Source: Myxococcales bacterium 68-20 (lineage in GTDB: Bacteria; Myxococcota_A; Polyangia; Polyangiales; Polyangiaceae). From it: a DNA stretch of 64,000 bases. The stretch lies in NCBI GenBank assembly GCA_001899635.1, contig MKVQ01000008.1:80428-144427 (forward strand), written 5' to 3'. A program made the translations under genes and the position numbers. Under the pieces are notes generated by a model, which saw only the letters and a program-made list of their open reading frames with translations, did not search any database and was not told the DNA's origin. Each line of letters begins with the position of its first letter. The first letter of the stretch is position 1. Below are positions 1-64,000 of this stretch, one piece after another.

Positions 1-458
1 TGGATCATCTCGGCCGGGATCTGGAGCGCGGACTCGCTCGAGATGAAGACGATGCGTCCCCAGTTCCTCTCGAGCATCTTCGGCAGGTACAAGCGTGCGA
101 GCCGGACTCCGCCGATCACGTTGACCTCGAAGAAGCGTCGCCAGTCCTCGTCGGAAATCTCGAGGAACGGTTTCGGCTCGAAGATGCCGAGGTTGTTCAC
201 GAGGATGTCGACGTCGGGGAGCGCGGCGGCGAGCGTCTTCGCGCCGGCTTCGGAGGCGAGATCGGCAGCCACGCCGTCGACGCTCGCCGATGGGTGGGTG
301 GCCCGGATCTTCGCGATCGCCTCGTCGATGCGCTTCTGCGTGCGACCGTTGACGGTGACGCTCGCGCCCTCGGCCGCGAGCGCCGAGGCGATGGCAAGAC
401 CGATCCCGGCGGTCGACCCACTGACGAATGCGCGCTTGCCCTGGAGACCGAGATCCAT
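1..458 (-). CDS. SDR family NAD(P)-dependent oxidoreductase (3' part missing at window edge)
   Basis: Short-chain dehydrogenase/reductase, partial: the N-terminal 152 residues are present and the C-terminus lies outside the window. The start ATG at 456-458 gives MDLGLQGKRAFVSGSTAG, in which GSTAGIG is the Rossmann TGxxxGxG-type cofactor loop; NNLGIF matches the NNAG motif of the family, and ISSES near the edge carries the start of the catalytic Ser region. The YxxxK motif would lie beyond position 1. An ADLASE segment (D near residue 65) is the usual adenine-contacting site. It is on the same strand as boxC/boxB, 2.4 kb downstream of them, so a role in aromatic degradation is possible but not shown. 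The substrate cannot be told from the sequence. Confidence 0.88.
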   Translation of the reverse strand, partial: MDLGLQGKRAFVSGSTAGIGLAIASALAAEGASVTVNGRTQKRIDEAIAKIRATHPSASVDGVAADLASEAGAKTLAAALPDVDILVNNLGIFEPKPFLEISDEDWRRFFEVNVIGGVRLARLYLPKMLERNWGRIVFISSESALQIPAEMI

Positions 459-790
459 GGCCTTCTCGGTACCACGCCTCCGGGGAGATTCCGACGGCCG
501 GCAGCGCTCGGCTTCGTGACTGCTGGAGGGGCAGGGGGTCACGGCTGCGGAGGACGAAAACGCAGCGCAGCCGAGGCCGACCGCGTGCACACGGTGCGAC
601 CGGCCTCGGCGCGCTGCAGGGCTGTCGTCGTGTGCGGACGACGGAACGTGACGCGCTCGGAGAAAAAGGTGCGACGCGGCCGAAGGTCCACCTCGCGGGT
701 GGTCGTGGCGTGAGCCACCGAGCTCCTTCCCAGTGGAGGCGTCGTGCGAGTGCAGTGACGAGCGCGGTGACGAGCGCGGCCGACTTCAGA
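459..790. other. Intergenic stretch, no supported gene
   Basis: About 330 bases between the start of the SDR gene and the end of the DUF378 gene. Open frames here lack ribosome-binding sites and protein-like composition. It presumably holds the SDR promoter, but I see no convincing -35/-10 pair, repeat or hairpin. Confidence 0.5.
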
Positions 791-1036
791 TCATGGAACG
801 GTCGCGATGGGACGGTGCCGGGACACCTCGCGGAGACGAACCGTGTCGACGGCGAGGTAGATGCCCGCGAGCGCGACCACGATGTAGACGAGGCGGCTCA
901 GCGGCGACATGGCTCCGAATATTGCCGCTACGAGGTTGAAGTTGAAGATGCCGATGAGGCCCCAGTTGAGCGCGCCGATCACGACGAGCGCGATCGCGGC
1001 CCAGGTGATGCCTGAGAGCGTGGTTTTTTCAGCCAT
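791..1036 (-). CDS. DUF378 family small membrane protein
   Basis: An 81-residue inner-membrane protein of the DUF378 (YuzA-like) family. After a short polar start (MAEKTTLSG) there are two hydrophobic segments, about residues 10-32 and 45-65. The first carries the family hallmark GALNWGLIG and the following NFNLV; the second contains PLSRLVYIVVALAGIY. The ATG at 1034-1036 was chosen because a good ribosome-binding site (GGAGGA) precedes it and because the sequence further upstream in frame is low-complexity and Arg/Ser-rich. No enzymatic activity is known for the family. It is a stand-alone gene. Confidence 0.88.
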   Translation of the reverse strand: MAEKTTLSGITWAAIALVVIGALNWGLIGIFNFNLVAAIFGAMSPLSRLVYIVVALAGIYLAVDTVRLREVSRHRPIATVP

Positions 1037-1397
1037 GGGACGTTCCTCCGCCCCCCGGACGTGCGAGCCGCGTTCCATCGACATGCCGGTATCGGCCTCG
1101 GGCGCTCGACTTGGGCTCGACGATAGGGCGGCGACTCGCGTTCGAGCCGATGACGGAGCCGTGGACTGCGCACGCCGCGCGTGAGGACCTTGCGCTGACC
1201 TTCGGCTCGCCTTGCCGGCGGAGCTCGCCGATCGCTCCTTCGACCGTCGGAGGGAGCCCTTCCGGATCGGAATCGACGTGTCGACCCGCGCACGTCCGGA
1301 GCACACCGTTGCGAAAGACCACCTCGTGGAGCTCCGATGAGCCCGCGGTCGGGCTCGAGCGCGGCCTGTTCGAGCTGTGCTCGTGCCTTCGCGCGCG
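1037..1397 (-). pseudogene. Possible frameshifted coding remnant
   Basis: Between the membrane-protein gene ending at 1398 and DUF378, two minus-strand stretches have host-like codon use but lie in different frames. One reads RAKARAQLEQAALEPDRGL (about 1333-1390). The other reads VEGAIGELRRQGEPKVSAR (about 1190-1250). They could be parts of one decayed gene, or an extension of the upstream gene broken by frameshifts. Neither has a recognisable domain. This is a weak call based on codon use and amino-acid composition only. Confidence 0.25.
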
Positions 1398-2144
1398 TCA
1401 GGCTCGAGGCGGACGCACGTGCCGGTCTTCCGCGCGGGGCGTCAGCTCGGTCCGACCGACGAGCTCGTCCGGCTGGAGATCGGACGTGTGGACGCGCACC
1501 TGCGCAGGCCGGACATCGATGCGTCGACGCGGCGCCTCTGCCGGCACGGCCACGCGTGCCTCCACGTCGGTACGGCGGGCCGTCATCCTGCGGAGCGCCA
1601 TCCGAAGGAGGGCACCCTTGTGCCAGGTCGCAACGATGATCGCGGCGAGGGAGCCGAACATGACGATGGGAATGGCCCGCTGCTTGTGGAGCGCGCCGAG
1701 CAGCAGGGGCACGAGGATCCATCCGAGGCCCCAGAGCACCCAGAGGAGGCGGCGCACGCTCTTGACGATCTCGTCCTCACGCGCGTCGGCGCCCTGCGGA
1801 GGCGCGAGCGGCGGCGGGTACGACGCGAGCATCGCCTGCGGCGGGTACGACGGGTGCGCCCCGAGCGTTGGTCCTTCCTGGCCCCGCAGCGCGTCGAGGG
1901 CCCCGACGAGGCTCGTCGCGCGACGCGACGGACCGGGCTCGACCATCCGCTCGAGCGACGCGATCATCGCCGTGCTCAAGCGTCCCGTGAGCACGGCGCG
2001 GACGTCGATGCGGAGCCCCTGGTGCGGGAGCGTCTCGGGATGGGCCCCGGTCAGCGCCGCGAGCGCGGTCGCGCGACGGCTGCCATCTAGAAGCCGTGCG
2101 CGCCGCGGTGCGACCGCATGAAGTCTCGACGCTGCGTGATGCAA
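1398..2144 (-). CDS. Uncharacterised membrane protein with two transmembrane helices
   Basis: Hypothetical protein of up to 248 residues. A soluble N-terminal part with a Pro-rich stretch (SYPPQAMLASYPPPLAPP, about residues 100-116) is followed by two predicted membrane helices at about 133-152 and 157-173 and an Arg-rich C-terminal tail. There is no in-frame ATG upstream of 1967 (residue 60). Codon use remains coding-like upstream of 1967, so a TTG start at 2144 is used here; the true start may lie anywhere in 1967-2144. The gene is divergent from the small exported protein at 2161, with only 16 bases between the two longest starts, so at least one start is probably shorter. Family not recognised. 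Confidence 0.55.
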   Translation of the reverse strand: MHHAASRLHAVAPRRARLLDGSRRATALAALTGAHPETLPHQGLRIDVRAVLTGRLSTAMIASLERMVEPGPSRRATSLVGALDALRGQEGPTLGAHPSYPPQAMLASYPPPLAPPQGADAREDEIVKSVRRLLWVLWGLGWILVPLLLGALHKQRAIPIVMFGSLAAIIVATWHKGALLRMALRRMTARRTDVEARVAVPAEAPRRRIDVRPAQVRVHTSDLQPDELVGRTELTPRAEDRHVRPPRA

Positions 2145-2160
2145 AGCCTAAGCTGAATCC

Positions 2161-2478
2161 GTGAGCACTCGTACGCGCGGCTGGATGCGATTTGCGCGCC
2201 TGCTCGTCGCGTGCGTCGCCTTCTTCGTCGCGCGACCCGCGGCGGCCATACCGGCATTCGATACGGTCATCCTCGTCGCCGGTGCCGAGCTCGCTCCGGA
2301 GCGACCGGTCGACCAGGCGCCGGCGCCGACGAAGACGACGCGCCAGGCTCTCCACCGAAACGCTTCCGCTCGAAGTGTCGCCCCGCTCGCGTTGCCCAGA
2401 GCGCGCGAGCGTGCGCCCGGCACGCCGCTCGTCCTCGTTCCCGAGAAGTATCTCCGTAACTGCTCGCTCCTCTGCTGA
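2161..2478 (+). CDS. Small exported protein, unknown function
   Basis: A 105-residue protein with a clear Sec signal peptide: basic n-region (TRTRGWMRFAR), hydrophobic core LLVACVAFFVA and a cleavage site after ARPAAA (about residue 29). The mature part of about 75 residues is Ala/Arg/Pro-rich and ends in a Cys-containing tail (NCSLLC). The GTG at 2161 is the longest start; the ATG at 2185 keeps a complete signal peptide and would leave room for a divergent promoter. No family recognised. It is followed 48 bases later by a Pro-rich 64-residue ORF with a good ribosome-binding site, so the two could be co-transcribed. Confidence 0.55.
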   Translation: MSTRTRGWMRFARLLVACVAFFVARPAAAIPAFDTVILVAGAELAPERPVDQAPAPTKTTRQALHRNASARSVAPLALPRARERAPGTPLVLVPEKYLRNCSLLC

Positions 2479-2526
2479 GCGCGGGACGGTCCGCCCGTCC
2501 CCGTTCCCTTTGCAGAGGAGAGGTTC

Positions 2527-2721
2527 ATGTCGAGATCGATTCGACGTGTGCGCGGGCGTTCCGCGACCACGTCGTGGCTCCGGCGGTTCCTGTGGCGGCT
2601 CGTGCGCGCGCTCGTGGTCGGCGCAGCGGCGCTCGGCCCAGGCACGCCGCCCCCGCCACCGCCGCCACCACCACCGATCGAACAACACGACGACGACGGC
2701 GCCGAGCGCGAAGCGCGCTGA
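2527..2721 (+). CDS. Small polyproline protein, unknown function
   Basis: A 64-residue protein. The ATG at 2527 is preceded by an AGAGGAGAGG ribosome-binding site about 5 bases upstream, which is the main support. It has an Arg-rich N-terminus, a short hydrophobic stretch (FLWRLVRALVVGAAAL, about residues 21-36), ten consecutive prolines at about residues 42-51 and an acidic tail with EQHDDDG. The layout resembles a membrane-anchored linker peptide. No family recognised. Confidence 0.45.
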   Translation: MSRSIRRVRGRSATTSWLRRFLWRLVRALVVGAAALGPGTPPPPPPPPPPIEQHDDDGAEREAR

Positions 2722-2817
2722 ACGTGCCAAAGAGAAGCCGCGCCGGCCGAGCGTCCTTCACTTCGTCGAAGGTGCCGGCGGCGCGGAGCGTGCTTCACTG
2801 CGGTGTGTCGGCGGGAG

Positions 2818-2844
2818 GGCGCGAGCGACGGTGCCGCTCGCGCC
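2818..2844. terminator. GC-rich hairpin terminator between convergent genes
   Basis: A perfect 10-bp stem, GGCGCGAGCG (2818-2827) with CGCTCGCGCC (2835-2844), and a 7-base loop. It lies 11 bases beyond the boxB stop and downstream of the convergent gene ending at 2721, so it could serve both directions. There is no U-tract on either side. Confidence 0.68.
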
Positions 2845-2855
2845 TCGTTCGCGCC

Positions 2856-4286
2856 TCAGGCTTCGCGGCGGACGTACTCGAAGTCGACGGTGCGGCCCTT
2901 GATGCCCTGCTTGGGAGCGGCGATCCAGTTGGCCATCTGCTTCGGATCGAAGACGGGCTTCTGCATCAGGCTCTGGACGTACTGCTTGTCCGCGTCCGAC
3001 GGGAGCCACTCGTTCTTCTTCGACTCCCACTGTTCGGCGGTGAGCGGGTTGCCCGCCGGGTCGAAGTGGATGCCCGCATAGATGCCGATGTGGCGGTGGA
3101 AGCGGCGGCTCGGCAGCTTCAGCTCGAAGGGGATGCCGTGTGCGGCGATGGTGCGGTTCCACTTGTCGACGCCGCGCTGGCAGTCCTCGACGTACGCGTC
3201 GCGGAGGACCTCGTTCATCGCGTTGCGCATCGCGATGTCCTCGCGGACGATCTTGCCGTCTTTGACGACCTCCATCGCATAGCTGCCCTCGAGGGCCTTG
3301 TGGTCCTCGAACTGGTCCTCCTTCGCGCGGCCCTTCATGCCTGTGGCGAAGTAGGTGGCGGCGTTCGAGCTGATCTCGCCGCCGAAGAGGTCGAGCGAGA
3401 GCGTGTACCAGAGGTTCAGGTACTTCTGCATCGTCGGCAGATCGATGAGGCCGGCGGCGCGCACCTGCTCGACGCTGCCCCACTTCTTCTCGGCCATCTG
3501 CTGCGCGGTGCGATCGACGACGCGGAGCACGCCCGTCTCGCCGACGAACATGTGATGCGCCTCTTCCGTCAGCATGAAGCGGGTCGTGCGCGAGAGCGGA
3601 TCGAACGCGCTCTCGGCGAGGGCGAGGAGCTGGAACTTGCCGTCACGGTCGGTGAAGAACGTGAACATGAAGAAGGAGAGCCAGTCGGTGCACGGCTCGT
3701 TGAACGCGCCGAGGATGCGCGGCTTGTCCGGATCGCCCGAGCGGCGCTGGAGGAGCGCGTCGGCCTCCTCGCGGCCGTCGCGGCCGAAGTAGGTGTGGAG
3801 GAGGTAGACCATCGCCCAGAGGTGGCGCCCCTCCTCGACGTTCACCTGGAACAGGTTCCGGAGGTCGTAGACGCTCGGGCACGAGTGGCCGAGCAAGCGC
3901 TGCTGCTCGACGCTCGCCGGCTCGGTGTCGCCCTGCGTGACGATGATGCGGCGGAGCGCGTTGCGGTGCTCGCCCGGGACTTCCTTCCAGACGGGCTCGC
4001 CGTAGTGGTCGCCGAAGCCGATCTTCCGATCGGCGACGGGGTCGGCGAGGAAGATGCCCCAGCGATAGTCGGGCATCTTCACGTAGTCGAAGTGTGCCCA
4101 GCCCTCGCTCGTGACGCTGATCGCGGTGCGGAGGAAAATGTCGTCCTTCTGGAAGCCGAACGGGCCCATCTCGTTCCACCACGAGAGGAAGTTCGGCTGC
4201 CACGCCTCGAGCGCACGCTGGAGCCGCTTGTCGCTCGAGAGATCGACGTTGTTCGGGATCTTGGTGTCGTTGACGACGGTGGACAT
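2856..4286 (-). CDS. boxB: Benzoyl-CoA 2,3-epoxidase, oxygenase subunit BoxB
   Basis: BoxB, the di-iron oxygenase component of benzoyl-CoA 2,3-epoxidase, which inserts one oxygen atom of O2 into the ring of benzoyl-CoA in the aerobic box pathway. At 476 residues it matches the family length. The six iron ligands described for BoxB are found at the expected spacing, two residues later than in the Azoarcus enzyme: E122, E152 and H155 (EEGRH), D213 (FTDRD), E242 and H245 (EEAHH). The start ATG at 4284-4286 is 14 bases after the boxC stop, so boxC-boxB form an operon. The reductase partner BoxA is not in this window, so electrons must come from a gene elsewhere. A strong hairpin follows the stop. 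Confidence 0.97.
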   Translation of the reverse strand: MSTVVNDTKIPNNVDLSSDKRLQRALEAWQPNFLSWWNEMGPFGFQKDDIFLRTAISVTSEGWAHFDYVKMPDYRWGIFLADPVADRKIGFGDHYGEPVWKEVPGEHRNALRRIIVTQGDTEPASVEQQRLLGHSCPSVYDLRNLFQVNVEEGRHLWAMVYLLHTYFGRDGREEADALLQRRSGDPDKPRILGAFNEPCTDWLSFFMFTFFTDRDGKFQLLALAESAFDPLSRTTRFMLTEEAHHMFVGETGVLRVVDRTAQQMAEKKWGSVEQVRAAGLIDLPTMQKYLNLWYTLSLDLFGGEISSNAATYFATGMKGRAKEDQFEDHKALEGSYAMEVVKDGKIVREDIAMRNAMNEVLRDAYVEDCQRGVDKWNRTIAAHGIPFELKLPSRRFHRHIGIYAGIHFDPAGNPLTAEQWESKKNEWLPSDADKQYVQSLMQKPVFDPKQMANWIAAPKQGIKGRTVDFEYVRREA

Positions 4287-4300
4287 GGTTGGGGCTCCGC

Positions 4301-5986
<1,686 letters not shown>

Positions 5987-6026
5987 CGTCCCGATGGTCT
6001 ACGCCGGGACACGGACCTCGGCAAGT

Positions 6027-6066
6027 AGTATAGTGCGCATGTCGTGGCCATAACGCAGTATAGTGC
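6027..6066. promoter_or_regulatory. Direct repeats in the boxC-boxR divergent promoter, probable regulator operator
   Basis: The 10-mer AGTATAGTGC occurs at 6027-6036 and again at 6057-6066, exactly 30 bp apart (about three helical turns). The copies are followed by GCAT and AT, giving TGCGCAT and TGCAT. TATAGT/TATACT inside each copy also resembles a -10 box on either strand. BoxR and BzdR regulators of other bacteria bind TGCA-containing sites, so these copies are good candidates for the binding site of the adjacent boxR product. The second copy overlaps the first codons of boxR, which suggests autoregulation or a leaderless boxR transcript. Assignment is by position and by analogy. Confidence 0.6.
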
Positions 6067-6871
6067 ATCGAAGACGGCCGGAGCGCGGACGAGCGCTTCG
6101 AAGAGCGCGGGCGACCGTCGCGCGCGGCTCCTCGAAGGCCTCGGCGCGGCGGTGCGGGCCCTCCGGACCGAGCGGGCATTGACGCTGCGCGCGCTCGCAA
6201 AGGTCGCCAGCGTCAGCGAGCGCTTCCTGGTCCAACTCGAGGCCGGTGAGGGGAACATCTCCGTCGCGCGGCTCGAGGACGTCGCCGAAGCGCTCGGGAC
6301 GACCGGGGCCGAGCTGCTGGCTCAGGCGTCCCGGCCGCACACGAAGAGCTCGAGCTCGAGTCGCGCGGTCCTGGCGCTCGTCGGTCTCCGCGGCGCCGGC
6401 AAGAGCTCGATCGGCGCTGCGGTCGCGCGGCGGCTAGGGCTCCCGTTCATCGAGCTCGACGAGGCGATCGTCCGCGAGGCACAGATGACGCTGCCGTCGA
6501 TCTTCGAGATTCACGGTGAGGCCTACTACCGCCAGATGGAGCGCGACGTGCTCCGGCGCCTCCTCGACTCGAGCAAGCCGGCCGTGCTCGCGACCGGCGG
6601 CTCGATCGTCACCGACGCCGAGACGTGGGGCCTCCTCCGGAGCCGCGCACGCACGGTCTGGCTCAAGGCGACCCCGCGCGAGCACTGGGACCGCGTCGTT
6701 GCCCAGGGCGACGTGCGACCGATGCGCGGACGTCCGCGCGCGATGAATGAGCTTCGTCAGCTGCTCACCTCGCGGACCCCGCTCTACGAGCAGGCCGACG
6801 TCACGGTCGACACGTCGGGCCGCACGGTGACCGACGTCGTCGAGAGGCTCGCCTCGATGATGCCGGCGTGA
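6044..6871 (+). CDS. boxR: BoxR-type transcriptional regulator (XRE helix-turn-helix plus shikimate-kinase-like domain)
   Basis: A 275-residue regulator with the two-domain layout of BoxR/BzdR. An XRE helix-turn-helix covers about residues 33-90 (LTLRALAKVASVSERFLVQLE). It is followed by a shikimate-kinase-like domain from about residue 108, with a P-loop GLRGAGKSS (114-122) and the ATGGSIV segment. In this family the kinase-like domain is a sensor that binds benzoyl-CoA; BoxR represses box genes until benzoyl-CoA is present. GTG at 6044 is the only possible start: a stop lies in frame at 6026-6028 and the next in-frame start codon is inside the helix-turn-helix domain. It is divergent from boxC. 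Confidence 0.93.
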   Translation: MAITQYSASKTAGARTSASKSAGDRRARLLEGLGAAVRALRTERALTLRALAKVASVSERFLVQLEAGEGNISVARLEDVAEALGTTGAELLAQASRPHTKSSSSSRAVLALVGLRGAGKSSIGAAVARRLGLPFIELDEAIVREAQMTLPSIFEIHGEAYYRQMERDVLRRLLDSSKPAVLATGGSIVTDAETWGLLRSRARTVWLKATPREHWDRVVAQGDVRPMRGRPRAMNELRQLLTSRTPLYEQADVTVDTSGRTVTDVVERLASMMPA

Positions 6872-6998
6872 CTACGCCTCGCCAGCGACGCCCGAGGTGA
6901 ACGGGCGCGCCGCCCTGCCGCTCTCGCGCCCGTCGAGCGCCAGCGACAGGGCGGGGGAGTCGATCTCGTGGAGCCAGCACCGCCCGTCGGAGTAACCT

Positions 6999-7808
6999 GT
7001 GGTGGTGCGCGCATCTCTCTTGAGGCTCGGTGGTGGTGCCGCCCTGGCAATGGCCCTCTTTCGCTGCACCTCGTTCGATGGCACGTCGTCGGTGAACGTC
7101 CTCGGCGATGGCGACGCGTCGTTCGATGCGGCCAGCGAGGAGGATGCGCGGAGCTCAGATGCTGGCGTCCACGCGGCGCCGCGATGTGACTCTGGTTGTC
7201 CTGGCACCGCGGGCTCGTGCGCGGTCAGAGCAGGCGCAACGTGCATCGACGCGACGGAGGTGACCGTCGCCGACTACCGTGCGTTCGTCGAGAACGCCCA
7301 GGGAACCACGGTCGATCCCGGAGCGCCGTGTGATCCAGTTTCCGTCGAGCCGCTTGGGGCGTTGCCCGACGATGCGCTCCCGATGACCAAGGTGACCTTC
7401 TGCGAGGCGCGAGCGTTCTGCCTCTGGGCGGGAAAGCGTCTGTGTGGGCGCGTCGGTGGAGGGCCGCTCGATCCGACCGAATCGCGCACGCAGAAGTCGG
7501 CGTGGTTCAACGCCTGTACGGGTGGAGTGTCGGACGACTTCCACCCGCTGTCCGACGGGGGGTGTCAGGTCGACGCGAGCGCACCCCGCGCTGCCGGCGC
7601 CGGATGTCAGGGAGGCGTTCCGGGGCTGTTCGACATGATCGGCAACGTGTGGGAGTGGGTCGATCAGCCGAACGAGGTGGAGGCGCCCTCGGCGATCATC
7701 ATGGGTGGCGGCTACGACGATCCGACGAGGGCGAGCTGCCAAGGTCTCCTCGCTGCGGCCGTCGACTTCCGCAGCGCCTCGGTCGGCTTCCGTTGTTGCT
7801 CGCCTTAG
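6999..7808 (+). CDS. FGE-sulfatase-fold (SUMF1-like) lipoprotein
   Basis: A 269-residue predicted exported protein. The N-terminus (RLGGGAALAMALFRCTSFDG) looks like a lipoprotein signal with Cys near residue 23, although Arg at -1 is unusual. The rest matches the formylglycine-generating-enzyme/sulfatase-modifying-factor fold: IDATEVTVADYRAFV, VTFCEARAFCLWAGKRLC, GNVWEWVD and the terminal SVGFRCCSP are the usual landmarks. Bacterial lipoproteins with this fold are common in myxobacteria and are generally not true FGEs, so enzymatic activity should not be assumed. The GTG at 6999 is preceded by GGAG; two further GTG codons follow directly. It lies between box genes without obvious metabolic connection. 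Confidence 0.82.
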   Translation: MVVRASLLRLGGGAALAMALFRCTSFDGTSSVNVLGDGDASFDAASEEDARSSDAGVHAAPRCDSGCPGTAGSCAVRAGATCIDATEVTVADYRAFVENAQGTTVDPGAPCDPVSVEPLGALPDDALPMTKVTFCEARAFCLWAGKRLCGRVGGGPLDPTESRTQKSAWFNACTGGVSDDFHPLSDGGCQVDASAPRAAGAGCQGGVPGLFDMIGNVWEWVDQPNEVEAPSAIIMGGGYDDPTRASCQGLLAAAVDFRSASVGFRCCSP

Positions 7809-7816
7809 GCCCAATG

Positions 7817-7833
7817 GGCGCTCGGTGAGCGCC
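7817..7833. terminator. Hairpin between convergent genes
   Basis: A perfect 7-bp stem GGCGCTC/GAGCGCC with a GGT loop, in the 59-base gap between the FGE-fold lipoprotein (ends 7808) and the convergent membrane-protein gene (ends 7868). It has no U-tract and could work in both directions. Confidence 0.55.
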
Positions 7834-7867
7834 AACGGCGAACTCGGAGCACCAACGGGCGAGCGAG

Positions 7868-9088
7868 TCAGTCCTGCGAGCGCGGTCGCGCCGCGCGCGG
7901 AGGTTCGAACGGCACCTCGTCGTCCGACTCGTCGAACGCGATACGGAGGTGTGAGGAATTGGGCCCGCGCGCGACGGCGTCGATCGCCACGCGGAGGCGA
8001 GGGGAGGCGCTCTTCTGCCCGATCGAGACGAGGCGCTCGCGCTCTTCGTCGTCGAGGCGCGCGCGGAGCGCGAGGGCTGCGCCCTGGCGCGCGGATGGAT
8101 CGGCGCCCGGGTTCTCGAGCACTGCCCAGAGCCGCTCGCGTGGAATCGCGATCATGCGATAGCCGTAGGCGTCGGCCGTGCCGAGGATGTTCATCTCGTC
8201 GATCCAGGCGTCGAGATTGCGTTCGCCGCGCGTGAGGAGCGCTTCGTCTTCGGCCGGGGCCAGCGCACGGTGGTGGGTGAGCCCTTGGTCGATCCGCTCG
8301 AGGATCGCGATGCGCCGTGCCGCCTCTGCATCGGCGCGGTGGGTGAGGCGGATCTCGATCTCGCGCTCGTCCTCGAGCTCGAGCGCCACCCCGAGCGGCG
8401 TGGCGCGGGCCTCGCGGAGGAGGCCGAACGGCACGAACCGCCGCCGTCCCGCCCAACGGAGGAGGATGCCGTCCTCGCCGATCGCGATCTTCTGCGGGAG
8501 GACCATCGGCAGCGCGATCACCCCGTAGAGCCCGAGGACGACGAGGACCGTCCACCCCGGCATATGACGCAGGAGGTTGAAGAGGATCCACGGCGAGGTC
8601 GTGAGGATGATCGTGAGCCAGCGCATCCGGTGCGCCCACGGCGGCAGAGCCTCGAACTCCTCGACCTCGTGGGGTGACCGCTCGAGGGTGTCGGCGAGTG
8701 CCTGAGCGATTCGTGGCGAGTCGACGTGGACGATCCGTGAAGGCGCGAGCCCGCGCGCCTCGACGATGACGGAGTGACCGCCGAAGGGCTCGTCCCGGAC
8801 GCGTGTTCGGAGGATCGTCTGCCTCGGGAGGACGAGCTCTCCGTCGACGCTGAGACCGCGACTGTCGGCCCGCACGCGACGCCGGCCCCGTCCACGTCTC
8901 GCGCTCGCCGCGCTGCGGGAGAGGGCGATGAAGGAGAGCGCGGTGAGGAGCGCGGCGGTGGCGACGTACGTCGCCGTCGTGACTGCCGGTTGCAGTCCGA
9001 TGAACACGAGGAGCGCCGCCGAGAGCCCTGCCGCCGCGAGCGGCCAGCCGAGGCTGCGTCCTTCGGATACTTCGGCGTCGACGCGCAT
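7868..9088 (-). CDS. Uncharacterised membrane protein
   Basis: A 406-residue protein of unknown function. There are four likely membrane helices: a pair at about residues 14-32 and 38-57 (WPLAAAGLSAALLVFIGL; TYVATAALLTALSFIAL), and a second pair at about 156-175 and 178-198 (WLTIILTTSPWILFNLL; GWTVLVVLGLYGVIALPMVL). Between the pairs, and again after the second, there are short beta-rich segments (GLSVDGELVLPRQTI; KIAIGEDGILLRWAGRR) that look like bacterial PH-like modules. The C-terminal 150 residues are polar and helical. The layout recurs among myxobacterial hypothetical proteins. It is not linked to the box pathway by sequence. Its start at 9086-9088 is divergent from boxD. Confidence 0.75.
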   Translation of the reverse strand: MRVDAEVSEGRSLGWPLAAAGLSAALLVFIGLQPAVTTATYVATAALLTALSFIALSRSAASARRGRGRRRVRADSRGLSVDGELVLPRQTILRTRVRDEPFGGHSVIVEARGLAPSRIVHVDSPRIAQALADTLERSPHEVEEFEALPPWAHRMRWLTIILTTSPWILFNLLRHMPGWTVLVVLGLYGVIALPMVLPQKIAIGEDGILLRWAGRRRFVPFGLLREARATPLGVALELEDEREIEIRLTHRADAEAARRIAILERIDQGLTHHRALAPAEDEALLTRGERNLDAWIDEMNILGTADAYGYRMIAIPRERLWAVLENPGADPSARQGAALALRARLDDEERERLVSIGQKSASPRLRVAIDAVARGPNSSHLRIAFDESDDEVPFEPPRAARPRSQD

Positions 9089-9264
9089 GCCGACATCGAT
9101 CGTAGCTCGCGTTCCCGGCGCGTTCAGGCGAGCAGCTCGGGGCTCGCGCTCCGAACCACGCTGCGCTCCGGGAGCGCGTCAACGCACCGCTCCGTGATGG
9201 CGATGGCCGGCGCGGACGGCTCGGCTTGGAAACCGCTGGCCCGCGGTGTTATGTCGACGACGCG

Positions 9265-10824
9265 ATGATCGAGCTAGCAAGCTTCGTGTCGGGCAGGTGG
9301 GAGAAGGGGAGCGGCAAGGCAGCCGAGCTCGTCAATCCGTCCACGGAGGAGGTCGTCGCGACGACGTCGACCGAGGGGATCGACCTCGGCGCGGCGCTCG
9401 CGTTCGCGCGAGAGCGCGGCGGGCCGGCCCTGCGCGCGATGACCTTCACCCAGCGCGGCGAGATGCTCCGGGCGATGTCGCGCGCGACCCACGCCAAGCG
9501 CGACGAGCTCATCGGGCTCGCGATCACGAACGGCGGCAACACGCGCGGTGACGCGAAGTTCGACATCGACGGCGCGATCGGCACGCTCGCCGCGTACGCC
9601 GATCTTGCTCCCGATCTCGGCGACACGCACGTGCTCGCCGACGGCGACGGTGTCCAGCTCGGGCGTGGTGCGCGGCTCTTCGGGCAGCACCTGTACCTGC
9701 CGCGCACCGGCGTTGCCGTCCACGTCAACGCGTTCAACTTTCCCGCCTGGGGTCTCGCCGAGAAGGCCGCGACGGCGCTGCTCGCGGGCATGCCCGTCGT
9801 GTCGAAGCCGGCGACGAGCACGGCGCTCGTCGCGCATCGAATCGTCGAGATCCTCGTCGCCGACAAGATCCTGCCCGACGGCGCGCTCTCGTTCGTCTGC
9901 GGAGCGCCGGGCGATCTGCTCGAGCGCCTCGACGGTCAGGACGTGCTCGCGTTCACGGGCTCGAGCATCACCGCCGCGAAGCTCCGCGAGGGGAAGAGCG
10001 TCGTCGTCCGCGCCACGCGGATCAACGTCGAGGCCGACAGCCTCAACGCGGCGGTGCTCGGTCCGGACGTCGAGGTCGGCTCGGACGTGATGCACCTCTT
10101 CGTCGGCGACGTGGTGCGCGAGATGACCCAGAAGACGGGCCAGAAGTGCACCGCGATCCGTCGCATCTACGTGCCGAAGGAGCGTGTGGCCGACGTCGTC
10201 GAGCTCCTCCGCGAGCGCCTCGCCGCGATCAAGGTCGGCAACCCGGCGTCCGAAGAGGTCACGATGGGCCCCGTCTCGACGGCGCAGCAGCTCCGTGACG
10301 TGCGCGAGGGCGTGAAGAAGCTCGAGTCGTGCGCGAAGGTCGTCTTCGGCACGACCTCGGGCGTCGACGGCATCGGCGCTCCGGCGGGCAAGGGCTACTT
10401 CGTCACGCCGGTCCTCCTCCAGGGGGACAGTCCGAAGGCCGGCGATGCGGTCCACGAGCACGAGGTCTTCGGTCCGGTCGCGACGGTGATGCCGTATTCG
10501 AGCCCGGCCGAGGCGATCGCGCTCGTCGCGGCGGGCGGCGGTGGTCTCGTCACCAGCGTCTACTCGGACGACAAGGACTTCACGCGCACGATGGTCCTCG
10601 GGATCGCTCCGTTCCACGGTCGTCTCGTCCTCGGCTCGTCGAAGGTCGCCGGCCAGGCGTTCCCGCCGGGCATGGCGCTCCCGCAGCTCGTTCATGGCGG
10701 CCCGGGCCGCGCGGGCGGCGGCGAAGAGCTCGGCGCGCGTCGCGGCATGACGTTCTACATGCAGCGCACCGCCCTCCAGGGCGATCGCGCCGTCCTCGAA
10801 GCGCTCGTCGGCAAGAAAGGCTGA
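9265..10824 (+). CDS. boxD: 3,4-dehydroadipyl-CoA semialdehyde dehydrogenase BoxD
   Basis: A 519-residue aldehyde dehydrogenase of the BoxD/PaaZ-N type, which oxidises 3,4-dehydroadipyl-CoA semialdehyde (the BoxC product) to 3,4-dehydroadipyl-CoA with NADP+. Landmarks are the N-terminal FVSGRWEKG, the cofactor-binding [11 protein letters not shown] segment, TGSS at the Rossmann turn, E256 as general base (NVEADSLN) and C295 as nucleophile ([10 protein letters not shown]). The C-terminal [14 protein letters not shown] is typical of this subfamily. The ATG at 9265 is used because homologues start with a short segment before FVSG. It lies about 2.4 kb from boxR and on the same strand, with two unrelated genes between. 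It completes the ring-opening part of the pathway. Confidence 0.93.
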
Positions 10825-10874
10825 ACCGCGCCGGTCGCGAAGTACCTCCGAGCCCCACTGTTCGAGTCTGGCCG

Positions 10875-11783
10875 ATGCCGATCTATCGCAACCTCGACGG
10901 GACGACGCCCGACAAGGGAATCGGGGACCTGCTGAAGTGGCAGCTGTCACGCAAGCGCGACCGGTCGCCGTTCACCACACCTCGTCGCGACAACGACGGG
11001 CGGATGCTCGGGTCGACGGAATCTCCGCATCTCACGTGGATTGGCCACGCGACGTTCGTGCAGCGGCTCGGCGGGAGGATTCTCGCGACCGACCCGATCT
11101 GGTCGCGTCGCATCCACACGATCCCCCGGCTCTGTGCTCCCGGCGTGGAGCTCGAGGCATGCCCACGCATCGACGTCGTGACGGTCTCGCATGCTCACTA
11201 CGATCACCTCGACCTTCCGACCTTGAAGCGCATCGGCAACGACGCGCTCTACGTCGTGCCCAAGGACAACGCCGACATCCTGCGCGGCGTGGGGCTGACG
11301 AACGTGATCGAGCTCGGATGGTGGGAGTCGCACGAGATCGGCGACCTGCGAATCACACTCGTGCCGGCGCAGCACTGGTCGATGCGCGCGCCCTGGGACA
11401 GGAACAAACGCTTGTGGGGAGGCTTCGTCTACGAGTCGCCGGAGGGCACGAGCTACCACGCAGGCGACACCGCCTTCAGCGAGCAGATGTTCACGGCCAT
11501 CGCCGAGCGCTTTCCTCGGATCGATTGGGCGATGTTGCCGATCGGCGCATACGATCCCGTCTGGTTCATGCAGGCGCAGCACATGGGACCGGAGGAGGCA
11601 GGGCGCGCGTTCGAGCTCCTCGGGGCGAAGCACTTCGTCGCGATGCACTGGGGGACGTTCAAGCTCACCGACGAGCCTCTCGGCGAGCCGCCGGAGCGCA
11701 TCCGTGCGTTCTGGGCCGAGCGCGGTCATCCGCAAGAGCGGCTCTGGGTGATGGACATCGGCGAGACGCGACCCCTCGCGTGA
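10875..11783 (+). CDS. Metallo-beta-lactamase-fold hydrolase, NAPE-PLD/UlaG-like
   Basis: A 302-residue hydrolase. The metal-binding signature SHAHYDHLD (HxHxDH, about residues 106-114), a later histidine in VPAQHWS, AGDTAF and MHWGTFKL near the C-terminus give the full dinuclear zinc site. The motif order and the TWIGHATFVQ start are typical of the NAPE-phospholipase D/L-ascorbate-6-phosphate lactonase branch. The ATG at 10875 lies 50 bases after the boxD stop, so co-transcription with boxD is possible. The substrate is unknown; a role in thioester or lactone hydrolysis alongside the box pathway would be guesswork. Confidence 0.88.
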   Translation: MPIYRNLDGTTPDKGIGDLLKWQLSRKRDRSPFTTPRRDNDGRMLGSTESPHLTWIGHATFVQRLGGRILATDPIWSRRIHTIPRLCAPGVELEACPRIDVVTVSHAHYDHLDLPTLKRIGNDALYVVPKDNADILRGVGLTNVIELGWWESHEIGDLRITLVPAQHWSMRAPWDRNKRLWGGFVYESPEGTSYHAGDTAFSEQMFTAIAERFPRIDWAMLPIGAYDPVWFMQAQHMGPEEAGRAFELLGAKHFVAMHWGTFKLTDEPLGEPPERIRAFWAERGHPQERLWVMDIGETRPLA

Positions 11784-12374
11784 GCCCCGCCGCGTCGATG
11801 AGCCTCGTTGGCGATCGGACGAGCGCCCGGCTTCTGCTTGCGTGCCTTCGCGTACAGCGACGGCGCGAAGGCGTCCGGATCACCCTCGGCCCAGCGCGCC
11901 GCGTGCGGCAATGACGATCTCCTCGAGGTCATGGACCTCGCGGACGAGACCGACGCAACGATCGTCCACGGCTGTTGCTCTCGCGTCAGTCGAGCAGGTT
12001 CCAACCGACGTCCGGTCCTCTCGACTGGAGGAGCACATCACGCACAGGAACGTCGGTCGTCGCGCTGACCAGTCGAAGCACTGGATTGTTTTTGCCGACT
12101 ACGATGCGTGGTGGTCATTCGCCTGATCACTCGATGGCCATTCGATCTGTCAGTTGCTGGCGGTCCACGGACGGTTCCCACGACCAAAAGTCGACACTGT
12201 GTCGACCACGGTTCGAGCGAGCCATTCGGAGCGAATCGCACGCAGCTCGATCGGAGCCCTGCGCGGAGCTCGATACACTGGGAGCTGGCTCGTGCTCGTG
12301 TTCCGCGTGGTGTGTTTCAGCGAACGAAGTGAGAACGGCATCCCGATTGCGACAGCCCAGAGAGGAGGTACGCG
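11784..12374. other. Gene-poor stretch with short minus-strand coding remnants
   Basis: About 590 bases without a credible complete gene. On the minus strand I can read short pieces with protein-like composition in different frames: VVGKNNPVLRLVSATTD and onwards to a stop near 11986; VGLVREVHDLEEIVIAA at about 11905-11955; and WAEGDPDAFAPSLYAKARKQ at about 11840-11900. They have no starts and are separated by stops or frame changes, as expected of a decayed gene. The last 200 bases before 12375 are less GC-rich and probably hold the promoter of the next gene, with a GAGAGGAGGT ribosome-binding site directly before its ATG. Confidence 0.4.
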
Positions 12375-13127
12375 ATGCGTCGTTCTCTCTCGGTCGTTTT
12401 CGTTGCAGTTGGGGTTGCGGGGTGGCTCGGGGTCGCCTGCGGAAGTGAGGCCAAGCAAGGCGCCGGTTTCAAGTGCAGCGACGTAGCGATCGCGCATGGG
12501 CAGACGACCCAGTGCGATTCTTCTGGGCAATTCGATGAAGGCTCGGCCTACAGGTGTGGGCCGCTCGACAATAGCTCTCCGAAGGCGCTCCACATACAGG
12601 CGGGCACGACGACCCTCGGAAACGGCGGCCTCTGCCCCACCGGCACCGGCCTGGTACCGGACTTCCTTGGTTCCTCGGGCGTTGCTTCGGGAGCCAGCAG
12701 CTCGGGTGGCTCCTCCAGCGGTGGTTCCTCGAGTGGAGGATCGTCCAGCGGCGATGTCGGCAGCAGCTCGGGTGGTTCCTCCAGCGGCGGCTCGTCCAGC
12801 GGTGGATTGTCCAGCGATAATGGCACCAGCAGCTCGGGCGGCTCGTCCAGCGGCAATGTCGGCAGCAGCTCGGGTGGCTCGGGCAGCGAGGGTGAGGGCG
12901 AACCCTCGTGCGAGAGCGGCTACAAGTGCACTCCGCGCGGCAACTCGACGAGGTGCGTCTGTACGACGTGCGACGAGGGCTACGAGACGGTCAAGGGCGC
13001 CTGCGTTCGCAAGGGCAACAACGGCGTCGGCAATGGATACGATCCGCAGCCGCCGGGCAATCCGCCCATCAACGACGGACCGGGCACCTCGCCCGGCGAT
13101 CCCGGCAACAAGGGCGGCGCCAAGTGA
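12375..13127 (+). CDS. Ser/Gly-repeat lipoprotein
   Basis: A 250-residue predicted lipoprotein. The signal peptide (MRRSLSVVFVAVGVAGWLGVAC) ends in a lipobox with Cys at residue 22. A Cys-containing segment (about 30-90) is followed by a low-complexity linker of repeated SSSGG units at about 108-171. After it come a small Cys cluster (SCESGYKCTPRGNSTRCVC, then TTCDEGYETVKGACV) resembling an EGF-like module, and a Pro/Gly-rich tail (DPQPPGNPPINDGPG). The architecture suggests a surface protein with a flexible stalk. A strong ribosome-binding site (GAGGAGGT) precedes the ATG. The function is unknown. Confidence 0.82.
   Translation: MRRSLSVVFVAVGVAGWLGVACGSEAKQGAGFKCSDVAIAHGQTTQCDSSGQFDEGSAYRCGPLDNSSPKALHIQAGTTTLGNGGLCPTGTGLVPDFLGSSGVASGASSSGGSSSGGSSSGGSSSGDVGSSSGGSSSGGSSSGGLSSDNGTSSSGGSSSGNVGSSSGGSGSEGEGEPSCESGYKCTPRGNSTRCVCTTCDEGYETVKGACVRKGNNGVGNGYDPQPPGNPPINDGPGTSPGDPGNKGGAK
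12696..12887 (+). repeat. Ser/Gly-coding degenerate tandem repeat
   Basis: In-frame repeats of a roughly 15-base unit (AGCTCGGGTGGCTCC and variants) encoding SSSGG, with occasional GDVG, DNGT and GNVG breaks. The unit varies at third positions, so the repeat is old or under selection for the peptide. Length change by slippage is possible here. Confidence 0.8.
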
Positions 13128-13153
13128 GCTGACCACCAGCGCGAAACGTCATG

Positions 13154-13185
13154 CTGACGCCGTCGCGGTATCGCGACGGCGTCAG
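13154..13185. terminator. Long perfect hairpin between convergent genes
   Basis: A 14-bp perfect stem CTGACGCCGTCGCG (13154-13167) with CGCGACGGCGTCAG (13172-13185) and a GTAT loop. It sits in the gap between the lipoprotein ending at 13127 and the LysR gene ending at 13253. It is symmetric, so probably bidirectional; only TAAT follows on the plus strand. Confidence 0.8.
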
Positions 13186-13252
13186 TAATCAGCGAGCCGC
13201 GCGCAGGTGTGGAAGTCGCCCGTGGCGTCCTGACGTGCTGCCTTCGAATCCG

Positions 13253-14176
13253 TTAGCGGCCAGCTTCTCCGGTCTGTTTCGAGAAGCGCACTACCTTCTC
13301 GCGGATGAAGCGGCAGGCGTCGTCCTCGTCGAGCGCGGACGGCCAGAGCAGTTCCATCGCGCTTCCGCTGAATGCAAACGGCAGCTTCGTCGTTCGAAGA
13401 TGCCGGCGGGTGAGCCGGATGTGGTCGGCGACGAGCTTCGGCACGGTCGCGAGGAGGGCTGAGCCGTCGACGATCGCGCCGAGGTTGGCGAAGCTCGAGA
13501 CCGAGCAACGAATGCGACGGCTCTTCTGAAGGAGGTCTTCCACTACGCCGCGGAGATCGCCGTTGTACGAGACGATGACGTGATCATGGTCGAAGTACAC
13601 GCGCTCGGTGAGTGTCTTCTTCACCTTGGCGTGGCGCGGATCGAAGAGGCAGACGAAGCCTCCCGTGAACAGCGCCTGCCGTTTGATCGTGGTGGGTAGG
13701 TCGTCGGCGACCGTCACCGCGAGGTCGACACGCCGCGTCGCCAGCGCCTCGCCCACGGTGCGGAACTGCACCGGCACGACGACGAGGCGCATCCGTGGAG
13801 CCTCCTTCTCGAGCTCGCGCAGCAGGAGCGGGAGGAGCCATTGCTCCGAGCTATCGGCCAGCCCGAGGCGGAGCGTGCGTTCGCTCGTCTTCGGATCGAA
13901 CTGCGGCGGCGCGAGGGCGGCGTCCACGAGCGCCTGGAGATGGGGGCGTAGATCCGAGAGCAACCGCTCGCCTCGGCTCGTGAGCACGAGCCCGCGTCCG
14001 CGACGCGCGAAGAGCGGCGCACCGATCGCGCTCGTGAGTCGGCGCAAGGCTGCGCTGACCGCCGGCTGTGTCAGGTACAGATGGGCCGCCGCCTGCGTGA
14101 CGCTTCCGGAGTCGGCGACGACGACGAACACGCGGAGCAGGTTCAGGTCGAGGTCGCGTCCATAACGGCCGTTCAT
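13253..14176 (-). CDS. LysR family transcriptional regulator
   Basis: A 307-residue LysR-type regulator. The N-terminal winged helix-turn-helix lies at about residues 9-68 (LLRVFVVVADSGSVTQAAAH, then LTQPAVSAALRRL), with the usual APLFARRGRGLVLTSRG after it. The effector-binding domain follows from about residue 95 (LRLGLADSSEQWLLPLLLREL). The subtype, with the LDLNLLRVF start, resembles the NodD/LinR/SyrM-like branch. It is divergent from the aldo-keto reductase at 14248 with a 71-base gap, the classical arrangement for a LysR regulator controlling its neighbour. The inducer is unknown. Confidence 0.93.
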   Translation of the reverse strand: MNGRYGRDLDLNLLRVFVVVADSGSVTQAAAHLYLTQPAVSAALRRLTSAIGAPLFARRGRGLVLTSRGERLLSDLRPHLQALVDAALAPPQFDPKTSERTLRLGLADSSEQWLLPLLLRELEKEAPRMRLVVVPVQFRTVGEALATRRVDLAVTVADDLPTTIKRQALFTGGFVCLFDPRHAKVKKTLTERVYFDHDHVIVSYNGDLRGVVEDLLQKSRRIRCSVSSFANLGAIVDGSALLATVPKLVADHIRLTRRHLRTTKLPFAFSGSAMELLWPSALDEDDACRFIREKVVRFSKQTGEAGR

Positions 14177-14247
14177 GAGTCGTATCTAGCCTATTCACTG
14201 GTTCGATGCGAAAGCGCGCCGTAGCTTCCCGTCACGAGGTGATGACG

Positions 14248-15249
14248 ATGAGCGACGGATCGAGAGCCACGAAGACGAAGCTCGGCGCGACGGGACCTGA
14301 GGTGTTCCCCATCGCGCTCGGCTGCATGGGCATGAGCGGGATGTACGGGGCGAGCTCGGAGGACGAGGGCATCGCCACGATCCACGCTGCCATCGATCGC
14401 GGCGTCACGTTGATCGACACCGGTGACTTCTACGGCATGGGCCACAATGAGATGCTCGTCGGGCGGGCGCTCAAGGGAGGGCGTCGCGACAAGGTCCAGG
14501 TCTCGGTGAAGTTCGGCGCGCTACGTGGACCGGACGGCGCGTTCATCGGTATCGACACGCGACCGGTGGCGGTGAAGAACTTCGTCGCTCACAGCCTGAC
14601 GCGGCTCGGCGTCGACTTCATCGACATCTACCGGCCGGCGCGGCTCGACCCGAACGTTCCGATCGAGGACACGATCGGCGCCATCGCAGAGCTGGTGCAG
14701 AAGGGCTACGTGCGGCACATCGGGCTCTCCGAGGTCGGAGCGGATACGATTCGTCGGGCGCACGCGGTCCATCCGATCGTCGATCTCCAGGTCGAGTACT
14801 CGCTGATCAGCCGAAAACCGGAGGAGAAGATCTTCCCCGTCCTGGCCGAGCTCGGGATCAGCGCGACGCTCTACGGCGTTCTCTCGCGCGGGCTCCTCAG
14901 CGGGAGCAAACCGTCCGGCCCGTCCGACTTTCGCAGCCGCCTGCCGCGCTTCTCGGCCGCCAACCGCGCGCAGAACGACACCGTCGTCGGCGCCGTGGCC
15001 GCGTTCGCAGCCGCGCGCGGGCAGACGCCGGCGCAGCTCGCGATTGCGTGGGCCTTGGCGAAGCAGCCGCGGCTCGTCCCGCTGATCGGCGCGCGCACCC
15101 GGCAACAGCTCGACGGCGCGCTCGGAGCGCTCGACAAGCCGCTCTCGGCGAGCGAGCTGGCGGAGCTCGAACGCATCGTTCCCAGGGACGCCGTCGCTGG
15201 CACTCGCTACGACGAAGTGCAGATGGCGCACCTCGACAGCGAGCACTGA
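14248..15249 (+). CDS. Aldo-keto reductase
   Basis: A 333-residue NADPH-dependent aldo-keto reductase of the AKR (beta/alpha)8 fold. [20 protein letters not shown] is the typical start; catalytic Asp and Tyr are in [13 protein letters not shown], and Lys in QVSVKFG. At the usual catalytic His position this protein reads [10 protein letters not shown], where most relatives have YYQHRVDP, so the His appears to be Ala. I recall this form as a recurring subtype. NADPH-contacting residues are in [13 protein letters not shown]. The ATG at 14248 is 5 bases after a GAGGTGA ribosome-binding site; ATG codons at 14206 and 14242 are alternatives. It is divergent from the LysR gene and probably controlled by it. 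Confidence 0.9.
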
Positions 15250-15477
15250 GCAACGGCCCGGCCCGCACCAAGCTGCCAAAGGCCAGAAGCGGTCGCCCAT
15301 GCCGATCGCGATCCGACTCGCCGTGGCGACGTCGGTTCTGCGCCCCGACGCAATCCGTGCGTCGCGCACGCGCGCGGCGAGGGCGATTCGAGCGCGAATC
15401 GTGGTGGGAGAGAGCCGCGACGTCGATCACCCGCGTCTGGCGCGCGCCGTGCACCCAATGCGTCTGGAGGTGATCTT

Positions 15478-16509
15478 GTGAAGAGTCGAAGCATGCAGGC
15501 CGCCGTCGCGCGAGCCTTCGGCGCGCCGTTGACCCTGACCGAAGTACCCGTCCCCGAGCCGAAGCGCGGCGAGGTTCTCGTGCGTATCCACGCGAGCGGT
15601 GTCTGCCATACCGATCTGCACGCGGCGGACGGCGACTGGCCCGTGAAGCCCTCCTTGCCGTTCATCCCCGGCCACGAGGGGGCGGGCGTCATCGAAGCCG
15701 TCGGCCCCGACGTCACGAACGTCGCGGTCGGCGATCGGGTCGGCATCGCCTGGCTGCACGATGCGTGCGGACACTGCACGTTCTGTCTATCGGGACGCGA
15801 AGCGCTCTGTCCGGAGCAACACAACAGTGGCTACTCGGTGAACGGCTCCTTCGCGGAGTACGCGATCGCCCGCGCGGACTTCGCCACGAAGATTCCCGAC
15901 AACCTACCCTTCGCGGACGCTGCCCCCGTGCTCTGCGCGGGAGTGACGACGTACAAGGGGCTGAAGGAGACCAAGGCGCGTCCCGGCGAGTGGGTGGTCA
16001 TCAGCGGAATCGGCGGCCTCGGCCACATGGCCGTCCAATACGCAGTCGCGATGGGCCTGCAGGTCGCCGCCGTCGACGTCGCGGACGACAAGCTTGCCCT
16101 CGCAGCGCGTCTCGGCGCCGAGATCGTGGTCAACGCAGCGAAGGAAGACCCGACGAGTGTGTTGAGGAACAAGATCGGCGGCGCTCACGCGGCCCTCGTC
16201 ACCGCGGTGTCGACGAAGGCTTTCGCGGCGGGGATCGGCGTCCTCCGCTCGGGCGGCACCTGCGTGCTCGTCGGGTTGCCCCCGGGCGACTTCCCGACGC
16301 CCATCTTCGACGTCGTCCTCAAGGGCATCACGATCCGCGGCTCGATCGTGGGCACTCGTCTCGATCTCGAGGAAGCGCTCGCCTTCGCCGCACGCGGGAA
16401 GGTTCGTGCGACGATCACGACCCATCCGCTGACCAAGGTGAACGACGTCTTCGACGGCCTCCGCAAGGGTACGATCGAGGGCCGGGTCGTCCTCGACATG
16501 CAGCGCTGA
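15478..16509 (+). CDS. Zinc-dependent alcohol dehydrogenase, AdhP type
   Basis: A 343-residue medium-chain alcohol dehydrogenase. It has the catalytic-zinc segment [14 protein letters not shown], the [12 protein letters not shown] motif, four Cys for the structural zinc ([15 protein letters not shown]), and the nucleotide-binding [17 protein letters not shown] enzymes oxidise ethanol and propanol or reduce the aldehydes with NAD(H). The GTG at 15478 is chosen because GGAGGTGA lies 4 bases upstream; the ATG at 15493 would be 19 bases away. It follows the aldo-keto reductase by 228 bases on the same strand, so independent transcription is likely. Confidence 0.93.
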
Positions 16510-16742
16510 CCTGTTGCGAGGAGGTGGCGGGAGAGGCTCACCCCGAGACTCGAACGACTCGGCCATGCGTGACCTGATCCGGCCGCCGGGAGCGACAAAG
16601 CTCCATGCGGCCGTCTCAGCGCCTCCGTCGTCTGCCGCCGGACCGCGGGCCCTCGCGCAACCCGGTAGCGAATGCTTCGAGGGACGATGACGCGCTGCAT
16701 GGCGCGACACGAGCCCTCGCGCAACGTTTCCCATCTGCTAAC

Positions 16743-18131
16743 GTGCGCGCTCGATTGGGAGTCGCGAAGAGGCTCTTGGCGCTGGGGGCGACGATGACGG
16801 CGACTGCCGCGTCCGTTCTTGCGTTCTCCTGCGGGGGTGGCTCCCACGGTGAGGATTGGTCCGACGCAGGAGCGGACGTCGCAGCTCCAGATGCGGGGCG
16901 CCGGCCCGTCGGCAACACCGGTGACGCTGGGCCACGAGACCCGGAGTACGACGACGACGGGTGGCTGCGCCTCGACGTCGATCCGGACTACGAGTGCCCG
17001 AACTACACGCCGACGCGAGCCGACCAGATGCCGCCGGGCATCGAGTGGGAACCGTGCCCGGAGCATGTGCTCGCCGTGTACCCCTCTTGCAGGAGGATGA
17101 AGACGGACGGGGCATTCAATGCACGCTTGAACGGCTTCCGCGTCGCGGGAAGAACAGGGCTCGTCGACCCGGACGGTAAGGTGCTCCTGGCGTTCGTCCG
17201 CGCGTCGGGGAAAGTCATCCACTATCTCGTGGGTGAAGCCGACGGCTCGATCCGACACGCGGTCCACCACGACGGCGCAGCCCCATGCCGTCTCGAGGTG
17301 GCGCGGCTCGCTCGCGGGAGAGCGCTCTACCAGTTCTATCGGCACGACGAGGACGAGGACGGGAGATGGCGCGGATACCGATGGGGTGCGATCGGCGGAG
17401 CCCTCGACGAGCCCGCAGTCGTGCTCGAGAGTCTGGTCGACGAGTACCGCCGGTACTCAGCAGGGCCGGACGTGTTCCTCGACGGGAACGCGTTTCGCGC
17501 GTGGGCTCCGAACGCGCCCGTCCTGGGGTCGCTCGGCGAGCGCGTGCACTCCGTCGATCCGGGCATCTTCGTCGGGGAGGCGCTCTTCTTTGGTCCGAAC
17601 ACGGGCAGCGATACCCATCGCGTACGGATTCATCAGCCGGGCTCGGGCGTGCGCGACTTCCTCTGGTACGGCGATGACATCGCGTCGGCCGCGGCCAACT
17701 TCGGCACCGACGGAAAGGACATGGTCTGGATCGAAGCGTTCGGGCGCACACACGTGGGCGATTCGTGGTCGGCGATCGACCTGGTGACCGCGCCGTACAC
17801 GACGGATCCGGGCAAGATCGACAAGCGCCGCCTGCGTTCGATGGAGATGGTCGGTCTGTCGCCGTTCGTCGTCGGCTGCGGGCACGCCGCGCCGAGCTCG
17901 CTGTACGGCTCTGGGCATACGATCACCCGCCTTGGTGACGGGCGCTTCACGCTCTTCGAGGACGTGCGCGGTGCCGACGGCGGAGCGGGAATGGCGTTCA
18001 CCAAGACGCTCGCGATCACCTGCGACGAGGTCTTCGCCGAGATGATCGGCATCGGTGGATTCGACTTCAGCGTCGTGCGCATCCAGCTCGAAGACTTCGG
18101 CCTCGGACGCGCCTTGGACGGAGGACGATGA
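16743..18131 (+). CDS. Predicted lipoprotein, paralogue of the next gene
   Basis: About 462 residues; exported. The signal peptide (RLLALGATMTATAASVLAFSC) ends in Cys-Gly-Gly-Gly, followed by an Asp/Ala-rich stalk and a conserved ectodomain with motifs IEWEPCPEH, GVRDFLWYGDDI, GTDGKDMVWIE and GCGHAA. The same motifs recur in the next gene (VQWEPCSDE, GVRDFLAFGDDL, GTDGRDMVWAE, GCEHAA), so the two are tandem paralogues. The repeated beta-rich pattern could be a propeller. No known family recognised. GTG at 16743 is the most likely start, as no ATG lies close to the signal peptide, but longer starts in frame are possible. The stop overlaps the next ATG (ATGA). Confidence 0.72.
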   Translation: MRARLGVAKRLLALGATMTATAASVLAFSCGGGSHGEDWSDAGADVAAPDAGRRPVGNTGDAGPRDPEYDDDGWLRLDVDPDYECPNYTPTRADQMPPGIEWEPCPEHVLAVYPSCRRMKTDGAFNARLNGFRVAGRTGLVDPDGKVLLAFVRASGKVIHYLVGEADGSIRHAVHHDGAAPCRLEVARLARGRALYQFYRHDEDEDGRWRGYRWGAIGGALDEPAVVLESLVDEYRRYSAGPDVFLDGNAFRAWAPNAPVLGSLGERVHSVDPGIFVGEALFFGPNTGSDTHRVRIHQPGSGVRDFLWYGDDIASAAANFGTDGKDMVWIEAFGRTHVGDSWSAIDLVTAPYTTDPGKIDKRRLRSMEMVGLSPFVVGCGHAAPSSLYGSGHTITRLGDGRFTLFEDVRGADGGAGMAFTKTLAITCDEVFAEMIGIGGFDFSVVRIQLEDFGLGRALDGGR

Positions 18132-19606
18132 GACCCGTAGTGCCGATCGCGCTCGCCGCCGTCTCGGTCATGACGCTGGTGTTTGCTGCCTGCACCGGCG
18201 GCGGCTCATGGGAGCCAGATCCAATCCCGGCGCCCACGCCCACGCAGACTGCCGCTCCTCCGCGGGACTGCGAGGAGCTCGGCGGCGTGTGCCGGCAGGA
18301 TGCCTGCGACTACCGCCAAGGGCCGTGTCAGGGCTCCGTCACTGTGTGCCAATCGACGCCGCGCACGCGTGAGTGCGGCGACGGGAACGCAGCGCTTCCC
18401 TACGACGGGCCGAGGTGCTGTGTTCCGGCCGCCTTCGACGACGTGGGCTGGATGAAGCTCTCGTTCGATCCCGAATGCGGGCTTTCGTTCGCTCACGGCA
18501 GTGCGCAGCTTCCAGCGCCGGTCCAGTGGGAGCCATGCAGTGACGAGCTCCGCGCTCGGTGGCCGGAATGCTCCTTCATCCGGGTGGACTGGGCTCCGGG
18601 CGAAGGGCCCTACGCGGGGCGGACGATGGACGAGGCCCAGGCCGCCTCGTTCGACAAGCAACAGCGGACGACACGCCTCGTCGTGAGCCGCGTGACGGGG
18701 CCGGCGGTCTATCGGATGATCGTGCGCGTCGCCGACGGCAAAGTCGAGGCAGCGCTTCGCGAGACGCGACCGAGCTGCTCGCTGAGCCATGGAGATGTGC
18801 GCGCCTACAGCTCCCTGTTCACCGTGACACGCCGGGAGGGCGAGAAGATCGTGAAGACGGGCGCCCTCCTGGTTCCTCGCGAGTACATGCCGTACCCGGG
18901 GGACACCTCGGACGGGGTCGAGCCGGTGCACTACCTTGGCAACAACGGCTTCTTCACGACGCCGACCAACGTCATCACCTCGCACGAGCACGTCGATGGA
19001 GGGCGCGTTCCTGTCCGCCAGACACTCCCGGTGCAAGGCGCGCTCTCGAACGTCGTGTTCCGCGGTGACGTCGTCTTCTTCGCCGGGCGGGATCCCGAGC
19101 GGGCGAAGATCGAGATCTTCTCTTCGGGTGGGGTGCGCGACTTCCTCGCGTTCGGAGATGACTTGACCTCCGGCGCTGCAGACTTCGGGACCGACGGACG
19201 CGACATGGTCTGGGCCGAGGCGTCCGGACGCACGGGCGCGGGAGAGCCGTGGTCCAGCATCGACATCTTCACGGCGGCCTACACGAAGATGCCGGAGCTC
19301 ATCGGTCCCACGATCCGGAAGCGGCGGCTCCGCTCGGAGACGTCGTTCGGCGGCGCTCCTTTCATCGTTGGGTGCGAGCACGCTGCCCATACCGTCGGGA
19401 CGAGCGGCGTGCGTCTCGTGCGCCTGGCCGACGGACAGTCGTGGCTCCTCTTCAGCCCGAGCTCGGAGCCGGGGACATCGTGGCAGATCACGTCTCCGCT
19501 CGCGGTGACGTGCGACGAGGTCCTCGTCCGGCTCCGACGCGGTGACGAGCACCAGGTGGCGAGGATCCCGTTCTCGAGCCTCGGTCCGGGCGAGGCTGCG
19601 GACTGA
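18128..19606 (+). CDS. Predicted lipoprotein, tandem paralogue
   Basis: A 492-residue lipoprotein. The signal peptide MRPVVPIALAAVSVMTLVFAAC has a good lipobox (FAAC), followed by a Pro/Thr stalk. A Cys-rich segment (CEELGGVCRQDACDYRQGPC) comes next, absent from the upstream paralogue, then the shared ectodomain (FDDVGWMKLSFDPECG; VQWEPCSDE; GVRDFLAFGDDL; GTDGRDMVW; PFIVGCEHAA). Translation is coupled to the upstream gene by an ATGA overlap. The pair most likely arose by tandem duplication followed by divergence. Function unknown; extracytoplasmic location is a firm prediction. Confidence 0.85.
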   Translation: MRPVVPIALAAVSVMTLVFAACTGGGSWEPDPIPAPTPTQTAAPPRDCEELGGVCRQDACDYRQGPCQGSVTVCQSTPRTRECGDGNAALPYDGPRCCVPAAFDDVGWMKLSFDPECGLSFAHGSAQLPAPVQWEPCSDELRARWPECSFIRVDWAPGEGPYAGRTMDEAQAASFDKQQRTTRLVVSRVTGPAVYRMIVRVADGKVEAALRETRPSCSLSHGDVRAYSSLFTVTRREGEKIVKTGALLVPREYMPYPGDTSDGVEPVHYLGNNGFFTTPTNVITSHEHVDGGRVPVRQTLPVQGALSNVVFRGDVVFFAGRDPERAKIEIFSSGGVRDFLAFGDDLTSGAADFGTDGRDMVWAEASGRTGAGEPWSSIDIFTAAYTKMPELIGPTIRKRRLRSETSFGGAPFIVGCEHAAHTVGTSGVRLVRLADGQSWLLFSPSSEPGTSWQITSPLAVTCDEVLVRLRRGDEHQVARIPFSSLGPGEAAD

Positions 19607-19737
19607 CCAAGCCGCGCTGGCGCCGGCGCCCAGACGGTCGGCTGGCGCGGTGACCGATGTGCAACGTTTCGGCGCGAGGCGAGCGCATTCACCGCCGGTA
19701 CATTGCGCGCCGGCGGACAGTGAGCGATTCTGGAACG

Positions 19738-21645
19738 ATGCCTCACCGGTCTGCGTCTGAATCGCTTTGGCGCTTCCTCGGCACGTTCGCCCTCGGTGCT
19801 GCCGCGGTCGCCTGCGGGAGCGACGTCGATCCCAGCGCCGATCCGACGACGAAGCCCACCCCGGGCGAGCGCGGCCCGGACTGTGGCGATGACGGCTTCA
19901 CGCCGTGCGTCGAGCCGGGGGGAAAGTGCACGGGCGATGACGACTGCGCGGGCCGCTGCGTCGATGCCAAGTGCGCGGAGCCGACCCATGACGACGGCAA
20001 GAGGAACCTCGACGAGAGCGACATCGATTGCGGTGGCGCGACCGCGCCGATCTGCGCCGATGGCCAGCGTTGCGCGGCCAACACGGACTGCGCAGGACTG
20101 TGCACCGACGGCAAGTGCGCGACCGCCACCCACGGCGACGGGAAGAAGAACCTCGATGAGACCGACATCGACTGTGGCGGCGCGACCGCGCCGACGTGCG
20201 TAGCGGGCAAGACCTGTCTCATCGACAAGGACTGCGAGGGGCTCTGCACCAGCGGCACTTGCGCCGCTCCGAGCCATGAGGACGGGAAGAAGAACCTCGA
20301 CGAGACCGACGTCGACTGTGGCGGCGCGACCGCGCCGGGCTGTTTCGTGGGCAAGGTGTGCAGCGTCAGCAACGACTGCAACCTCCAATACTGCAAGGCC
20401 GGCGCCTGCGCGCAGCCTCTCACCGACGACAACATCAAGAACGGCGCCGAGACCGACGTCGACTGCGGTGGCCCCACGCTGACCGAAGGCGCCCTGAACG
20501 TCACGCCTTCGCGGTGCGCTCTGACGAAGACCTGCGCTGCGGACAGCGACTGCGCGAGCGGCGTCTGCTCCGACACGAAGGTGTGCGTCGAGGCGCCGAG
20601 CTGTCGTCCGCGCCATGGCGGCGCCACGTGCGGCACCGGCGAAACCGGCCAGGCGGGCGCCAACCACGAGAGCTGCTGCAAGACCCTCCCTGTCTCCGGC
20701 CTGACGATGAGTCACATGGGGGTCACCAAGCAGGTCTACGTCGACAAATACGAGATCACTGCCGGCCGCGTCCGCGAGTGGGTCCGGGCGATCCGTGCGC
20801 AGTACGGCGGCGTGGGCAACGTTCGCGCGTGGGTCACCGCCAAGATGGCGGCCGATTCGCTCGTGCAGACCCAGCTCTCGGCTCACACCGCGTACTTGCC
20901 CTCGCGCGAAGACGGCGAATCCTACGCCTTCCCCAAGTCCGGCGGCGGCACCACCGCGGTCGACATCGGCATGATGAACCAGCTCGGACCGACCTCGTAC
21001 CATCGCGGGCCGGGCCTGGGCGCGCCCACCGCCACGAGCGGCTGCGGGATGTACGACGGCGCATTTGGCCACCGCACGTACTGGTTCGACGCAGCCGAGC
21101 GCACCTACTTCGGCGAGATTCCCCGTCCGGTGACGACCAAAGAGCAGCTCGACGAGAAGTCGATGAACTGCCTGACGCCGGCAATGTACGCCGCGTTCTG
21201 CGCGTGGGACGGTGGCTACCTCGTGACCCAAGCGGCCGCGCAGGCGGCCTATGGCCCCGACAACTACCCGTGGGGCTCACAGGCGCCGAAGACGGACCCG
21301 CAGAAGCGCGCCAACGTCAACAACGGCGTAACCGCCTTCAGCCCGGCCAACCCGCCGCGCTACGTCTATCCGATCGTCAACTACGGGACGTTCGAGCAAG
21401 ACTTCACGCCGGTCATCGCCGCGCCGGGGCGCTTCCCACTCGACGTCAGCCCGGTGCGGCCGGCGAACGACTCGTGGATGGACTTTGGCGGCAACATGAT
21501 TGAAGTCGTCCAGAACGGCACCGCATTCTCGGGCTACGCCGGCGGCTCGTGGGAAGGCCACGAGTCCGGGCGGGCGATGAACGGCGCCGTCGTCGCCTAC
21601 GACAAGTACGGTAAGACCGGCGCGCGCTGCATGCGCCTGCGGTGA
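19738..21645 (+). CDS. Cys-rich-repeat lipoprotein with FGE-sulfatase-like domain
   Basis: About 635 residues. The lipoprotein signal (SLWRFLGTFALGAAAVAC) is followed by four Cys-rich repeats of 48 residues, each with a CAGLCTDGKC-type start and an LDETDIDCGG core, at about residues 70-245. A further Cys cluster follows. From about residue 330 the protein has the FGE-sulfatase fold: YVDKYEITAGRVREWV, MYAAFCAWDGGYLVT, the Asp-containing FGGNMIEVVQ in place of GNVWEW, and the terminal GARCMRLR. It is probably a ligand-binding or structural surface protein rather than an enzyme. The ATG at 19738 was chosen to fit the signal peptide. It lies 131 bases after the two paralogous lipoproteins. Confidence 0.82.
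   Translation: MPHRSASESLWRFLGTFALGAAAVACGSDVDPSADPTTKPTPGERGPDCGDDGFTPCVEPGGKCTGDDDCAGRCVDAKCAEPTHDDGKRNLDESDIDCGGATAPICADGQRCAANTDCAGLCTDGKCATATHGDGKKNLDETDIDCGGATAPTCVAGKTCLIDKDCEGLCTSGTCAAPSHEDGKKNLDETDVDCGGATAPGCFVGKVCSVSNDCNLQYCKAGACAQPLTDDNIKNGAETDVDCGGPTLTEGALNVTPSRCALTKTCAADSDCASGVCSDTKVCVEAPSCRPRHGGATCGTGETGQAGANHESCCKTLPVSGLTMSHMGVTKQVYVDKYEITAGRVREWVRAIRAQYGGVGNVRAWVTAKMAADSLVQTQLSAHTAYLPSREDGESYAFPKSGGGTTAVDIGMMNQLGPTSYHRGPGLGAPTATSGCGMYDGAFGHRTYWFDAAERTYFGEIPRPVTTKEQLDEKSMNCLTPAMYAAFCAWDGGYLVTQAAAQAAYGPDNYPWGSQAPKTDPQKRANVNNGVTAFSPANPPRYVYPIVNYGTFEQDFTPVIAAPGRFPLDVSPVRPANDSWMDFGGNMIEVVQNGTAFSGYAGGSWEGHESGRAMNGAVVAYDKYGKTGARCMRLR
19945..20470 (+). repeat. Tandem repeat, 144-bp unit (three full copies plus a partial fourth)
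   Basis: Units start at 19945, 20089, 20233 and 20377, exactly 144 bp apart, each encoding 48 residues with the core DGKKNLDETDIDCGG. The first three are close at DNA level (GGCGCGACCGCGCCG recurs in each); the fourth diverges after the DCGG core. The exact spacing suggests duplication within this gene. Confidence 0.85.
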
Positions 21646-21733
21646 GCGGGTGGTCGGCTCGCCGTCCAGTCGACAGTGGCGCTGCATGCGCCTGCGGTGA
21701 GCGGGTGGTCGGCTCGTCGTCCAGTCCACGATG
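21624..21733 (+). repeat. 55-bp tandem duplication across a stop codon
   Basis: Copy 1 at 21624-21678 contains the last codons and the TGA of the Cys-repeat lipoprotein. Copy 2 follows directly at 21679-21733 and begins with the same GCGCTGCATGCGCCTGCGG. Four or five of 55 positions differ. Copy 2 is non-coding. Confidence 0.85.
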
Positions 21734-21786
21734 GTGGCGATAGCCGCCCCGTGAAATCGACTGCGCGAACCTCGAGCTCGGTAATA

Positions 21787-21835
21787 ATCATATGATAACG
21801 ATCGCGTACGCAATCGCTCTAAACGAGGAATTGCG
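21787..21835. promoter_or_regulatory. AT-rich region with palindrome and inverted repeat upstream of the V4R gene
   Basis: This is one of the few AT-rich spots in the window. It holds the perfect 10-bp palindrome ATCATATGAT (21787-21796) and an inverted repeat CGCAAT (21809-21814)/ATTGCG (21830-21835). It lies 36-84 bases before the ATG of the V4R gene, so it probably contains the promoter and perhaps an operator. The factor is unknown. Confidence 0.4.
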
Positions 21836-21870
21836 TTGCGGCTTCTTTCGAAGTTTGATTGCCTGCTCGA

Positions 21871-22536
21871 ATGAGCGACGATGACAAGCTCCGAACTGTT
21901 CGCTGCCCGGAGCCGTTGACGCCGCTGTTCGCCGACGCCGAGCGGATCATGGGGTCGTTCTTCGGCGATCTACAGCGGGCTCCGGAGCGGGGCGACATCC
22001 AGATCAGCGGCGTTCGTTATCTGTTGATGCGAACGGATTCGCTTGCGATCGAGCTGCATGCGGAGCTGCGCAAGACGTTCGGCGAGGCCGGAGCACGCCA
22101 GATTCGCTACAAGCTCGCGCGCGCATGCGGCATGCGCGACGCGCGGATGTTCCATGAGCGCCTGAACGTCGTCGAGCCGACGATGAAGCTCGCCCTCGGT
22201 CCCGTTCACTTCGCCCACGTCGGGTGGGCAAACGTGAACATCTACCCGGAGAGCGCGCCGCAGCCCAACGAGGACTACTTCCTGGCATACGACCACCCGT
22301 ACTCGTTCGAGGCGGCATCCTTCCTCGAAAACGGCATCACTTCGAAAGAGCCCGTTTGCTTCATGAACGCGGGCTACAGCGCCGGCTGGTGCGAAGCGAG
22401 CTTCGGCGTCGAGCTCAAGGCCGAGGAGCTCACGTGCCGGGCGCGCGGGGACGCCAACTGCGTCTTCGTCATGGCGCACCCGCGACACTTCGAGCGACTC
22501 GCTCGCGAGTACCGCGAGAAGAGCGGCCTCGCGTGA
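21871..22536 (+). CDS. XylR_N-V4R domain sensor protein
   Basis: A 221-residue soluble protein with no DNA-binding domain. The N-terminal half matches the XylR N-terminal aromatic-sensing region (SGVRYLLMRTDSLAIELHAE; ARACGMRDARMFHERL). The C-terminal half is a V4R (4-vinyl reductase) domain with the Cys pattern EELTCRARGDANCVFVMAHP, which in XylR/DmpR-type sensors binds small aromatic ligands. The ATG at 21871 is the best start. The next gene, a GAF-STAS protein, begins 21 bases after the stop, so the two should be co-transcribed and may act together as a signal-input pair. The ligand is unknown; the benzoyl-CoA genes 11 kb away make an aromatic compound plausible. Confidence 0.82.
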   Translation: MSDDDKLRTVRCPEPLTPLFADAERIMGSFFGDLQRAPERGDIQISGVRYLLMRTDSLAIELHAELRKTFGEAGARQIRYKLARACGMRDARMFHERLNVVEPTMKLALGPVHFAHVGWANVNIYPESAPQPNEDYFLAYDHPYSFEAASFLENGITSKEPVCFMNAGYSAGWCEASFGVELKAEELTCRARGDANCVFVMAHPRHFERLAREYREKSGLA

Positions 22537-22557
22537 GCGCGAAGGGGATCTCCGCCG

Positions 22558-23622
22558 ATGGACACGCGCGCAATCGATCCTCAATCCATTGAGCGTATGC
22601 GCGAGGAGCGAGCCCTTCTCTCCCGACTGGTGCGTCGGCGAAGCGAAGCGCTTCAGTTCCTCCAGCTCATGACCAAGAGCTTCACCTCGCTCCTGCTCAA
22701 GGACAAGAGCGAGATCGGCGACACGCTCAGCTCACTGGTCCTCACCTTCTTCGAGGCCCGCTTCGGCGCGGTCGTGTTGCGCTCGGCGAGCGGGGATCTG
22801 ACCGTCTCGGGCTGTCAGGGCGCGAGCCCGGCGGCACTCACCGGCGCCGCGGCCGTTTCTGCGCTGCAAGCCTTGATGGACGACAAGACCGCCCAGCTCG
22901 TGGATGCGGAGCGTGCAGAGCGCCTCTGGCCTGACCGCCCCGCGCCCATGCGCGGCGGCTTCGCGTGCTGCACGATCGAGAGCAACGACACCGCGGTCGG
23001 CCTCATCCTCGTCTCCGACAAGTCCTCCGGTGAGAGCGTGGCGGACGAGGAGCTCGAGTTCCTTGCGGCTGCGGCCGGCCTTGGCGGCATGGCGCTTTCG
23101 AACGCCGACCTCCTCGTGGCGCAGACCGCGTTGACCGGTGACGTTCAGCGGCAGGTGGAGCAAGCGAAGCGTGAGTCCGCCGAGAAGCAGCGCGCCCTCG
23201 ACGAGCTCGATCGCAAGCTCGAGGTCATCGAACAGCAGAAGGCGGCGATCCGGGAGCTGTCGACGCCGATCCTCCAGGTCGGGGACGACGTTCTGGCGCT
23301 GCCGCTCATCGGCAACGTCGACGTCGATCGCAGCGAAGACGTCATGGAGAAGCTGCTGACCGAAGTGACGGCGCGGCGAGCGAGCTTCGTCATCATCGAC
23401 GTCACCGGTGTCCTCATGGTGGACACGAGTACGGCGAGCTACCTGCAGCGGATGGTGAGGGCGACGGAGCTGCTCGGTGCTTCGTGCCTCCTCACCGGCA
23501 TTCGTCCGGCAGTCGCGCAGGCGCTCGTGTCCGTCGGTGCGGAAATGTCCGAGCTCACGACCCTCCGCACTCTGCGAGAAGGACTCGCGGAGTGTTCGAG
23601 ACGCCAGCAGCGACGGCGGTAG
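22558..23622 (+). CDS. GAF-coiled-coil-STAS protein (RsbR-like)
   Basis: A 354-residue signalling protein. A GAF-like domain covers about residues 45-190. A coiled coil follows at about 195-235 (VQRQVEQAKRESAEKQRALD, then RKLEVIEQQKAAIREL), and then a STAS domain of the RsbR type from about 238: STPILQVGDDVLALPLIGNV is the RsbR signature, and IIDVTGVLMVDTSTA carries the phosphorylatable Thr/Ser positions (DTSTA). RsbR proteins assemble into stressosomes and relay signals by RsbT-like phosphorylation. No RsbS/RsbT gene is present here, so the partner must be elsewhere. It is paired with the V4R sensor upstream. Confidence 0.88.
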   Translation: MDTRAIDPQSIERMREERALLSRLVRRRSEALQFLQLMTKSFTSLLLKDKSEIGDTLSSLVLTFFEARFGAVVLRSASGDLTVSGCQGASPAALTGAAAVSALQALMDDKTAQLVDAERAERLWPDRPAPMRGGFACCTIESNDTAVGLILVSDKSSGESVADEELEFLAAAAGLGGMALSNADLLVAQTALTGDVQRQVEQAKRESAEKQRALDELDRKLEVIEQQKAAIRELSTPILQVGDDVLALPLIGNVDVDRSEDVMEKLLTEVTARRASFVIIDVTGVLMVDTSTASYLQRMVRATELLGASCLLTGIRPAVAQALVSVGAEMSELTTLRTLREGLAECSRRQQRRR

Positions 23623-23674
23623 CGTCGGCGCTCCAAAGGGGCTCCGATCTCAGCAGCGCTCTCGGCGATCCAGG

Positions 23675-25183
23675 TCACCGCCGGATCGACTTCGCCCTTT
23701 TCACGAGCTCGATGAGTTGCACTCGATCGGGGTCCTGCTTCGACGCGCCCGACAGGATCGCGAGCACGTCGTCGAAGCGAGCCCCTTCGCTGTGCTTCGA
23801 CCGGCGGAGGATTTCGGCGAACTCCACCGTGGCAGCGGCGAACCGAAGGTCGTCGGAGGCGGCTTCGAACGACGTAGCCAGGCTCTTCGCAGGGAAGGGG
23901 ATCGACGCCTCGGTCGAGACATCGCCCTCGGGCTGCTTCCAGCGAAGCTTCACGTTCGCGAGGGGCGATTCGGCGAGCTGACCATCCTTGGCACTCTGGG
24001 TCAGCTCCACCTCGTAGAAGGCCGTCACCGAGTGCCCGGCGCCGAGCTCCCCCGAGTCCTTCGTGTCGTCCTCGAAATCCTCCTTGTTCAGGATCCGGTT
24101 CTCGTAGCCGACGAGGCGGTACCGCTGCACGAATGCGGGATCGAGCTCGAGCTGGATCTTCGTGTCCTTCGCGATCACCTGGAGCGTCGACACCAGCCGC
24201 TTCTGCACGATGCGGTCGATCTCCTCGGGCCCGTCGATGTACGCGTAGTTGCCGTTGCCCTTGTCGGCGAGGCCCTCCATGTCGCGCGCGTTGTAGTTCC
24301 CGTGGCCGAAGCCGAAGGTGGAGAGCGTGATCTTCTTCTCGCGCTTCTCCTCGATCAGCGAGATCAGGGCGCTACCCGTGAGGCCGACGTTGAAGTCGCC
24401 GTCGGTGCAGAGGATGACGCGGTTCACCGACTCCACCTGCTGCTGGAGCTTCACCTGTTCGGCGAGCTCGTAGGCCTTCCGGATGCCGCCTTCGCCGTTC
24501 GTGCTGCCGCCTGCAGCGAGTCGGTCGATCGCTTTGTTGATCCTTCCCTTGTCGGTCACGCGCGTCGGCGCGAGGAGCACGGATTCGTTGCCCGAGTAGG
24601 TCACGATCGAGAGCGTGTCGGCGTCCGTGAGCTTCGACACGAGGCTCTTGAGCAGCCGCTGTACCAGCGGGAGCTTGTCGGGCGCCTCCATCGAGCCTGA
24701 GACGTCGACGAGAAAGACGAGGTTCGCCGGCTTCCGCTGCGCGACGTCGATCACCTCGCCCTGGAGCCCCACACGAAGGAGGTGGAAGCCCTGACCGAAG
24801 GGCGACGGTGCGCCGTCGACCTGGACGGAGAATGGCTTGTCGTCCTGCGGCGGCGCGTAGTCGTAACGGAAGTAGTTGATGTACTCCTCGACGCGGACGC
24901 TGTCCGGGTTCGGCAGGCGGCCCGCGCGCACGTCTCGGCGCATCAACGAGTAGCTACCGGTATCGACATCGGCTCCGAACGTCGAGACCGGCTCCGTCGC
25001 CGTCTCCACCCAGTCGTTCTCGACCAGCTTCCCGTACGTCTCGTCGGAGACGTCGCCGTTCGGCGGGATCGCGCGGGTGCTGGACGGCTCGCCGAAGCCG
25101 AGCGAGCCCGCGCCGTCCGCTCCGCAAGCAACGACGGAGGTGGCAAGGAGCAGCGTGGGAATCAAGGGGCGAAGGAAGCGCAT
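23675..25183 (-). CDS. YfbK-like von Willebrand factor A lipoprotein
   Basis: A 502-residue lipoprotein. The signal peptide ends in TSVVACGAD. An N-terminal YfbK-type domain (TFGADVDTGSYSLMRRDV; RVEEYINYFRYDYAPP) precedes a VWA domain with the MIDAS motif DVSGSM (about residues 162-167), TDADTLSIVTYSG, and CTDGDFNVG. The C-terminal DUF3520-like region follows (LELDPAFVQRYRLVGYENR). Metal-dependent protein binding outside the inner membrane is expected. It is convergent with the STAS gene and divergent from the LytS-type kinase, with about 200 bases of shared upstream region. Confidence 0.92.
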   Translation of the reverse strand: MRFLRPLIPTLLLATSVVACGADGAGSLGFGEPSSTRAIPPNGDVSDETYGKLVENDWVETATEPVSTFGADVDTGSYSLMRRDVRAGRLPNPDSVRVEEYINYFRYDYAPPQDDKPFSVQVDGAPSPFGQGFHLLRVGLQGEVIDVAQRKPANLVFLVDVSGSMEAPDKLPLVQRLLKSLVSKLTDADTLSIVTYSGNESVLLAPTRVTDKGRINKAIDRLAAGGSTNGEGGIRKAYELAEQVKLQQQVESVNRVILCTDGDFNVGLTGSALISLIEEKREKKITLSTFGFGHGNYNARDMEGLADKGNGNYAYIDGPEEIDRIVQKRLVSTLQVIAKDTKIQLELDPAFVQRYRLVGYENRILNKEDFEDDTKDSGELGAGHSVTAFYEVELTQSAKDGQLAESPLANVKLRWKQPEGDVSTEASIPFPAKSLATSFEAASDDLRFAAATVEFAEILRRSKHSEGARFDDVLAILSGASKQDPDRVQLIELVKRAKSIRR

Positions 25184-25438
25184 GGCGTGCCCTGACGCAA
25201 CGCACGTGCCGTGGTGCTCGCGCGCGAAGAGCCCTGCTTTTTGCGTGATTCTCGCGATGGCTTTGCGACGAGGAGCATGACGGTCCGATCATGGCGAGAT
25301 CGCGGATCCCGCGTTGCGAGAGGCCTTCGGGCCGCGTCGAGCTGGGGCTCGCGCCCAAGATCCCGCAGCGGCGCCTCAACAACCTGCATGGGCGATACGC
25401 TTTCCGCTACCGTCTCGGGCGAGAGCGATCTCGGTGTC

Positions 25439-26551
25439 ATGAGCGCAGCAGCGAACAACCGGAGCAGCTGGGGGCCGAAGGCTCCGTCGTCGACGCGCGA
25501 AGGTGTCGTCCGGTCGACCGTCCGGGCCTTGCTGGTGCCGCGTCGCGCGATCCCGATCGCGCTGGTCGTCGTCCCGCTCACGATCATCCAGGACGCGTAC
25601 AGTCGCGAGGCATTGGCGGTGCCGATCGCGCTTCTCATGTGCGGGAGCTTCCTCCTCGTCGGGCCTTCGCTCTGGCGCGCGCTCTTTCCGCTCGACCGCC
25701 CGATCGCCGCCGGCGCGCTCTCTCGCGTCATCGTCTATGCCGGCGTCGGAGCGGCGGTCGTCTTCGGCGTCGGGCGCGGTCTCCCCGGGCTCGCCGGGGC
25801 GGGGCCCACGTTCATGACGACCGGGCCGAGCCTCGTCGTCTGCATGGCGCTCTTCTGGGTCGGTGGCTGGGGGCTCGCGCGCGACATCGATCTCGAGCTC
25901 CACCTGCGCCGCGCGCGCGCTCGGGCCGAGGCGCTCGCTCGCGAGGCCGATCACGCGCAGCTCTTCGCCCTGAAGAGCCACCTCGATCCGCACTTCCTCT
26001 TCAACACGCTGAACGCGATCGCGGAGTGGTGCCGCGCGGACGGCGCCGTCGCGGAGCGCGCAATTCTCCAGCTCTCGTCGATGCTCCGCACGATGATGAC
26101 CGGCATCAGCACGACGACGTGGCCGCTCGAACGCGAGATCGAGCTCGTCGATGCGCTGTTCGCGCTCCACGCCATCCGTGATCCGTCCCTCTTCACGGTC
26201 GATCGTCGCGTTCCGGAGCCGGTCCCGGACGTCGAGGTCCCGCCGATGGTGCTCCTCCCGCTCGTCGAGAACGCGATGAAGCACGGTCCGCTCGCGCGGA
26301 ACAAAGGCGTCGTCGTGTTCGCGATCACGACGTCCGACGACGCGGTCTTCGTCGAGCTCTCGAATCCCGGCGCCTATTCCGGTCCGCGCGAGGGCGGGAG
26401 TGGTCTCCCGATCGTGGAGAAGCGCCTCGCGCTCGCCTACGGCCGGTCGGCGCGCTTCTCGATCGAGCGCGATGGCGATCGCACCCGGGCGTCGATGACC
26501 CTGCCTCGCGCTGCCGGCTATGCCTATCGCGCAGGCGCGTCTCTGGGGTAG
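25439..26551 (+). CDS. LytS/YpdA-type sensor histidine kinase
   Basis: About 370 residues. Roughly four membrane helices lie in the first 150 residues (PIALVVVPLTII; AVPIALLMCGSFLLVG; VIVYAGVGAAVVFGVG; LVVCMALFWVGGWGLA). They are followed by a linker helix and a His_kinase domain with LKSHLDPHFLFNTLNAI, where the His before the PHFLFN core is the phosphorylation site. An ATPase domain contains LVENAMKHG and GSGLPIVEKRL. Start choice is uncertain: ATG codons at 25388 and 25439 are both possible. The response-regulator gene begins 12 bases after the stop, so the two form a two-component operon. The input signal is unknown. Confidence 0.9.
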   Translation: MSAAANNRSSWGPKAPSSTREGVVRSTVRALLVPRRAIPIALVVVPLTIIQDAYSREALAVPIALLMCGSFLLVGPSLWRALFPLDRPIAAGALSRVIVYAGVGAAVVFGVGRGLPGLAGAGPTFMTTGPSLVVCMALFWVGGWGLARDIDLELHLRRARARAEALAREADHAQLFALKSHLDPHFLFNTLNAIAEWCRADGAVAERAILQLSSMLRTMMTGISTTTWPLEREIELVDALFALHAIRDPSLFTVDRRVPEPVPDVEVPPMVLLPLVENAMKHGPLARNKGVVVFAITTSDDAVFVELSNPGAYSGPREGGSGLPIVEKRLALAYGRSARFSIERDGDRTRASMTLPRAAGYAYRAGASLG

Positions 26552-26563
26552 CCTCGCGCTCTC

Positions 26564-27346
26564 ATGGCGCCGTCCATCCCGCTCCGCGTCCTCGTCTGTG
26601 ACGACGAGCTCATGGCCAGGAAGCGTGTCCTCCGTCTCCTCGGCGAGCTCGGGGGCGTCGAGGAGACGATCGAGTGCGAGAGCGGTGAGCAGGTGCTTGC
26701 TCGCCTGCGCGAGGACGACGTCGACATCGCGATCCTCGACGTGAACATGCCCGGGATGAGCGGGATCGAGACCGTCCTCGCGATGCCGGAGGAGCGCCCG
26801 TACATCGTCTTCGTCACCGCGCACCCCGAGCACGCAGTGAAGGCATTCGATGTCGGTGCGGTCGACTACGTGCTCAAGCCGATCGACGACGCGCGCCTCT
26901 CGAAGGCGATCGATCGCGCGCGCGCTTTCCTCGATCACGGGCCGAGCGGGCGCGGGGAGGCGGCCGGCGGCGAAGCCGGGGCGGGCGCGCACCCGAGCGG
27001 CAATCCACCCAGGTTGACGAAGCTGGCGATCGCGACGCACGACGGAGCGGCGCTCGTGGCCCCGTCCGAGGTGACCCACGCGACGTTCGACGGGACGCTC
27101 GTCTCGGTTCACACGTCAAGCCGAACCATTCTCACCGACGATACCCTGCAGGACCTCGAGACCAAGCTCGGCCCTGCAGGGTCTTTCGAGCGGGTCCACC
27201 GGCGTGCGATCCTGAACCTCGACCATGTCGAGCGCCTCGAATCGGTGGATTCCGGCGGTTACGTGGCATGCCTCTCGACCGGCAAGCGCGTCGACGTATC
27301 CCGTCAGAGTGCGCGAAAGCTACGGAGACGGCTTGGATTGCGGTAG
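26564..27346 (+). CDS. LytTR-type response regulator
   Basis: A 260-residue regulator. The receiver domain covers about residues 4-122, with acidic residues in VCDDE, the phosphoacceptor Asp in AILDVNMPGMSG (about residue 58), Thr/Ser in VFVTAH and Lys in VLKPIDD. After a Gly-rich linker (about 125-145) a LytTR DNA-binding domain follows (GSFERVHRRAILNLDHVERL). It is the partner of the histidine kinase immediately upstream. LytTR regulators usually bind paired direct repeats; I did not find a convincing pair nearby. The next gene follows by 20 bases and may belong to the same transcript. Confidence 0.93.
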   Translation: MAPSIPLRVLVCDDELMARKRVLRLLGELGGVEETIECESGEQVLARLREDDVDIAILDVNMPGMSGIETVLAMPEERPYIVFVTAHPEHAVKAFDVGAVDYVLKPIDDARLSKAIDRARAFLDHGPSGRGEAAGGEAGAGAHPSGNPPRLTKLAIATHDGAALVAPSEVTHATFDGTLVSVHTSSRTILTDDTLQDLETKLGPAGSFERVHRRAILNLDHVERLESVDSGGYVACLSTGKRVDVSRQSARKLRRRLGLR

Positions 27347-27366
27347 GCTACGACGACGAGAAGGTG

Positions 27367-29040
27367 ATGGTGGGAGAGCGAGCAAACGCTGACGACGAGC
27401 CGGAGCTCGTGGACGACGACGACGAGGGAGGAGAGTCGACGGTGGCGATGGTATCGCCGACGTTCGATCCCACCTCGTCGGGGATGCCGCTCCCGATCTC
27501 GGAACCACCTCCTCCGCTGCCGATCACGCCGCCGGAGGGAGTGCAGGCCTCGCCGTTCGGTCCGATTCCGACGGCGCCCGTTGCGTTCGCGCCGCTCGGC
27601 CACGGACCGGCGGGGATGCCTCAGCTCGGCAGGCCGCAGGCCCCGAGCTCGCCGATGGTCCCGACTCCGATCGGGGGCATCACGCCGAGCGGGCCCGCCG
27701 GCGCGGCGTCCGCCGCTGCTGCGCCCGCCGCGGCGCCTTCGCCCACGGTGCCTCCGCCCGCGAGCGCGCGAGTCCCGGGTGCACCCCCGCGGTCCGGCAC
27801 GCGCCGTCCCCAGACCGTCATCGGGCTCGCTCCTCCTCCTGCCGGCGCACCGCGACCTCCGGCCGCCGCGCCGCGTCCCCCGCTTCCGTCCGGGGCGGCG
27901 GCGGCCGCGCCGCGTCCGAACGCGGTGTCCGCGCCCCGACCGGGGCCCGCCGCACCGCCGGCTCCGTTCGCGCCGTCGCCGAGTGCACCGTCTGCGAGCG
28001 CCAATGCGAACGCGGCGAATGCGAAGGACGACGGACCGACCGTGATGGGGTCCACCGACCAGTCGCTCGCGATGTTCGGGCTCGATGCGGGCGCTGCTGA
28101 CGCGGCCCGTGCGGCGGTCGCATCGCCCGGTCCGCGGCCTCCGCCCGTGTCGGCTCGCTCGTCGGCTGCGGGCCCGGGTCTCGCCGGGCCGGCGCGTTCG
28201 CCGTCTCTTCCGCCGCCGCTGCCCTCGTCTCCGTCGCTCAGCCATGGCTCGGTGCCTGGCGTCCCGCGCCTCGACCTCCCGGACGCGATCGAGCGTGAGG
28301 AAGAGGAGTCGACGCGTGCGGTGTCGCGCGAGGAGCTCCTTCGCGGACAGGACGCGCACGTCGTGGTCGGTGACGATGCCGGAGGCGATGACGCCACGCT
28401 GGCCGTCGCGCCCGGCGACAACGAAGCGAACAGCAAGCACCTCGCTGCGCTCGCGCAGACGATGGCGCAAGATCCCGACGGCGCCTTCCCGCCGCCGCCG
28501 GGCATGTTTCCGTCGCCGCCGCATCCGTTCGGCATGGAGCCGGCTCCTCAACCGCTTGGCGCTTTGCCTCCGCCGCCCGCAGACTTCGGGCTGCAACCCA
28601 TGTCGAACATGGGGCCGCCCGGCGGGATGCGGCCGCCGATGGAATCGATGCACGGGGGAATGGGCGGTCCACGTCCGGGATGGAACGAGCCGCAGCCGCC
28701 GCCGTGGAACGCTCCGATGCCGGCGCCCGGCCCGCACATGCCGGGGGCGAACCCGCACGCCCATACGGCCATGCCGCACGGCGGACAGATGCCTCCCTAC
28801 ATGGGGCAGATGGGGCAGGGGCAGGGGCAGATGCCCATGCAGCCGATGGGACCGATCTCCTATTCGGGGCAGATGAACCCGATGATGCAGGGGCAAGCCG
28901 GGGCGCCTTGGGCCTCGCCCGCCCCGGTCAAGAAGGGGAGCAAGATCTCGGGACAGGTGCTCCTGCTCGCGATCGTCGGTGTCGTCTGCCTCGCGATTTT
29001 CATCACGGGCCTCGTCCTCTTCGCGACAACCAAGTTCTGA
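27367..29040 (+). CDS. Pro-rich tail-anchored protein, unknown function
   Basis: A 557-residue protein of very biased composition. A short acidic N-terminus (PELVDDDDEGGESTVAMV) is followed by long Pro/Ala/Gly-rich stretches and patches of Met/Gly/Pro. One membrane helix closes the protein (VLLLAIVGVVCLAIFITGLV, about residues 528-547). Short motifs recur that look like phosphorylation or docking sites: ESTVAMVSP, GPTVMGSTDQSLAMFG, EESTRAVSRE. The neighbouring gene is a Ser/Thr kinase, also with a C-terminal helix, so it could be a kinase substrate or scaffold (inference). The ATG at 27367 was chosen; GTG at 27364 is an alternative. Confidence 0.7.
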   Translation: MVGERANADDEPELVDDDDEGGESTVAMVSPTFDPTSSGMPLPISEPPPPLPITPPEGVQASPFGPIPTAPVAFAPLGHGPAGMPQLGRPQAPSSPMVPTPIGGITPSGPAGAASAAAAPAAAPSPTVPPPASARVPGAPPRSGTRRPQTVIGLAPPPAGAPRPPAAAPRPPLPSGAAAAAPRPNAVSAPRPGPAAPPAPFAPSPSAPSASANANAANAKDDGPTVMGSTDQSLAMFGLDAGAADAARAAVASPGPRPPPVSARSSAAGPGLAGPARSPSLPPPLPSSPSLSHGSVPGVPRLDLPDAIEREEEESTRAVSREELLRGQDAHVVVGDDAGGDDATLAVAPGDNEANSKHLAALAQTMAQDPDGAFPPPPGMFPSPPHPFGMEPAPQPLGALPPPPADFGLQPMSNMGPPGGMRPPMESMHGGMGGPRPGWNEPQPPPWNAPMPAPGPHMPGANPHAHTAMPHGGQMPPYMGQMGQGQGQMPMQPMGPISYSGQMNPMMQGQAGAPWASPAPVKKGSKISGQVLLLAIVGVVCLAIFITGLVLFATTKF

Positions 29041-29085
29041 GCTGCCGAGCACTTTGGTAGTCTGACGCTCGAGGCACGAGGACCC

Positions 29086-30564
29086 GTGGCGAGAGCGCAG
29101 ACGACCCGGGAGTCACGATGGGTTGGTCGTGTCCTTCGTGACAAGTGGCGCATCGACGCGCGCATCGCGCGCGGCGGCATGGGGACCGTCTTCGCGGCGA
29201 CGCACAAGAACAACGGCAGCACCGCCGCGATCAAGATCCTCCATCCGGAGTTCTCGCGCGACAACGACACCCGGAGCCGCTTCCTCCAGGAGGGCTACGC
29301 CGCCAACCAGGTGAACCACCCGGGTGTGGTGCGGATCCTCGACGACGACGTCTCCGAAGAGGGCCTTGCGTATCTCGTCATGGAGCTGCTCGAGGGGGAG
29401 CTCCTCGAGCAGCGACGGATCCGAAAGGGAGGGAAGCTCCCGCTCGCGGAGGTCTACGAGATCGCCGATCAGCTCCTCGACGTGCTCGCCGCCGCGCACG
29501 CGAAGGGCATCGTCCATCGCGACGTGAAGCCGGACAACATCTTCCTCACGAAGCAGGGCCGCCTGAAGGTCCTCGACTTCGGCTTCGCGCAGATGAAGCG
29601 AGGCTTCCGCACCGAGCAGACCGCGACCGGCTTCTTGCTCGGCACGCCGGGCTTCATGGCGCCGGAGCAGGCGATCGGCAATCGCCCGCTCATCGACGCG
29701 CAGACCGACATCTGGGCGGTAGGCGCGACGCTCTTCATCCTTCTCACCGGCGAGCCCGTCCATGCCGGCGAGAGCGCGGCGGAGATGCTCGTCGCGGCCG
29801 CGAACTTCCCCGCGCGTTCGATCTCGACGTTGGAGCCCGGACTTCCGACGAAGCTCAAGACCGCCGTCGATCGCGCGCTCGCGCTTCGGAAGGAAGATCG
29901 CTGGCCCGACGCTCGAGCGATGCAGGGCGCGCTACGGAGCGTGCCCGGGCGCCACCCTGCGGCCGAGCCGACGCCGGCTCGCTCGAAGTGGGGCCGGAGC
30001 CTTCCGGACATCGACGATCAGCAGATGGCCGGCGCGGCGTTCGAGGACGCGACCGTGATGGAGCGGATCGAGGAGCTCGAGGAGGACGCGCTCGTCGAAA
30101 GCCCCGGTGACGACGCGTCGTTCATGCACCCGGCCGACACCGAGCCCCCCACGCTAGCCGTGGACCGAGACGGACCGGTCCACGCGGCGCTGTCGCCGGT
30201 GGCGGACGCGAACGCGGATCTGGAGGGAGAGCTCGACCCTCCGAGCGACAGCACCGTGATCATGGATACCCGGCCGCGTCCGCCGGGGGCCTTCGCAGCG
30301 CCGACTCCTCGTCCGTCGCATGCGGACGCTTTTCCCCCGGTCCGTCCGCCGATGTCTTCGAGCTCCGCTGGAGCGCTCGGTCCGGCCGGGCCGGACGAGA
30401 GCGCACCGTGGGCCCGCGTGCCGACGAGCCCAGCCGCGTTCAAACCAGTGCCGATCCAGCGCGCCGGCGGCGGCTCGAAGATGCTCACCCTCGTCCTGGT
30501 CGCTGGGGCCTCGATGGTGATCGTGATCCTGACCGGCCTCCTCGTGATCCTCGGCTCCGACTGA
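29086..30564 (+). CDS. Membrane-anchored Ser/Thr protein kinase (PknB-like)
   Basis: A 492-residue Hanks-type kinase. The kinase domain covers about residues 16-275: glycine loop IARGGMGTVF, catalytic Lys in AAIKIL, HRDVKPDN catalytic loop, DFGFAQ metal-binding segment, GTPGFMAPEQ activation end and DIWAVGATLF. It is an RD-type kinase and should be active. A long acidic and Pro-rich linker follows, then a single C-terminal membrane helix (LTLVLVAGASMVIVILTGLL), leaving the kinase in the cytoplasm with almost no external part. GTG at 29086 has GAGG upstream. It follows the Pro-rich tail-anchored protein by 45 bases; the shared C-terminal anchors suggest they meet at the membrane. Confidence 0.94.
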   Translation: MARAQTTRESRWVGRVLRDKWRIDARIARGGMGTVFAATHKNNGSTAAIKILHPEFSRDNDTRSRFLQEGYAANQVNHPGVVRILDDDVSEEGLAYLVMELLEGELLEQRRIRKGGKLPLAEVYEIADQLLDVLAAAHAKGIVHRDVKPDNIFLTKQGRLKVLDFGFAQMKRGFRTEQTATGFLLGTPGFMAPEQAIGNRPLIDAQTDIWAVGATLFILLTGEPVHAGESAAEMLVAAANFPARSISTLEPGLPTKLKTAVDRALALRKEDRWPDARAMQGALRSVPGRHPAAEPTPARSKWGRSLPDIDDQQMAGAAFEDATVMERIEELEEDALVESPGDDASFMHPADTEPPTLAVDRDGPVHAALSPVADANADLEGELDPPSDSTVIMDTRPRPPGAFAAPTPRPSHADAFPPVRPPMSSSSAGALGPAGPDESAPWARVPTSPAAFKPVPIQRAGGGSKMLTLVLVAGASMVIVILTGLLVILGSD

Positions 30565-30631
30565 CCCACCTCGAGTCGGAGGTCTTGCCGTCTGGCGCCG
30601 GACCGGGAGATCGGCAGATCGTTTCGCGAGA

Positions 30632-30661
30632 TCGAACGTAGCGCCACGAGGCGGCGTTCGA
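30632..30661 (+). terminator. Hairpin downstream of the Ser/Thr kinase gene
   Basis: TCGAACG (30632-30638) pairs with CGTTCGA (30655-30661), and inside it CGCC pairs with GGCG around an ACGA loop. It lies 68 bases after the kinase stop and 81 before the alpha-2-macroglobulin start. No U-tract. Confidence 0.4.
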
Positions 30662-30741
30662 CTGTAGGCTCCGCCGCGCCAAGGTCGTTGGTTCGACCGA
30701 GGTCCGGGCATCGCGCTCGGCCACACTCGAGGTCTCGTTTG

Positions 30742-33700
30742 ATGGCTTCTCGTACTTCGCTCGTCGTCTTCGGTTCGCTCCTCGCGCTGCTCGCGGTCGG
30801 ATGTCCCGGCCAGAAGCCGCCCGCCCAGCCGGCCAACGCCAAAACGGCTCAGCCGCCGGAAGGGCCGGTCGTCTGGAAGCTCTCGAAGTCGGGCCTCGGC
30901 TTCCGCATCAGCAACGCGGACGACGATGCCGACAAGCCGAGCGAGCGAAGAGTCGCAGCCGCGACCCCGCTCGGAGCCGAGGACGCGCGCAAGATCGGCG
31001 CACGCCTGCCGGAGCTCAAGCGTGAGCCGGACGACGAGAAAGAGTTCGCGATGCGCGCGAAGTCGATCCCGGCGCCGCGCCCCGGCAAGACGGTCAACGA
31101 GGAGTTCCCCCCGCCCGCGGGCCCGCCCCCCGTCAGCACGCCGCCGCCCGGACCGCTCAAGGTCGAGCGCCATGCGCCCGAGGGCAAGGTCGACGTCGCT
31201 CCCCACCTGACGATGACGTTCACGCAGCCGATGGTGGCGGTGACCGCGGTCGACGAGGTCCACAAGGAGCGTCCTCCGGTCCGCCTCGTGCCCGAGCCTC
31301 CCGGACGATGGCGCTGGCTCGGAACGCGCACGTTGATGTTCCAGCCCGACAAGCGCTTCCCGATGGCGACCGAGTACTCCGTCGAGGTGCCTGCGGGGAC
31401 GCGGGCGCAGAACGGCCAGACACTCGCGGCGGCGGAGCGCTGGACGTTCACCACGCCGCCACCCGTGATGAAGGAGCGCCATCCGAGCGGGAGCTCGGAG
31501 CCGCTCGAGCCGCTGATCTTCGTCGGGTTCGATCAGGCGATCGATCCGAAGGCGATGCTCGGTTTCGTCGAGGTGGCCAGCAACAAGGGCGCTGTGCCGA
31601 TCAAGCTCGCCGAGGCGGACGAGATCGAGACGAACGACGAGGTGCGACGACTCTCGCAGCAGGCGGAGAAGGGCCGCTGGCTCGCGTTCCGCCCCGTGAA
31701 CGAGCTCCCCGTCGCGACGAGCTTCACCGTCCGCGTCAAGTCCGGTGCGCCGAGCGCGGAGGGGCCGCGGACGACGGACAAGGAGCAGTCGTTCTCGTTC
31801 AACACGTACGGGGCGATGCAGCTCAACCATCACTCGTGCAACCGATGGTCGCGCGACGGCAAGCCGTGGTGTCCGCCGCTCACGCCGTTCAACATCAGCT
31901 TCACCAACGCCGTCGACCTGAAGACCTTCGACAAGGAGAAGATGGTCAAGGTCTCGCCCGAGCTTCCTGGAATGAAGGTCGAGGTCCACGGCTCGGGGAT
32001 GAGCATCCGCGGCAGGACGAAGGGGCGCACGAAATACGCGGTCACGATCGACGGCGCGATCGGTGACACCCATGGCCAGACGATGGGGCGATCGCAGACG
32101 GTGAACTTCGACGTCGGCTCGGCGGAGCCCACGATGTTCGGGGCCGAGCAGGAGATGATCGTCCTCGATCCCGCCCAGCCGAAGAAGGACTACCAGGTCT
32201 ACACGATCAACGAGCCCGGCCTCCGCGCGCGCGTCTACGCGGTCGGCCCCGAGGACTGGAAGAAGTACGTCGCGTTCAACAACGAATGGGAGCGGCCGCG
32301 CAAGATCGCCCCGCCGGGCCGCCTCGTCTACGACAAGGTCCTCACGCCGAAGCAGGCCCCCGACGAGCTCGTGACGACGTCGGTCGATCTCGCGCCCGCG
32401 CTCGCCAACGGCATCGGACAGGCGCTCGTCGTCGTCGAGCCGACTCGCGCCTTGCCGAAGGGCGTGACCCGTCCGGAGCTCCACGTCTGGGTCCAGTCGA
32501 CCGAGATCGGGCTCGACGCGATGATCGAGAACGATCAGGTGACCGGGTGGGCGACGCGTCTCGCCGACGGCGCGCCGATTGAGGGCGTCGAGATGCAGCT
32601 CCTCGGCGCGGCTTCCGCGAAGACCGATCGCCAGGGACTCGTCCGCGTTCCGCTCTCGTCTTCGCCTGGCCGGCTCGTCGTCGGCAAAAAGGGCAAGGAC
32701 GTCGTCATCGTCCCCGAGCGCTGGTTCGGCGAAGCGACGTACCAGCTCGTGAGCCGAACCGACGCGGTGCGGTGGCTCGTCTACGACGATCGCGGCATGT
32801 ACAAGCCCGGCGAGGAGATGCGGGTGAAGGGCTGGGTGCGCCGCGCAGGCCTGAGCCGCGGCGGCGATCTCGATGCGATCCCCGGCATCGCGGGACAGAG
32901 CGTGCGTTACCGCATCCGCGATCCGCGCTGGGCCGAGATCGGCACCGGCAGCGCGACGCTCGACGAGTTCGGTGCATTCGACTTCGCGTACAAGCTCCCC
33001 GGCAACGCGAACCTGGGCACGGCGCAGATCGAGCTCGATCTCTCGGGCGTCGGCCTCTCGGGCTCGAGCGCGTATCACCGCTTCGAGGTGCAGGAGTTCC
33101 GCCGTCCCGAGTTCGAGGTGACGGCGCGCTCGAGCGAGGGCCCGCACTTCGTCGGCAAGCACGCGATCACGACGCTCTCCGCCGCGTACTACTCCGGCGG
33201 CGGCTTGCCCGACGCGCCGGTCGAGTGGAGCATCACCCGGCGCACCGTCGGCTTCACGCCGCCGAACCGCGGCGACTACCACTTCGGGCCCGAGCCCGAG
33301 TTCTTCTGGTCGTGGCGCTCGAGCGGAGCGAACGGCGGAAGGAACGAGCCGAAGACGGAGACCTGGACGTCGAAGACGAACCCGCAGGGCATCCATCGCA
33401 TCCGTCTGGACTTCGACGCCGTCGAGCCGTCGTACCCGATGGGCCTCGATCTCACCGGTCACGTCGAGGACGTGAATCGCCAGCAGTGGGCCGGTCGCAC
33501 GACGATGCTGGTGCACCCGTCCAGCGCCTACTCCGGGATCAAGCTCGCCAAGAACTTCATCCGCGCGGGGGAGAACATCGAGGTCGACGCGATCGTCGTC
33601 GATGTCGACGGCAAGGCACTCCCGGGGCGGCACGTCACGATGAGGGCGGCGCGCATCGACTGGGAGCAGAAGGGGACCGAGTGGGAGGAGCGCGAGCTCG

Positions 33701-36700
33701 AGGTGCAGACCTGCGAGGTCGACTCGCCGGCGACCGCGGGCACCACCAACGAGAAGCTCCACTGCTCGTTCAAGACGCAGCAGGGCGGCACCTGGCGCGT
33801 CGTGTCGATCGTGACCGACGAGCACGGGCGGAAGAACCAGACGCAGACGTCGCTGTGGGTCATCGGCGCCGATCGCCCGAAGGACCGCGGCCTCGATCGC
33901 GCCAAGGTGAACGTCGCCCTCGACAAGAAGGAGTACCAGCCGGGCGAGCTCGCCGAGGTCCTCGTCGTCGCGCCGTTCGCGCCCGCGGAGGGCATCCTCA
34001 CCGTCCGCCGCCAGGGCATCGTCCATGTCGAGCGTTTCTCGATGAAGGCGGCGAGCCAGACGATCAAGGTCAAGCTCGACGAGACGCTCGTCCCGAATGC
34101 GGAGGTGCGGGTCGATCTCGTCGGCCAAGACGTCCGGGAGAATGAGGCCGGCAGCCCCGACGAGCGGCTGCCGAAGAGACCGGCGTACGCTGCGGGCTCC
34201 GCAGAGGCGAAGGTCTTGCCGACGACGCGCACGCTCGACGTGAAGGCGGCGGCGAGGAAGCCGACGCTCGAGCCGGGCGGCAACACCCAGATCGACGTCG
34301 ACGTGAAGGACCACACCGGCCGTGGTGTGGCGAACGTCGAGGTCGCGCTCGTGGTCGCGGACGAGGCGGTGCTCGCGCTGAGCGGCTACAAGACGCCGGA
34401 TCCGATCGGCGCGTTCTACTCGTCGCGTTCGAGCGACGTGCGCGATCTCGGGATGCGCGACCGCGTGATCCTCGGCGCGGACCTCGAGAAGCTTCGCGCG
34501 CTCGAGGCGCGCGACGAGTCCGGCTTCGGCGGCGGCGGCATGCCCCGCGTTCTCGCGCAGAAGGCGATCGGGCACGCGGGCGGCGCGCCGCCTCCTCCTC
34601 CGATGGCGCCCGCGCCGACGACGGCCGCCGCCAGGCCCAGAGCCGAAGCGAAGAAGTCGGCCGAGAGGGAGGTCGCGCACGACGCCCTCGCCGAGGCCCC
34701 GGACGCGAAGCCGGTCGTCGGCGACTCCAAGCAGCCGATGAAGGTGCGCGCGGACTTTTCCGCCCTCGCGCTGTTCTCGCCGGCGGTGAAGACCGACGCG
34801 CAGGGACGAGCGACGGTTCCGGTGAAGCTCCCGGACAACCTCACGCGCTACCGCGTCATGGCGGTCGCGGCGACGAAGGAGCGGCAGTTCGGAGCAAACG
34901 AGTCGACGATCACGGCGCGCTTGCCCGTGATGGTGCGTCCGTCGGCGCCGCGCTTCCTCAACTTCGGAGACAAGTTCGAGCTGCCCGTGCTCGTGCAGAA
35001 TCAGACGGAGGAGCCGATCGACGTCGGCGTCGTCGTGCGAGCGACGAACGCCGTCGTCGAGGAGCCCAGCGCGAAGCGCGTGCGCATCGCCGCGAACGAT
35101 CGCGTCGAGGTGCGCTTCGGGGCAGGGACGGTGAAGCCGGGGACGGCGCGCTTCCAGATCGGCGTCGCATCGGGGGACTTCTCCGATGCGAGCCAGATCG
35201 AGCTGCCCGTCTATACGCCTGCGACGACCGAGGCGTTCGCCACCTACGGTGAGATCGACAACGGCGCTACCGCGCAGCCGGTGAAGATGCCGGCCAACGT
35301 GTTCACCCAGTTCGGCGGCCTGGAGGTCACCACGTCGTCGACGCAGCTCCAGGCGCTCACCGACGCGGTCGTCTACCTCGCGAAGTACCCGTTCGAGTGC
35401 AACGAGCAGCTCGCTTCGCGCGTGCTCTCGATCGCGGCGCTGCGTGACGTGCTCTCCGCGTTCAAGTCGAAGGATCTCCCGTCGCCGGCGGACCTCGAGG
35501 CGTCGATGAAGGTCGACTTCGAGAAGCTGAAGCGCCGGCAGCACTACTCCGGCGGGTGGGGCTTCTGGCAGGAGGAGCCCTGGCCGTACCTCACGATCCA
35601 TGTCGCGCACGCGCTCGTCCGCGCGAAGGACAAGGGCTACAAGCCGGACGAGGAGATGATGCGTCGTGCGCAGAGCTACCTGCGCTCGGTCGAGCGCTAC
35701 ATCCCGGGCTGGTACAACCAAGACGCGCGCCGCGCGATCATTGCCTACTCGCTCTACGTCCGGCACCGGATGAAGGACCCCGACGCCGCCAAGGCGAAGC
35801 GGCTGATCGCGGAGGCTGGCGGCATCGACAAGCTCGGGATCGAGGCGGTCGGCTGGATCTGGCCGACGATCTCGGAAGACAAGGCGAGCGCCGCGGAGAA
35901 CGAGGCGATTCGCCGGCACGTCGCGAACCGCGTGACCGAGACCGCGGGCGCGGCCCACTTCGTCAGCGGCTACAAGGACGCCGACTGGGTCCTCCTCCAC
36001 TCCGATCGCCGCGCCGATGGCGTCCTCCTCGAGTCGATGATCGGGGATCAGAAGGACTCCAGCGTCATCCCGAAGCTCGTGAAGGGCCTCCTCGGTCACC
36101 GCAAGGCGGGCCGCTGGCAGAACACGCAGGAGAACGCGTTCGTCCTCGTCGCGCTCGATCGGTACTTCGCCACGTACGAAAAGGTGACGCCCGACTTCGT
36201 CGCTCGCGTGTGGCTCGGCGACAAGTTCGCCGGTGATCACGCCTTCAAGGGACGTACGACCGAGTACAGCCACATCGGCGTTCCGATGCAGTTCCTCGCC
36301 TCGGAGACGAAGGGCAAGGAGCAGAACCTCATCATCGGCAAGGACGGTCCCGGGCGGCTCTACTACCGGATCGGGATGCAGTACGCGCCGACGGATCTGA
36401 AGCTCCCGCCGGCGGACAACGGCTTCGTCGTCTCCCGTCTCTACGAAGGGGCCGATAGCGCGGACGACGTGAAGCGCGATCCCGACGGCACGTGGCGCGT
36501 GAAAGCGGGCGCGAAGGTCCGCGTTCGCGTGTCGATGGTCGCGCAGTCGCGCCGCTATCACGTCGCGCTGGTGGACCCGATCCCCGCAGGTCTGGAGCCG
36601 ATGAACCCGGCGCTCGCGGTCACCGGGGAGATCCCGAAGGACCCGAAGGCGAACGAGGCGAGAGCGAACAAGAGCCCCTACTGGTACTGGTCGCGGACCT

Positions 36701-36897
36701 GGTACGAGCACCAGAACATGCGGGACGAGCGCGTCGAGGCGTTCGCCTCGCTGCTCTGGGACGGCGTTTGGGACTACACCTACGTCGCGCGCGCGACGAC
36801 GCCGGGCACGTTCGTCGTCCCGCCGGCGAAGGCCGAGGAGATGTACAGCCCGGAGACGTTCGGTCGGAGTGGCGGCGATCGCATGATCGTCGAGTGA
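30742..36897 (+). CDS. Alpha-2-macroglobulin family lipoprotein
   Basis: A 2051-residue bacterial alpha-2-macroglobulin, thought to sit in the periplasm or outer membrane and trap proteases. The signal peptide ends in the lipobox LLAVGC. The N-terminal region has Pro-rich linkers (PPPAGPPPVSTPPPG) and Ig-like macroglobulin domains, including SYxV-type strands and VRWLVYDDRGMYKPGEE, typical of the MG domain after the first half. Residues about 1280-1330 are a Pro/Ala/Lys-rich segment in the bait-like region. The A2M domain follows (LALFSPAVKTDAQGRATVPV). A CNEQ thioester motif at residues 1553-1556 (KYPFECNEQLASR) marks the thioester class. No pbpC gene, its usual partner, is adjacent. Confidence 0.96.
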   Translation: MASRTSLVVFGSLLALLAVGCPGQKPPAQPANAKTAQPPEGPVVWKLSKSGLGFRISNADDDADKPSERRVAAATPLGAEDARKIGARLPELKREPDDEKEFAMRAKSIPAPRPGKTVNEEFPPPAGPPPVSTPPPGPLKVERHAPEGKVDVAPHLTMTFTQPMVAVTAVDEVHKERPPVRLVPEPPGRWRWLGTRTLMFQPDKRFPMATEYSVEVPAGTRAQNGQTLAAAERWTFTTPPPVMKERHPSGSSEPLEPLIFVGFDQAIDPKAMLGFVEVASNKGAVPIKLAEADEIETNDEVRRLSQQAEKGRWLAFRPVNELPVATSFTVRVKSGAPSAEGPRTTDKEQSFSFNTYGAMQLNHHSCNRWSRDGKPWCPPLTPFNISFTNAVDLKTFDKEKMVKVSPELPGMKVEVHGSGMSIRGRTKGRTKYAVTIDGAIGDTHGQTMGRSQTVNFDVGSAEPTMFGAEQEMIVLDPAQPKKDYQVYTINEPGLRARVYAVGPEDWKKYVAFNNEWERPRKIAPPGRLVYDKVLTPKQAPDELVTTSVDLAPALANGIGQALVVVEPTRALPKGVTRPELHVWVQSTEIGLDAMIENDQVTGWATRLADGAPIEGVEMQLLGAASAKTDRQGLVRVPLSSSPGRLVVGKKGKDVVIVPERWFGEATYQLVSRTDAVRWLVYDDRGMYKPGEEMRVKGWVRRAGLSRGGDLDAIPGIAGQSVRYRIRDPRWAEIGTGSATLDEFGAFDFAYKLPGNANLGTAQIELDLSGVGLSGSSAYHRFEVQEFRRPEFEVTARSSEGPHFVGKHAITTLSAAYYSGGGLPDAPVEWSITRRTVGFTPPNRGDYHFGPEPEFFWSWRSSGANGGRNEPKTETWTSKTNPQGIHRIRLDFDAVEPSYPMGLDLTGHVEDVNRQQWAGRTTMLVHPSSAYSGIKLAKNFIRAGENIEVDAIVVDVDGKALPGRHVTMRAARIDWEQKGTEWEERELEVQTCEVDSPATAGTTNEKLHCSFKTQQGGTWRVVSIVTDEHGRKNQTQTSLWVIGADRPKDRGLDRAKVNVALDKKEYQPGELAEVLVVAPFAPAEGILTVRRQGIVHVERFSMKAASQTIKVKLDETLVPNAEVRVDLVGQDVRENEAGSPDERLPKRPAYAAGSAEAKVLPTTRTLDVKAAARKPTLEPGGNTQIDVDVKDHTGRGVANVEVALVVADEAVLALSGYKTPDPIGAFYSSRSSDVRDLGMRDRVILGADLEKLRALEARDESGFGGGGMPRVLAQKAIGHAGGAPPPPPMAPAPTTAAARPRAEAKKSAEREVAHDALAEAPDAKPVVGDSKQPMKVRADFSALALFSPAVKTDAQGRATVPVKLPDNLTRYRVMAVAATKERQFGANESTITARLPVMVRPSAPRFLNFGDKFELPVLVQNQTEEPIDVGVVVRATNAVVEEPSAKRVRIAANDRVEVRFGAGTVKPGTARFQIGVASGDFSDASQIELPVYTPATTEAFATYGEIDNGATAQPVKMPANVFTQFGGLEVTTSSTQLQALTDAVVYLAKYPFECNEQLASRVLSIAALRDVLSAFKSKDLPSPADLEASMKVDFEKLKRRQHYSGGWGFWQEEPWPYLTIHVAHALVRAKDKGYKPDEEMMRRAQSYLRSVERYIPGWYNQDARRAIIAYSLYVRHRMKDPDAAKAKRLIAEAGGIDKLGIEAVGWIWPTISEDKASAAENEAIRRHVANRVTETAGAAHFVSGYKDADWVLLHSDRRADGVLLESMIGDQKDSSVIPKLVKGLLGHRKAGRWQNTQENAFVLVALDRYFATYEKVTPDFVARVWLGDKFAGDHAFKGRTTEYSHIGVPMQFLASETKGKEQNLIIGKDGPGRLYYRIGMQYAPTDLKLPPADNGFVVSRLYEGADSADDVKRDPDGTWRVKAGAKVRVRVSMVAQSRRYHVALVDPIPAGLEPMNPALAVTGEIPKDPKANEARANKSPYWYWSRTWYEHQNMRDERVEAFASLLWDGVWDYTYVARATTPGTFVVPPAKAEEMYSPETFGRSGGDRMIVE

Positions 36898-36913
36898 CCT
36901 CCGCGCGCTCCGC

Positions 36914-36944
36914 ATCGCCGCCGCTCGTCCTCCGCGGCGGCGAT
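36914..36944 (+). terminator. GC-rich hairpin after the alpha-2-macroglobulin gene
   Basis: An 11-bp perfect stem ATCGCCGCCGC (36914-36924)/GCGGCGGCGAT (36934-36944) with a 9-base loop, starting 16 bases after the stop. No U-tract. Confidence 0.65.
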
Positions 36945-37405
36945 CGCGTGAGCGTCGCGTCGGGCTCGGGGGCCGTCTCGATGTCGTCTCGTGCCGCAAC
37001 GCCGGCGCCGGCGCCCGGTCGGTTCCCCGGAGCGTACCGGCGCCCACGACGCATGGCGGCCGAGGCGGGACCGCAGGTCCGGGTCGTAGGAAAAGCCCGG
37101 TCTAGCGGGCGGACGCCACATCCCCCGGGGGGCTTTCCCAACTGAGTGAGATCCGTCGTCAAATGGCCGGAATGTGTCGGCTGGGACAATTTTGTCACCA
37201 TTTCGGCGGTCGATCAGCGACAGAACTGCATGGACCTCGGGGAGAGATCCGTCTAATCACGCGCTTAGTGAGACCTAAGTGGATGCGAGGACAGTTTGTC
37301 TCGTCCATGAAGGGCACGTTCTCACTGACCACCCCGGTCATCTCCGCGCCCCTCGGGAGTGCGGTCTGCCGGCCCTTCAAAAGACAAGCACACGAGGTTT
37401 GATCG
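36945..37405. other. Intergenic region upstream of the OmpA-type lipoprotein
   Basis: About 460 bases without a supported gene. The first half is very GC-rich; from about 37150 it becomes less GC-rich (GGGACAATTTTGTCACC, GTCTAATCACGCGC), as expected of a promoter region for the gene at 37406. A small inverted repeat GCCCG/CGGGC lies near 37095-37112. I could not define a -35/-10 pair with confidence. A CACGAGGTTTG segment directly precedes the next ATG. Confidence 0.45.
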
Positions 37406-38167
37406 ATGCCTTCTCAACGCTTCATCGTTGGTGCGTCGATGCTGCTCGCCCTGGCCGCCTCGGCCGGCTGCGGCGGCGTCACGCAGTTCCAGGGCGCTCA
37501 GGCGTTCTCCGTTGCGGGCACGCCCCCGCCGCCGCCCCCGCCGCCGCCGCCCCCGCCCCCGCCGGTCGAGGTGAAGCCGCCGCCGCGCGTCGAGCTGCGC
37601 GACAACAAGATCGACTTCAAGGAGAAGATCCAGTTCGAGGTGAACAAGGCGACGATCAAGGAGGAGAGCTTCTCGCTCCTTCATGACATCGGCGAGGTCA
37701 TCAAGAAGAACCCGCACATCAAGAAGATCTCGATCGAGGGTCACGCCAGCGCCGAGGGTGACGCGACGGCGAACAAGAAGCTCTCCGATGCCCGCGCGAA
37801 GGCGGTCATGGAGTACCTCGTCAAGAAGGAGTCCATCCCCGCGACTTCGCTCGTCGCGAAGGGCTGGGGCGTCGAGAAGCCGATCGGCGACAACAAGACG
37901 CCTGAGGGCCGCGAGGCCAACCGCCGCGTCGAGTTCCTCGTCGTCGAGCAGGACGTGACCCAGAAGAAGGTCGAGATCGACCCGAAGACGGGCAAAGAGA
38001 AGGTTCTCGAGGAGAAGAAGGACACCCAGACGGTCGACACCGGCACGCCGGGCGGCGCCGAGGGTGACGCCAAGAAGCCCGTGCCCGCAGTCAAGACCAC
38101 GCCGGCAGCCGCCGTGCAGAAGACTGCTCCCAAGCCGGCAGCCCCCAAGCCCACGGAGAAGAAGTGA
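37406..38167 (+). CDS. OmpA/MotB-domain lipoprotein (Pal-like)
   Basis: A 253-residue lipoprotein. The signal peptide ends in a lipobox (AASAGCGG, Cys at about residue 22). Fourteen consecutive prolines at about residues 40-53 form a rigid stalk. The OmpA C-terminal peptidoglycan-binding domain covers about 65-180: IQFEVNKATIKEESFSLL, IEGHASAEGDATANKKLSDA and REANRRVEFLV contain the usual Asp/Arg positions for meso-DAP binding. A Lys/Pro/Ala-rich tail closes the protein. It should link the outer membrane to peptidoglycan. Its stop overlaps the ATG of the next gene (TGATG), so the two are translationally coupled. Confidence 0.93.
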   Translation: MPSQRFIVGASMLLALAASAGCGGVTQFQGAQAFSVAGTPPPPPPPPPPPPPPVEVKPPPRVELRDNKIDFKEKIQFEVNKATIKEESFSLLHDIGEVIKKNPHIKKISIEGHASAEGDATANKKLSDARAKAVMEYLVKKESIPATSLVAKGWGVEKPIGDNKTPEGREANRRVEFLVVEQDVTQKKVEIDPKTGKEKVLEEKKDTQTVDTGTPGGAEGDAKKPVPAVKTTPAAAVQKTAPKPAAPKPTEKK

Positions 38168-38559
38168 TGAAGAAGACCGCGCTCCTTACCGCTTCTCTCG
38201 CCCTCGCGTCGCTCGTCGGTTGCGCGTACCGCAGCCCCGAGATGTACCGCGATGACACCACCAAGGTCCTCGAGACCAAGCAGAACGACATCCGCGCCTG
38301 CTACGACGACGTCCTCAAGGGAACGCCCGGCGCGGGCGGCACCGTCACGGTGAAGTTCGAGATCGAGACCGAGAACGGCAAGATCCAGAACGTCATCGTC
38401 GACAAGCCCAGCAGCACGGCGCCCGACGCGGTCGGCGAGTGCGTGAAGAAGAACATCGAAGGCCTCGCGATCAACCCGCCGGACAAGCGGCTGGGCCAGG
38501 CGACCTACGTCTACCAGTTCTCGGTTCCCGCCTCCCCGGGCGCGGCGCCGAAGAGCTGA
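38167..38559 (+). CDS. AgmX/PglI C-terminal-like (TonB-like) lipoprotein
   Basis: A 130-residue lipoprotein. The signal peptide ends in LASLVGC. The mature part matches the TonB-like C-terminal domain seen in myxobacterial AgmX/PglI proteins: NDIRACYDDVL, GTVTVKFEIETENGKIQNV, VGECVKKNIEGLAINPP, with the two Cys (RACYD and GECVK) that probably pair. It is translationally coupled to the OmpA-type lipoprotein by a TGATG overlap, which suggests a common envelope complex. The ATG at 38167 is preferred; a GTG one codon earlier is possible. A strong hairpin follows. Confidence 0.85.
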   Translation: MKKTALLTASLALASLVGCAYRSPEMYRDDTTKVLETKQNDIRACYDDVLKGTPGAGGTVTVKFEIETENGKIQNVIVDKPSSTAPDAVGECVKKNIEGLAINPPDKRLGQATYVYQFSVPASPGAAPKS

Positions 38560-38606
38560 GCAAGTCGCTCGCGCTGGGCCTTGGCCCTCGCGATGCCGCG
38601 TTGAGA

Positions 38607-38642
38607 ACCGAGCGCGAAGGGCATAGTCTCTTCGCGCTCGGT
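38607..38642 (+). terminator. Perfect 13-bp hairpin terminator
   Basis: ACCGAGCGCGAAG (38607-38619) pairs perfectly with CTTCGCGCTCGGT (38630-38642) around a 10-base loop, 48 bases after the OmpA/AgmX operon and before the YHS gene. Only ATTT follows, so no real U-tract. Confidence 0.75.
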
Positions 38643-38685
38643 GCCATTTGAGGGCCCGCGTTCCCCCGTGCTTGGAGAAACGACG

Positions 38686-39018
38686 ATGAAGCGACTGCTC
38701 TGTCTGGCAATGCTCGGATTCGTATTCGCGTGCGGCGGCAACACCGCCGAGAACGCCCCTCCCGCGACGCCGGCGACGCCTGCGGCCGAGCACCACGACG
38801 ATCACCATCACGGCAAGCCGGCTTCCGGCGGGCCGGTGAAGGCGCCGGGCGAGGCCAACGTCGGCGACACGACGAAGTGCCCGGTCTCGGGCGAGGAGTT
38901 CGTCGTCGAGGCGACCTCCCCCAAGGTCGAGCACGGCGGCAAGACCTATTACCTCTGCTGCGGCGGCTGTAAGAAGAAGTTCGAAGAGAACCCGGCGAAG
39001 TTCCTCAACCAGTCCTGA
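38686..39018 (+). CDS. YHS-domain lipoprotein, metal-binding
   Basis: A 110-residue lipoprotein. The signal peptide ends in GFVFAC. A short Ala/Pro stalk is followed by a His/Asp-rich cluster (EHHDDHHHGK) and a YHS domain with CPVSGEEF, the YYLCCGGCKKKFEENPAKFL core and its Cys residues. YHS domains bind heavy metals, often copper; together with the His cluster this suggests metal binding or delivery outside the inner membrane. GGAGAAA precedes the ATG at 38686. It is monocistronic, with hairpins on both sides. Confidence 0.9.
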   Translation: MKRLLCLAMLGFVFACGGNTAENAPPATPATPAAEHHDDHHHGKPASGGPVKAPGEANVGDTTKCPVSGEEFVVEATSPKVEHGGKTYYLCCGGCKKKFEENPAKFLNQS

Positions 39019-39028
39019 CCGGCGCGTC

Positions 39029-39072
39029 GCGAGCGTGGCGCCCCCTCGGAGGACGAAGGTGGCGCCGCTCGC
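39029..39072 (+). terminator. Bulged hairpin after the YHS gene
   Basis: GCGAGC-GT-GGCGCC (39029-39042) pairs with GGCGCCGCTCGC (39061-39072) except for the two-base bulge; the loop is 18 bases and TCTTGGTT follows. It lies between the YHS gene and the convergent gene ending at 39125. Confidence 0.5.
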
Positions 39073-39124
39073 TCTTGGTTACGAGTCCTCGCGACTCGTG
39101 GCGAATCGACTGCGGTCGCGCGCG

Positions 39125-40090
39125 TCAGGTCTGCGAGCCGAGCAGCGTCCACGCGGCGCTGGTGCGCTGTTGGTGGGCCGTCTCGGCGATCATGAGGAGC
39201 CCTAGGTCGCGCCGCCAGCGATCGCGCGTGGTGGCATCGGCCTTCTCCCACTCGGGATCGTGCTCGGCGATGAGCCTCTTCGCTGCCGTGAAGAGGCCAG
39301 CGAGCGTGAGGTGGGCGACGGGATCCGCTGGAGAGCGCGCGGCGACCTCGCGGAGCGCGATCGCGAGCGCGAGGGCGCCTTCGGCCATCGACGGGGCGAA
39401 GCCGTGCGCTCGAGCCGCGCCGAGGACGTGGCCGAGCGCAGCCGCGAGTACCAGCGTGTCTTCGATGGTCCGGAACGGCTTGAGGTACACGGCGTAGCCG
39501 TCACCAGGGAGGACGTCGTCGCTCGTGACCATGACGTCCGCGAGCGTGACGCGGGCGTGAGGGATCTCGGGCGCGAACGGCGTCGGCGCGCGGTCTTCGA
39601 TCCGCACTCCGCACGCGTTCGAGCGAACACGAACCAGCACGAGGCGGGGCTTGCCGTCGGGATCGATCCCACGGGACGCGACGACGAGGAGCTCGTCGGC
39701 CGCGGACGCGAGCGTCGCGAACGTCTTCACGCCCCGCAGGACGAGGGCGCCGCTCTCGTCGCTCAGCGTGGTCTCGATCGCGCGCGGATGCGCTCCTCGT
39801 GCCTCCGTCGCAGCCAGCGAGAGTCGAGCCTCGATCGAAGGCCATACATACGTGCCTCCGGTCGAGCCCGCGAGCGCATCCGCTCCCCACGTGAACAGGC
39901 GCGCGAGCGCGGCGCGGTATCCGCCGACGAACGCGTAGCCGAGGCGATCCGCGGCGAACCCCGCCCAGAGCGCGCGATCGATCGGTAGCGTGAAGGGACA
40001 CTCGCCGAGGCGCGCGAACCATGCGTTCAGATCGCTCACGGCAGCGCGCGTCGCCGGAGCTCTCACGAGGTGCTCGAGGACATCGACCAT
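39125..40090 (-). CDS. Acyl-CoA-dehydrogenase-like protein
   Basis: A 321-residue protein with the outline of a short acyl-CoA dehydrogenase. The beta-domain motif GALVLRGVKTFATLASAADE corresponds to the LxGxKxFxTxAxxAD consensus, and an all-helical C-terminus follows (DTLVLAAALGHVLGAARA). The N-terminal helical domain is present but short (WAGFAADRLGYAFVGGY). The family length is about 380, so this copy is reduced, and a catalytic Glu cannot be assigned. The ATG at 40088-40090 lies in a 40-bp sequence that recurs near 42192. It follows the discoidin-like lipoprotein gene by 88 bases on the same strand. Confidence 0.7.
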   Translation of the reverse strand: MVDVLEHLVRAPATRAAVSDLNAWFARLGECPFTLPIDRALWAGFAADRLGYAFVGGYRAALARLFTWGADALAGSTGGTYVWPSIEARLSLAATEARGAHPRAIETTLSDESGALVLRGVKTFATLASAADELLVVASRGIDPDGKPRLVLVRVRSNACGVRIEDRAPTPFAPEIPHARVTLADVMVTSDDVLPGDGYAVYLKPFRTIEDTLVLAAALGHVLGAARAHGFAPSMAEGALALAIALREVAARSPADPVAHLTLAGLFTAAKRLIAEHDPEWEKADATTRDRWRRDLGLLMIAETAHQQRTSAAWTLLGSQT

Positions 40091-40110
40091 GGGGTGACGA
40101 GCATATCGCG
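40071..40110 (-). repeat. Dispersed 40-bp repeat, copy A (covers a gene start)
   Basis: TGCTCGAGGACATCGACCAT and onwards (plus strand 40071-40110) recurs at 42192-42231 with 37 of 40 bases identical. Copy A contains the start codon and first seven codons of the acyl-CoA-dehydrogenase-like gene and a TATGCT hexamer just upstream that could be its -10 box. Confidence 0.8.
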
Positions 40111-40129
40111 CGGGGACCGAGCGGATACG

Positions 40130-40177
40130 CGTTCGACGTGCGGAGTTGAGACCTTCCCTCGTTTGCGACGTCGAACG
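40130..40177. promoter_or_regulatory. Inverted repeat between two minus-strand genes
   Basis: CGTTCGACGT (40130-40139) and ACGTCGAACG (40168-40177) form a perfect 10-bp inverted repeat with 28 bases between. It begins right after the stop of the lipoprotein gene (40179), so it may be a long-loop terminator, or an operator for the gene starting at 40090. Confidence 0.45.
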
Positions 40178-40178
40178 T

Positions 40179-41540
40179 CTACTTTTGAAGACGGATCGCT
40201 CCGGTCGGGTCGACGTAGAAGTTCCTCAGATCCGACCAGGGCAGCGACCGATAGTCCACCTTCTTGGACCAGTGCGGTTGTGTCTTCGTGCCGAACGCCT
40301 CCTGGTATTGCGCATTCCAGTGGCGGAAGGAGAGGACGCCCTTGGCGTCTTCTTTTCCCCAGTAGACCGAGCGTACGAGGAGCTCGCGATTGCCGGGATC
40401 CTCCGGTCCGAGCGGAGTCTCGACGTAGGTGGTTGTCGTGCCACCGTAGATGACGACGAGGTAGCCGTTCTCGACGTGGATCTCCTCGATCGTCTCCGGT
40501 CGAACGACGCTCGGGCACCCGGGATCCGTCGGATCGTCGCGCGTGGCCCACTGGATTGGTGTGAGCCAGAAGCCGCGCGCGGTCTCGACGACGAGGCCTT
40601 TGCCGTGCCCGAGGCCGTTGTCGAGGCGCACGACGTGCACGCTCTTGTATGGAGGGGCGGGCGTGAACGACGGGGCGGGCGCCTCTTCCACGCACGACGG
40701 CTTGTCGCGCTTCAAGCCTTCGTACATCTCCGAGACGGGCGCGCCGTCCCATGTCTTCACGAAGCTCGCGCAGAGCGCGGCGATCGTCGCTTGCGGAACG
40801 CTCGATGCTTGCTCCGGTTCCTCCCACTCCATCGGCAGAGGTCGTTCGTCGAGGCTGCCCATCGCCACGCGTAGCGCTTCGCCGCCGCGCCTTCGCTCCT
40901 TGCCCGGACGACCGACGACCTTGAGCTCACTGACCGTGAGCTCTTTCCAGTCCTTGCGGCTGCCCGGCAACGTCTCGAGGACGTCGATGCGGTAGTCACC
41001 ACCGGGGCCATCGATGGCGATGCTCTGGAGGCCGCGTTTCGTGGGATCGAGCGAAGCCTCCTTCAGCTTCTGACCGTCGCGCGACACGGCGATCTTCGTG
41101 ATGCGATGATTCGCCGTGAAGAGATCGACGTCGCCCTTCTTCTTGTCGAAGCCAGACGTGAGCTGAATCGCGTCGACCTTCGCATCCGTCGGCACGCGGA
41201 AGGCGATCCAGCCGCGCAGATCTCCGGTCTTCGAGTTCCACGCCGTGTCGGCCTTGCCGTCGATGAGGTGCTCGGGGAAGTCGCGTGGATTCACGACGGT
41301 CGACGAGACGGCGACGCGCGAGGGCACCACCGCGAGCAGGTTCGGCGCGGTCTCGGTCGTCTTCGGTGGAGTGTCGTGCGCCGCCGGCCGCGCGCTTGCG
41401 ACGCTCTCGGCGGGAGGAGGGCTTTTCGGCGAGGCCTCTCCAGAGGCGTCGGACGCTTGGGCCGAGCCCGATGGGGCGGGAGAGGAACGCCCGCAAGCGG
41501 TGCAAGCGAGCAGAGCGGCGAAGATGGCGCGACGTTGCAT
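40179..41540 (-). CDS. Lipoprotein with discoidin/NADase-type glycan-binding-like domain
   Basis: A 453-residue lipoprotein. The signal peptide ends in LACTAC, followed by a Ser/Ala/Pro stalk to about residue 65. From there a beta-sandwich of the discoidin (F5/8C-like, NADase-type glycan-binding) kind follows: EHLIDGKADTAWNSKTGDLR, GWIAFRVPTDAKVDAIQLT, and VDLFTANHRITKIAVSRDGQ. The C-terminal half is beta-rich and unassigned (VHVVRLDNGLGHGKGLVVE; GGTTTTYVETPLGPE). Such domains bind carbohydrate in other proteins. ATG at 41540 is the start; GTG at 41543 is one codon earlier. It is the first gene of a possible two-gene unit with the acyl-CoA-dehydrogenase-like gene. Confidence 0.85.
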   Translation of the reverse strand: MQRRAIFAALLACTACGRSSPAPSGSAQASDASGEASPKSPPPAESVASARPAAHDTPPKTTETAPNLLAVVPSRVAVSSTVVNPRDFPEHLIDGKADTAWNSKTGDLRGWIAFRVPTDAKVDAIQLTSGFDKKKGDVDLFTANHRITKIAVSRDGQKLKEASLDPTKRGLQSIAIDGPGGDYRIDVLETLPGSRKDWKELTVSELKVVGRPGKERRRGGEALRVAMGSLDERPLPMEWEEPEQASSVPQATIAALCASFVKTWDGAPVSEMYEGLKRDKPSCVEEAPAPSFTPAPPYKSVHVVRLDNGLGHGKGLVVETARGFWLTPIQWATRDDPTDPGCPSVVRPETIEEIHVENGYLVVIYGGTTTTYVETPLGPEDPGNRELLVRSVYWGKEDAKGVLSFRHWNAQYQEAFGTKTQPHWSKKVDYRSLPWSDLRNFYVDPTGAIRLQK

Positions 41541-41568
41541 CACGCCATCTTACGCTCGAGCTCGCGCC

Positions 41569-41790
41569 GTGATTCCGCGCTTCAGCGCATCATTCGTCGA
41601 CGAAGCGGACGGTCGAGCCGTCCTCCCGTGCACGAGCGACGATTGGGTGCCCTACGACGAGCCGGCCAACGAGTCGACCGCTCCGCTCGGGCTGAAGTTT
41701 CGCAAGGAGATCACGGTTGAAACACCTCTGTGCCTCGAAGCGAAACGAGGGATCGTCGGGGGCGCAGATCCGGCGCGCGGCGTCGCGTAG
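41569..41790 (+). CDS. Possible small protein, unknown function
   Basis: A 73-residue reading frame with a GTG start. Its translation has ordinary protein composition (SFVDEADGRAVLPCTSDDW; GLKFRKEITVETPLCLEAK), and codon third positions are GC-rich like its neighbours. There is no good ribosome-binding site and no known family. It is divergent from the lipoprotein gene by 28 bases. It could also be a remnant of a larger gene. Confidence 0.35.
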   Translation: MIPRFSASFVDEADGRAVLPCTSDDWVPYDEPANESTAPLGLKFRKEITVETPLCLEAKRGIVGGADPARGVA

Positions 41791-41835
41791 CGCACACACG
41801 TCGTCGGACGCGAACGGTCGTGATAAAAACGACGC

Positions 41836-42102
41836 ATGAAGAATACAGTGATCCTTGGCTCCGCGTTGCTCCTGATCGGCCTGCTCGGGTGCAAGAGCGG
41901 AATCAATAGCGAAGCGTGCGTCGAGTACTTCGCCAAGAACGAGGCGTGCGCGGCCAAGGCTGGGTCGCCCAAGAGCGACATCATGCGGAAGACCGCGGCG
42001 CTCTCGAAGGAGAACTTCGAGAAGAACCCGAATCCGATGGCCGTCAGCGAGTCGTGCAAGGCGCAGCTCCAAGCCCTCGAGAACGATCCCGACTGCAAGT
42101 GA
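41836..42102 (+). CDS. Small lipoprotein, unknown function
   Basis: An 88-residue lipoprotein. The signal peptide MKNTVILGSALLLIGLLGC has a textbook lipobox (GLLGC, Cys at residue 19). The mature 70 residues are helical, Lys/Glu-rich, with three further Cys (NSEACVEYFAKNEACAAK; SESCKAQL; DPDCK). Base composition is less GC-rich than its neighbours. Similar small Cys-containing lipoproteins are common in myxobacteria, with no known role. Confidence 0.82.
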   Translation: MKNTVILGSALLLIGLLGCKSGINSEACVEYFAKNEACAAKAGSPKSDIMRKTAALSKENFEKNPNPMAVSESCKAQLQALENDPDCK

Positions 42103-42492
42103 GGCACGGTGCCTTGCGGAGGGCTCGCGACGCACCGCTATAGCTGCGCCGACGGTGAGCCGAGCAGGCGTTCCGGTCCGACTCGAACTGTTGCTCGAGG
42201 ACATCGACCATGGGGCGACGAGCATACCGTGCTCGACCGATTCGACGGATGCTGTCGTCAACGACGGAACGAGCCGGTCGACGGTCGCGTCGCCGTCGAC
42301 CAGGGCTGCGGGACTGACGACCTTCGCCGTCGTTGCCGACGAGCGCGGTCGTGAGCTCGGTCGCATCAACAGTCCAAAGCCACTCGCGACGGAGCGTGAA
42401 ACTACCCTCGATGAAGCAGGAAGGGCTTTGGCCCGTCGCCCGAGAAGGGCGGTGTTGGCGAAATCTGTCAACACGCTGTAGATCCGACGGTG
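42103..42492. other. Intergenic stretch with copy B of a dispersed repeat
   Basis: About 390 bases without a supported gene. It contains the second copy of the 40-bp repeat (42192-42231). A plus-strand frame ending at 42481 reads FAVVADERGRELGRINSP, which faintly resembles the start of IS110-type transposases, but it has no start or further motif support. Composition is less GC-rich than the surroundings. It may be a remnant of a duplicated or inserted segment. Confidence 0.4.
42192..42231 (-). repeat. Dispersed 40-bp repeat, copy B
   Basis: 37 of 40 bases match copy A at 40071-40110, including the ATG and the codons for MVDVLEQ on the minus strand. Here no long reading frame follows, so copy B looks like a detached gene start with its upstream TATGCT. 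Confidence 0.78.
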
Positions 42493-43785
42493 ATGGCGGA
42501 CGCGCGTCGCAAGGGCGAGCTCGGGGGGGATGCACGGGCGACGGCGCCGGAGGCGATCGAGCCGGGGCGCACGCTCCCCGCGCGCTCGCTCGACTTCTGG
42601 TTCGACTACACGTGCCCGTTCGCGTACCTCGGATCGACCCAGGCCCCCGCGCTCGCCGCGCGGATGGGCGTGCCGCTCACGTATCGCCCGTTGCTCCTCG
42701 GCGGCGTCTTCAGGGCGCTCGGGACACCGCAAAACCTCTTCGCGTCGCGCGGCCCTGCGCGCTCCGCGCACGAGGCGAACGACATGGCGCGCTGGGCGAA
42801 GCGCTTCGGCGTCGAGCTCACGATGCCCGCCGCTCACCCGATGCGCTCGGTGGAGGCGCTGCGCGCGACGCTCGCGACGGACATCGATCCGCGCGTCGTC
42901 GCCGGCTTCTACCGCGCGTATTGGGGCGAGGGACGTCCGATCTCCTCGCCGGAGGTCATTGCCGACGTGGTCGCCGGTGCAGGACACGATCCCGCGAAGG
43001 TGCTCGCTCTGATCGAGACCGACGCGATCAAGGACGATCTCCGGCGACGCACCGACGAGGCAATCGCGCTCGGCATCTTCGGCGTCCCCGCGTGGATCGT
43101 CGACGGCATGCACCTCTACTGGGGTCAGGATCGAATCGCCTTCGTCGAGGGCGTGCGGCCGAGCGAGACGCCGGCTCGTGCGGCTCCCGCGGAGCAACGC
43201 ACCGTCGAGGTGTTCTGGGACTTTTCCTCGCCGTTCGGCTACCTCGCCGCGATGCAGGTCGACGCGATCGCGCAGCGCGCCGGCGCGAAGGTCGTCTGGC
43301 ATCCGGTCCTCCTCGGCGGTCTCTTTCGCTCCATCGGCACGCCGGAGGTCCCGCTCGCGACCTTCTCCGAGGCCAAGCAGCGGTACATCCTCGCGGACCT
43401 CCATCGCTGGGCGGCGTGGTGCCGTCTCCCGTTCCGTTTCCCGTCCCGCTTCCCCACGCACTCGCTGAAGGCGCTCCGCCTCTATCTCGCGCTCCCGGAG
43501 GACCGCCGCGCGCACTTCCGCGAGGCCACGTTCCGCGCGTGCTGGGCCGACGATCGCGACATCACCGACGAGCAGGTGCTCGCCGAGTGCGTCGGCGACG
43601 AAGCGATCGCGCGCGAGGCGCTGGCCCGCGCCGGGAGCGACGACGTGAAGGCCGCTCTTCGCGCGTCGACCGAGAGCGCAGCGGCGCGCGGCGTCTTCGG
43701 CGTCCCGACCTTCATCGTGGGCGACGAGCTGTTCTGGGGTCAGGACCGGCTGGAGCTCGTGCTCGACGCGCTGCTCTCCCGCTGA
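42493..43785 (+). CDS. Tandem DsbA/2-hydroxychromene-2-carboxylate-isomerase-fold protein (fused duplicate)
   Basis: A 430-residue protein made of two copies of the DsbA-like, HCCA-isomerase (kappa-class GST) domain. Domain 1 is at about residues 30-215: FWFDYTCPFAYLGS, VPLTYRPLLLGGVFRALGTP and GIFGVPAWIVDGMHLYWGQDR. Domain 2 is at about 235-428: VFWDFSSPFGYLAA, VVWHPVLLGGLFRSIGTPEV and GVFGVPTFIVGDELFWGQDR. The Ser or Thr/Cys at the CPF/SPF position is the glutathione-activating site; both end in the conserved cis-Pro and WGQDR. Single-domain relatives are about 200 residues and isomerise aromatic-degradation intermediates. GTG at 42490 is an alternative start. It is transcribed alone. Confidence 0.92.
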   Translation: MADARRKGELGGDARATAPEAIEPGRTLPARSLDFWFDYTCPFAYLGSTQAPALAARMGVPLTYRPLLLGGVFRALGTPQNLFASRGPARSAHEANDMARWAKRFGVELTMPAAHPMRSVEALRATLATDIDPRVVAGFYRAYWGEGRPISSPEVIADVVAGAGHDPAKVLALIETDAIKDDLRRRTDEAIALGIFGVPAWIVDGMHLYWGQDRIAFVEGVRPSETPARAAPAEQRTVEVFWDFSSPFGYLAAMQVDAIAQRAGAKVVWHPVLLGGLFRSIGTPEVPLATFSEAKQRYILADLHRWAAWCRLPFRFPSRFPTHSLKALRLYLALPEDRRAHFREATFRACWADDRDITDEQVLAECVGDEAIAREALARAGSDDVKAALRASTESAAARGVFGVPTFIVGDELFWGQDRLELVLDALLSR

Positions 43786-43867
43786 CGCGAGGTGCGTAGC
43801 CCCGCGGCTCTGCGCATGCCGCGGACACGACGAAAGCGGTCGCGGACGGCCTGAGGAACGGCTCGGA

Positions 43868-45088
43868 TCACGAGCTCGTCGGCGAGAGCGTGAAGAAGAA
43901 CGTCGCACCGCGTCCAGGCTCGCTCTCCGCCCAGATCCGGCCACCGTGACGGTGCACGATGCGCTGCACGGTGGCGAGCCCCACGCCGCTTCCCGGGAAG
44001 TCCTGGCTGGAATGCAGTCGCTGGAAAGGGGTGAACAGCCTGGATGCGTGGCTCATGTCGAACCCTGCGCCGTTGTCGCGAACGAAGAAGACTCGTTCGC
44101 CGGCCGCCTCCGTGGAGCCGACCTCGATCCGGGGATCGGCCGTGCGGCCGGTGAACTTGAGCGCGTTTCCGAGCAGGTTCTCGAAGACGGCTCGCATGAG
44201 GGTCGCGCTTCCGGACGCTACGAGACCATCCGCGATCGCGATCGAGGCACGACGTTCGGGGGTGTGGGCACCGAGATCATCGGCAACGGCTCGTGCGATC
44301 ACCGACAGATCGATCGGAGCTGCGTCGAGCTCGACGCGGTTCGCGCGCGCGAGCGAGAGCATGTCGTCGACGAGGGTGCCCATCCTGACGGTCGCGGAGC
44401 GGATCCATCCCACGTGGCTCCGGGTGTTGTCGTCGAGCCGATCGCCGAGGTCTTCTTCCAGCGCGAGGCTGAAGCCGCTGATCGACCGAAGCGGCGCTCG
44501 AAGGTCGTGCGAGACGGAGTAGCTGAACGCTTCGAGCTCGCGATTGGCAGCCTCGAGCTGCGCGGTGCGGGCCCGAACGCGAGCCTCGAGCTCGGAAATG
44601 AGCTGCACGTTCTCGATCGCGATGCTCGTACTGTCGGCCAGCGCTTGGAGCAGCTTGAGCTCGTCCGGGGTCACACGGCGATGCGATGCCCAGTAGTTGC
44701 CGATCGCGCCGACCGGCGATGCGGTGCGGATCGGCACGACCGCGAGGCTCTTCACGAACGTCGTCCGGTAGAGATCGGCGGGGATGCGAGCGTCGGCGTA
44801 GATGTCCTCGATGACGACGGACTCGCGATGCAGCATCGCCCACCCGCTGATACACGCTTCCATCGGGAATCGGCTTCCCTTCCAGAGCGGACTGATCGCG
44901 TCCTCGTCCGCGTAGAAGCACTTGCCGTCGTCACGCAGCACGAACGTCGCGCCGTCGGCGCCGCACAGCTCGCGCGCGACGCGTCGGACGATGGCCATGA
45001 TGGACTCGATATCGCGTGCGAGGGAGAGCTCTTGGACCGCCCCGACGAGCCGCTCCATGCCAACGACGTACTCAGGAGCGTGAGGCAT
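43868..45088 (-). CDS. GAF-domain sensor histidine kinase
   Basis: A 406-residue cytoplasmic kinase without membrane helices. A GAF domain covers about residues 20-165 (ARELCGADGATFVLRDDGKC; ISGWAMLHRESVVIEDIYAD). It is followed by a helical linker and a HisKA domain with the phosphoacceptor His in SYSVSHDLRAPLRSI (about residue 197). The ATPase domain has LLGNALKFTGR, NGAGFDM and GSGVGLATVQRIVHRHGGRI. The arrangement is that of phytochrome-like or light/redox-sensing kinases, but the GAF domain lacks an obvious chromophore Cys. No response regulator is adjacent. It lies downstream of the lipoprotein operon, separated by a terminator. Confidence 0.93.
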   Translation of the reverse strand: MPHAPEYVVGMERLVGAVQELSLARDIESIMAIVRRVARELCGADGATFVLRDDGKCFYADEDAISPLWKGSRFPMEACISGWAMLHRESVVIEDIYADARIPADLYRTTFVKSLAVVPIRTASPVGAIGNYWASHRRVTPDELKLLQALADSTSIAIENVQLISELEARVRARTAQLEAANRELEAFSYSVSHDLRAPLRSISGFSLALEEDLGDRLDDNTRSHVGWIRSATVRMGTLVDDMLSLARANRVELDAAPIDLSVIARAVADDLGAHTPERRASIAIADGLVASGSATLMRAVFENLLGNALKFTGRTADPRIEVGSTEAAGERVFFVRDNGAGFDMSHASRLFTPFQRLHSSQDFPGSGVGLATVQRIVHRHGGRIWAESEPGRGATFFFTLSPTSS

Positions 45089-45175
45089 CGAACCGGAACG
45101 TTAACGATCCCGGATGGGGGCGGCAAGGTGTGCCGATTCGTACAATCGTAATTTGTGAGAAAAACAGCAAAATCA

Positions 45176-45197
45176 CATCGCTGTGGCCGCAGCGATG
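45176..45197 (-). terminator. Terminator of the five-lipoprotein operon
   Basis: An 8-bp perfect stem (CATCGCTG 45176-45183 with CAGCGATG 45190-45197). Read on the minus strand it is followed by GTGATTTTGCTGTTTTTC, so it has a T-rich tail. It lies 16 bases after the stop of the IgGFc-type gene. It is the most classical intrinsic terminator in the window. Confidence 0.7.
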
Positions 45198-45212
45198 CGC
45201 GCCCTTCGTGAG

Positions 45213-46997
45213 CTACTGGACGACTACGAGAGGTGACGTGACGAGCGTGCGATGCGCCATGCCCCCCGGGTAGGCGTAGCTGGCCCACCTGTCCCAACCC
45301 CACACCGTTGCCGTGAACGGGCCCTCGCTCCTCATGCGATGGACGCCGCTCAGGCAAGTCTTGTCGCCGAAGGCCTGTCCCGGACCGCGTCCTCTCGTGA
45401 GGTCGACACGAGTGAACTCGTAGTCACCGCGCGTTCCGACGGGGCGAAAGTCGGTCAGGTTGCCCGCACACTCGAGCCAGACGTCTTTGAACACGCCGTG
45501 GCTCTTCGCGCGCACGACCACGAGGGACGTCTCCGCGAACGTCGGATCCGCGTAGAAGCTGTAAGAGCTCAGATATTGCCCGGTGGGGATGACATTGACG
45601 AACTCCGGATCACCCCAGACGTCGTTCAGTGTCTCCCGTGGCGGAGCGTGATACCCGCCTCTCGCGCTGGTCATGTACGCCGCGAGGTAGATGGGATGTT
45701 CGGCGTCCTGCGACCGCACCACGAACGCGTCGCCGGTGCCCGCAGGAAACGTCGCGACCTCGCCCGCGGACAGCTCGGTCGGAGCGCCTGCCGGGATCGC
45801 CGGATCGTATTCGAGCCGCGTCCCGTCCTTCGCAGCGGCAATTCGATACGGCATCGGCTCATGCTCGTCGCCGTACCGCGAGCGAGGGCCGATGCCGACG
45901 TATTCGGATCCCCATTGCTCGAAAGCGGGGAGCTGCTGCCAGAGGGTGTCGCAAGCAGAGCTGGACGTGGGGATGGTCACGCACGTGTGCCCCGCGAAGA
46001 CGGTCGTCGGCTTGTTCGAGCTCACGACGGTCCCGGAGAGCTCTTCGAACTGGACGAGCTGAAGGTATTGACCTTTGGCGAGCCGATACGTCGCGGGTAC
46101 GTTCGCCGGCACGCCCTCGAGGCCCGGACCATCTTGAAGGTCCCGAGTCGGGACGATGGTGACGTCGGTGTCGTCCTCGGATGCGACGATCTGCGTGTTC
46201 GGGGTAGCGACGGTCGTCGCCTCCCACGGGGAGACGAGCAGCTGCTCCTTCGCCCAGGTGACGACCGGGAGAAGCAGCGATGCCGTCGGGATGTAGCTCT
46301 TCGCGCCTCCGAACGGATACATCGCTACGAGCGTGACCGGTTGGTTCGACGTCAGGTGGAAGGCGGACCCGATCTCGCTGCGCTCCGAGGCGAGCCCCGA
46401 GAGGACCGCGGGGACGACGCCCGACGGACAAGGCATGTGGTAGTCGCCGGACACGGGCCGTTCCGGATCGGGACCCGAGACGAACAGGATCACACTCTCG
46501 CCGGGCGCGACGGTGCCCGTGTGCGGGATGAGCGTCGCGTCGCCGGAGACCGTTTGGAACATCGCCCTCGAGATGTCGAGGGCCTCGCCCTGCCGACCGA
46601 GCGAGATTTCGGCGGGGTGTGTCGACGCGTTGACGACGAACACCGCATAACAAGAGTCGGCAGCTTCACGGAAGGGCACGGGCGACGTGAACAGGAACTC
46701 ACAGCCATTCGAGCTCTTGTCAGCAGCCGCGGCCGCGCACGGGTCCTGGCACTTCGCGGCGCCGCAGGCGAGATCCGCTCGGCATGTCTCCACGACCTCG
46801 CCCGTGCACGAACGAGTGACCGAGCGGCCGTCGAGCGAGCACTGAAACGGACATTCTCCGGTACCCGCGTCGAGGAAATCGAAAGGGGCCGGCGGCGGCT
46901 CGAAGCCATCGCGTGCTTCGCCGCACGCGACGGCCGCTGCGAGAAGCGAGAGTGCGGCGATGACGAGCGTTGCGAGGCCCGGAAGCTTGGGGCTCAT
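45213..46997 (-). CDS. IgGFc-binding-type lipoprotein
   Basis: A 594-residue lipoprotein. The signal peptide ends in LLAAAVAC. A Cys-rich module (residues about 40-85: CPFQCSLDGRSVTRSCTGEV) precedes the IgGFc-binding-type domain from about 95. It shows the family pattern: ASEDDTDVTIVPTRD, VVSSNKPTTVFAGHTC, CDTLWQQLPAFEQWGSEYVG, and AAYMTSARGGYHAP. In animals this family includes mucus proteins (FCGBP); in bacteria it occurs in delta-proteobacterial surface proteins and its ligand is unknown. The ATG at 46997 overlaps the stop of the RCC1-type gene (ATGA), so it is the last gene of the operon. Confidence 0.88.
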   Translation of the reverse strand: MSPKLPGLATLVIAALSLLAAAVACGEARDGFEPPPAPFDFLDAGTGECPFQCSLDGRSVTRSCTGEVVETCRADLACGAAKCQDPCAAAAADKSSNGCEFLFTSPVPFREAADSCYAVFVVNASTHPAEISLGRQGEALDISRAMFQTVSGDATLIPHTGTVAPGESVILFVSGPDPERPVSGDYHMPCPSGVVPAVLSGLASERSEIGSAFHLTSNQPVTLVAMYPFGGAKSYIPTASLLLPVVTWAKEQLLVSPWEATTVATPNTQIVASEDDTDVTIVPTRDLQDGPGLEGVPANVPATYRLAKGQYLQLVQFEELSGTVVSSNKPTTVFAGHTCVTIPTSSSACDTLWQQLPAFEQWGSEYVGIGPRSRYGDEHEPMPYRIAAAKDGTRLEYDPAIPAGAPTELSAGEVATFPAGTGDAFVVRSQDAEHPIYLAAYMTSARGGYHAPPRETLNDVWGDPEFVNVIPTGQYLSSYSFYADPTFAETSLVVVRAKSHGVFKDVWLECAGNLTDFRPVGTRGDYEFTRVDLTRGRGPGQAFGDKTCLSGVHRMRSEGPFTATVWGWDRWASYAYPGGMAHRTLVTSPLVVVQ

Positions 46998-48355
46998 GGA
47001 AGCATCACCTCGACCGGCGCGAGGCTCCGTCCCTTGACCTGCCCGTTGCCCAGCTGCCCGTTGTAGTTGCCGCCCCAGCAGTAGATCTTTCCGTTGGTCA
47101 GGAGCGCGCACGTCGTATCGGCGGTCGTCTTCACTTGCGCGGCGGGCTCCGGGAGTCCCTCGACCTTGACGGCATCGAACGCGAAGTCGTCCGTGCCGTC
47201 TCCGGCTTGACCGCTCTCGTTGGATCCCCAGCAGTAGACCGACCCCGACGCCGCGGTGGCACACCATCGATGGCGCTGCACGCCGATGTTCTCGATCTCG
47301 TACGTGCGGGTCGTCGCGATCTGGATGAGCGGCTCTGGAGCGACGACCGGCTCGGGAAGCGCGCGGTCGAGCGGGCTCCCGTTGTTCCAGGTGGGGGGCA
47401 ATACGCGGGCTCCCCAGCAGTAGCCGATGCCGCCCGCCGTCGCGCACGCGTCGTCGTGGGCCAGGTCAGCCGAGCGGACTCCACCGAGCTCGATCGCAAG
47501 GGGGTACGGATCGGGCAACCTCGACGAGACGCGTCCGAGCGGCGGATTCGCCCCCCACGTCACGAGCGTGCCGTCCTCGCGAAGCACGAACGTCGCCCTG
47601 CCGACGGCGATGGATACGATGGGCGGTCCACTCGACATGGGGATCGATGTCGGCGCGCCCGCGTCGTCCGACGGGGCCGTGAGCGGACTCAGTTGAGCGT
47701 CCGCGTTGCTGCCCCAGCAAAGGAGCCCGTCCTCGACCGCTGCGCACGCGGTGGCGTGGCCCAGCCCGACTCTCGTGGCGCGAGGGAGATCGAGCTTCAC
47801 CGGCGCGCGCTCCGTCGTCACCGCTGCACCTGCGTCCGGGCGGAGGAAGGGGCCTCTGCCCCAGCACCAGACCGCGCCGCTCTTGTCGATCGCGCAGGTG
47901 TGATCGAGCCTGACGACATCCGAAAGACCGACCACGCGCTGCGGGTGCGCGCTGTCGAGCCTCTCCGCGTCCGCGCCGCGACCGAGCTGGCCTTCACCGT
48001 TCGCGCCCCAGCACGCAACGGTGCCGTCCTCGAGCAGTGCGCAGAACCCCTGACTCCGATCGTCGGGCGTGGCGCCGAGGGTCGTCACGAGAGCGGCCGC
48101 GCACGGCGGTGACGCGCACGCGATCGGCCGCGGCGTCAGGTCTACTGCTCCGGCGTCGCGGACGCTGGGGGCACCGTCACCTGCGTCGTCGACCGATGCG
48201 TCGATCGGTGCCGGCGGCTCGCCGACACCATCTCCGTCGCTGCTCGAGCAGCTTATTGCAGCGCTGCCCGCGGCCACGAAAGCGAGGAACGCGAAGACGC
48301 GTGAAGAATTCCATTCAATCCGGCTCGGCTTTCGCCGAGCCTCCTCGGTCCTCAC
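46994..48355 (-). CDS. RCC1-repeat lipoprotein
   Basis: About 453 residues. The signal peptide (RVFAFLAFVAAGSAAISC) gives a lipidated Cys near residue 36, followed by an Asp/Ala/Pro stalk. From about 65 there are several RCC1/BLIP-II-type repeats with the motif CxxxxDGTVxCWGxNxxGQLG: GFCALLEDGTVACWGANGEG, HTCAIDKSGAVWCWG, ATCAAVEDGLLCWGSN, FVLREDGTLVTWG, ATAASGSVYCWGSNESG and TTCALLTNGKIYCWGGNYNG. They should form a seven-bladed propeller. GTG at 48355 was chosen because no ATG lies near the signal peptide. Two inverted repeats lie just upstream. The stop overlaps the next start. Confidence 0.86.
   Translation of the reverse strand: MRTEEARRKPSRIEWNSSRVFAFLAFVAAGSAAISCSSSDGDGVGEPPAPIDASVDDAGDGAPSVRDAGAVDLTPRPIACASPPCAAALVTTLGATPDDRSQGFCALLEDGTVACWGANGEGQLGRGADAERLDSAHPQRVVGLSDVVRLDHTCAIDKSGAVWCWGRGPFLRPDAGAAVTTERAPVKLDLPRATRVGLGHATACAAVEDGLLCWGSNADAQLSPLTAPSDDAGAPTSIPMSSGPPIVSIAVGRATFVLREDGTLVTWGANPPLGRVSSRLPDPYPLAIELGGVRSADLAHDDACATAGGIGYCWGARVLPPTWNNGSPLDRALPEPVVAPEPLIQIATTRTYEIENIGVQRHRWCATAASGSVYCWGSNESGQAGDGTDDFAFDAVKVEGLPEPAAQVKTTADTTCALLTNGKIYCWGGNYNGQLGNGQVKGRSLAPVEVMLP
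48322..48341 (-). other. Hairpin near the start of the RCC1-type gene
   Basis: GGCTCGGC (48322-48329) and GCCGAGCC (48334-48341) form a perfect 8-bp stem with a GAAA tetraloop on the minus strand. It falls within the first codons if translation starts at 48355, so it could slow translation initiation or be an attenuator. No U-tract follows. Confidence 0.55.
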
Positions 48356-48388
48356 TGGACTCCGTCCAGCGATGCTGGACTCCGTCCA
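48356..48388 (-). promoter_or_regulatory. Two identical inverted repeats upstream of the RCC1-type gene
   Basis: TGGACTCCGTCCA occurs at 48356-48368 and 48376-48388, exactly 20 bp apart. Each copy is itself an inverted repeat (TGGAC-N3-GTCCA). They fill the 40-base gap between the upstream lipoprotein stop and the GTG start. Spacing of two helical turns suggests cooperative binding of a dimeric regulator, or a stem-loop in the transcript. Confidence 0.6.
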
Positions 48389-48395
48389 CTTCGGT

Positions 48396-49853
48396 TCAAG
48401 GCGTCGTCTTGTGAAGCGCATAGCCGGCTCCGATTGCCCAGAGATTCGAGTTCGAGATACCCCGCACCTGGTAGAACGGTCTGTCGAAGGCGGCGCCGTT
48501 GAGGGCGAGCGTGGAGATCTCGTAGCTCCCCGCGGCGGGCGTGTTGTCATCCGGCTTGGCGAGACCGAAACCACGACTCCACTTCTCGGGACCGTCCTCG
48601 CTCTTGATCACGAGCCCCCAACCGCTGAACCACGCCGTCGTTCCGAGGACCCAGACCGAATTCAGATACGTCTGCACGTCGGCGCGAGGCACGGAGACAT
48701 TGACCACATTCGCGCTCGCGATGCCGGCGTCGTCCGTGGACACGTACGTGAAGATATCCCCCTGGTTCCTCCCCATCAGCCCAACGGCGCGGTTGGGCCC
48801 GACGGACGCGATGCTCGAGAGCATCCCGCCGTTCGGCCATGGCCTGGTGAACGTGCCATAGCCTGGAATCTGGATACTGACGCTGAATCCGAGGGACCCG
48901 GGGTTTGCGCTACAGATACCGGCCCATCGATTGTTGGGGTCCGCGGCTTGATTGACGACGTTGTCGACGATGTGTCGATGCCCTTCGGCGGTCCTGTGAA
49001 CGACGAGCGGACAGGCGAACAGGCCTCCTTCGGTGTCGAATTGCCCTCGACTGCCGGCGAACCAGAGATCGCCGCTCGTCGATCCGGCTGCGCCTAGAAT
49101 GTAGAAGACGTCCGTCGGGTTCTCGCCGTCTTCAGCGACGTAGTCAGGTACCCATGCGGGCGCTCCGCCTTCGCTCCTTCGGCGAAAGACCGTGTTCCCG
49201 TACCATGCGTAGACATCACCTTCGGAGGTCCCCCAGACGCCGAGCGCAGCGGCGTCGACCGGCGGCAGATCTCTCTTGTACGCGTAGCGAGCGAGGCCGG
49301 GGTCGCGTGTAGGATCCTCGTCGGGGCTGTGGCTCTCGAGCACGTCGTACTGCCACGTCCAGGGCGACGACGGCGTCGGCCGCGTTCCCCGATAGATGCG
49401 CGCGCGCGCCACGGCGTAGTAGACTTCGTTCTCGCTCGGGGCCCAGATCTTCCCTGCGTACTGGCCCGCCCCGTAGTCGTTCTGGGTGTTGTCGTCGATG
49501 TAGCGCCACTCGTCCGACGCGGATTCCCACTCGAGGACCTTTACGCCGAGAGTCGGGCTCTCCGCGATCGCGAAGGCGCGCTGCTCGAAAGGCCAGATGT
49601 CTTTCAGCGTCAGGTCGCGATCGGGCAGTAGCGTCGTGCACCAGCCTGCTGCGCTGCACCTGGCGTCGACCGGAACGGCAGCGTCACCAGCGTCCGCCTC
49701 GGAAGAAGGTCGTCCGTCCGTCCCCGTATCCGCCAGCGGACTCGATCCCGCGTCGTTCGCCGGCGACGTGTCCGCCTCGTCCCCGGCGGTCGCACAGGCC
49801 GCCGCCGCCGCGAGCGCGATCGAGGTGCACGCGAGGGCAAATGTGCTTCTCAT
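48396..49853 (-). CDS. Lipoprotein with propeller-like ectodomain, unknown function
   Basis: A 485-residue lipoprotein. The signal peptide ends in AAAAACATAG, followed by an Asp/Ser/Ala-rich stalk to about residue 65. The ectodomain is rich in Trp and in short beta-strand patterns (IWAPSENEVYYAV; GVWGTSEGDVYAWYG; SGDLWFAGSRGQ; SVWVLGTTAWFSGWG; SNLWAIGAGYALHKT) that recall YCF48/BNR-type propeller repeats, as in its upstream neighbour. No known family named. The start overlaps the upstream stop by ATGA. It is the third gene of the operon. Confidence 0.82.
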   Translation of the reverse strand: MRSTFALACTSIALAAAAACATAGDEADTSPANDAGSSPLADTGTDGRPSSEADAGDAAVPVDARCSAAGWCTTLLPDRDLTLKDIWPFEQRAFAIAESPTLGVKVLEWESASDEWRYIDDNTQNDYGAGQYAGKIWAPSENEVYYAVARARIYRGTRPTPSSPWTWQYDVLESHSPDEDPTRDPGLARYAYKRDLPPVDAAALGVWGTSEGDVYAWYGNTVFRRRSEGGAPAWVPDYVAEDGENPTDVFYILGAAGSTSGDLWFAGSRGQFDTEGGLFACPLVVHRTAEGHRHIVDNVVNQAADPNNRWAGICSANPGSLGFSVSIQIPGYGTFTRPWPNGGMLSSIASVGPNRAVGLMGRNQGDIFTYVSTDDAGIASANVVNVSVPRADVQTYLNSVWVLGTTAWFSGWGLVIKSEDGPEKWSRGFGLAKPDDNTPAAGSYEISTLALNGAAFDRPFYQVRGISNSNLWAIGAGYALHKTTP

Positions 49854-51049
49854 GGTTTCCCTCCGAGGGCGAGGACGACGCCGTCTCCGCCGATGAAGAC
49901 GTGTCCCGCCCCTGCCGACCAGACCGTGTGAAGGTCGGGGCGACGAGTGCCGAGCCCCGCGATCGACACTCGAGTCCAGGCTGCCCCGTCATAGTGGAGG
50001 ACGACGCCTGCGTTTCCGACCGCCCAGACATCGGAAGCGGACGCGCCCCACACTGCATTGAGACTCTCGTTCGTCGGCACGCCCGAGACCACATCCCAAC
50101 GGTGCGGATCTCCGGTGTAGTGACGAATGGTTCCCATCCCGCCGACCGCCCAGACGTCGTCGTCGGCAGCGGCCCAGACGCCGGCGAGCCCCGTCCATGT
50201 CAGCGTGTCGAATGACGTCGCCACTGGCGCGTCGCCGTCAGCCCCGGTGATCCGGACCGAGGTGCCGAGATCCCCGACGGCCCAGAGCGTGCCCGCGGAG
50301 CTCCCGTGGACGCTGCGCATCCCGCGGCATGGGGCGGCCCGACATACGGACGGCGGAATGCCCGGCAGGGCCTCGAACGTCGATGCCGGCGTGAGCCGGA
50401 GGCGCCAGAGATCGGTCGTCGTCGCCAGCCAGAGCACGTCCGATGCCGGCATGGACCACGCGGCCGTTAAGACGCCGCTCGACTCGGGCGGCGTCGGCGC
50501 TGCGCCGCGAAATGACCAGCCCCCGGCGGAGACGCCCGCGTCCGCTTCTCCTTCGCCGACATCGAGGCCGCGCGTGAACACTCGCTCGAGGATTCCGAAC
50601 GAGACCTCACCCGCGGGGAGGAGCCAGAGCACGCGTTGTGACTCCCGCGTCCCGAGGTCCGACGTCTTCCACGAGGTCCCATCGAAGTGGGCCATCGCCC
50701 CGAGTGCGCCGGCAAGCCAGACATCGCTTGCCGAGCGCCCGCGAACGACATTGATCCTCGTCCGCCAATCCAGTCCGGCGGCAGGATTCGTCGAATCGAA
50801 CGGACCGGTCGGGCAGAGCGTGTCCTTGCCACACGTCGCCGGGAAATACGCGCAGTCGGTGCACGGGCCCGCTTCCACATCCGCACCCGTGTCGACGACC
50901 CCCGAGTCGCTCGCGGGCACTGGTGTCGCCGCGTCCTCCGAACCATCGATACGCACGTCGTCGTCGGAGGCGCAGGCGGCGAGCAACGTGCTCAGGGCCG
51001 CGCACGAGACGGCGGTCGCCGCGAGGAACTGCCATCGCATCGTCATCAT
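49850..51049 (-). CDS. Lipoprotein with YCF48/BNR-like propeller repeats
   Basis: A 399-residue lipoprotein with a textbook lipobox (STLLAAC). A short Cys segment (GPCTDCAYFPATCGK, about residues 61-75) precedes repeated propeller units: SASDVWLAGALGAMAHFDG, GTLWAVGDLGTSVRIT, DDDVWAVGGMGTIRHYTG, and ASDVWAVGNAGVVLHYDGAAW. The DVWAVGxxGxxxHYDG pattern is common in myxobacterial secreted proteins. Several ATG codons (51049, 51046, 51040) compete at the start; 51049 overlaps the upstream stop. It is translationally coupled to genes on both sides. Confidence 0.86.
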   Translation of the reverse strand: MMTMRWQFLAATAVSCAALSTLLAACASDDDVRIDGSEDAATPVPASDSGVVDTGADVEAGPCTDCAYFPATCGKDTLCPTGPFDSTNPAAGLDWRTRINVVRGRSASDVWLAGALGAMAHFDGTSWKTSDLGTRESQRVLWLLPAGEVSFGILERVFTRGLDVGEGEADAGVSAGGWSFRGAAPTPPESSGVLTAAWSMPASDVLWLATTTDLWRLRLTPASTFEALPGIPPSVCRAAPCRGMRSVHGSSAGTLWAVGDLGTSVRITGADGDAPVATSFDTLTWTGLAGVWAAADDDVWAVGGMGTIRHYTGDPHRWDVVSGVPTNESLNAVWGASASDVWAVGNAGVVLHYDGAAWTRVSIAGLGTRRPDLHTVWSAGAGHVFIGGDGVVLALGGKP

Positions 51050-52233
51050 CGCGCGCCTTCTCCGGAGTGCTGTTCATCGCAAGGCTCGACCAGGCACCGC
51101 CCGGCGACACACGCCTGACCGGCGACGGCATCGCAGACGATTCCGCAGCCGCCGCAGTTTCGTGGGTCGCTGGCGATGTCGACCTCGCAGCCGTCGACTT
51201 CGCTGTTGTTGCAGTCTGCATGGTTGTCCATGCACTGCGCGACGCACGTCCCGTAGCTGCACATCTTGTTCGCGAACGGAGCGTTGGCGGTACATGCCAC
51301 GTCGCACCCGCCGCAATTGAGCTTGTCCGACGCGAGGTCGACACACGCGGCGCAGGACCCGGACCCGCTCCTGCAGACCTTCTCGCACAGCGTGAGGCCC
51401 GGCGGGCACATGCATTGCGGCGTGCCATACTCGTCGAGCCGGCACTGCTGACCATTCGGGCACGCAATCCCGCATCCGCCACAGTTCTCGGCGGTCAAGG
51501 TCGACGTCTCGCACCCATTCAACGGGTCACTGTCGCAGTCGCCGAAGCCATTTACACATTTCAGCGTACCGCACTCGCCATTTACGCATCCGTAGTAGGC
51601 ATTCGTTCGCTCGGGCTTGCCATCGCCGGTCGGACTGCAAACATTGCCACACCGTCCACAGTTCGCATCGTCGTTCCTGCCGTCGACACATTGCCGGCTG
51701 CAGGAGATCATGCCTGCCGGGCAACCACAGTCCAAGTCTTGGCGGAGGCTGCCTTGCCAGCTGCACGGTGCTGCAGGATCGGAACATTTCTTGTTGCACG
51801 CGCCGCAGTGGTCGTTGTGGAGAGTGAATGCCTCGCAACCGTTGTCGGGAAGGCCGTCGCAGTCGAGCGCCGTGGGGGCACATTGACCGACGCACTGGCC
51901 GTTGACGCACGAATAGGTCGCGTTGAACCCCGAGGTCGGGCAAGCAAAGTCGCAGGCCCCGCAGTTGTTCACGTCCGAGAGCAGGTTCACATCGCACGGA
52001 AAGCGCGAGTTCGGGCACGTCCTCCTGCCGGAAGGGCACTTGTTCGTGGGGCAGTACGCGATGGGGCCGGCCTCCGCCTCGACGTCGGCATCCGGCGCCG
52101 TGAACGACGGCACCTCGGACTCGTTGGCGATCGCGACGGTCAGGTCGCGTCCTCGACAGCCTCCGAAGAGCGCTGCAAGGGCTGGCAACATGAGAGTGAG
52201 TGGTGCGCTGACGCGCACGATACGTCGAAGCAT
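51046..52233 (-). CDS. Cys-rich repeat lipoprotein (first gene of the operon)
   Basis: A 395-residue lipoprotein. The signal peptide ends in LAALFGGC. Nearly the whole ectodomain consists of repeats of the form NCGGCGxxCxxGxxC: DVNNCGACDFACPTSGF, HCGACNKKCSD, NCGRCGNVCSPTG, NCGGCGIACPNGQQC, LNCGGCDVACTANAPF and NCGGCGIVCDAVAGQ. Between them lie CVNGxC and DCDxxxxNGCE segments. These are typical of myxobacterial surface proteins and imply many disulfides. It starts 90 bases after the anti-sigma factor stop. Its stop overlaps the next ATG. Confidence 0.88.
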   Translation of the reverse strand: MLRRIVRVSAPLTLMLPALAALFGGCRGRDLTVAIANESEVPSFTAPDADVEAEAGPIAYCPTNKCPSGRRTCPNSRFPCDVNLLSDVNNCGACDFACPTSGFNATYSCVNGQCVGQCAPTALDCDGLPDNGCEAFTLHNDHCGACNKKCSDPAAPCSWQGSLRQDLDCGCPAGMISCSRQCVDGRNDDANCGRCGNVCSPTGDGKPERTNAYYGCVNGECGTLKCVNGFGDCDSDPLNGCETSTLTAENCGGCGIACPNGQQCRLDEYGTPQCMCPPGLTLCEKVCRSGSGSCAACVDLASDKLNCGGCDVACTANAPFANKMCSYGTCVAQCMDNHADCNNSEVDGCEVDIASDPRNCGGCGIVCDAVAGQACVAGRCLVEPCDEQHSGEGAR

Positions 52234-52252
52234 CTCGAATGGCCTCCAACGA

Positions 52253-52281
52253 GGAGCTCGCAGGGACTGTGAACGAGCTCC
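52253..52281 (-). promoter_or_regulatory. Inverted repeat between anti-sigma gene and lipoprotein operon
   Basis: GGAGCTCG (52253-52260) and CGAGCTCC (52274-52281) form a perfect 8-bp inverted repeat with a 13-base spacer, in the 90-base gap upstream of the first lipoprotein gene. It could be an operator, an attenuator or a weak terminator separating sigma/anti-sigma from the operon. No consensus ECF promoter could be assigned. Confidence 0.5.
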
Positions 52282-52323
52282 CAGGATCTTTTTGGGGGGC
52301 GAAGGTGGGCCGATGCGCTGTCG

Positions 52324-53106
52324 TCAGAGCGCGTGGCCGATGGCGATCTCGAGTCGGTCGCCGTAGGGCGTGCGCGGGAATTGGCTCACGAGCGCGCGCG
52401 CACGGCGCAGTGCCTCGTCCCTCCGGCCGAGCCGTGAGAGCGCCTCGACGGCGATCACCTCACGCTCCTGGATGAACTCCCCGGATGGATACGCGCTCGC
52501 CTGCTCGCTCGTGATCGAGAGGGCTCGCGCTGGGTCCAAGGCGAGGGTAGCCCGCGCTCGCTGGAGGAGCTCGAGCTCGGATGCGGGCGTCGGTCCCGCG
52601 GGCTCGATCGACGACGGCGCTCTCGGCGCACGGACGTTTCCTCCGGCCGGCGCCGCGACGGTCGTGGTGGGCGCTGCTGCGGACGGAAGCTGATCGACCG
52701 AGAGGGTGGGCGTCTCCGGATCGTCCAGAGGACGAGCGGCCGCCGGTTCCACCGGCGGCGCCGCCGTGTCCGTCGCGCCGTTTTCGCCAGACAGCGCCGC
52801 GATGGGACCACCGGTGGCGGTCTTGGAGTACGGCCGCTGCGTCACTTGCCACGAGACCGCCAGCCCTCCCGCGACGGCCAGCGCGACGAGACCTCGCGTG
52901 TAGGTCGCGAAGCGAGGTCCGACTCGCGATTGAATCTGCGGCTCGGGAGGCAACGTCGAGAGTGCTCCCGCCGCCGCGAGGCGCTTCGCCATCCGTTCCA
53001 TGCTCGCGGGACCGGGCGCATCCTCTCGAATGGCGCGCAGCAAATCGCGCGCTTCGTCGGAGCCGTGCTCACCCATGCGCGGAGGCTCGAGGGGGTCGAT
53101 GCTCAT
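52324..53106 (-). CDS. Membrane anti-sigma factor with periplasmic helical domain
   Basis: A 260-residue single-pass protein. The cytoplasmic N-terminus (about residues 1-65; DEARDLLRAIREDAPGP, then MERMAKRLAAAG) is followed by one membrane helix at about 72-88 (LVALAVAGGLAVSWQV), a Pro/Ala/Thr-rich periplasmic linker and a helical TPR-like C-terminus (SELELLQRARATLALDPARA; EAVALSRLGRR-type helices). Its start overlaps the stop of the ECF sigma gene (ATGA), the typical arrangement of a sigma/anti-sigma pair. Size, topology and position give the assignment; no zinc-binding ASD motif is visible. Confidence 0.8.
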   Translation of the reverse strand: MSIDPLEPPRMGEHGSDEARDLLRAIREDAPGPASMERMAKRLAAAGALSTLPPEPQIQSRVGPRFATYTRGLVALAVAGGLAVSWQVTQRPYSKTATGGPIAALSGENGATDTAAPPVEPAAARPLDDPETPTLSVDQLPSAAAPTTTVAAPAGGNVRAPRAPSSIEPAGPTPASELELLQRARATLALDPARALSITSEQASAYPSGEFIQEREVIAVEALSRLGRRDEALRRARALVSQFPRTPYGDRLEIAIGHAL

Positions 53107-53642
53107 TTCTTCTCCTCGAGAGCTCGCGCGATCTCACGGCGCGCTGCATAGAGGCGCGTATACGCGGTCTGGAGCGGGCACTGGACGGACTCGGCAACTT
53201 CGCGCATCGACATTTCTTCGACTTCGTAAAGAAGGAGAACGGCTCTCTTGTCCTCGTCGAGCGACTGGAGGACTCGGTTGAGAAAGCCGAGCTCGGCGCG
53301 CTCCGAGGAATCGTGTCGATCTTGACCTTCAGGCAACGTCTCGAACGGATGCTCGAGACGGCGATGGGCCTGCCGTCTGTATGCAGCCGCGCAGCGGCGC
53401 GCGATTCCGTAGAGCCACGGTCGGGGCTGCTGTCCGTCCCACTGCGCCAGCCGGCGATGCGCTACCAGGAAGACCTCCTGCGTCTGGTCCTCGAGATCCA
53501 CCGGCGCCACCCCGAAGTGCCGGAGGGTGCGCCAGACGAAGCCGGCGTAGGTGGAGAAGAGCGCGTCGACCGTCATCGGGGCGTGCACGGCGTCGCAGGT
53601 CGCTTCCTGCAGGGGGACGCCGTGGACGAGCGAAGCTTGCAC
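53103..53642 (-). CDS. ECF-type RNA polymerase sigma factor
   Basis: A 179-residue group-IV sigma factor. Region 2 lies at about residues 29-95 (LFSTYAGFVWRTLRHFGV; DLEDQTQEVFLVAHRRL; PRPWLYGIARRCAAAYRR). Region 4 lies at about 115-170 (LDEDKRAVLLLYEVEEMSM; REVAESVQCPLQTAYTRLYA, its helix-turn-helix). GTG at 53642 is the longest start; ATG at 53576 (MTVDALF) also leaves region 2 intact. It heads the minus-strand run of sigma, anti-sigma and five lipoproteins, which are its most likely targets together with its own promoter. Confidence 0.94.
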   Translation of the reverse strand: MQASLVHGVPLQEATCDAVHAPMTVDALFSTYAGFVWRTLRHFGVAPVDLEDQTQEVFLVAHRRLAQWDGQQPRPWLYGIARRCAAAYRRQAHRRLEHPFETLPEGQDRHDSSERAELGFLNRVLQSLDEDKRAVLLLYEVEEMSMREVAESVQCPLQTAYTRLYAARREIARALEEKK

Positions 53643-53702
53643 GGAGAAGAGTAATGCTTCGCCCCCTTCATTTTTCTTGGGAGGCCGAGCATTCCATGTC
53701 GT

Positions 53703-54758
53703 TTATCGAAAGTCGTAGGCGAGCCCCAGCGCGAACCGCACGGCGACGGGGCTCGGCTCATGGATGAAGTGTCGCGTGTCACCTTGGAGCACGTGGAAGC
53801 GGTCTCGGCGTAGGATGAGCTCGGCGTCGAGAAGGCCCTCCAGAACGACCGACGGGCCGAGCTTGGCGCGCGCGAGCACGCCGGGACCGACCGAGCCCAC
53901 GACGCGCGACTCGTCTTGGGCAGCGGCGAACCCCACGGCGGAGTGATGGATGACGCCCGCGCGTCCTCCGACCGTCGGGATGAGCTCGAAGTCCTTCGTG
54001 CGCGCCGCCGACAGGCCCGCTCGGACAGCGGCGCTGACGAGCTGAAAGCCCACGTTTCCACCAGCCGCGTGCGTGGAGCCACCGTCTTCGAAGCTCGCGT
54101 CGAGCCTGAACAGGAGCGGCGACCGCGGCCAGTACGAGGCATGGATCCCGGCGCCGAGGCCCAGCCGCGGCAGGAAGCCGGTCGATGCCATCCCGGCGGC
54201 GCCGACCGACAGCCGATGCGGAGGTGGCGGCTCCGGCGGCGTGACCTCCGTACGCCGGGCGGCGGGCGGGCGCGGGGCACGTGCCGGGGATGCCTGGCCC
54301 GGAGGCGGTCCCTCTGCGGGCTCGCCTCGCTCGTCGGGCTGCGCGACGCGCGGGCGCGCAACCGCGATCATCATCGCGAGCACCACTGAGGCAGGAGTCA
54401 GGATCTCCCTGCACTCGTGCTGGTCGACGCGCACGATGCGTTCGCCCATGGAACGGCGGCGGGCAGTGTCCTCGAGGACGAGCGTGACGACGAACCCGTC
54501 GTCGGCGGCGCTCACGGTGCCTTGGACGAGGAGCTCCGGCGGGCCTTCGGAGCGGGACTCCCCGAGGTGCGCGTAGGTCGCGTCGACGATCTCCTCACGC
54601 GACGGACACTCTTCCGGGGCGGACCACGTGAGCTCGAACGCCGCGCCGCTCGCCGCTGTTGGCCACGTCACGACGGCTATCCCGGCCGCGGTCGCGAGCG
54701 CACACGCTCGAGCGCGTGAGCTGATTCGCCTGCCGAGCAATCGAAGACGCCGAGGCAC
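53703..54758 (-). CDS. Predicted outer-membrane beta-barrel protein
   Basis: About 351 residues. The signal peptide (ACALATAAGIAVVTWPTAASG) ends near residue 38. The N-terminal mature part (FELTWSAPEECPSREEIVDA) is a small domain common in myxobacterial exported proteins. A Pro-rich linker follows at about 150-175 (PEPPPPHR). The C-terminal part shows alternating strands ending in aromatic residues (GLGAGIHASYWPRSPLLFRL; GVLARAKLGPSVVLEGLL; VRFALGLAYDFR), typical of an outer-membrane barrel, including the terminal Phe-Arg. GTG at 54758 is the most plausible start. It lies 60 bases upstream of the ECF sigma gene on the same strand and may be co-regulated. Confidence 0.75.
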   Translation of the reverse strand: MPRRLRLLGRRISSRARACALATAAGIAVVTWPTAASGAAFELTWSAPEECPSREEIVDATYAHLGESRSEGPPELLVQGTVSAADDGFVVTLVLEDTARRRSMGERIVRVDQHECREILTPASVVLAMMIAVARPRVAQPDERGEPAEGPPPGQASPARAPRPPAARRTEVTPPEPPPPHRLSVGAAGMASTGFLPRLGLGAGIHASYWPRSPLLFRLDASFEDGGSTHAAGGNVGFQLVSAAVRAGLSAARTKDFELIPTVGGRAGVIHHSAVGFAAAQDESRVVGSVGPGVLARAKLGPSVVLEGLLDAELILRRDRFHVLQGDTRHFIHEPSPVAVRFALGLAYDFR

Positions 54759-54809
54759 GAGTCGACTCTCGTCTACGATAGATGGCGACCGGGCCGTGCG
54801 GGGCGGAAA

Positions 54810-54828
54810 CAGCCGTCGACGACGGCTG
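54810..54828 (-). terminator. Hairpin terminator after the gene at 54845
   Basis: CAGCCGTC (54810-54817) pairs perfectly with GACGGCTG (54821-54828) around a GAC loop; on the minus strand TTTCC follows. It separates the gene ending at 54845 from the outer-membrane protein gene. Confidence 0.62.
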
Positions 54829-54844
54829 AGCTCGGGCCCCGAGG

Positions 54845-56563
54845 CTACCCCGCGTCGGAGAGGCGCTTCACTTCGAGCTCGAGGATGCGGCGCACGATGG
54901 CGATCGCGCACGCGTACGTCGAGTCGACGCCGAAGAAGCTGAGGCTCTTCGAGAGGAGCGACTGCCGGCGGGAGTAGGGCGTATCCGAGGCGTAGTGGAC
55001 GATGCCCACGTCGAACGGCGTGTGCGCCGAGAGGTGGACGATCTCGTCGGTCGGTACGCGCTTCGGGTTCACGAGCTCGTAGACGCCGCCGAGGAAGGGG
55101 CCGGCCTCCATCTCGAGCACGGTGTAGCCGCTCGAGTAGAACGCATCCATGTACTCCTTGCTCTGGAGGAACGCGCTCCGCACGGTGACGGCCTTCTGGT
55201 TGTCGAAGACGCTGCCGTGGCGGAGCCAGGGCGCGATGTCTCGAGCGGTGAAAGCGTTCCGCAGGAGGAAGGTGTTGCGCGAGTGCTCGTCGTAGACGAC
55301 GCCGCTGAGCATCACGTCGCCGACGCGCCCGTTGAGCGTCGCCGCTTTGCCCATGACGTAGATGCCGCGGAGATCGCCGACGCCTTGCCCCACGCGCGAG
55401 AGCAGGTGGTAGGCCGCCATCCCGAGCGGGTAGTCGATGTTGAGGATGACCGCGTCGCTCTCCACGAGGCGCTCGATGCCGGGGATCCGGAGCCGGGGAT
55501 CGATGAGCTTCGGATCGATCTCGCCGAGCTTCGCGATCTGCGCGTCGACGTCGATGTGCCCCGGCTCCGAGAGGTGCACGAGGCCCTGCGCGGCCTCGAA
55601 CGCGCGCACCTCGTTCATCTTCTTCGTGTCCTTGGCGGCGTGGATGTAGCCGCGGAGGAGGTAGTAGAGGAGGGGAGCGAGCTCGGTCGGGTCGCCGGTC
55701 CTCGCGGCGCGGTCGACTTCGGGCCCGAGGCCCTCGGGGTCCTCGCGTCGCGCCCAGCTCACGATCTCGTCGGTGTGACTCTGCGCGTAGCCGCCGACCA
55801 GGTTGGCGATCGCGTGGGTGTTCGACGAGATGAAGTAGACGGGCGGCCTTCGCGGCTCGGTCTTGCGGATGTACGACGGCTCGATGCCGCCCCACCAGCG
55901 CTGCGCTGCGCGCTGGTACTGCGAGTGCGACGCCGCCAGCATCCGGATCTTCAGATCGGAGCGCTTCTCGAAGAGCGCCCTCGAGCCGCGCTCGAGGCGC
56001 TTCGGACCGATCGCGTCGATGAGCTTCTGCGCGTCGTCGACGCTGACGCCGAGCGCGCTCGCGAGCGCGACCGCGTCCTTCGCCGTCTCGTGGAGTGCCT
56101 CTGCCGACTCGCATGCACGGCGGAGGCGCTCGTGCATCTTGTTCCACTCGATCTGGTAGGCGGTGAGGATCGGCACCAGGTCGTCGATGTCGCTCGCGCT
56201 CGCGATGAAGACGCCGAGCTGGCGCCCGCCGTCGTAGCGGAGCGGGCGGCGGCGGCCGCGCGTCTTCACGATCTTCCATTCGCGGACGTCGTAGCCGGCC
56301 GCTTCGAAGAGCTCGTGGGACTGACCGAGGATGACGTGCTCGACGTCGAGCATCTCGTCCGGCAAGCGCGCGGCCGCGTATGCGAAGGCCGACAGATCCG
56401 GCACGTCCGACAAGGCGCCGAGATGGAGGCTCGAACCGCTGAAGGCGTGCGCCTCCTCGAACGCTCGGACGCGGACCTCGCCGGTCGATCGCAGGAGCGA
56501 GTAGTAGGTCGTTACGTAGAGGCTGATTTCCTCGGACTCGGGCTCGGGCGGGCGGCGATCCAT
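54845..56563 (-). CDS. Uncharacterised protein with possible nucleoside-phosphorylase-like C-terminal domain
   Basis: A 572-residue soluble protein. The N-terminal 60 residues suggest a small beta/alpha domain (ISLYVTTYYSLLRSTGEVRV). The middle is helical. The C-terminal 200 residues have features of the phosphorylase (PNP/UDP) superfamily: LRGIYVMGKAATLNGRVGDV, MLSGVVYDEHSRNTF and SGYTVLEMEAGPFLGGVYEL, where the Met-Glu pair resembles the substrate-binding ME of phosphorylases. That assignment is tentative. ATG at 56563 was chosen because the longer frame upstream is Arg/Ser-rich and unlikely to be protein. It lies 79 bases downstream of the gene ending at 56643. Confidence 0.72.
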   Translation of the reverse strand: MDRRPPEPESEEISLYVTTYYSLLRSTGEVRVRAFEEAHAFSGSSLHLGALSDVPDLSAFAYAAARLPDEMLDVEHVILGQSHELFEAAGYDVREWKIVKTRGRRRPLRYDGGRQLGVFIASASDIDDLVPILTAYQIEWNKMHERLRRACESAEALHETAKDAVALASALGVSVDDAQKLIDAIGPKRLERGSRALFEKRSDLKIRMLAASHSQYQRAAQRWWGGIEPSYIRKTEPRRPPVYFISSNTHAIANLVGGYAQSHTDEIVSWARREDPEGLGPEVDRAARTGDPTELAPLLYYLLRGYIHAAKDTKKMNEVRAFEAAQGLVHLSEPGHIDVDAQIAKLGEIDPKLIDPRLRIPGIERLVESDAVILNIDYPLGMAAYHLLSRVGQGVGDLRGIYVMGKAATLNGRVGDVMLSGVVYDEHSRNTFLLRNAFTARDIAPWLRHGSVFDNQKAVTVRSAFLQSKEYMDAFYSSGYTVLEMEAGPFLGGVYELVNPKRVPTDEIVHLSAHTPFDVGIVHYASDTPYSRRQSLLSKSLSFFGVDSTYACAIAIVRRILELEVKRLSDAG

Positions 56564-56642
56564 TGCTGACGGCGCAGCATACAGGATCGCTCGCCTTCGC
56601 GGGCTCGCCCTTCTTTGCCGCAGTCTCGAGTCGTGGTCGGGC

Positions 56643-57569
56643 TCAGGACTCCGAGAGCGCCTCGTCGACGAGCGCTCGCGCCTCCGCGAGGCGACGTCGC
56701 TCTTCCTCCGAGCGCTCGCGCGGGCGCACGCTGATCGGGCCGATCTCATCCTTCTTCTTCCCCGCGAAGAAGCGGGAGAAGAGGCCCTTTTTCTCCTCGA
56801 ACGAGAACACGCCGTCCTCGAGCGTTTCCGGCCGCTCCGCGAGCGCTTCGACCAACGAGGGCTGCCCGTCGACCCACGAGAGCGCAGCGTCGAAGGCTTC
56901 CTTCTGCGTGACCTCGAGGTGCTTGCGCACCACGCCGGGCTTCTTGTTCGCCGCCCGAACGAAGAGCGCGAGCGCGAGCGAGATCTCCTCGAGCCCGAGG
57001 AAGGTCGCCTGGTGGCGCTTCATTCCTCCGCAGCCCTTCTTGTAGACGCAGGCGCCGTTGAGGAGCAGAAGCCCCATCCCCGACGCGACGGCGGTGAGCT
57101 CGCTGAGCGCGCCCTCGTCGCGAGGATCGACCTCCTCGTCCGCCTCGAACATCACGATACGCCCCGCGGCGCGCGCGAGCGCCGTGGTCAGGATCGCCGG
57201 ATCGGAGACGTCCTGCACGTGGACGAGCGCGGCGTAGCCCGTCTCCGTCTCCACGGCGCCGCCGCGCGCGATCTCCTTCAGGCCGCCGGTGCCGCACGCT
57301 CCCGAGCCGCAGCCGCCTCCGCTCACCTCACCGTCGGGCTGGATGAAGCCGAGGCCGACATCGAGGTCCTCCGAGAGCGGCGCATAGCCGAGCATGCGTC
57401 GGAGGAGGCGCTCGATGCCCTCCGGATCGAGCGTGAACTCGTCGGGGAAGTAGTCCCCGTTCGGCTCGACGAGATCGGGCTCGGCGAATGCCTCTCCATA
57501 TGCGGCGCGCAGGTGCGCGAGGTGAGCGACGATCCCCCGGATCTGGTCTTCGGTGAGCGAGAGCTCCAT
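56643..57569 (-). CDS. Uncharacterised Cys-containing protein
   Basis: A 308-residue soluble protein that I cannot assign. The N-terminus (MELSLTEDQIRGIVAHLAHL) is helical. A Gly/Cys cluster (GGGCGSGACGTGG, about residues 79-91) could bind metal. A second Cys pair (GACVYKKGCGG) lies near 175. The C-terminal third is Lys/Glu/Arg-rich with a probable coiled coil (RPRERSEEERRRLAEARAL). ATG at 57569 was chosen as the start that fits the local codon pattern. It is divergent from the endonuclease-family gene (47 bases) and followed by the possible phosphorylase-fold gene. Confidence 0.72.
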   Translation of the reverse strand: MELSLTEDQIRGIVAHLAHLRAAYGEAFAEPDLVEPNGDYFPDEFTLDPEGIERLLRRMLGYAPLSEDLDVGLGFIQPDGEVSGGGCGSGACGTGGLKEIARGGAVETETGYAALVHVQDVSDPAILTTALARAAGRIVMFEADEEVDPRDEGALSELTAVASGMGLLLLNGACVYKKGCGGMKRHQATFLGLEEISLALALFVRAANKKPGVVRKHLEVTQKEAFDAALSWVDGQPSLVEALAERPETLEDGVFSFEEKKGLFSRFFAGKKKDEIGPISVRPRERSEEERRRLAEARALVDEALSES

Positions 57570-57616
57570 CGGCTCAGGATAGCGCAAGCGGCGGACCAGG
57601 CTAGGATGGCGAGCGT

Positions 57617-58537
57617 ATGGCACTCCGCATCGCGACCTTCAACCTCAAGGATTTCTTCGCTGCGCGGCGGGATGAGGAGCGCGGCGTGATCGAAGCCAAG
57701 CTCTCGAACGTCGCGGAGAGCCTTCGCCGCGCCGGTGCGGACATCGTCGCACTCCAGGAGGTCGGCTCGCTGCCCTTGCTCGATCGGCTCGTGAAGGCGG
57801 TCCCAGAGCTCGGCTATGGCGCCCCGGTGGTCGGGTCCGAGGACCGTCGCGGGATCCGCAACGCCATCCTCTCGCGCCTCCCGGTCCAGTGGTCCCAGGT
57901 GCACCAGCCGAAGGTGCTCCCGTTCCCGCCCTTCGTCGAGGGCGACCCGGAGCCGTTCCCGGGGCGCATCCCGCTCCGGCGTGGCATCGTCCACGTGCGC
58001 GTCGAGGCGCAGGGCCTCGCCGAGGTCGACGTGCTCACGGCGCACTTCAAGTCGAACCTCCCCGCGCGCCTGAAGACGAAAGACGGCGTCGAGGTCCCGG
58101 ACAAGACGCCCCTCGCCATTGGCGAATCGGCGGTGCGGAGCCTCGTTCAGCGCGCCGCCGAGGCCCTCTACGTGCGGAGCCTCGTCGACGACCTCTTCGC
58201 TCGTTCGCCCGACCACGCCATCTGCGTGCTCGGCGACCTCAACGACACGCTCGAGTCGATGCCGGTGCGCCTCGTTCGCGGGATCGACACCACGAGCAAG
58301 CACTACCTGCGCGCGGCGGCCGAGTCGCTCCCGGAGGAGGGACGCTACTCGTGCTTCCACGGCGGCGAGCGCATCCTCATCGATCACGTCCTCCTCAGCG
58401 AGCGGCTGCACCGCGCGCTACGGCACTTCGAGATCCACAACGAGAACGTCCGCTACCACGGCCCCCACGTGGACGACACGCCGCTCACGGAGGACAGCGA
58501 TCACGCTCTCTGCGTCGTCGAGCTCGACGACACCTGA
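57617..58537 (+). CDS. Endonuclease/exonuclease/phosphatase family protein
   Basis: A 306-residue Mg2+-dependent phosphoesterase-fold protein. It has all the family landmarks: RIATFNLKDFF (Asn), IVALQEVGS (catalytic Glu), LTAHFKS (His), VLGDLNDT (Asp and Asn) and the terminal HVDDTPLTEDSDHALCVVEL with SDHA (Asp-His). The substrate in this large family ranges from DNA to inositol phosphates and sphingomyelin and cannot be told from the sequence. There is no signal peptide. It is divergent from the Cys-containing protein and convergent with the metallophosphoesterase lipoprotein (13-base gap). Confidence 0.94.
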   Translation: MALRIATFNLKDFFAARRDEERGVIEAKLSNVAESLRRAGADIVALQEVGSLPLLDRLVKAVPELGYGAPVVGSEDRRGIRNAILSRLPVQWSQVHQPKVLPFPPFVEGDPEPFPGRIPLRRGIVHVRVEAQGLAEVDVLTAHFKSNLPARLKTKDGVEVPDKTPLAIGESAVRSLVQRAAEALYVRSLVDDLFARSPDHAICVLGDLNDTLESMPVRLVRGIDTTSKHYLRAAAESLPEEGRYSCFHGGERILIDHVLLSERLHRALRHFEIHNENVRYHGPHVDDTPLTEDSDHALCVVELDDT

Positions 58538-58550
58538 GCCGCCCCGCGCG

Positions 58551-61055
58551 TTACCAGTCGAAGAGCTTCTCGACCGGGTTCTGCGGATCGTGCGGGCGAA
58601 GGCGCGCCGTCCGATCGATGTCGATCGATCCGACGGTGTCGAACTTCGACGCTCCGACGTTGGCGAAGAACTTCGCGCGATTGATCTGCGGGTGGTCGAT
58701 GCCGCGCGCGTCGGTCTTCTTGTCGAGGAAGAGGACACTGAAGCCGAACGCGTTCTTACCGCTCGAGTAGGTCTGGCTCGAGAGATCGGCAGCCGAGACG
58801 AGGCGGAGCACGACGAGCTCGCGTGGGCCGGTGGGCGCCGAGAGCGTCCGCTGCCAGCCGGCGACCGACCTCTCGTACTGGTGGACGAAGCTCGCGAAGC
58901 TCTCCTCGATCGGGTCGATCCGGAGCGCCTGCTGGTCGTAGTCGGTGAACCGCGGGCTTTCGCCCTGGAGCACCGAGAAGCCGCGCAGCGGGTTCTGGAC
59001 CTCGAGGGTGGCGAACTTCTGCGCTGCATCGCCGCCGATCGGGAAGTGCCCGGGGATCAGCTCCTCTCCGTCCTGCAGGACCTCGAGGGCGTTGTAGTGA
59101 GTGTGGCCGAGGAGGAGCGTGCGAGCTCGCTCGCTCGCAGCGAGGCGCTTCATCAGCTCGATCCCGCTCGCGAAGGGCTCGGCGGCGCCGCAGGTGAAGT
59201 CGGCCTTCCGCTCGCCCCATCCACAGTCGAACTCGGGGTCGGGCCGCATCCACTCCTGCAGCCCGTCGTGGACGCACTTCTCGTTCTGATCGCGTCCGAG
59301 CGCCCAGGTGGGGAGCTTGCACACCGCCGGGTTCCAGACCTCGCTGACGAGGTAGTTGATCGCGCTCTGGTAGACGCTCCGGTACTCGAGCTGCTCGAAG
59401 TAGTAGCCGAGGTCCTTGCCCTGGTGCCCGCCGCGCGGGTCGTGATGAGCGAGGACGATGAGGTCGCTGCCGTCCGTCCTCGCACGGAGAATCTCGCGAT
59501 CGAGCCACTCCATCTGGACGTCGCTCATGCCGCCGCCGTAGTTGACGGTGTACATGCCCCAGCCCGAGCGGCGGTGCTGGCGGAGCTCGAAGCTGTTGAG
59601 CGAGACGTAGAAGCTCTTGCCGAACTTGTGCGAGTAGTAGAGCGGCCCGTACGTCTTCTGCCACTGGTAGAAGCCGTCGTAGAGGACGTAGTTGCGGTCT
59701 TCGCGCGGGATCTCTTTCCAGCTGTCGAAGCCCGGAGTGCTACCGGCGACCGTACGGGCGAAGCCGCCGGTGAAGATGTCGCGATGGATGCCGCCGAGGC
59801 GGTCGGTGGCCGCCGTCTTCTGGAGGTAGCTCTCGTAGGCCGCCATCTTGAAGTCAGGCCACGCCTTCGGGCTCGCCTCGGTGATGACCTCCTTCAGGCT
59901 CTCGCCGAGGCCGGTGTCGAGGCCCTTCACCGCGCTCGGGACGTGGCCCGTGGCGACGTAGCCGTCGTGGTTTCCGGTCGTCAGGAAGATCGGCAGCGGG
60001 AGGAACTTGAGGAGGGAGACGATCGACTTCGCTTCCTCCTCGTACGTCCAGGCAACCTTGCGCTGGCGGAGGCTCCCCGGTGAGCCGCCGTTGTGGAGGT
60101 CGCCGTTGAACGTGATGAAGGAGGCGCTCCGGATCGCCGGATCGGTGGTCGTGTTGAGGTACTGGACCAGCTCGTCGAGCTTCTCCTTCGTCATCCCGTC
60201 GTAGGTGGAGCCGACGGAGACCTGCGTATCGGTCACGTTGACGACCGCGTGCTCGTCCGGCTCGCGGTCGAAGACGCGGACGGCGTTGTACTGGTACTCG
60301 TAGACGGGCGGCGCGCCCGAGGACGGCCGGTAGAGCTCGTCTTCCTTCTTCACCTCGAAGCGGAGGTCGTAGAGTCCCGCCGGAGCCTTCGCCATGGCGC
60401 CCTGCCGGAAGACGAAGCGCAGCGTCCGTCGCTTCTTGAAGACGGCGGGCATGTCGTCGGGCTCGGGGTTGACGAAGACCTCGTTGGGGTAGATGCGAAC
60501 GACGTCGGTGCCCTTGCCGCTCGAGATCGCCTTGTTCGACTCCGTGTTTGGCTGGCGTGCGCTGCGCGGGATGAGGAAGAAGCCGAAGCCGGTCGACGGA
60601 TCGTTCGGGACTACGAGCTTCGAGAGGTGCGAGCCGGCGACGGGCTCGATCTTCGCGCCGAGATGCGCGAAGGCGGCGTCCTCGATGCGAAGAACGATGA
60701 CCAGCTCGTCCTTCGCGTCGCTCTTCGTATAGAGGTTCGGGTTGCCGAGCGTCGGGTAGACGAGACGATCGATCATGACGTGCCCGTCGATCGCGTACGG
60801 CATGATCTGCTCGTTCTCGGACGCGTCGGCATAGAAGACGTTCGGCAGGTACGTCTCGCCCTTGTTCGAGACGACCTCCCACGGCTTCTCCGTGAGCTTC
60901 CGCGCGATCTCGGCGGGATCCTCTCCGGGCGCACCCGGTTCGGTGGCCCCTACCGGCGGCGCGTCCGAGTCCGGCTTCCGGGCTTCACCGGTGTCCGAGC
61001 CACATGCGACGAGCAACGCGAAGCTCGCGCTGGCAATGAGCCACCGACCCATCAT
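58551..61055 (-). CDS. Metallophosphoesterase lipoprotein
   Basis: An 834-residue lipoprotein. The signal peptide (MGRWLIASASFALLVAC) has its Cys at residue 18. A beta-rich N-terminal region of about 270 residues (LPNVFYADASENEQIMPY; FVFRQGAMAKAPAGLYDLRF) precedes a calcineurin-type domain with ITFNGDLHNGG, FLTTGNHDGY, VLAHHDPRGGH and LLGHTHYNAL, giving the metal ligands of the family. The catalytic part is followed by a C-terminal module of about 100 residues (VVLRLVSAADLSSQTY). Adjacent ATG codons at 61055 and 61052 can start it. Extracellular phosphatase or nucleotidase activity is the likely role. The substrate is unknown. Confidence 0.92.
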   Translation of the reverse strand: MMGRWLIASASFALLVACGSDTGEARKPDSDAPPVGATEPGAPGEDPAEIARKLTEKPWEVVSNKGETYLPNVFYADASENEQIMPYAIDGHVMIDRLVYPTLGNPNLYTKSDAKDELVIVLRIEDAAFAHLGAKIEPVAGSHLSKLVVPNDPSTGFGFFLIPRSARQPNTESNKAISSGKGTDVVRIYPNEVFVNPEPDDMPAVFKKRRTLRFVFRQGAMAKAPAGLYDLRFEVKKEDELYRPSSGAPPVYEYQYNAVRVFDREPDEHAVVNVTDTQVSVGSTYDGMTKEKLDELVQYLNTTTDPAIRSASFITFNGDLHNGGSPGSLRQRKVAWTYEEEAKSIVSLLKFLPLPIFLTTGNHDGYVATGHVPSAVKGLDTGLGESLKEVITEASPKAWPDFKMAAYESYLQKTAATDRLGGIHRDIFTGGFARTVAGSTPGFDSWKEIPREDRNYVLYDGFYQWQKTYGPLYYSHKFGKSFYVSLNSFELRQHRRSGWGMYTVNYGGGMSDVQMEWLDREILRARTDGSDLIVLAHHDPRGGHQGKDLGYYFEQLEYRSVYQSAINYLVSEVWNPAVCKLPTWALGRDQNEKCVHDGLQEWMRPDPEFDCGWGERKADFTCGAAEPFASGIELMKRLAASERARTLLLGHTHYNALEVLQDGEELIPGHFPIGGDAAQKFATLEVQNPLRGFSVLQGESPRFTDYDQQALRIDPIEESFASFVHQYERSVAGWQRTLSAPTGPRELVVLRLVSAADLSSQTYSSGKNAFGFSVLFLDKKTDARGIDHPQINRAKFFANVGASKFDTVGSIDIDRTARLRPHDPQNPVEKLFDW

Positions 61056-61213
61056 AGTGGGGGACTGTAGGCACGGACCGGACCATCCCATTCGACGAGT
61101 ATGACTCAAGGCTTGAGCGTGAAATCCATGAAACGACTTCGGCGCAGCGCGGCATTCGCTTCTTGATGGATAGCGTCCGATCCACGTCGCAGGATCCAGT
61201 AGCCTTGGCGCCC

Positions 61214-63484
61214 ATGACGTCCGAATCCGAGGACCGCATCGAAGCAAGTGACGCGGTCCCGTCTCTGCGAGAGCGATCGATCCCCGAGCCACCGCCTTCG
61301 CTCATTCCGCCGGCCGACAGTATCCGGCCGCCGCAGCAGACGATCCCGCAGCTTCCTCCGCCGTCGCTCACGCTGACGGAGGGCGACAGCGGAGAACCGA
61401 GCGGCGATCCTCCGCCGCCACCGTCGCTGCGGATCCCGCCCGCGCCGGTCACACGCTCGCTCCCGCCGATGCCGGACGTCGAGCCGATCCTCGAGCAGGC
61501 GGCGGCTGCCTGCGAGAAGAAGGACTGGGACGCGGCACTCGAGGCGTACAAGAAGGCGCTCTTCGTGATCCCGAAGGACGAGCCGAAGACGCAGGCGTCG
61601 ATCTACGCGTCGGTCGGGGAGGTGAAGCTCGCGCAGGGCAAGCCGCGCGAGGCGGAGACGAACTTCGAGAAGGCGCTCGTCATCAATCCGAAGCACCTGC
61701 GGTCGCTCGACGGGCTCGTCACGATCGCCGGCGACGCGAAGGACTGGGCGCGGGTGGTGACCGTCCGCCGGCGCCGAGCCGACGCGCTCGAAGACGCCGA
61801 CGACAAGGCGTCGGAGCTCTGCGTCGTCGCCGACATCGAGGAGACACGGCTCGGGAACGTCGAGAAGGCGCTCGCGACCCTCGAGCTCGCGGCCGCTCAC
61901 CGCCCCGACGACATCGGCATCTTAATCAAGCTGCGCGACTTCTACTCGGCGACACGCGCATGGTCGAAGCTGCTCGCCGTCCTCGATGACCTCGTGCGCA
62001 TCTCGACCGACGCTCGGCATCGCGGCTCGTTCCGGTTCGCGCAGGCCGACGTCGTCCTGGGGCGGCTCCGCGAAGAGCCGCGCGGCCTGGCGTTCCTCGA
62101 GATGGCCCTCGACGAAGACCCGCAGTGCGATCGCGCGCTCTCGGCGTTGATCGCCGTGCGCACGCGCCGTGAAGAGTGGGCCGAGCTCGCAGCGGTCTAC
62201 GAAAGGCTCGTCGATCGGTATGCCGGCCTCGGAGATGGCGATCGCGCATGGGAGGTCTGCCGGAAGCTCGGGACGCTCCGTCGCGATCGCCTTCTCGACG
62301 GTCCGGGCGCGCTCGAGGCGCTCCGGGGAGCGATCGAGCTCCGCCCGGAGGACTCCGAGACACGAGCCGCGCTGGCGGAGCTCTACGCGGCGAAGGGCGA
62401 CCGCATGACCGCGGTCCGCGAGCTCGAGATCGTCGCGGAGCACGCGCCGCTCCGCGCGCAGACGTACCGCCGCCTCTTCGAGCTCCATCAGCGCGCGCAG
62501 CGGCCCGATCGCGCGTGGCTCGTCGCGACGTGTCTCGAGGAGCTCGGCGCGAGCGACGTCGCCCAGGACCTCGTGATCGAGCAGTTCCGTCCCGAAGGAG
62601 CGATCCGCCCGACGACGGCCGTCGTCGACACCTGGTGGGACGAGCTCTTGGTCGCTGCCGGCGCCGATCCCGTCGTGAGCGACATCCTCCACACCGTCGG
62701 CGATGCGGCGATCGCTCTCCGGATCGAGGAGCTCGAAGCGAAGAAGAAGCTGCCGCCGCTCGATCCGGCGAAGAGGCAGGACAAGACGAGCACGGCGTCG
62801 GCGGTGCGCACGTTCGTCTGGGCGGCGCGCGCGCTCGGAGTTCCGCTCCCCGACATCTACGCGCTCGACGCCGTGCCGAACGGAATCGCGGCAGTGCCGG
62901 CGCGGGCTCCTTCGACCGCGCTCGGTCCGACCGCGCTCTCCGGACGAACGGTCCAGCAGCTCGCGTTCCTCGCCGGACGGCATCTCACCTACTACCGGCC
63001 GGCGCACTATCCGCTCGTCTTCTTCCCGACACTCGCGGAGCTCTCCACGCTCGTGCTCTCCGCCGTGCGTCTCGTGATCCCCGGCATCTCCGTCCCGCCA
63101 TCGGGAGACGGGGAGAGCCGCGTCGCGGAGGGCCTCGGCAAACAGCTCACCGACGAACAGAAGACGAAGCTCGAGGAGATCGTCGCGCGTCTCGACGAGC
63201 GTGGAGGGCGTCTCGATCTGTTCGCGTGGATTCGCGGTGTCGAGCTCACGGCCGCGCGCGTCGGCCTACTCCTCGCCGGTGACCTTCGGACGGCGTCGAG
63301 GCTGATGCACGAAGAGGCGCGCGCGATCGGCGAGCTCTCGCTGGAGGCGAAGCGCGGAGACCTCCTCTCGTTCTGCGCGTCCGAGCGCTACGGCCTCCTC
63401 CGCGAGCGGATGGGCATCGCGATCCATCCGACGTCGGTCCCGAGCGCAGCTCCGTCGTCGCCGAGAGAAATCGACCGTGGCTGA
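61214..63484 (+). CDS. TPR-repeat protein
   Basis: A 756-residue soluble protein. The N-terminal 95 residues are Pro/Ser-rich and probably disordered. TPR units follow at about 95-470 (AAAACEKKDWDAALEAYKKA; AQGKPREAETNFEKALVINP; ADIEETRLGNVEKALATLEL; RVAYERLVDRYAGLGDGDRA-type helices), and the last 280 residues form a separate helical domain (AFLAGRHLTYYRPAHYPL; YLLLAGDLRTASRLMHEEA-like segments) that I do not recognise. Proteins of this length and shape recur in myxobacteria and are often found near secretion or motility genes. The ATG at 61214 is preferred; an ATG at 61166 lies in frame. Function unknown. Confidence 0.85.
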   Translation: MTSESEDRIEASDAVPSLRERSIPEPPPSLIPPADSIRPPQQTIPQLPPPSLTLTEGDSGEPSGDPPPPPSLRIPPAPVTRSLPPMPDVEPILEQAAAACEKKDWDAALEAYKKALFVIPKDEPKTQASIYASVGEVKLAQGKPREAETNFEKALVINPKHLRSLDGLVTIAGDAKDWARVVTVRRRRADALEDADDKASELCVVADIEETRLGNVEKALATLELAAAHRPDDIGILIKLRDFYSATRAWSKLLAVLDDLVRISTDARHRGSFRFAQADVVLGRLREEPRGLAFLEMALDEDPQCDRALSALIAVRTRREEWAELAAVYERLVDRYAGLGDGDRAWEVCRKLGTLRRDRLLDGPGALEALRGAIELRPEDSETRAALAELYAAKGDRMTAVRELEIVAEHAPLRAQTYRRLFELHQRAQRPDRAWLVATCLEELGASDVAQDLVIEQFRPEGAIRPTTAVVDTWWDELLVAAGADPVVSDILHTVGDAAIALRIEELEAKKKLPPLDPAKRQDKTSTASAVRTFVWAARALGVPLPDIYALDAVPNGIAAVPARAPSTALGPTALSGRTVQQLAFLAGRHLTYYRPAHYPLVFFPTLAELSTLVLSAVRLVIPGISVPPSGDGESRVAEGLGKQLTDEQKTKLEEIVARLDERGGRLDLFAWIRGVELTAARVGLLLAGDLRTASRLMHEEARAIGELSLEAKRGDLLSFCASERYGLLRERMGIAIHPTSVPSAAPSSPREIDRG

Positions 63485-63577
63485 AGGGGGGCCGCCGCCG
63501 CGACGGAGCTCATGACACGTACGCGGCTTCGTATTGGCGGCGATCGGGTCGAACGGTCCAAGCTCGTCTGCTCGATG

Positions 63578-64000
63578 TCAGAGCTTCGTGGCGTCGAGCG
63601 TCTTTCCAGCGACGCCGATCGGGCCGTCGTTGTCGGGCGACTTGCCGCCCTTGCCCGCGGCGCCTTCCTTGCCACCAGCGATTGTGGTGTTGGTGTCGAG
63701 GGTCGGCTCGGTGCCCTTGTAGAGGATGCCGGCCGCGACGCCTCCCGCTCCGCCGGCGCCGGCTCCGCCGTCGGCGCCTCGCCCGCCACTTCCGCCGCTG
63801 CAGAGACCAGTGATACCGGCGCCCCCGCCCGCGGCCCCCTTTCCGCCCGCGCCCCCCTTTCCGCCCGCGCCGGCCGACTTCGCTTCGAGAATCGACGCGG
63901 CCAGCGTCACGGAAGTCTCGTTGGCGAGCAAGGCGATGCTCGCGCCACCGCCGCCGCTGCCCTTTCCGGCGAACCCTCCGCAGCCTCCACAGCCTCCACC
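63578..64000 (-). CDS. Gly-rich repeat protein, C-terminal part (truncated by window edge)
   Basis: About 140 C-terminal residues of a longer protein; the start lies beyond the window. The reading frame is open through to position 64000 and reads GGGCGGCGGFAGKGSGGGGAS upstream of the ATG at 63931, so that ATG is internal. Gly-rich turns with Lys or Ala at regular steps (GAGGKGGAGGKGAAGGGAG; GGRGADGGAGAGGAGG) alternate with ordinary segments (SVTLAASILEAKSAG; TLDTNTTIAGGKEG). The pattern resembles Gly-rich, collagen- or PGRS-like surface proteins of myxobacteria. It is convergent with the TPR gene. Confidence 0.75.
   Translation of the reverse strand, partial: GGGCGGCGGFAGKGSGGGGASIALLANETSVTLAASILEAKSAGAGGKGGAGGKGAAGGGAGITGLCSGGSGGRGADGGAGAGGAGGVAAGILYKGTEPTLDTNTTIAGGKEGAAGKGGKSPDNDGPIGVAGKTLDATKL

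Follow-up and report, generated by a model that had tools for sequence, protein, structure and literature searches.

What does a V4R sensor that carries no DNA-binding domain do directly upstream of a GAF-STAS protein? The usual hosts of V4R sensors are gene switches or kinases. Here, in a stretch of 64,000 nucleotides (the window, C8:80428-144427 of a genome of 11.9 Mb in 52 contigs), the sensor is a protein of its own, and an earlier note on this DNA had read the two genes as a way of feeding an aromatic signal into a stressosome-like system. We consider it probable that they constitute one signalling unit, with the V4R protein serving, as a split sensor, a partner-switching (stressosome-like) complex of RsbR type. 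The features on which this reading rests are the following.

21871..22536, + strand: free-standing XylR_N-V4R protein, 221 residues from the ATG; an in-frame TTG lies at 21859
21970..22242, + strand: XylR_N match (Pfam), residues 38-128 counted from the TTG
22339..22470, + strand: V4R match (Pfam), residues 161-204 counted from the TTG; contains the predicted zinc residues
22537..22557, + strand: intergenic gap of 21 bases, with a Shine-Dalgarno-like AAGGGG at 22542-22547
22558..23622, + strand: GAF-STAS (RsbR-type) protein, 354 residues
22690..23043, + strand: GAF-like head, residues ~45-162 of the model; GAF_3 in the orthologue
23044..23259, + strand: long helix linking head and STAS, residues 163-234 in the AlphaFold2 model
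23269..23547, + strand: STAS domain of RsbR type, by Pfam and by sequence match to solved RsbR
23425..23427, + strand: Thr290, aligned with the first RsbR phosphothreonine
23521..23523, + strand: Ala322, aligned with RsbR Thr205 (B. subtilis) / Thr209 (Listeria)

The ATG at 21871 agrees with the starts of the orthologues in the alignment. Pfam recognises XylR_N (5.1e-11, 42.6 bits for a cut-off of 23) and V4R (1.2e-10, 41.8 bits for a cut-off of 31) in the product, both above the curated cut-offs; it found no third family, and neither an AAA+ nor a DNA-binding domain. As these are the sole matches, no DNA-binding domain is seen in this protein, and the earlier description of a free-standing sensor holds, as does the spacing of exactly 21 bases to the next gene. 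The AlphaFold2 model (mean pLDDT 95.8, from 31 aligned sequences) has its best solved fold matches in two phenol sensor domains, those of PoxR (6.5e-12) and MopR (1.4e-11), with a TM of ~0.7 (Foldseek), and the sequence search against solved structures is consistent with this (MopR, 1.2e-8). Lower in the fold search come a vinyl-4-reductase family protein of M. jannaschii and TRAPP subunits. The predicted zinc site is made of Cys163, Glu186, Cys189 and Cys197, numbered from the ATG, and is invariant in all 31 aligned rows. In the available part of a study of DmpR, phenol is held between His100 and Trp128 and zinc by three cysteines and one glutamate, printed as Cys151, Glu172, Cys177 and Cys185 (PMC7264223). 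The cysteine spacings that follow from this text, 26 and 8, are those of Cys163, Cys189 and Cys197 in the window; the aligned glutamate stands 3 residues before the second cysteine, as in MopR, whereas the number printed for DmpR in the same text would give 5.

Third-position GC is 0.84 in both genes of the pair. Their neighbours look unrelated to them: upstream lies a reading frame of 662 residues, and downstream a convergent gene with weak family matches only. Right before the V4R gene, at 21624-21733, a 55-base tandem duplication (second copy 93% identical) spans the end of the upstream frame.

The second protein had been taken for an RsbR-type GAF-STAS protein, and this was borne out, the STAS domain by its closeness to RsbR and the GAF domain by way of an orthologue and the model. 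Pfam finds STAS in it at 2.6e-13; GAF was not found by Pfam in the window protein itself and is matched as GAF_3 (1.6e-8) in its orthologue at L040, and the N-terminal part of the AlphaFold2 model resembles GAF structures. The best solved sequence matches of the STAS domain are RsbR of Vibrio vulnificus (1.5e-25) and of Listeria (~2e-24), and the STAS part of the model resembles the Listeria stressosome as well as RsbS of B. subtilis, with 7b0u as the top Foldseek match. The model (mean pLDDT 89.6) places a sensor domain and a linker helix N-terminal to STAS, as in RsbR-type proteins; its pTM of 0.55 means that the positions of the domains relative to each other are loose. Of the two RsbR phosphothreonine positions, the first, Thr171 in B. 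subtilis, is Thr290 in the window protein and the second is Ala322. Among nine aligned GAF-STAS proteins, the second position is Ala in the window protein and in L012, Ser in L042 and Thr in the other six; the first is Ser in L012 and Pro in L042 (Plesiocystis). Some GAF-STAS members may thus be degenerate, given the Ala of the window protein at the Thr205 position and the Plesiocystis protein without Thr at either position. According to the accessible text of one paper, severe stress is required for the phosphorylation of Thr205 in B. subtilis RsbR, which limits the signal, and Ala at its Listeria equivalent led to higher transcription of two sigma-B genes (PMC9237128).

Conservation of the pair was one of the checks that the earlier note had called for. 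Searching the V4R protein against the 317 genomes of the class (E up to 1e-72), we found the orthologue to be rare: it occurs in 10 genomes, that of the window included, which span three families (f1, f16 and f17). In nine of the ten (G000, G001, G197, G262, G284, G380, G392, G394 and G473) a GAF-STAS gene lies directly downstream, so the pair is conserved, with a single exception; for comparison, the window's genome has only 16 STAS matches in all. Locus L040 appears to belong to G473, as its RsbS is identical, and the G284 locus is a near copy of L040. The exception, G404, has a V4R orthologue (75% identical) and no GAF-STAS neighbour, and with it the class-wide search rejects a universal conservation of the pair. 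Elsewhere G404 has one match to the window GAF-STAS protein, 58-60% identical over the STAS portion only, whose gene is accompanied by RsbS, RsbT and an RsbX-like stretch; Pfam found no GAF in that protein. At its V4R orthologue (L184 1141-2636) we noticed a Roadblock/LC7 gene that follows on the same strand and, on the other side, genes resembling type IV pilus assembly, read by eye. A GAF-STAS protein also occurs without V4R, at L132, where it is 39-40% identical and stands in an RsbS-RsbT-RsbX gene run.

Within its genus the V4R orthologue is present in 2 of 12 genomes, and the window copy is 71-74% identical to copies in other families and 55% identical to the copy in its own genus. This greater closeness to the copies of other families suggests a history of transfer or loss. 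The trees of V4R and of the GAF-STAS partners have low support in both cases, too weak to show or to exclude co-inheritance; the GAF-STAS tree puts the V4R-less L132 inside the pair set, and a small V4R tree with G404 added is unreliable, since L083 joins G404 there by a long, poorly supported branch.

Are RsbS and RsbT encoded beside the pair? RsbS follows it in four loci, and RsbT is visible in three of these: L040, G197 and G392 share the order V4R, GAF-STAS, RsbS, RsbT-like kinase and a second HATPase, with an additional RsbX-like stretch in G197, and in G284 the contig ends after the RsbS that lies downstream of the pair. Against solved RsbS proteins the L040 RsbS reaches 3.4e-25, and a serine of it aligns with a serine in the segment that contains the RsbS phosphoserine. 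In the stretches examined, neither RsbS nor RsbT was found beside the pair in the other five of the nine genomes (G000, which is that of the window, G001, G262, G380 and G394). The G001 pair faces, tail to tail and at a distance of 33 bases, another RsbR-like STAS gene, whose product is 80% identical to one encoded at a hub in the window's genome. The RsbS/RsbT homologues that the earlier note had proposed to look for in this genome are found at that hub, which lies at ~9-16 kb of C8, on the same contig as the pair and ~90 kb from it. The locus (L064, G000:C8:6000-16000) has RsbX-, RsbT-, RsbR- and RsbS-like genes, followed by a gene that resembles CheB by eye, another RsbT-like gene and a phosphatase of SpoIIE type. 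The product of this second RsbT-like gene and the kinase part of the L040 RsbT share 53% identity; the RsbX-like gene falls below the Pfam SpoIIE cut-off, yet its product shares 35% identity with the L179 RsbX-like protein (1.3e-25). The window pair itself is an orphan, with no adjacent RsbS and RsbT. With no such genes beside it, RsbS beside four orthologous pairs and a hub on the same contig, the window GAF-STAS protein is best said to work like an RsbR-type stressosome protein, and not to be a proven member.

A V4R domain meets an RsbR-type STAS domain in a second form. The window's genome also encodes XylR_N-V4R-STAS in one chain of 360 residues (C43:154338-155420), and among the 377 genomes of the phylum such fusions, matched along nearly their full length, number nine copies in eight genomes, that of the window included; the others are 40-52% identical to the C43 copy. 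One copy (G301:C27) is without a locus, and eight were examined. RsbS and RsbT lie directly downstream of the fusion in three of these eight loci (G257, G382 and G391), followed in G257 and G391 by an RsbX-like phosphatase; in the flanks of the other five neither was seen, L105 being judged by a listing in which the fusion itself is uncalled.

Do pair and fusion go back to one event? In a V4R tree of 66 rows, the eight pair-type rows group with the V4Rs of histidine kinases and the eight fusions with those of sigma-54 activators, and the branch between the two sides has 100/100 support on both. The nearest relatives of the window V4R are thus histidine-kinase sensors and not the STAS fusions. 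An AU test rejects all STAS-linked V4Rs as one group (p 1.7e-5); the pair set forms one clade with modest support (82/81), and the fusion L108, with a degenerate V4R, sits on a long branch. The rows come from loci obtained beforehand and not from every match: 18 candidate loci were left out (14 repeats, L078 and L109, which equal G284, and the partial L098 and L099), as were G404, the own locus of G473 and the fusion copy G301:C27. Group labels follow motif patterns and the lists of pair and fusion loci; those of L097 and L100 (kinase) and of L033, L035, L036, L038 and L129 (sigma-54) were assigned manually and not by domain search, and L128, labelled as standing alone, may be a sigma-54 activator. 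Since the split of the tree and the AU test both reject one origin, V4R and RsbR-type STAS proteins are, on the sequences compared, linked at least twice, and these two separate origins speak more strongly than any other finding for a functional link. The proposed tie of V4R to RsbR-type partner switching therefore stands, on nine pairs in ten genomes, four loci with RsbS, the independent fusions and the RsbS/RsbT-like genes of the genome, and its core is well supported by genomics; the part that concerned an aromatic ligand, to which we return below, is not supported.

The same evidence bears on other readings of the pair. Adjacency could reflect co-transcription under a shared condition, with no contact between the two products, the V4R protein being a separate ligand carrier, a scavenger or an enzyme of V4R/TRAPP-like fold. 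Stand-alone V4R-type folds of unknown role do exist, as the M. jannaschii protein and the TRAPP subunits illustrate, and each partner is met without the other, GAF-STAS in L132 and V4R in G404. We nevertheless hold this to be unlikely, as the genes adjoin in nine of ten genomes, a single-chain V4R-STAS protein has arisen separately, and the close V4R relatives are input domains of kinases. Those relatives could also be taken to mean that V4R acts chiefly in trans on a different output, such as a histidine kinase or a Roadblock/LC7 protein, and that its STAS neighbour is secondary, all the more as a free-standing V4R relative precedes a hybrid histidine kinase in L083 and the G404 orthologue precedes its Roadblock/LC7 gene. 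However, the constant neighbour of the orthologues is GAF-STAS (9/10) and not a kinase, which leaves this explanation very improbable.

A different objection concerns the window copy only, which might be the decaying orphan of an RsbRST module with which it was acquired or inherited, having lost RsbS, RsbT and one regulatory threonine and with them stressosome signalling. The missing neighbours, Ala322 at the second phosphosite, the orthologue in only 2 of 12 genus genomes, and a V4R closer to the copies of other families (71-74%) than to that of its genus (55%) would all fit such decay. Yet both frames are intact, the zinc residues of V4R and Thr290 are kept, four other pairs persist without adjacent RsbS/RsbT, and an RsbST-like hub is present on the same contig; we rate this explanation as distinctly improbable.

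Taking the two genes as one signalling unit, how could it work? In known stressosomes, as the consulted sections of one paper describe them, sensor domains perceive stress, RsbT phosphorylates RsbR and RsbS and is released, and RsbX resets the system (PMC9237108). The V4R protein is predicted to be a zinc-stabilised small-molecule receptor with the fold of the MopR/DmpR sensory domain, and is probably a dimer. Filling of its hydrophobic pocket would change its contact with GAF-STAS, most likely at the N-terminal helix and the GAF head of the latter, which would itself be seated by its STAS domain in an RsbR/RsbS shell. The altered contact would change the phosphorylation of the shell by the RsbT-like kinase and so the release of the kinase. 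RsbS and RsbT would come from the same gene run in the f17 relatives and in trans in the window's genome, most plausibly from the C8 hub. The receptor subunit would thus act on an RsbR-type protein, and this in turn would insert into a shell that draws its remaining parts from genes at other places. We put forward more tentatively, and with some doubt, that the receptor is detachable: a soluble V4R protein would dock in trans on the GAF-STAS turret, the shell would read both GAF and V4R ligands, and the link would have evolved again by fusion, with the His and Trp of the pocket kept. If this were true, the fusions would form stressosomes for which a small aromatic ligand could be predicted.

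Which ligand, then? The earlier note had pointed to benzoyl-CoA genes nearby, and these are real. They form an aerobic benzoyl-CoA (box) cluster at 2856-10824 of the window, 11-19 kb from the pair:

2856-4286: BoxB, aerobic benzoyl-CoA (box) cluster
4301-5986: BoxC, aerobic benzoyl-CoA (box) cluster
6044-6871: benzoate-catabolism-type regulator, box cluster
9226-10824: 3,4-dehydroadipyl-CoA semialdehyde dehydrogenase, box cluster

The positions of DmpR His100 and Trp128 are occupied in the window V4R by Phe114 and His142, and the residues that mark a phenol sensor are thus missing. Phe and His stand there in all pair-type rows (8/8) and in all kinase-type rows (25/25), whereas the fusions have kept His and Trp in 7 of 8 rows each, and the sigma-54 rows each of the two in 14 of 16. 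The zinc residues are kept in 8/8 pair-type and 7/8 fusion rows. The loss of the His/Trp pair in one type and its retention in the other suggest that the pair-type V4R likely senses something other than simple phenols, and make the V4R-STAS fusions candidate phenol-type sensors. With all 25 kinase rows showing the Phe/His of the pair, a ligand class may be common to the pair and kinase V4Rs. A V4R-histidine kinase is also encoded in the window's genome (L010 589-2247, G000:C3).

Of 15 genomes tested for BoxB, 11 have it, and all 11 carry the pair or the fusion; no BoxB turned up in G026, or in G197, G284 and G392, where RsbS accompanies the pair. BoxB lies within 20 kb of the pair or fusion in 2 of the 11, the window's genome (~17.6 kb) and G391 (~4 kb), and elsewhere on other contigs or megabases off, a count that is a lower bound because these are draft genomes, in which another contig does not exclude nearness; the pair contig of G001, of 4.5 kb, allows no judgement. 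Benzoyl-CoA as the V4R ligand, or an aromatic of its class, is not supported by this pocket, by the pairs with RsbS in genomes where BoxB was not found, or by a linkage of 2/11.

How far do known systems resemble this one? Stressosome RsbR proteins (the B. subtilis RsbR paralogues, YtvA, those of Listeria and the globin-RsbR of Vibrio) have in common with the window protein a C-terminal RsbR-type STAS domain, an N-terminal sensor, a linker helix and the first-site Thr, and the orthologues and fusions described here stand in the same RsbR-RsbS-RsbT(-RsbX) order. In the sources at hand, seen in part, the sensor of known RsbR proteins belongs to the same chain, as a globin-type domain or as the blue-light sensor of YtvA; here a separate sensor lies beside GAF-STAS, and in the fusions V4R itself is the N-terminus. 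The window protein further differs by its Ala at the Thr205 position. The Vibrio RsbRSTX system, as covered in the available part of its description (PMC9237108), has the RsbR-S-T-X order and a ligand-binding sensor input, as here, but its haem globin senses O2 and the V4R fold is a different one. On the side of the sensor, the sensory domains of XylR, DmpR, MopR and PoxR share with the window V4R the fold (best match 6.5e-12), the zinc-site residues and the cysteine spacing; the window protein lacks their AAA+ and DNA-binding domains, has Phe/His for His/Trp and has a STAS neighbour. The histidine kinases of the Myxococcota that carry V4R (L010, L013 and L014 among others) are its closest large V4R group, 39-52% identical and with the same Phe/His positions in 25/25 rows, and unlike the window pair they hold V4R and kinase in one chain.

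In the open-licence PMC literature we found no report of V4R joined to a stressosome or to STAS; a V4R fused to photoactive yellow protein is noted in the accessible portion of one paper (PMC12826048). The activating signals of most stressosomes are described as unclear in the parts available of two others (PMC9237108, PMC4976288). With the split pair, a separate receptor protein would prove to be a further route by which inputs reach a stressosome. The fusions keep the DmpR-type His and Trp in 7/8, and these seven include L102 and L104, two of the three that precede RsbS/RsbT. They would make a stressosome-like system for which a ligand class could be guessed and then tested in vitro.

Some observations stand beside the main subject. 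In G270 (L083 1492-3611) a hybrid histidine kinase comes directly after a free-standing V4R, and the two could be another split sensor and output. In G391 (L181 43-9828) BoxC-BoxB lies ~4 kb upstream of the V4R-STAS/RsbS/RsbT/RsbX-like run, and the V4R half of the fusion has lost residues of the zinc site and of the pocket, which gives the look of a sensor in decay. Expanded STAS and SpoIIE proteins and putative RsbRST clusters have been described in Sorangium, as far as the excerpt of that paper goes (PMC2887360). In G024 and G029, two genomes of the same family, every scored candidate (35 of 35 in each) was a STAS match, with >100 candidates beyond those scored, pointing to a large STAS expansion in these two genomes.
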